Notes under the pieces: generated by a model
What the model was told of the DNA's origin: nothing
What the model saw: only the letters and a program-made list of their open reading frames with translations
Database searches by the model: none
Assembly (NCBI GenBank): GCA_021160245.1
Contig: JAGHCW010000125.1
Span: 1-17,854 of the forward strand
Direction of reading: 5' to 3'
From: a bacterium
GTDB taxonomy: Bacteria > B130-G9
Length of the DNA stretch: 17,854 nt
In this document: one piece after another, positions 1 to 17,854 of the stretch
Position numbering within the stretch: the stretch's first letter is position 1
Layout: each line of letters begins with the position of its first letter
Made by a program: the position numbers and the translations under genes

Positions 1-476
1 CGGTAAAATATGACTCCGCCGAACTTGATCCAGGCCTTGCCGAGTCGCCGGTTCTTCAGAGTTACGATCCGGTTGGCGCTGTGGTTCAATTCCATACAAA
101 CGTAGAAAGGTGGGTTTACCAGAGCAAAATCGACTTCGCCGCGCTCAACGGTCGTATGAATGTCATCGAACCCTAGCGGCACAATCGAGAAGGTGTAGCC
201 GGGGATACTGTCCGTCAGATAATCCGCGGTCGGGCCCCACTTCGCGAGGCATCTGCCTGGTCCGCGCTTTGCCAGGACGCCGATTCTGACCTCCCGGCGA
301 GCGCCTACGGGCGCAAGCTCTGCCGCGGACGAGTGCCCGTGGCCATGTTTGGCCTCCAAGGCGCCGGCGACTCGCTCGTTGTGTTTGTTCTCGGCGCCAG
401 CAAGCGCGCCTGCGGCAAGGACGCCTATCAGAATTACCACAAGCACAAGACGCCCAATAAAACGTCTATAATTCAT
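1..476 (-). CDS. PhnD-like periplasmic binding protein or sensor, N-terminal part
   Basis: The gene runs off the left edge; 158 codons are visible. Residues 1-4 are basic, about 8-26 form a hydrophobic signal or membrane segment (VLVVILIGVLAAGALA), and a His-rich linker (KHGHGH) lies near 44-48. From about residue 62 the sequence matches the PhnD/phosphonate-type substrate-binding fold: VRIGVLAKRGP, then KWGPTADYL, then GEVDFALVNPPFY near 113-125, and FGGVIFYR at the break. In this family such domains are either ABC-transporter binding proteins or the extracytoplasmic sensor of a histidine kinase; the missing C-terminus would decide. The ATG at 476 has a GAGGG Shine-Dalgarno about 5 bases upstream. 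The ligand cannot be read from what is visible. Confidence 0.75.
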   Translation of the reverse strand, partial: MNYRRFIGRLVLVVILIGVLAAGALAGAENKHNERVAGALEAKHGHGHSSAAELAPVGARREVRIGVLAKRGPGRCLAKWGPTADYLTDSIPGYTFSIVPLGFDDIHTTVERGEVDFALVNPPFYVCMELNHSANRIVTLKNRRLGKAWIKFGGVIFY

Positions 477-748
477 CCATCCCTCACCAACGGCTATTCA
501 GTGCCCTGCTTCAGGCCGTGCGGTCCCCATTTGGAACGCATTTGAGACATTGCGTTAGAGGCGTAATCCAACCGGTACGTTCGTATATGGCCACGTTTTC
601 TTTAGCCATTATGGAAAAGCGAGTGAGCATGTTCGCTCTTTGGAGAGCTTTGCTTTCTTTTCTTGCCTGACTGCACGGACGTGCTAACCTGCCCCTGATC
701 AATTGATTACTGAGACTATTGCGCAAGCAGAGGAGATGGGGTTCGGGC

Positions 749-1416
749 TTGGATGCTAAAATCAACATTGATGTAGTCGGCGCGGGCCTCGCCGGATGTG
801 AGGCGGCTCTTTGCATCGCCCGGCTGGGCATTGGCGTCCAGTTTTGGGAGATGAGGCCCTCTCGGATGACGCCGGCGCATGGGACTGGGCATTTCGCCGA
901 GTTGGTCTGTAGTAACTCGCTGAAGTCGGATGTGCTCGATTCGGCGCATGGGCTTTTGAAGGCGGAGCTTCGCGCGCTGAGTTCGCACCTGCCTGTCGAT
1001 TGCCGACCAGCATCGTGTTCCAGCTAGGAAAGCGCTCGCGGTTGACAGGGAGGCATTTGCCGCCGAGGTAACTGAGGCGGTCGAGACCGGTTCGCTGATT
1101 GAGATCATTCGAGATGAGTATTCCCATATCGACGCCGAGCGGCTGACCGTCGTCGCGAGCGGCCCCCTCACGTCAGACTCGCTTGCTCAGGAGCTTTTGA
1201 GCATCATCGGCGGCGAAGCATCTCTACTTCTTCGACGCGATCGCTCCTGGGATTGGTGCCGAGACCGTCGATCTCTCCAGCGCATTCTGGGCCTCGAGAT
1301 ATTCACCTGCCGATGGCGACTACCTTAACTGCCTGCTGACACAGACGGAGTACGCCGCGTTTCGCGAGGCGCTTCTCGGCGCGGAGACGGTTGAGCCGAG
1401 GGATTTTGAGCGAGGG
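749..1416 (+). pseudogene. trmFO: Decayed trmFO (folate-dependent tRNA m5U54 methyltransferase)
   Basis: Three reading frames together give a recognisable TrmFO. Frame one, from a TTG at 749 behind AGGAGA (731-736), carries the FAD-binding motif [12 protein letters not shown], then [14 protein letters not shown] and CSNSLKSD. It is broken near 989-994 at a CCTGCCTG repeat, probably by one extra base, and would stop just after 1020. The next frame gives [16 protein letters not shown] and ASGPLTSDSLA, then breaks near 1215-1219. The third frame gives HLYFFDAIAPG, FWASRY and DGDYLNC, and homology ends around 1416. The C-terminal half of the family's usual roughly 440 residues is absent. TrmFO makes m5U at position 54 of tRNA using methylene-THF and FAD. 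Two frameshifts plus truncation argue for real decay rather than one sequencing error. Confidence 0.88.
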
Positions 1417-1584
1417 CGCCTCATTTGGACTCTACCATATCTTGAATGCCCTTATTGACAATCCCTTTCGTAAGGTCTGCTCCTTAATAATACGGGAAAT
1501 CAGACAGGTTGTCAAGATCAAGTGGTGCCCGTTTTAAGCCAGGTTTGGCGTGCGAAATATGGCTACAAAAGGGCATAGACCTCC

Positions 1585-1614
1585 CGTAGGGGCGGTTCGT
1601 GAGCCGCTCCTACG
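1585..1614. repeat. GC-rich palindrome overlapping the csrA stop codon
   Basis: CGTAGGGGCGG (1585-1595) pairs with CCGCTCCTACG (1604-1614) with one non-Watson-Crick position, around an eight-base loop. The csrA stop codon (1610-1612, minus strand) lies inside the stem. There is no T-run on either side, so it is not a classical terminator. It resembles the GTAGGGGCGG...CCGCCCCTAC type of short palindrome dispersed in many environmental genomes; that resemblance is from memory, and only one copy is present in this window. It could also protect the 3' end of the fliW-csrA message. Confidence 0.6.
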
Positions 1615-1852
1615 GCGTAATGGTCGTTTCAACCTTCTTGAGCTTGGGCAGCTCGAGCGGACGTTTTTCGCCGATCATCGCGGCGATATTCTCACGCTTA
1701 ATTGCCTCATAGACTTCTTTTCGGTGAACGGAGAGCGACCTCGGCGCCGCAATTCCGAGCCGGACCTCATGCGGACCAACGTCAACGATCATCACCTCGA
1801 TGTTATCGCCGATGATAATGCTCTGGTTTCGTTTTCTCGTCAGAACCAGCAT
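1610..1852 (-). CDS. csrA: CsrA, translational regulator
   Basis: The 80-residue protein opens with MLVLTRKRNQSIIIGDNIEV and continues with VRLGIAAPRSLSVHRKEVYEAI, the standard CsrA core, including the RNA-contacting LTRK near the N-terminus and the region around APRSLSVHR. It is slightly longer than the 61-residue enterobacterial form, with a basic tail. CsrA dimers bind GGA motifs in mRNA leaders and usually block ribosome access. The start overlaps the fliW stop by one base (TAATG), so the two are translationally coupled. A fliW-csrA pair usually means CsrA controls flagellin synthesis, and both flagellin genes in this window carry suitable leader sites. Confidence 0.97.
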   Translation of the reverse strand: MLVLTRKRNQSIIIGDNIEVMIVDVGPHEVRLGIAAPRSLSVHRKEVYEAIKRENIAAMIGEKRPLELPKLKKVETTITP

Positions 1853-2295
1853 TAGCGTGCCTGCCCGTCATCTTTGGGAATTATCCGGCAGCGGAGGTCG
1901 AGGCTCATATCCTCAAGCACTACTTGCCGACCGAGCCGTTCTTTGGTGTTGATAACGACTGGTGCTCTTAAGTTCATCCGCATCTCTCGCGGGTCTTCAG
2001 GAACGACGACGATGGCGAGAACGAGGCCATCTGAAGATTTTTGGAGTTTGAGGCTCTTGGCAACCCGGTCCGGCAGTTGAACCACATACTCTGGTTTCAC
2101 TACCGTAGGGTTAATCAAGAGGAAGGCGAGATTGCTCTGGCTAACCGATTGCAGCCAAACGAAGGGACTTTCCGCCTCATGCGGTACGAGTATATAGCGA
2201 TTAGAGTCCGGAAAGCCCAAAATCCCCTCGTCAAAATGGATTATCTGACTGTCATCGACCTCAACATGGCCGAATCGTCCACTCTCTATTCTCAT
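1852..2295 (-). CDS. fliW: FliW, flagellar assembly factor and CsrA antagonist
   Basis: The 147-residue sequence shows FliW hallmarks: FGHVEVDDSQIIHFDEGILGF at the N-terminus, the LGFPDSNRYILVPHE segment, and FLLINPTVVKPEYVV mid-protein, ending with a basic tail. In Bacillus, FliW binds the C-terminal region of unassembled flagellin and, when free, binds CsrA and relieves repression of flagellin translation. The ATG at 2295 has GGAGG (2299-2303 on the complementary strand) just upstream. It lies 64 bases downstream of the carbamoyltransferase stop on the same strand and may share its transcript. Confidence 0.96.
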   Translation of the reverse strand: MRIESGRFGHVEVDDSQIIHFDEGILGFPDSNRYILVPHEAESPFVWLQSVSQSNLAFLLINPTVVKPEYVVQLPDRVAKSLKLQKSSDGLVLAIVVVPEDPREMRMNLRAPVVINTKERLGRQVVLEDMSLDLRCRIIPKDDGQAR

Positions 2296-2359
2296 TCTGC
2301 CTCCACGATATAGTTAGGCTCTGAGCGATTCATTCGACATTCTTGACATCGCGACTTTC

Positions 2360-4084
2360 CTATTTTTTTGAGGGCTTCTGCCCAAGAATCTCATCGAGCA
2401 TCTCGCGATTCTTCGCCACAATGAAATCATTGATGCAAAGGAAGTCCATGCTTCTATTCAGGAAAGTCCTGACAGCATCTTTGGGGTAACATACTATAGG
2501 TTCACCCTTGTCGTTGAAAGACGTGTTCATCACCATCGGTATGCCAGTTAGTTCTTTGAACTTGAGTATTAGCTCGCGATACCTGCCCGGCAGGCCCTTG
2601 GAGACAGTCTGCACTCTCGCGCTGCCATCCACGTGAACGACTGAGGGGACTTTGAGCATCGCATCCTGCTTGAACTCGAAGTTCAGCGTCATAAAAGGAC
2701 TGTCAAAAACATACTCGAAGTAATCCCCCAGGTCCTCCTCAAGAACAGAAGGCGCAAGCGGACGCCAGAGCGCTCGCGTCTTAACGACATTGACCCTATC
2801 ACGTGTCTCTGGATTCACCGGACTTGCAAGTATGCTCCGAGCGCCCAAGGCCCTCGGCCCAAACTCCATCCGGCCCTGAAACCAACCGACAATGAAATCC
2901 CGCTGCAACGCCCTGGCGGCTACAGAGACAACGTCATCGCATTTTGCATAAGCCAGGCCCTCAAGCGCCGGCTCAATCTCATCATTGCTAAACTCATTGC
3001 CAAAATAGCAATGACGCATTGTTTGATTGAAGCTATATCCAAGCTTGTTCAACGCCAAAACTCCGGCGCCGAGCGCAGTCCCCATGTCCATCGCGCCCGG
3101 CTGGATGAATATGTTGTCCACAAAGGGCTGCTTTAATATCTCATAATTCATCACACAGTTAAGCGCAACGCCGCCGGCCAGACATATATTCCTACAACCC
3201 GTCATCTCATGGAGAGCCTTGGATAGCTCGCATCCGGCCCGCTCCAAGAGCTTCTGAAGCGTTGCGGCAATATCCTTATGAACCTGCGTTATCTCGCCAC
3301 CTCCGCGCCTCGCGTGACGAGCGAGTTTCCTTATCTCTCTGAGATTGATGCGATAATCACCGTCATAGACATCCAGTATTCGCTCATACTCCGGATCGTA
3401 GTTCCCATAGGCTGAAAGACCCATTGTCTTGCCAGCCTCAAAATTGAAGAAGCCCAAGATGTTGCTTATCGTGCGATAGAGCTTGCCGAGCGATTGTGAC
3501 GAGGGGTACTTTCTCAGCAGCTCCATCTTGGAGCCTCGCCCATGCCAAAGCGTTGTCGGCGTGTCCTCCGAAAGGCCGTCAGTTACGAAGATGCCAGCCT
3601 CGTCAAAGCCCGATAGATGAAAGGAGCTCGCTGCATGGCATAGGTGATGATTGAAAAAAAAGACTCTCTTAAAACGTCTCCGAAGCTCCCCTACAAACTT
3701 GCGCCTCGAGAAAAGATAGGCGGGAATGGCCGCGTGCAGGAGCTCCATGCCCACGTCTTTTTCAGAGAACCGGTCCCGAAGCGTCTGGGTTATGGGCATC
3801 TTTACGATGCTCTGATAGACCGTATCGAAGAGCATCTTAAGTACTTGGTAAAAACTGACGTCGAAAGAAAGCCCCACAGCATCGATATCAGAGTCCTTCA
3901 AGCCATTGGATTCCAAACACCAATCAATGGCCATCCGTGGGGCGTCGCCACCTAAGAGGAAGCCCGGTTTCTGCTTCACTCTTGTGAGCCGTTCCTCCTC
4001 CATGAGCGATAGCACTTCGTTTTCATTAAGAAGTGCCGCCGCCGTGTCGTGTAGAATCTCGTTGATCCCAAGAATATAAACCAT
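2360..4084 (-). CDS. NodU/CmcH-family O-carbamoyltransferase
   Basis: This 574-residue protein transfers a carbamoyl group from carbamoyl phosphate, via a carbamoyl-adenylate, to a hydroxyl on a sugar or small molecule. The N-terminal Kae1-like domain starts MVYILGINEILHDTAAAL, has EEERLTRVK near 29-37 and HHLCHAASSF near 146-155, LAGGVALNCVMN near 302-313 and PGAMDMGTALGAG near 329-341. The C-terminal domain has GRMEFGPRALGARSILA near 404-420, WRPLAPSVL near 440-448 and MNTSFNDKGEPIV near 519-531. I chose the ATG at 4084 because GAGGGG sits just upstream and the family start is MVYILGIN; an in-frame extension to 4159 has no such support. The acceptor is unknown. Being upstream of fliW-csrA in a flagellar neighbourhood hints at a surface or flagellin glycan, but that is inference. 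Confidence 0.93.
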   Translation of the reverse strand: MVYILGINEILHDTAAALLNENEVLSLMEEERLTRVKQKPGFLLGGDAPRMAIDWCLESNGLKDSDIDAVGLSFDVSFYQVLKMLFDTVYQSIVKMPITQTLRDRFSEKDVGMELLHAAIPAYLFSRRKFVGELRRRFKRVFFFNHHLCHAASSFHLSGFDEAGIFVTDGLSEDTPTTLWHGRGSKMELLRKYPSSQSLGKLYRTISNILGFFNFEAGKTMGLSAYGNYDPEYERILDVYDGDYRINLREIRKLARHARRGGGEITQVHKDIAATLQKLLERAGCELSKALHEMTGCRNICLAGGVALNCVMNYEILKQPFVDNIFIQPGAMDMGTALGAGVLALNKLGYSFNQTMRHCYFGNEFSNDEIEPALEGLAYAKCDDVVSVAARALQRDFIVGWFQGRMEFGPRALGARSILASPVNPETRDRVNVVKTRALWRPLAPSVLEEDLGDYFEYVFDSPFMTLNFEFKQDAMLKVPSVVHVDGSARVQTVSKGLPGRYRELILKFKELTGIPMVMNTSFNDKGEPIVCYPKDAVRTFLNRSMDFLCINDFIVAKNREMLDEILGQKPSKK

Positions 4085-4160
4085 CTTGACCCCTCTTAAA
4101 AAAATACCTCGCCGGGCGGCGAAGCCAATATCCTCGTTACTCTCAACGAGCAGACCCAAA

Positions 4161-4236
4161 AATGACAGATATTTCGAGCCATATCAACTGCGAACTGTCA
4201 TTAAACTAACTCTTGTCGCACATCCGGCGAATGTGC
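4161..4236. promoter_or_regulatory. Two inverted repeats in the divergent upstream region
   Basis: The 253-base gap between the carbamoyltransferase (minus) and the HD gene (plus) holds AATGACAG (4161-4168) facing CTGTCATT (4195-4202), a perfect eight-base dyad over 26 bases, and GCACAT (4218-4223) facing ATGTGC (4231-4236), a perfect six-base dyad. Both lie upstream of the putative promoter at 4256-4284. They could be operators for a shared regulator of the divergent genes; no protein can be assigned. Confidence 0.35.
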
Positions 4237-4255
4237 CCAAAGAAACGTTCATGTT

Positions 4256-4284
4256 TTGCATTGCCTAACCAGCACGCATATACT
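4256..4284 (+). promoter_or_regulatory. Candidate sigma-70-type promoter for the HD-ddl operon
   Basis: TTGCAT (4256-4261), a 17-base spacer and TATACT (4279-4284) form a plausible -35/-10 pair. The -10 differs from TATAAT at one position; the -35 matches only in its TTG. Transcription would begin near 4291, about 47 bases before the HD start codon. Confidence 0.45.
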
Positions 4285-4337
4285 CCTATTGCCTTGTTTG
4301 ACCTGAAAATGTCCGAGAAGATAGGAGACCTGTCCAA

Positions 4338-4880
4338 ATGGAACAATTATTGCGGGAGATATTCCCGGAAATCGATCTAATTGCGGATGAACTGCTCAGA
4401 GAAAAGACGCTAAAGGCATGGGAGATCGCCCTTGATGTGGCGGATATATCACCCAAGGTGATGACCGAGATGCCCTTTTCGCTCCTTGCCAAGCAGTGTG
4501 GCATCAATCTCGTTGAGCATATCCGAGCGGTCACGAAGTCGGCCATCGCGCTTGCCGGCGAGATGGCGTCAGCTCACGGCGAGCGCGTCTCGATCAACCG
4601 CGATCTCGTCATAGCCGGTGGCCTAGTCCACGACATCGGAAAGGTTCTGGAATATGAGAAGACCCCGGAAGGCTACCTAAAGGGCTATTATGGGAAGATG
4701 CTGCGCCATCCTTTCTCAGGGATATGGATATGCGCGCAGGCTGGTCTTCCCGTCGAGGTGCTGCATATCGTGGCAGTTCACTCGAAGGAAGGCGACGGCG
4801 GTCACAGGAGCATTGAGGCGAATATCATATTTCATTGCGATTTTGCCAACTTCGAGCCATTCAAGGACGCGCGCCCATGA
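4338..4880 (+). CDS. HD-domain phosphohydrolase-like protein
   Basis: The 180-residue protein carries the HD-superfamily metal ligands in order: H61 (LVEH), H98-D99 (LVHDIGKV), H124 (LRHPFSG), H148 (VAVHSKEG) and a late D168 (FHCDFANF). This is the pattern of a metal-dependent phosphohydrolase, which may act on nucleotides or cyclic dinucleotides; the substrate is not deducible. The first 45 residues are a helical extension with no recognised domain, and no signal peptide is seen, so it should be cytoplasmic. AGGAGA (4323-4328) precedes the ATG. Its stop overlaps the ddl start as ATGA, implying translational coupling with a peptidoglycan-precursor enzyme. Confidence 0.88.
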   Translation: MEQLLREIFPEIDLIADELLREKTLKAWEIALDVADISPKVMTEMPFSLLAKQCGINLVEHIRAVTKSAIALAGEMASAHGERVSINRDLVIAGGLVHDIGKVLEYEKTPEGYLKGYYGKMLRHPFSGIWICAQAGLPVEVLHIVAVHSKEGDGGHRSIEANIIFHCDFANFEPFKDARP

Positions 4881-5992
4881 CGGAGAAAAGGCTGAGGATC
4901 GCCGTAGTCTTTGGCGGCCGCTCGGTAGAACACGAGGTCTCGATAGTCTCCGCGAGATCGTTTTTGTCCGCTATGGACAGAGACAAGTATGAGGCTGTGC
5001 TTGTTGGCATCGACACTGAAGGCCAATGGCTTCTCGTCGGCGACAGCTTCGACGGCATTGGCGAGAGGCTATCTTCAGATTCCGGGAAGCGGATTCGCCT
5101 TTTGGACGACGGTTCCCCGAGCTTGCAGAGCACGGCGAATTCAATTGAGAGGAAGCAGGATGCTCAGCTCGGCCCGATAGACGTCTTGGTTCCAATGGTT
5201 CACGGCAGTTTCGGCGAGGACGGCTGCATCCAGGGCCTCTGCGAGCTTCTAGATATCCCTTACGTCGGCGCCGGCGTACTCGCTTCGGCTCTAGGCATGG
5301 ACAAGCTCACATCGAAACGAATCCTTCAAGCTGCCGGCATTCGGGTGGTGGGCTTTCTCCCAATCTTGGAGTGCGAATGGAAACGGACGCCGGGAGAGAT
5401 CGAGGTTTGCGCCTCGTCTGAGATAGGATTCCCCTGCTTCGTCAAGCCATCGAACGGCGGCTCCAGTGTAGGCATAACGAAGGTCAGCGAGGCTAAGTCG
5501 CTAGCGAAGGCCATAGATTTGGCCTTTCAATTCGACGGACGAGTCATCATCGAGAAGGCAGCCCAAGGCCGGGAGTTTGAGTGCAGCGTTCTCGGCAACG
5601 AAAATCCCCGCGCCTCGGCCATAGGCGAGATTATTGCCTGTAACGAGTTCTATGACTACGACGCAAAGTATGTGGACGGAGAATCGGAGCTCAGCATTCC
5701 GGCAGATATCCCCGACGGAGATGCCGAGAAGATGCGTAGCTCCGCAATAGAGGGGTTCAAGCTCCTCGACATGAGTGGAATGGCCCGAGTCGATTTCCTC
5801 CAGGATAATGAAGCGAATGAGATATATCTGAATGAACTCAACACGATTCCCGGATTTACGAGCATCAGCATGTATCCGAAGCTCTGGGAGGCGTCCGGAC
5901 TTCCGTATCCAAAACTCGTTGACGAGCTGATTGAGCTCGCGCTTGAGCGGAGCCGCGATAAGACAAAGCGCCGATACGATTATGGAGGATAG
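4877..5992 (+). CDS. ddl: D-alanine--D-alanine ligase
   Basis: This 371-residue ATP-grasp enzyme joins two D-alanines in the cytoplasm for the peptidoglycan pentapeptide. The N-terminal motif VVFGGRSVEHEVSIVSA is at 9-26, VPMVHGSFGEDGCIQG at 105-120, YVGAGVLASALGMDK at 129-143, the glycine-rich ATP loop KPSNGGSSVG at 190-199, and the metal-binding ARVDF and LNELNTIPGFTSISMYP at 303-307 and 318-334. The omega-loop tyrosines in EFYDYDAKY (257-265) are typical of D-Ala-D-Ala rather than D-Ala-D-Lac ligases, so a vancomycin-resistance role is unlikely. The ATG at 4877 overlaps the HD stop; an in-frame extension to 4835 lies inside the HD gene and lacks family sequence. Confidence 0.96.
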   Translation: MTEKRLRIAVVFGGRSVEHEVSIVSARSFLSAMDRDKYEAVLVGIDTEGQWLLVGDSFDGIGERLSSDSGKRIRLLDDGSPSLQSTANSIERKQDAQLGPIDVLVPMVHGSFGEDGCIQGLCELLDIPYVGAGVLASALGMDKLTSKRILQAAGIRVVGFLPILECEWKRTPGEIEVCASSEIGFPCFVKPSNGGSSVGITKVSEAKSLAKAIDLAFQFDGRVIIEKAAQGREFECSVLGNENPRASAIGEIIACNEFYDYDAKYVDGESELSIPADIPDGDAEKMRSSAIEGFKLLDMSGMARVDFLQDNEANEIYLNELNTIPGFTSISMYPKLWEASGLPYPKLVDELIELALERSRDKTKRRYDYGG

Positions 5993-6121
5993 AAATGGCC
6001 GGCAACGTGGGTGTGGCGCCTTGCTAAGCACAATTGACTTCCTAGACAAGCGATGGCAAATCGCCTCTTGCGTCAAGGCGCTAGTAGGTACTCACGGACT
6101 TCGAAGTGAAAGAGGTCACCT

Positions 6122-6352
6122 ATGCGACAGGATGATGAGCTTCAGCTGATAAATGAAATCAAGCGTGTCGAAAGCGAGCTGTACCAGAAGCAGAACGAGC
6201 TTTCATCTCTTCGGCTCAAACGAGGGATTAAGAACTTCGGCCCGGATAAGGCTGCATGGAAGCGTGAATTTGACGAGCTGCTCAAACGGTTTGGCGAGCT
6301 ATCTTCAGGTGGAGACAGTGTTGAGGATGTTCGATGGGAACGTGCGAGGTGA
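6122..6352 (+). CDS. Small coiled-coil protein, unknown function
   Basis: A 76-residue ORF starts at an ATG about 7 bases after AGAGGT. Residues about 5-36 have heptad spacing (INEIKRVESELYQKQNEL) and look like a coiled coil, followed by a second charged helix (AAWKREFDELLKRFGEL). It is acidic to neutral overall, with no membrane segment. I do not recognise a family. Its TGA stop overlaps a GTG (GTGA, 6349-6352) that could start the next small ORF, so the two may be coupled. It lies 129 bases after ddl with no evident terminator between. Confidence 0.5.
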   Translation: MRQDDELQLINEIKRVESELYQKQNELSSLRLKRGIKNFGPDKAAWKREFDELLKRFGELSSGGDSVEDVRWERAR

Positions 6353-6522
6353 AGCTCGCAGTCGATAGCAATGTATTGGTAAGCAGCCACAGGCCGCGTC
6401 AAGCCCTGCCGGACCGCGGCAAACCAGAGCAGAGTCTAGCCGCCGCACTCTGTAATCGCCCGGAGGCCGATACCGTCGAATTCGAGACATCTGGACAGCG
6501 AGAAGAGGTGTTCATCTCTTAG
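6349..6522 (+). CDS. Possible truncated PIN-domain ORF
   Basis: Read from the GTG at 6349, this 57-residue ORF begins MKLAVDSNVLVSS, which is the typical opening of a PIN-domain ribonuclease including the first catalytic aspartate (VDSNVL). After residue 15 the sequence is low in hydrophobics and does not follow the PIN fold, and the length is less than half the usual 130 or so. It may be a broken toxin gene whose tail was lost or shifted, or a chance resemblance. Overlap with the upstream coiled-coil ORF is like that of toxin-antitoxin pairs. Confidence 0.3.
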   Translation: MKLAVDSNVLVSSHRPRQALPDRGKPEQSLAAALCNRPEADTVEFETSGQREEVFIS

Positions 6523-6567
6523 GTCTTTATTGCCATCAATCTGATTTATCTGGCAACAGCGCCTCAG

Positions 6568-6598
6568 TTGACATGCTAACCTGAGTTAGTAAGACTAT
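6568..6598 (+). promoter_or_regulatory. Weak candidate promoter upstream of the PKD-FGE gene
   Basis: A perfect TTGACA (6568-6573) lies in the gap before the PKD-FGE gene, but the best -10 partners at 17-19 bases (AAGACT to GACTAT) are poor. The start codon is about 40 bases further on. It is listed because it is the only -35-like element in the gap. Confidence 0.25.
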
Positions 6599-6636
6599 CA
6601 CAGAATATTATTACCCTAATATAGGAGGTCTTGACG

Positions 6637-8313
6637 ATGCGACACAAATCATTATTCGCGTGCGTAATTGTGATGTTTTCTCTTTCACTTGCTGCGTCGG
6701 CGCTGGCCGAGCCCGCCGTCCAGGTCTTTGCGAACAAGCTCGAATTCGACATCGGTGACAACATGGAGGTCTGGGTATCCGCGCAGAATCCTGACGAGGA
6801 GATATGGGTGGATTTTTATCTCTTTGTGAGATTGCCGGACGGAAACCTCTACTTCTGGCCGACCTTTTCGCGGACCCCGGAGCCATACAATGTCGTGCTT
6901 CCTGGTGGCTTTCAGATGCTGCCGATGAAGCTCTTTGAAATAGTTTTGCCGGACAACGCGATGATAGGGACGTTCACATGGTACGCCGCTCTGACACTTC
7001 CCGGCGACAATGTGATAATCGGGGATTTGAGCGAGATTAGCGTTACAGTGAACTCATCGACAGAGACTCTCCGCGCCTTTGCTTCAGCCACTCCAATGAG
7101 AGGGCTTGCTCCTCTTGAAGTCTTGTTCGAGGGCGTCGCTACTGGCGGCCGGCCGCCGTATCAGCTCTTCTGGGACTTTGAATCGGATGGCCAATACGAC
7201 GCAGAGTCGCCCGATTCGATCCATACCTATTCGGAGAGCGGCATGTTTGAGGCGGTGTTGTTCGTGCGTGACGCGAACCTAGATGTCGCGGAGGACTACT
7301 TGACTATAAACGTCGCCCCTGAACTAACAGTGGTGGCCGAGGCAACCCCTCAGAGCGGGGATATTCCGCTCGAAGTCTCCTTCATGGCGACGGCAGAGGG
7401 TGGATACGGGCCTTATACGTATCTCTGGGATTTTCAGGGCGATGGGAAGGCTGATAGCAGCCTTAGGGCGCCTGAGTTCACGTTCGTTCAGGAGGGCAAC
7501 TATTTCTGTGCTGTTCAAGCGACCGATTCCAGTGGCAATACTACCATAGATGTGGTCGTCATCGACGCTTACTTTGAGCGACCACCGACGGGCATGGTCC
7601 TTGTTTCTGGCAGCGTTTTCTCGATGGGTAGCACTGAGGAGGGCGACGAGATGCCAGAGCATGATGTCTGGCTCGACTCCTATTATATTGATAGGTACCC
7701 GGTGACAAACAGCCAATATAGGCAATTTACAATCGACACGCTCCACCTTCCCCCGGCTTTTTCGGAGGACGAGGATTTCAACCAGACAGACCACCCGGTC
7801 GTTGGTGTTACATTCTACGATGCGCTCACATATTGCGAGTGGATGGGCAAGTGCCTGCCGACTGAGGCGCAGTGGGAAAAAGCTGCGAAGGGCCCGACAC
7901 ACAGGATGTTCCCATGGGGCAACACGTTGCCGGATGCCGGCGGCGTCTTCTGGGCGAACATTCACAACGATGATGCCGCCGAAGAGGATGGCTTTGAGTT
8001 CACCTCGCCGGTTGGCTACTATGATGGTGAGAATTATGGCACGGGCAATGCTAAGAGCCCTTATGGGTGCTATGATATGGCCGGAAATGTGTGGGAGTGG
8101 TGCTCTGATTGGTATCTAACTGACTACTACCAGTACTCACCATATCGTAACCCCGCCGGGCCCAGTTTCGGGACAATGAAGGCTATCCGAGGCGGTTCGT
8201 GGGACAGTGATGTGTGGGATATCAGAACTTCAGGCCGTAACTGGTTTTCGCCATTAGACCTGAACCAATTCACCGGTTTCAGATGTGCTCAGGAGATATC
8301 GCCGGTCCGCTAA
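6637..8313 (+). CDS. Secreted protein with two PKD domains and an FGE/SUMF1-like domain
   Basis: AGGAGGT (6623-6629) precedes the ATG at 6637, giving 558 residues. A signal peptide (RHKSLFACVIVMFSLSLAASALA) ends near residue 24. Residues about 25-140 are an unassigned beta-rich domain. Two PKD domains follow, about 146-227 and 231-312, each with a WDF core (LFWDFESDG; YLWDFQGDG). Residues 316-552 are an FGE-sulfatase/SUMF1 domain: GMVLVSGSVFSMGS, DRYPVTNSQY, CLPTEAQWEKAAKG, YDMAGNVWEWCSDWY, AIRGGSWDS and GFRCA. In true formylglycine-generating enzymes the stretch after RGGS carries the copper-binding cysteine pair; here it reads RGGSWDSDVWDIRTSGRNW with no cysteine. It is therefore probably a binding or structural protein outside the cytoplasmic membrane, not a sulfatase activator. 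Confidence 0.9.
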   Translation: MRHKSLFACVIVMFSLSLAASALAEPAVQVFANKLEFDIGDNMEVWVSAQNPDEEIWVDFYLFVRLPDGNLYFWPTFSRTPEPYNVVLPGGFQMLPMKLFEIVLPDNAMIGTFTWYAALTLPGDNVIIGDLSEISVTVNSSTETLRAFASATPMRGLAPLEVLFEGVATGGRPPYQLFWDFESDGQYDAESPDSIHTYSESGMFEAVLFVRDANLDVAEDYLTINVAPELTVVAEATPQSGDIPLEVSFMATAEGGYGPYTYLWDFQGDGKADSSLRAPEFTFVQEGNYFCAVQATDSSGNTTIDVVVIDAYFERPPTGMVLVSGSVFSMGSTEEGDEMPEHDVWLDSYYIDRYPVTNSQYRQFTIDTLHLPPAFSEDEDFNQTDHPVVGVTFYDALTYCEWMGKCLPTEAQWEKAAKGPTHRMFPWGNTLPDAGGVFWANIHNDDAAEEDGFEFTSPVGYYDGENYGTGNAKSPYGCYDMAGNVWEWCSDWYLTDYYQYSPYRNPAGPSFGTMKAIRGGSWDSDVWDIRTSGRNWFSPLDLNQFTGFRCAQEISPVR

Positions 8314-8375
8314 TTGCGAGTTACGGTTGATTTGAGGGACCGGGGAAGTGGCAGGGCATCTACTGCGACTTTGTG

Positions 8376-10259
8376 TTAGATTCGCCTTGAACCCTCTGCC
8401 TCGCTGGGCTTCGGGTTTCTCTCGCTTCTTTGAAGACTTGCGATGTAAATTGACAGAACGGAGATTGCAGCCGGGGTTATGCCGGGGAGCCGTCGTGCGG
8501 CGCCGAGAGTTGCGGGGCGCGATTCTGCTAGTCTCTGTCGAATCTCGGCGCGAAGCCCGGGCACAGCATCGAAGTCAATTTGCTGTGGTATCCGGACCCC
8601 ATCCAGCCTCTCCCACCTCTCGATCTTCGCCTCTTCTCGCCTTATATATCCCTCGTATTTGACCTGCATTTCGACGATATCCTGATCAGGAGGGCCGAGG
8701 CGGGACTCGAAGCCTAGTCTTCCCGTCAGATCTGCATAGCTCACATCCGGGCGCCTGATGATCTCCAAGAGGCTTTTATTCCCGAATTCATCTTGGCACT
8801 CATCGCGGCAGACCTTATGAGATAGCGCGAACAACTCCGCCTCGCGTTCATTCTGCCGCCTCTTCATATCCGAGAACGTGTCATCGTCAATTAGCCCAAA
8901 CCTGTGGCCATGTCCCATGAGTCGCACGTCCGCCGTATCCGCCGAGAGCAGCAGACGGTGCTCCGAGCGCGCAGTGAACATCCGATAGGGTTCTCTGCAA
9001 CCTAGCGATACAAGGTCATCGATCATGACTCCGATATATCCCTCGCGCCTCGTCATCACAAACGGCGGCTCGCCACGAGCTTGCAGCGCGGCATTTATAC
9101 CGGCCAGAAGTCCCTGTCCGGCTGCCTCCTCATAGCCAGATGTGCCGTTTATCTGTCCGGCGAGAAAGAGCCGCTTCACTCTCTTGGTCTCAAGCCAGGG
9201 ATGCAGTTCGGTCGGTTGAATGAAAGCATACTCGATGGCGTAACCGGGCCTTGTTATCCTGACGTCCTGAAGCCCATCGACACTTCGGAGCATCGCAATT
9301 TGAACGTCGAAGGGCAGACTGGTCGCAAATCCGTTGGCGTAATACTCGGACGTGCTCAATCCCTCTGGCTCAATGAATATATGGTGCGTCTCCCTTTGGG
9401 GAAATCGCTTGATCTTGTCCTCAATCGATGGACAGTAGCGAATGCCCACGCCAGTTATCTTTCCGCTGAAGAGCGCCGATCGCTTGAGATTGTCCCTGAT
9501 TATCCGATGGCAATTCGGCGTAGTTCGGGCCAAATAACACCGAATCTTGTTGCCGTTGACCTCAGAGCTTCTGAACGAGAACTTCGGCGGCGGCTCATCT
9601 CCTGGTTGAGGCGTAAGCTTCGAGAAGTCTATCGTCTCCCCGTCGAGCCTGGGCGGCGTGCCGGTCTTGAGCCTCCGAAGGTCGAAACCGTTCAGCTCAA
9701 GCGAGCTTGCGAGACCCCGCGACGGAGGGTCTCCCAACCGACCGCCGGCGAACGACTCGGTCCCAATGTGCATCATGCCGGAGAGGAATGTGCCCGCGCA
9801 GATGACGACTGTCTTGGCCTCGATCTCGCCCCGGAATAGGCATCTAACGCCAGAGACCCCATCGGAATCGACCAGAAGGTCAACCACCTCGTCTTGCACC
9901 AGATCGAGTCGCTCCTGCGCCTCAACTACTTGCTTGAGGGCTTCGGAGTATCGAGACTTGTCGGCCTGGGCGCGGGGGCCGCGGACCGCCGGGCCCTTGC
10001 GCCTATTCAACAGTCGGAACTGTATGCCCGTTCTGTCAATGGTCCTAGCCATCTCGCCGCCCAGCGCGTCGATCTCCCGGACAATGTGCCCCTTGCCAAT
10101 GCCCCCTATCGCGGGATTGCAGGACATTGCGGCGACCTTGTCCGAATTGAGCGTTATGAATAAAACGCTGCAACCCATTCTCGACGCTGCGAGCGCCGCC
10201 TCGCATCCGGCGTGCCCCGCGCCGACGACGATTACATCAAAACTTCCTGCGCTATTCAT
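8376..10259 (-). CDS. mnmG: MnmG (GidA), tRNA U34 modification flavoprotein
   Basis: The 627-residue protein has the FAD motif DVIVVGAGHAGCEAALAASR, the conserved SCNPAIGGIGKGHIVREIDALGG, TGIQFRLLNRRKGPAVRGPRAQAD, LKTGTPPRLD, the cysteine in RYCPSIEDK, the PGYAIEY segment, GQINGTSGYEEAAGQG, and the C-terminal helical domain with VKYEGYI and PGITPAAIS. With MnmE it installs the carboxymethylaminomethyl or related group at wobble uridine 34 of tRNA. The ATG at 10259 gives a normal family N-terminus (MNSAGSFDVIVVG), although its Shine-Dalgarno is weak; an in-frame TTG at 10316 would add 19 residues without family similarity. It converges on the PKD-FGE gene with a 62-base gap in which I see no hairpin. 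No mnmE or rsmG is in view. Confidence 0.97.
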   Translation of the reverse strand: MNSAGSFDVIVVGAGHAGCEAALAASRMGCSVLFITLNSDKVAAMSCNPAIGGIGKGHIVREIDALGGEMARTIDRTGIQFRLLNRRKGPAVRGPRAQADKSRYSEALKQVVEAQERLDLVQDEVVDLLVDSDGVSGVRCLFRGEIEAKTVVICAGTFLSGMMHIGTESFAGGRLGDPPSRGLASSLELNGFDLRRLKTGTPPRLDGETIDFSKLTPQPGDEPPPKFSFRSSEVNGNKIRCYLARTTPNCHRIIRDNLKRSALFSGKITGVGIRYCPSIEDKIKRFPQRETHHIFIEPEGLSTSEYYANGFATSLPFDVQIAMLRSVDGLQDVRITRPGYAIEYAFIQPTELHPWLETKRVKRLFLAGQINGTSGYEEAAGQGLLAGINAALQARGEPPFVMTRREGYIGVMIDDLVSLGCREPYRMFTARSEHRLLLSADTADVRLMGHGHRFGLIDDDTFSDMKRRQNEREAELFALSHKVCRDECQDEFGNKSLLEIIRRPDVSYADLTGRLGFESRLGPPDQDIVEMQVKYEGYIRREEAKIERWERLDGVRIPQQIDFDAVPGLRAEIRQRLAESRPATLGAARRLPGITPAAISVLSIYIASLQRSERNPKPSEAEGSRRI

Positions 10260-10455
10260 GTGGCCATCATAGCAGGATTCTTCATTCAACCAAGCAGCTC
10301 CCGGGCCGGCAGACAAATGGAGCTGACAATCTTGCTAAAGTTCCCCAATCGATCTCCGATAAATAACAGGTGTGATTGCAGAGCGCACTATGCACGAGTC
10401 AAAAATGGAGCGAGGAGGTGATGGTTAAAGAGCAATAAACTCCGGCTAAGTAGTT

Positions 10456-10473
10456 CGTCTCTATTTTGAGACG
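10456..10473 (+). promoter_or_regulatory. Short hairpin upstream of flagellin 1
   Basis: CGTCTC (10456-10461) and GAGACG (10468-10473) form a perfect six-base stem with loop TATTTT. A GGA overlaps its 3' end (10473-10475). Whether it is transcribed depends on the unknown promoter position. It may be part of the leader structure or a protein-binding dyad. Confidence 0.35.
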
Positions 10474-10484
10474 GAAATCAGACA

Positions 10485-10534
10485 GGGCAAGGATGCCCAC
10501 CATTGCTACATATTGTGGCGAATATCACGGAGGA
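10485..10534 (+). promoter_or_regulatory. Predicted CsrA-binding leader of flagellin 1
   Basis: GGGC (10485-10488) and GCCC (10495-10498) form a four-base stem with loop AAGGAT. The sequence CAAGGATG across the loop matches the core of the known CsrA high-affinity consensus (ACARGGAUGU), with GGA at 10491-10493. A second GGA lies in the Shine-Dalgarno GGAGGA (10529-10534), 38 bases downstream, within the range a CsrA dimer is known to bridge. This predicts translational repression relieved by FliW. Confidence 0.6.
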
Positions 10535-10540
10535 AACAAC

Positions 10541-12028
10541 ATGAACGCAGAGACACAAGCACTTGGTATCCAGAACATGCTCTCTAAGATGAGCAGGGAT
10601 ATCGCAAAGGTAGAGAACCGAGTCAGTACCGGTTACAAAGTCACGAAGGCCTCAGACAGTCCCGCCGACTACGTTATCTCCCAGATGATGGGCAGGACTA
10701 TTTCTGGTCTGCAAACCGCCAAGGTCAACGTTGGCAATGCTAGCAACCTGGTCTCCGTCGCTGAGGGCGGTCTAAAAGGTATTAAAGACCTTCTGGGCGA
10801 GATGCGTGCGACCTCGCTAACGGCATCCGACGCCACGAAGTCAGGCGCAGAGAGAGCCGCTTTGAGGCAGACGATTGCGGAGCAAATGAAGGAGATCGAC
10901 GACATGGTCAAGCAGACCACGTGGGGCGGCAAGCAGCTGCTCAACGGCGCCGGACTCTTCGCCTTCCAGACGGGAGCGAATCCTGGTGACACGACGTCCG
11001 TCAAGATCGATCAGAACTTCTTTGCAAGAGAGATAGGTGTGGGTGACACAGGAGCAGCGGCTCAGGTGGCCTGGACGGCGGACTCAGATGGCCGAAATGT
11101 CTATGTCGGCGATTACAGCGCGGTTGAGGATGCCGAGTGGACAATTGAGTTCACAAGCGCCGGGACGTTCAATGTTACTAGCACGACGGTCGGCGAGCCA
11201 CCCACAGCGACAGGTGCAATTGGCTCACAGTATTCCGATGCCGGCATCCAATTTCAGCTTGCGGCAAGTGCCAATTCAACCGACTATGCAGTCGGTGATA
11301 GGGTAACTTTCTCAAGTAGCGCTTCCGTCATCGACTCGGTTACGGCGAATCGGGCAAAGGGCACAACTGGTAATGCCGCCGCAACAGCAGACAGCGCCTA
11401 CACCGGTGAAGTTGACGGGACGATTCAGATCAATATCACGGGTTCTGGTAACGCGACTGTCATCTCCTCACAGAGCCAGTTGACGGGTTCGTTCACATTC
11501 AGTGGTACCGATGGCTCAACGCAGTCCGGTACGTTGACTATCGACTCGGATGGACAGGCGACAATTACTGCGGGTTCGTGGGATTCTGGCATCACGATCC
11601 AGTTCAGCGACAATGACCAGATAGGAACCACGAATGACTTTATATCGGGCGATAGTTTCTCGTTTGATGTGGAGGCCGCTGCGGTGTCTGCTCCGGACAC
11701 AACGGGCGTGATCGGTGATAGCGGCATTAGCCTTGACACAGCGGCTGCGGCATCGACGTCTATTGCGCACATCGACAAGGCGATCAAAACGGTTGAGACT
11801 TATGAGACCCTCCTCGGTTCCACCTCCCGTAGGCTGGAGATCAGGGAGGCATCTCTATCAACCATGGTGGCGAACAACTCAGCAGCCATGGACCGTATTG
11901 TCAAGGCCGACCTGATGGAGGAGCAGTTGAACTTGACGAAGTACACCGTCCAGCAGCAGGCGGCACTCGCGATGTTCATGCACGCCAACACGCAGATGCA
12001 GACGGCGTTGTCAGTTCTGAGGATATAG
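10541..12028 (+). CDS. fliC: Flagellin, copy 1
   Basis: The 495-residue filament protein has the conserved N-terminal D0/D1 helices (residues 1-135: ENRVSTGYKVTKASDSPADYVIS, NASNLVSVAEGGLKGIKDLLGEMR) and C-terminal D1/D0 helices (about 405-495: VKADLMEEQLNLTKYTVQQQ, ANTQMQTALSVLRI). The surface-exposed middle, about 150-400, is Ser/Thr/Gly/Asp-rich beta sequence containing two similar modules. The ATG at 10541 is preceded by GGAGGA; an in-frame upstream start at 10466 lies before this site and lacks flagellin sequence. No signal peptide is seen, as expected for export by the flagellar type III system. It aligns without gaps to copy 2, roughly three quarters identical by eye. Confidence 0.97.
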   Translation: MNAETQALGIQNMLSKMSRDIAKVENRVSTGYKVTKASDSPADYVISQMMGRTISGLQTAKVNVGNASNLVSVAEGGLKGIKDLLGEMRATSLTASDATKSGAERAALRQTIAEQMKEIDDMVKQTTWGGKQLLNGAGLFAFQTGANPGDTTSVKIDQNFFAREIGVGDTGAAAQVAWTADSDGRNVYVGDYSAVEDAEWTIEFTSAGTFNVTSTTVGEPPTATGAIGSQYSDAGIQFQLAASANSTDYAVGDRVTFSSSASVIDSVTANRAKGTTGNAAATADSAYTGEVDGTIQINITGSGNATVISSQSQLTGSFTFSGTDGSTQSGTLTIDSDGQATITAGSWDSGITIQFSDNDQIGTTNDFISGDSFSFDVEAAAVSAPDTTGVIGDSGISLDTAAAASTSIAHIDKAIKTVETYETLLGSTSRRLEIREASLSTMVANNSAAMDRIVKADLMEEQLNLTKYTVQQQAALAMFMHANTQMQTALSVLRI

Positions 12029-12050
12029 GGCAAGTAGATAATTAGTCAAC

Positions 12051-12087
12051 ATGATTTGGGGCGGGCCTGCTGGCTCGCCCCAATCAT
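12051..12087 (+). terminator. Strong hairpin between flagellin 1 and fliS 1
   Basis: ATGATTTGGGGCGGGC (12051-12066) pairs with GCTCGCCCCAATCAT (12073-12087), allowing one bulge and one G-T pair, with a six-base loop. No T-run follows. It probably acts as a partial terminator or 3' stabiliser, giving much more flagellin than chaperone from one transcript. Confidence 0.6.
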
Positions 12088-12131
12088 CTGAATCCGCCCT
12101 ATATAAAGGGCCATAGAAGAAAGGCGTGTGT

Positions 12132-12521
12132 ATGAACTTGCAGTTGAGTGCAGGAAGAGCGTATCAGACTGTCCAAGTCAAAACGGCCAGCGCTCCCCGA
12201 ATAGTCTTGATGCTCTATGATGGTGGCCTGAAGTTTGCTGGGATTGCCAAGAAGCAGATGAGCGTCGGGAACACCAAGGAAGCGTACAAATTCCAAGGGA
12301 AACTGCTTAACGTTCTTTCTGAACTAATGCGCTCGCTAGTGCTCGATTCCGGGCACAAGGAGGCCGACAACTTCTTTTTTCTCTATGACCACATGAGCAA
12401 AGCAGTACGCATGGCAAACATTGAGCAGCAGGATGCCAGCGGCTTTGATGAGGTCTTGCGCATTATGGGCGAGCTCAGAAACAGCTGGAAGACCATGTTG
12501 GTCCAGAATGGAATGGCCTAG
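12132..12521 (+). CDS. fliS: FliS, flagellin export chaperone, copy 1
   Basis: The 129-residue helical protein has the FliS signature GRAYQTVQVKTASAPRIVLMLYDGGLKF near residues 8-35, then AYKFQGKLLNVLSELMRSL, and a C-terminal helix with LRNSWKTML. FliS binds the C-terminal D0 segment of unpolymerised flagellin and holds it for export. AAAGG (12120-12124) lies 7 bases before the ATG; a GTG two codons upstream is less well placed. It follows flagellin 1 after a strong hairpin and precedes flaG by 41 bases. Confidence 0.94.
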   Translation: MNLQLSAGRAYQTVQVKTASAPRIVLMLYDGGLKFAGIAKKQMSVGNTKEAYKFQGKLLNVLSELMRSLVLDSGHKEADNFFFLYDHMSKAVRMANIEQQDASGFDEVLRIMGELRNSWKTMLVQNGMA

Positions 12522-12562
12522 CCAGACAGATTGACTCTGGCGCTGGCCGGGAGGTTAGTTAG

Positions 12563-13036
12563 GTGATCAGGATTGAAGACGTATCCAGCGTTCAAGCGAA
12601 CGCAAATTACGGGGAGTCGCGGAAACCAGTGATGGCTCGACCACCAGGGGAGCGTAGTATCGTGGACGAGCTTGAGGTTTGGAGCGCCGACCAGGGCCAT
12701 GGGGCAGAAGTCAACGCGAGTCGCGTGATCGATAATGCCTGTTTCAGTTCGGACGAGTTTGTGTTGCCGGGAAACGAAGCCATGATAAATGCGCCGAGTG
12801 ACACCGGGCACAATGCGGAACGACTGGAGGAGTTCGTAGAGAAACTCAACGACATCAATTCGATCTTCGACAACCGCCTCGAGTTCGAATACGATCAGGA
12901 CCACGGGACATCTGTGATCCGAGTGATTGACAAGAACACCGACGAGGTCATCCGGGAGATACCTCCAGCGAGGTTTCTCGACGTGATGGGAAAAGCATTC
13001 AGCACACTCGGGATCGTTGTCGATCAGATTGTATAA
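12563..13036 (+). CDS. flaG: FlaG-family protein
   Basis: The GTG at 12563 follows GGGAGG (12549-12554) with an 8-base gap. Of 157 residues, the last 70 or so form the FlaG domain: LEEFVEKLNDINSIFDNRLEFEY, then TSVIRVIDKNTDEVIREIPPARFLDVMGKAFSTLGIVVDQIV, including the hallmark EVIREIPP. The first 85 residues are polar and unrecognised. FlaG proteins influence filament length or flagellin expression in several bacteria; the biochemical role is unsettled. The long N-terminal extension makes this longer than common FlaG proteins of about 120 residues. It occurs once, between the two flagellin-fliS units. Confidence 0.9.
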   Translation: MIRIEDVSSVQANANYGESRKPVMARPPGERSIVDELEVWSADQGHGAEVNASRVIDNACFSSDEFVLPGNEAMINAPSDTGHNAERLEEFVEKLNDINSIFDNRLEFEYDQDHGTSVIRVIDKNTDEVIREIPPARFLDVMGKAFSTLGIVVDQIV

Positions 13037-13068
13037 AAGAGACCCTCATCCATCCCCATTGCAAGGCG

Positions 13069-13101
13069 AAGGGGGCTGACGGCGCACGCCGCCGCCCCCT
13101 T
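13069..13101 (+). terminator. Hairpin after flaG
   Basis: AAGGGGGC (13069-13076) and GCCCCCTT (13094-13101) form a perfect eight-base stem, with an inner GGC/GCC pair in the loop. Only two T residues follow directly, so termination may be weak or factor-assisted. It starts 33 bases after the flaG stop. Confidence 0.55.
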
Positions 13102-13511
13102 ATCGCCGCGCCAGAAATATCCCAAGTCACCACCCGCCCGTCGCCGTTCTTGGCACGCGTCCCGATAAGTCTGGAGTCGATTGGGAAAACATTTCCCACC
13201 AAAATAGCACAATCGTCCGGCCAACCCAGGATACTCCCGCAGGGGCGATCCGGTTGACCTATAGGACAGCCTCAGTGCAAGCTGCTCACCCCAATTCACC
13301 CACGCGGGGCGATGCAAAGCCGCGACTTTTGTCCGCTCAAGAATTGCGCCGGCAGGTCGAGGCAAGAGCCAGGGCCGGAAAATACTGCCTCATTCGGGAG
13401 CGCTTTGTCGCCTTTTCTCTCATTATGTTTTTGCCTTCTGTCTCATCATATAGTTCATGGATGCCCTTTAATAGGCGTATGCGGCTACTTCATGTCATAT
13501 AAATGGGGATA
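13102..13511. other. Intergenic stretch without a supported gene
   Basis: I find no reading frame with a Shine-Dalgarno and recognisable protein features here. The left two thirds are GC-rich and contain fragments such as AGGGGCGATCCGG that resemble pieces of dispersed palindromes; the right third, from about 13420, becomes AT-richer toward the flagellin 2 promoter. It may be debris from the duplication that created the second flagellin unit. Confidence 0.5.
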
Positions 13512-13526
13512 TGGCACACATCGTGC
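13512..13526 (+). promoter_or_regulatory. Predicted sigma-54 (-24/-12) promoter of flagellin 2
   Basis: TGGCACACATCGTGC matches the sigma-54 consensus TGGCACG-N4-TTGC at the invariant GG (13513-13514) and GC (13525-13526) with correct spacing; two other positions differ. Transcription would start near 13538, leaving a leader of about 62 bases. Sigma-54 drives late flagellar genes in several lineages. No comparable match was found upstream of flagellin 1. Confidence 0.6.
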
Positions 13527-13538
13527 TTAGTCGGTTAG

Positions 13539-13594
13539 ATGCGAATGGACGCGTAATATATTCGACAGAGCATTCAACGTATAGCCAAGGAGGA
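13539..13594 (+). promoter_or_regulatory. Predicted CsrA-binding leader of flagellin 2
   Basis: ATGCG (13539-13543) and CGCGT (13550-13554) form a five-base stem with one G-T pair and loop AATGGA, which presents GGA at 13547-13549. A second GGA is in the Shine-Dalgarno AAGGAGGA (13587-13594), 42 bases downstream. The layout copies that of flagellin 1 although the hairpin sequences differ. With the predicted sigma-54 start, the hairpin would be at the very 5' end of the message. Confidence 0.58.
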
Positions 13595-13599
13595 AAAGC

Positions 13600-15087
13600 A
13601 TGAATGCAGAGACACAGGCTGTTGGAATCCAGAACATGCTGTCGCTTTTGTCGAAGGACATAAGCAAGACGGAGAATAGGGTATCCACCGGCTACAGGGT
13701 ACAGAAGGCTTCAGACAACCCTGCTGACTACGTTATCTCCCAGATGATGAGCAAGACGATTGCGGGATTGGGAACTGCCAGGGTCAACGTGGGCAACGCC
13801 AGCAATCTGGTTTCGGTCGCGGAGGGTGGGCTGAAAGGCATCAAAGACCTACTCGGGTCAATGAGGGCCACGGCGCTTACAGCCTCAGATGCTACAAAGT
13901 CAGGAGCTGAGCGCGAGGCGCTAAGTGGCACGATTCACGAGCAGATGAAAGAAATTGATGACATGGTCAGGCAGACGACGTGGGGCGGAAGACAGCTGCT
14001 CAACGGGGCCGGACTCTTCAACTTCCAGACAGGCGCGAATCCTGGAGACACAACATCCGTCAAGATCGACCAGAGCTTCTATGCTAGGGAGATAGGTGTC
14101 AGCACGACGGGGGCGGCGGCAGAGGTAACTTGGACGCCAGATGGAAACGGCCGAAACATGTATATCACTGATTATGGGGCAGTTGAGGACGCAGAGTGGA
14201 CGTTGGAGTTCACAAGCGCCGGCACCTTCAACGTGAGCAGCTCGACGGTTTACGAGCCGCCAACGGCCACAGGCACGGTGGGATCAGCCTACTCAGATGC
14301 CGGCATTCAGTTCCAACTCGAGGCAAGCGGCAACTCGGTTGACTATGCAGTGGGCGATCGGGTCGTCTTCTCGACCAGCTCTTCCGTGATAGGCGCTGCA
14401 GAGGCACGTCGAAGCAAAGGCACTGCTGGAAATGTCTCCGCGACAGCCGCTAGCAGATACCAGGGAGAGACGGATGGCAAAATCCAAATCTATATCACGA
14501 CATCCGGCAATGCGACGGTCATCTCCTCGCAAAGTCAGTTGACCGCGTCGTTCACATTCACCGGCACAGACGGTTCTCAATACAATGGCAGTCTGTCGCT
14601 AGACTCCACGGGAAAGGCGGTCATCACGGACGGCAGCTGGGATTCCGGCATAACGATTCAGTTCAGCGATTATGACCAGGTCGGCAGCACAAATGACTTC
14701 ATATCGGGCGACAGTTTTGTGCTCGACGCTGAGGCTTCTACTATCACGGCGCCAGATTCATCAGGCGTGATTGGCGCGGATGGCATTAGTCTTGAGACCG
14801 CCGCCTCCTCCGCCACTTCTGTGGCACACATTGACCGAGCGATAGCAATGGTCGAGTCATTCGAGACGCTTTTGGGCTCCACGTCCCAGAGACTGCAAGT
14901 CAGGGAATCGTCGCTCGCGACTATGATCGAGAACAACACAGCAGCGCGGGACCGGATCATCAAGGCCGACTTGATTGAGGAGCAATTGAACCTCACGAAG
15001 TACACTGTCCAGCAGCAAGCGGCACTTGCCATGTTCATGCATGCTAACGCGCAGATGCAGACGGCGCTCTCAGTCCTGAGGATGTAG
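13600..15087 (+). CDS. fliC: Flagellin, copy 2
   Basis: This 495-residue paralog of copy 1 has the same length and no gaps in alignment. The N-terminal helices (MNAETQAVGIQNMLS, NASNLVSVAEGGLKGIKDLLG) and the C-terminal helices (IKADLIEEQLNLTKYTVQQQ, ANAQMQTALSVLRM) are nearly identical, while surface residues in the middle vary. AAGGAGG (13587-13593) precedes the ATG. Having its own candidate sigma-54 promoter suggests separate timing or dosage from copy 1. Both proteins should polymerise into the same kind of filament; whether they mix or occupy different zones is unknown. Confidence 0.97.
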   Translation: MNAETQAVGIQNMLSLLSKDISKTENRVSTGYRVQKASDNPADYVISQMMSKTIAGLGTARVNVGNASNLVSVAEGGLKGIKDLLGSMRATALTASDATKSGAEREALSGTIHEQMKEIDDMVRQTTWGGRQLLNGAGLFNFQTGANPGDTTSVKIDQSFYAREIGVSTTGAAAEVTWTPDGNGRNMYITDYGAVEDAEWTLEFTSAGTFNVSSSTVYEPPTATGTVGSAYSDAGIQFQLEASGNSVDYAVGDRVVFSTSSSVIGAAEARRSKGTAGNVSATAASRYQGETDGKIQIYITTSGNATVISSQSQLTASFTFTGTDGSQYNGSLSLDSTGKAVITDGSWDSGITIQFSDYDQVGSTNDFISGDSFVLDAEASTITAPDSSGVIGADGISLETAASSATSVAHIDRAIAMVESFETLLGSTSQRLQVRESSLATMIENNTAARDRIIKADLIEEQLNLTKYTVQQQAALAMFMHANAQMQTALSVLRM

Positions 15088-15111
15088 CTCTAAGAGAGAC
15101 GAGTAGTGATT

Positions 15112-15136
15112 CGATAGATCAGTTGTTTCTCTATCG
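15112..15136 (+). terminator. Hairpin between flagellin 2 and fliS 2
   Basis: CGATAGA (15112-15118) and TCTATCG (15130-15136) form a perfect seven-base stem with an 11-base loop, followed by TTTAGTTT. It sits in the same place as the stronger hairpin after flagellin 1 and could act as a leaky terminator that limits fliS expression. Confidence 0.45.
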
Positions 15137-15160
15137 TTTAGTTTGAAAGGCGGGTATGAT

Positions 15161-15550
15161 TTGAGAGAGCGGCGATCCGTAGGACGGGCCTATCAGGAGG
15201 TCCAAGTTAAGACCTCCACCGTCGGCCGAGCTGTTTTGATGTTGTTTGACAGCGCAATCAGATTCTCCGCTCTCACGAAGAAGCAGATGATGGCCCAGAA
15301 CGTGCCCGAGGCATACAAATCGCGGGGTAAACTGCTCTGTGTGCTATCCGGGCTAATGTCGTCGCTAGACATCGAATCGGGCCATAAAGAGGTTGAGAGC
15401 TTCTTCTTCCTCTACAGCTATGCAAGCAGGCTCGCCCGTGAAACAGACGTCAAGATGCAGAATGCGAGCAATCTCAACGAAATAACTCGGATAATGAGCG
15501 AGCTGAGACGAAACTGGAAGGCAATGCTGCTTGAGAACCCAGCACTCTAG
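15161..15550 (+). CDS. fliS: FliS, flagellin export chaperone, copy 2
   Basis: A TTG start at 15161 gives 129 residues, the same length as copy 1, and aligns the two from the first residue (RRSVGRAYQEVQVKTS against LSAGRAYQTVQVKTA). AAAGGCGGG (15147-15155) is the likely ribosome site. A TTG further upstream at 15143 is in frame but precedes that site. The family features are kept: AVLMLFDSAIRFSALTKKQMM, SGHKEVESFFFLY and LRRNWKAMLLENP. It is more diverged from copy 1 than the flagellins are from each other, suggesting matching to its own partner. An ATG at 15156 reads only two codons before a stop that overlaps the TTG. Confidence 0.92.
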   Translation: MRERRSVGRAYQEVQVKTSTVGRAVLMLFDSAIRFSALTKKQMMAQNVPEAYKSRGKLLCVLSGLMSSLDIESGHKEVESFFFLYSYASRLARETDVKMQNASNLNEITRIMSELRRNWKAMLLENPAL

Positions 15551-15552
15551 AT

Positions 15553-15582
15553 AGCCACTGGCACAAGCCCTCGCCAGTGGCT
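15553..15582. terminator. Perfect hairpin between convergent genes
   Basis: AGCCACTGGC (15553-15562) and GCCAGTGGCT (15573-15582) form a perfect ten-base stem with a ten-base loop, three bases after the fliS 2 stop and 13 before the end of the gene converging from the right. Being symmetric, it could serve both directions, though neither side has a T-run. Confidence 0.6.
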
Positions 15583-15594
15583 CAAGCCGCCGAA

Positions 15595-16734
15595 TTAATG
15601 CTCTATCATCTCTACGTTCGCGCGCGGGATCATGGCTCGTGATTGGTCCTCGAACTCCACCTCAAGAACCCTAACCCTCGATTCCGTCTCAAGCTGCTGA
15701 AGCTCCTGAGGCAACGCGGTCACTTTGCCAAGCCGCCCAAAATACGGTTCCCTGATGGCCCTGATTTCGCTACCGACTTGAAGGCCCTTTGAAGCCCTCT
15801 CATCCTCTGGAGTCAACTTCGCGTCTGAGCCAACATCAAGCGGAATCACGACTTCCGGCCTAAGCACGCCAGCGCGTATCTGCGTCGCCCCATTGATAGA
15901 CGCCCGCCGGCCCTCATTCGACTTGATTATGTCAAACGTGCTCTGTGCCATGTTGATCTTGCCAAAACCCTCTGTTATCACAAGCGTGATGCCGAGCTTC
16001 TCCGTCCCTGTTATCGCAACTCCGATGTCATAGCCCAGGAAATCCCGAAGGTCCTGATCGCCGATGCCGCCAACCACGATGCCCTTGGCGCCAAGCTCTA
16101 TGACACGCTTCATCGCCTTGCTAGTAACAAGCGAACCACCCACGAGAATATTATCCTTGCAGTCATCAGGTATGTCTCCGACGTCCATGACATCCTTTGG
16201 CGAACTGCATACGACCCGAATCTCGCCACAAACTTCGCCTCCGATACCAAAAATGCCCTGAATAAAGGCGCCCTTGGTCTCTACAACCACGCCCTCTCTC
16301 TCAATCGCCTCGACGACAGTTCCATCAATATAGGCATTCACCTCTACTGGCAGAGGCACCCCACGAATGAGAACCTGACCGGTAACCTTTGAGATGTTCT
16401 CGATGGTCCCGTCAGCGGGAGAATTGCACGATGATTTGAATAGGCCAAAGAAGCCCTTCGTTATCGCGATGGGCTTATCCTTCTTGACAGGATCGCCCGG
16501 CTTGTTACAGGTCTCAAGCATGAAGTGCTCGATATCATCAGGCACAATCCCTAGAATGTTCGCCACGTTGATGGGATAGACGTTGCCCGGCAGGTCTGTC
16601 TTTGCCACAACGTCCTCCGCCTTGACCGCCTGTCCCTTTTTGGCTAAGACATCGCCCTTGAGCGGAAGAAGTCGCATCTTCCGAATAATCGTCTTCTCAA
16701 CTACTTTCAGTCCTGGTGTATATGCGTGCGCCAA
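15595..16734 (-). CDS. Unassigned GlmL-partner protein with lipoyl-like and KOW-like parts
   Basis: Start chosen: TTG at 16734, because AGGAG (16742-16746) lies 7 bases upstream and 22 bases after the preceding gene; this gives 379 residues. Residues about 10-95 and 100-170 contain short beta segments with paired glycines (LPLKGDVLAKKGQAVKAEDVVAK; CNSPADGTIENISKVTGQVLI), resembling barrel-sandwich (biotinyl/lipoyl or RnfC-type) domains, but without an MKM-type lysine motif. The centre has a Rossmann-like stretch (ELGAKGIVVGGIGDQDLRD) and conserved-looking VAITGTEKLGITLVITEGFG and ASINGATQIRAGVLRPEVV. The last 60 residues resemble a KOW/SH3-like barrel (LQVGSEIRAIREPYFGRLGKV). No signal peptide. 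I do not recognise a characterised family; the tight link to the GlmL-like gene suggests they work together. Confidence 0.85.
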   Translation of the reverse strand: MAHAYTPGLKVVEKTIIRKMRLLPLKGDVLAKKGQAVKAEDVVAKTDLPGNVYPINVANILGIVPDDIEHFMLETCNKPGDPVKKDKPIAITKGFFGLFKSSCNSPADGTIENISKVTGQVLIRGVPLPVEVNAYIDGTVVEAIEREGVVVETKGAFIQGIFGIGGEVCGEIRVVCSSPKDVMDVGDIPDDCKDNILVGGSLVTSKAMKRVIELGAKGIVVGGIGDQDLRDFLGYDIGVAITGTEKLGITLVITEGFGKINMAQSTFDIIKSNEGRRASINGATQIRAGVLRPEVVIPLDVGSDAKLTPEDERASKGLQVGSEIRAIREPYFGRLGKVTALPQELQQLETESRVRVLEVEFEDQSRAMIPRANVEMIEH

Positions 16735-16756
16735 GCCGCAACTCCTTAAATCATGA

Positions 16757-17854
16757 TCAGAAAGAGTACTCTGGATATACGCCAAGCGCCTTGTGCCATT
16801 CCTGGAACTTCCTGACCCTCTCCGGTTTATCTTCGGGCAAGCTCAACGGCCTGCCACGAGCGTCAATTATTACTCCAACGACACCACCTGATACTTCTGC
16901 TGTGAGCGGCTTCCCAGAGCCGTTTCCAACATCAAAGCCCTTGTGAGGCTGGATACTTATCTTAACCGTTTTACCAACGCCCGCCTCAAGAAGGAGCATA
17001 TCGCCAAGATTCAGTGAGGCCTCCTTGTGGCCGCCATCCGGAAGGTCGGCTGAAACCTGCAAACACGGGACCCCGGGCTTACCGCTCCCCGACGGCGCTA
17101 TGCAGGTGCCCAGATGAATTAGGCAATCCTTCTCAAACACCTCTGTCGCGGCCTTCTCGTGCAACGTGGATAGAACTCCCAGCTGAGGCATCATGAATAT
17201 GCTATCTACGGCAAGCCGTGTGATCCCCTCGGGCAAGAACGAATCGATCATCATAATCGCTGCCTGATTACGCCTCGGGCTGTGGGATAGACAGCCGCCA
17301 CTGCCGACTAGCATGTCCAGGGCCATCATATTAACGAGAGTCGCGCCCGTTCTGGACTGCGCAAAGGCGTCGGAGATTGTTCTCTCCTGTTGGACGCCCT
17401 TTAGCCCAACGGCCAGCGACTTGTGATGCTCAAATGCAAGCCGCAGCGCCTCTCTTGCTATCGCCTGCTCGATAATCAGCTCTTGGAGACTCTGCGGTAT
17501 AGTGGTCGGACGAATCATTTTGTTCTTGATCCGATTGCGAAGGTCTCTCTCATCAATGTCAAAAGGCATCCACCGACTGACGTTCTCAAGCCCCGCCTCG
17601 GCCAAAACGTTAGATACGCTGTAGCTCATGCCTAAATTCGCTGAAACCGTCCTGTTAAAAACATCGGAGAACACCGAGAAGATGTCCGTGGTCGCCCCAC
17701 CGATATCAACTCCAACTACTTGGATGCCCTCCATTTTGGCAATAGTCTCGATTATCTTACCCACCGCCCCAGGCGTAGGCATGATCGGCGCGTCGGTCCA
17801 AGCCATTAGCTTCTTGTAACCAGGCGCCTGCGCCATGACGTGCTCCATGAACAG
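16757..17854 (-). CDS. GlmL/MutL-family actin-fold ATPase, C-terminal part
   Basis: The reading frame is open to the right edge, so the N-terminus, with the first ATP-binding loop, is missing. Visible landmarks are the PTPGAVGKI segment, the second phosphate-binding motif VVGVDIGGATTDIFSVFSD, the GSGGCLSHSP segment and LPEGITRLAVDSIFMMPQLGVLS, which together match the glutamate-mutase accessory (GlmL/MutL) branch of the sugar-kinase/actin fold. In Clostridium, GlmL lies between the two subunits of B12-dependent glutamate mutase and may maintain that enzyme. Here the downstream neighbour is not a mutase subunit. The name must not be confused with the mismatch-repair MutL. The C-terminal region ends WHKALGVYPEYSF, 22 bases before the partner's start, so one operon is likely. 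Confidence 0.85.
   Translation of the reverse strand: MFMEHVMAQAPGYKKLMAWTDAPIMPTPGAVGKIIETIAKMEGIQVVGVDIGGATTDIFSVFSDVFNRTVSANLGMSYSVSNVLAEAGLENVSRWMPFDIDERDLRNRIKNKMIRPTTIPQSLQELIIEQAIAREALRLAFEHHKSLAVGLKGVQQERTISDAFAQSRTGATLVNMMALDMLVGSGGCLSHSPRRNQAAIMMIDSFLPEGITRLAVDSIFMMPQLGVLSTLHEKAATEVFEKDCLIHLGTCIAPSGSGKPGVPCLQVSADLPDGGHKEASLNLGDMLLLEAGVGKTVKISIQPHKGFDVGNGSGKPLTAEVSGGVVGVIIDARGRPLSLPEDKPERVRKFQEWHKALGVYPEYSF

Follow-up and report, generated by a model that had tools for sequence, protein, structure and literature searches.

Does the mRNA of the first flagellin gene in this stretch of DNA carry a leader through which CsrA could repress translation until FliW relieves the repression, as in the circuit known from Bacillus? 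The window, 17,854 nucleotides in all, is one contig (C67) of the 3.43-Mb genome of a member of Candidatus Coatesbacteria (G000). We compared it with three further genomes of this group (G001-G003; n = 4 with that of the window), all from a single family. Close relatives of flagellin 1 were found in only two further public contigs of the genome collection, both from Candidatus Coatesbacteria. Pfam families matched csrA, fliW, flagellin 1, fliS, flaG, flagellin 2 and a second fliS in the window. Flagellin 1 (495 aa, 10541-12028, forward strand) has Flagellin_N and Flagellin_C domains and a start codon common to its relatives. Directly 3' of it lies a GC-rich inverted repeat, GGGGCGGGCC..GGCTCGCCCC (12058-12084), which is terminator-like but lacks a clear T run. 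The first flagellin of G003 (L035, 288-1771) shows a change of frame between two overlapping matches, which reflects either a sequencing error or a broken gene.

The two proteins of the circuit are present. The sequence-only reading had placed fliW and csrA in the same window, and both match their Pfam families: fliW (1852-2295, reverse strand; PF02623, E = 1.7e-38) matches the solved FliW of 5dmb, and csrA (1610-1852, reverse strand, 80 aa; PF02599, E = 1.4e-23) overlaps the fliW stop by one base. This is the only csrA of the genome and directly follows its only fliW; likewise, each of the four genomes has one fliW with csrA directly after it, and both genes are intact. Among solved structures, the CsrA chain in the FliW-CsrA complex 5dmb matches this CsrA best. 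The RNA-binding residue R44 is conserved in all four CsrA proteins (77-80 aa), and so are the FliW contacts I51 and N55 and the RENIAA motif of the C-terminal extension. FliW binding requires N55 in both C. jejuni and B. subtilis, and V/I51 is also a contact of FliW (PMC7829508).

The leader itself appears to be long. A sigma-28-type promoter, TAAAGTT ... CCGATAA (10336-10362, forward strand), is found in all four genomes with an identical spacing of 15 nt (TAAAGTT-N15-..CGATAA) and nearly all columns invariant, and this genome encodes a FliA homologue above the curated cut-off. The promoter predicts a start at ~10369 and a leader of ~172 nt (171-176 nt across the four genomes). The sequence-only reading depended on a transcript that starts no further downstream than 10498; the predicted start lies well upstream, so the hairpin described below should be transcribed. 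Between the two lies GGAGGUGA (10414-10421, forward strand), a perfect complement of the anti-Shine-Dalgarno sequence, which is invariant in the four leaders (L032, L033 and L035 in G001-G003) and precedes the start codon of flagellin 1 by 127-131 nt. An upstream open reading frame was rejected as its explanation, since we sought a conserved start codon after it in the four leaders and found none. We also dropped a switch in which a single pyrimidine strand would pair with either the Shine-Dalgarno or GGAGGUGA, because the partners differ between genomes; in G000 the pairing of the Shine-Dalgarno varies with the stretch that is folded. Possible roles for GGAGGUGA are a ribosome standby site, an mRNA stabiliser or a third CsrA site. 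Further downstream, each of the four leaders is predicted to form a hairpin (H1; 10454-10475, forward strand) of differing sequence: its position is kept, and only 3 of 25 columns are invariant across 10453-10474.

We then come to the hairpin for which a CsrA site had been proposed. It is exactly as claimed: GGGCAAGGATGCCC occupies 10485-10498 of the forward strand (H2, GGGC-AAGGAU-GCCC), with the loop GGA at 10491-10493. It forms in every fold tried, the stem being GGGC/GCCC (4 bp) around the hexaloop AAGGAU or one pair longer (5 bp) around AGGA. The loop GGA is 99% unpaired in the ensemble of G000, and is unpaired in the ensembles of all four genomes. Selection of CsrA ligands by SELEX gave the consensus RUACARGGAUGU, with a 4-bp stem and a hexaloop in most winners (PMC7652899). 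H2 fits this consensus, with a complete core (CAAGGAUG) and a loop of the expected size, which makes it the predicted high-affinity site (BS1). The flagellin-1 frame is open upstream of the ATG in G000, with a TTG at 10466; we nonetheless rejected H2 as coding sequence, since in G001 the ATG is immediately preceded by a stop codon and homologues begin at that same ATG.

Could such a match be an accident, with a core resembling a CsrA site and a short GC hairpin falling together before one gene? Dinucleotide shuffles of the leader yield CARGGATG in 1.2% of cases and an ANGGAN hexaloop closed by at least 4 bp in 1.7%, and there are 24 copies of the core GCAMGGATGC in the genome of 3.43 Mb. Of the 24 cores, the one before flagellin 1 alone combines the full GGGC/GCCC stem with a position immediately ahead of a Shine-Dalgarno and start codon. 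One leader by itself is thus suggestive, and weak evidence for a CsrA site; the case is strong because H2 is conserved in the phylum. The loop GGA, whose conservation in close relatives the sequence-only reading had left to be checked, is kept in all four genomes (GGGCAMGGATGCCC), and 13 of the 14 columns of H2 are invariant (binomial 3e-9 on the background rate, a figure that ignores relatedness). The sole changed column turns AAGGA into ACGGA in G001, which retains an ANGGA site. The four leaders are 46-79% identical, and outside the named elements 18% of their columns are invariant. Such conservation in leaders that are only about half identical contradicts a chance origin, which we regard as barely credible. 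Searches of the leader against Rfam gave no match near any gathering score, and the plasmid collection gave none.

The second site overlaps the ribosome-binding site. As the sequence-only reading had it, a second GGA lies in the Shine-Dalgarno 38 nt from the first (GGAGGA at 10529-10534). It is part of TCACGGAGGAA (10525-10535, forward strand), the Shine-Dalgarno and second predicted CsrA site (BS2), in which 11 of 11 columns are invariant in the four genomes, all of which keep TCACGGAGGA. Almost certainly, the mRNA of the main flagellin has in its leader two sites at which CsrA would dock. The distance between the two GGAs is 38-39 nt in all four genomes, within the 10-63 nt across which CsrA bridging works (PMC7652899).

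This long spacing is explained by a third hairpin (H3; 10503-10521, forward strand), missed in the sequence-only reading, which lies between the sites and would shorten the spacer. H3 pairs 8 bp in G000 and 5-7 bp in the relatives, and its position is conserved across the four genomes while its sequence is not. It is more stable than shuffles in each of them. Four of its pairs are changed on both sides, above every slid control, a level reached by 17 of 500 shuffles; coming from four sequences, this covariation is moderate evidence for the predicted pairing. The linker between the sites is 30-31 nt, of which H3 folds away 16-19 nt, leaving an effective 11-15 nt, like the short linkers found elsewhere. 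With CsrA able to span 10-63 nt (PMC7652899), H3 is unlikely to be indispensable, and tuning is its more probable role.

An alternative is that H2 is a structural or mRNA-stability element, acting in 5' protection or as a ribosome standby, and that its GGA is incidental. The leader is indeed long and structured, and the upstream GGAGGUGA might bind a 30S subunit in the manner of the cry3A STAB-SD (PMC4113751). However, an RNase J above the cut-off was not found in the four genomes, which weakens both the STAB-SD reading of GGAGGUGA and this alternative. Moreover, H1 and H3 keep their structure without their sequence, as purely structural elements would, whereas in H2 the loop is nearly invariant as well as the stem. 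We therefore consider this explanation very unlikely, all the more as ANGGA is elsewhere far above other loop motifs, mainly where FliW exists.

The latter result comes from a survey of flagellin leaders in diverse genomes, mostly from different families. The region from -150 to -25 of flagellin genes, with start codons assigned by rule, was searched for hairpins whose loop contains ANGGA. Such a hairpin precedes 69 of 110 flagellin genes in FliW-positive genomes and 3 of 34 in FliW-negative ones, a class defined by FliW only and irrespective of CsrA (Fisher exact test p = 2e-8, relatedness ignored); all three of the latter have minimal stems. The FliW-positive leaders came from two independent samples treated by the same rule, with the hairpin in 42 of 70 leaders in the first (6.7 expected from shuffles) and in 27 of 40 in the second. 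Counted by genome and in a narrow window (-62 to -22), the figures are 48 of 78 FliW-positive against 2 of 25 FliW-negative genomes (p = 2e-6, relatedness ignored). In that narrow window, control loop motifs occur in 0-4 of the 110 FliW-positive leaders, against 59 for ANGGA. The overlapping control AGGNA scored higher in one comparison, because it shares letters with AAGGAA loops. Hence, GGA-loop leaders occur mostly where FliW occurs. In around 37% of the flagellin leaders of FliW-positive genomes no such hairpin was detected, and some flagellins may therefore lie outside the circuit. Four genomes (G273, G267, G174 and G179) were scored FliW-negative although their families have FliW; most of their leaders still carry a GGA-loop hairpin (L177, L179, L198, L192 and L206), which suggests that their fliW genes were missed in incomplete assemblies. 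A literature search that covered few subscription papers found no description of the breadth of this leader signature.

The survey also bears on the spacing of the two sites. In the middle half of the surveyed leaders, 22-27 nt separate the two GGAs. Long-linker leaders of several unrelated genomes also hold a hairpin in the linker, and about half of them exceed the shuffle expectation. Among unrelated leaders, L175, L153, L126, L148, L218 and L232 have a long linker from the GGA hairpin to the Shine-Dalgarno with an additional hairpin inside it. We tentatively raise the possibility of a spacing rule for flagellin CsrA leaders, of which H3 would be one case: where the distance from the loop site to the Shine-Dalgarno has grown, the excess would fold into its own hairpin and the bridged path would stay about constant. 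If this is true, finding a leader of this kind would also point to a fliW gene absent from an incomplete assembly.

The second flagellin differs in its predicted promoter and in its leader. Flagellin 2 (495 aa, 13600-15087, forward strand; matched by Pfam) is preceded by a sigma-54-type promoter, TGGCACACATCGTGCT (13512-13527, forward strand), and the site TGGCAC-N6-TGCT is conserved in all four genomes (leaders L032, L034 and L035 in the relatives). RpoN was found in three of the four, including this one. A conserved GGA hairpin was sought in the four flagellin-2 leaders and not found: G000 has one, G001 a weak one, and G002 and G003 none, while the leaders keep ANGGA at the Shine-Dalgarno. 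The conserved sigma-54-type promoter of flagellin 2 makes it probable that each flagellin is produced at its own stage of assembly.

The contrast between a flagellin-1 leader that looks like a strong site and a flagellin-2 leader that looks like a weak one would also fit another role. CsrA may bind the flagellin-1 leader mainly as an RNA sponge, where abundant flagellin mRNA titrates CsrA off other targets and repression of flagellin is secondary. There is a precedent, as the flaA mRNA of C. jejuni is both a target that CsrA represses and an antagonist of CsrA (PMC4894983). Yet, BS2 on the Shine-Dalgarno is perfectly conserved and a pure sponge would not need it, an argument tempered by the fact that the Shine-Dalgarno is also needed for translation. 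We hold a predominant sponge role to be highly improbable.

We conclude, with a probability of about 0.88, that the flagellin-1 leader is a two-site CsrA operator in the known CsrA-FliW flagellin checkpoint, as had been proposed. The anatomy of the leader and its conservation, the intact CsrA and FliW, and the link between such leaders and FliW across bacteria are established. From these we infer CsrA binding, repression and relief by FliW in this organism. Sigma-28 would transcribe the flagellin-1 mRNA with its predicted leader of ~172 nt. Judging by the anatomy of this leader, one CsrA dimer would dock with high affinity on the exposed AAGGAU loop of H2 and reach over to the GGA in the Shine-Dalgarno, thereby blocking the ribosome; the folding of H3 would keep both sites within easy reach. 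By homology with known systems, completion of the hook and export of flagellin would free FliW from flagellin, and free FliW would bind the C-terminal helix of CsrA (N55) and lift repression. A build-up of flagellin would then recapture FliW and bring repression back. The circuit is already known; what is new is the phylum, the geometry given by the covarying extra hairpin H3, and the breadth of the leader signature. An uncultured candidate phylum thus gains a specific and testable checkpoint of flagellum assembly. So far it had only been suggested (PMC4894983) that controlling flagellum assembly is the conserved, perhaps original, function of CsrA with FliW; the survey now adds comparative evidence.

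Several known systems resemble this leader. In the glgC leader of E. coli, a hairpin-loop site also tethers the CsrA dimer, which bridges to the Shine-Dalgarno (PMC7652899), but glgC is not flagellar and the antagonists are the CsrB/C sRNAs, not FliW. The fliC leader of Clostridioides difficile also has a predicted ACAAGGATGT site; its BS1 is TGACAAGGATGT and its BS2 lies in the Shine-Dalgarno. These sites were predicted on a 91-nt leader, for which the accessible part of that report describes no intervening hairpin (PMC8523840). The hag system of Bacillus subtilis shares the two CsrA sites with BS2 on the Shine-Dalgarno (Yakhnin 2007; Mukherjee 2011; PMC6529632), as well as the adjacent fliW-csrA and a CsrA with a C-terminal extension and N55. 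Its sites are ~24 nt apart (A51-A55 and C75-G82, as quoted in PMC8523840), against 38-39 nt and an intervening hairpin in Coatesbacteria, and the second, sigma-54 flagellin has no counterpart in hag as described in the accessible portions of the literature. The flaA leader of Campylobacter jejuni (Dugar 2016, PMC4894983) also has a pair of ANGGA sites, of which one lies over the ribosome-binding site, a structure conserved with compensatory changes, and FliW as antagonist; there too the major flagellin is transcribed from sigma-28 and the minor one, flaB, from sigma-54. That leader is 45 nt long with two stem-loops, whereas the one predicted in Coatesbacteria is ~172 nt and differs by a BS2 in a largely open Shine-Dalgarno, the extra hairpin between the sites and the upstream GGAGGUGA. 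The sequence-only reading had proposed the repress-and-relieve circuit of Bacillus: the checkpoint part of this proposal is supported, but the wiring is closer to Campylobacter flaA/flaB than to Bacillus hag, given the sigma-54 promoter of flagellin 2 and the absence of the conserved hairpin from its leader.
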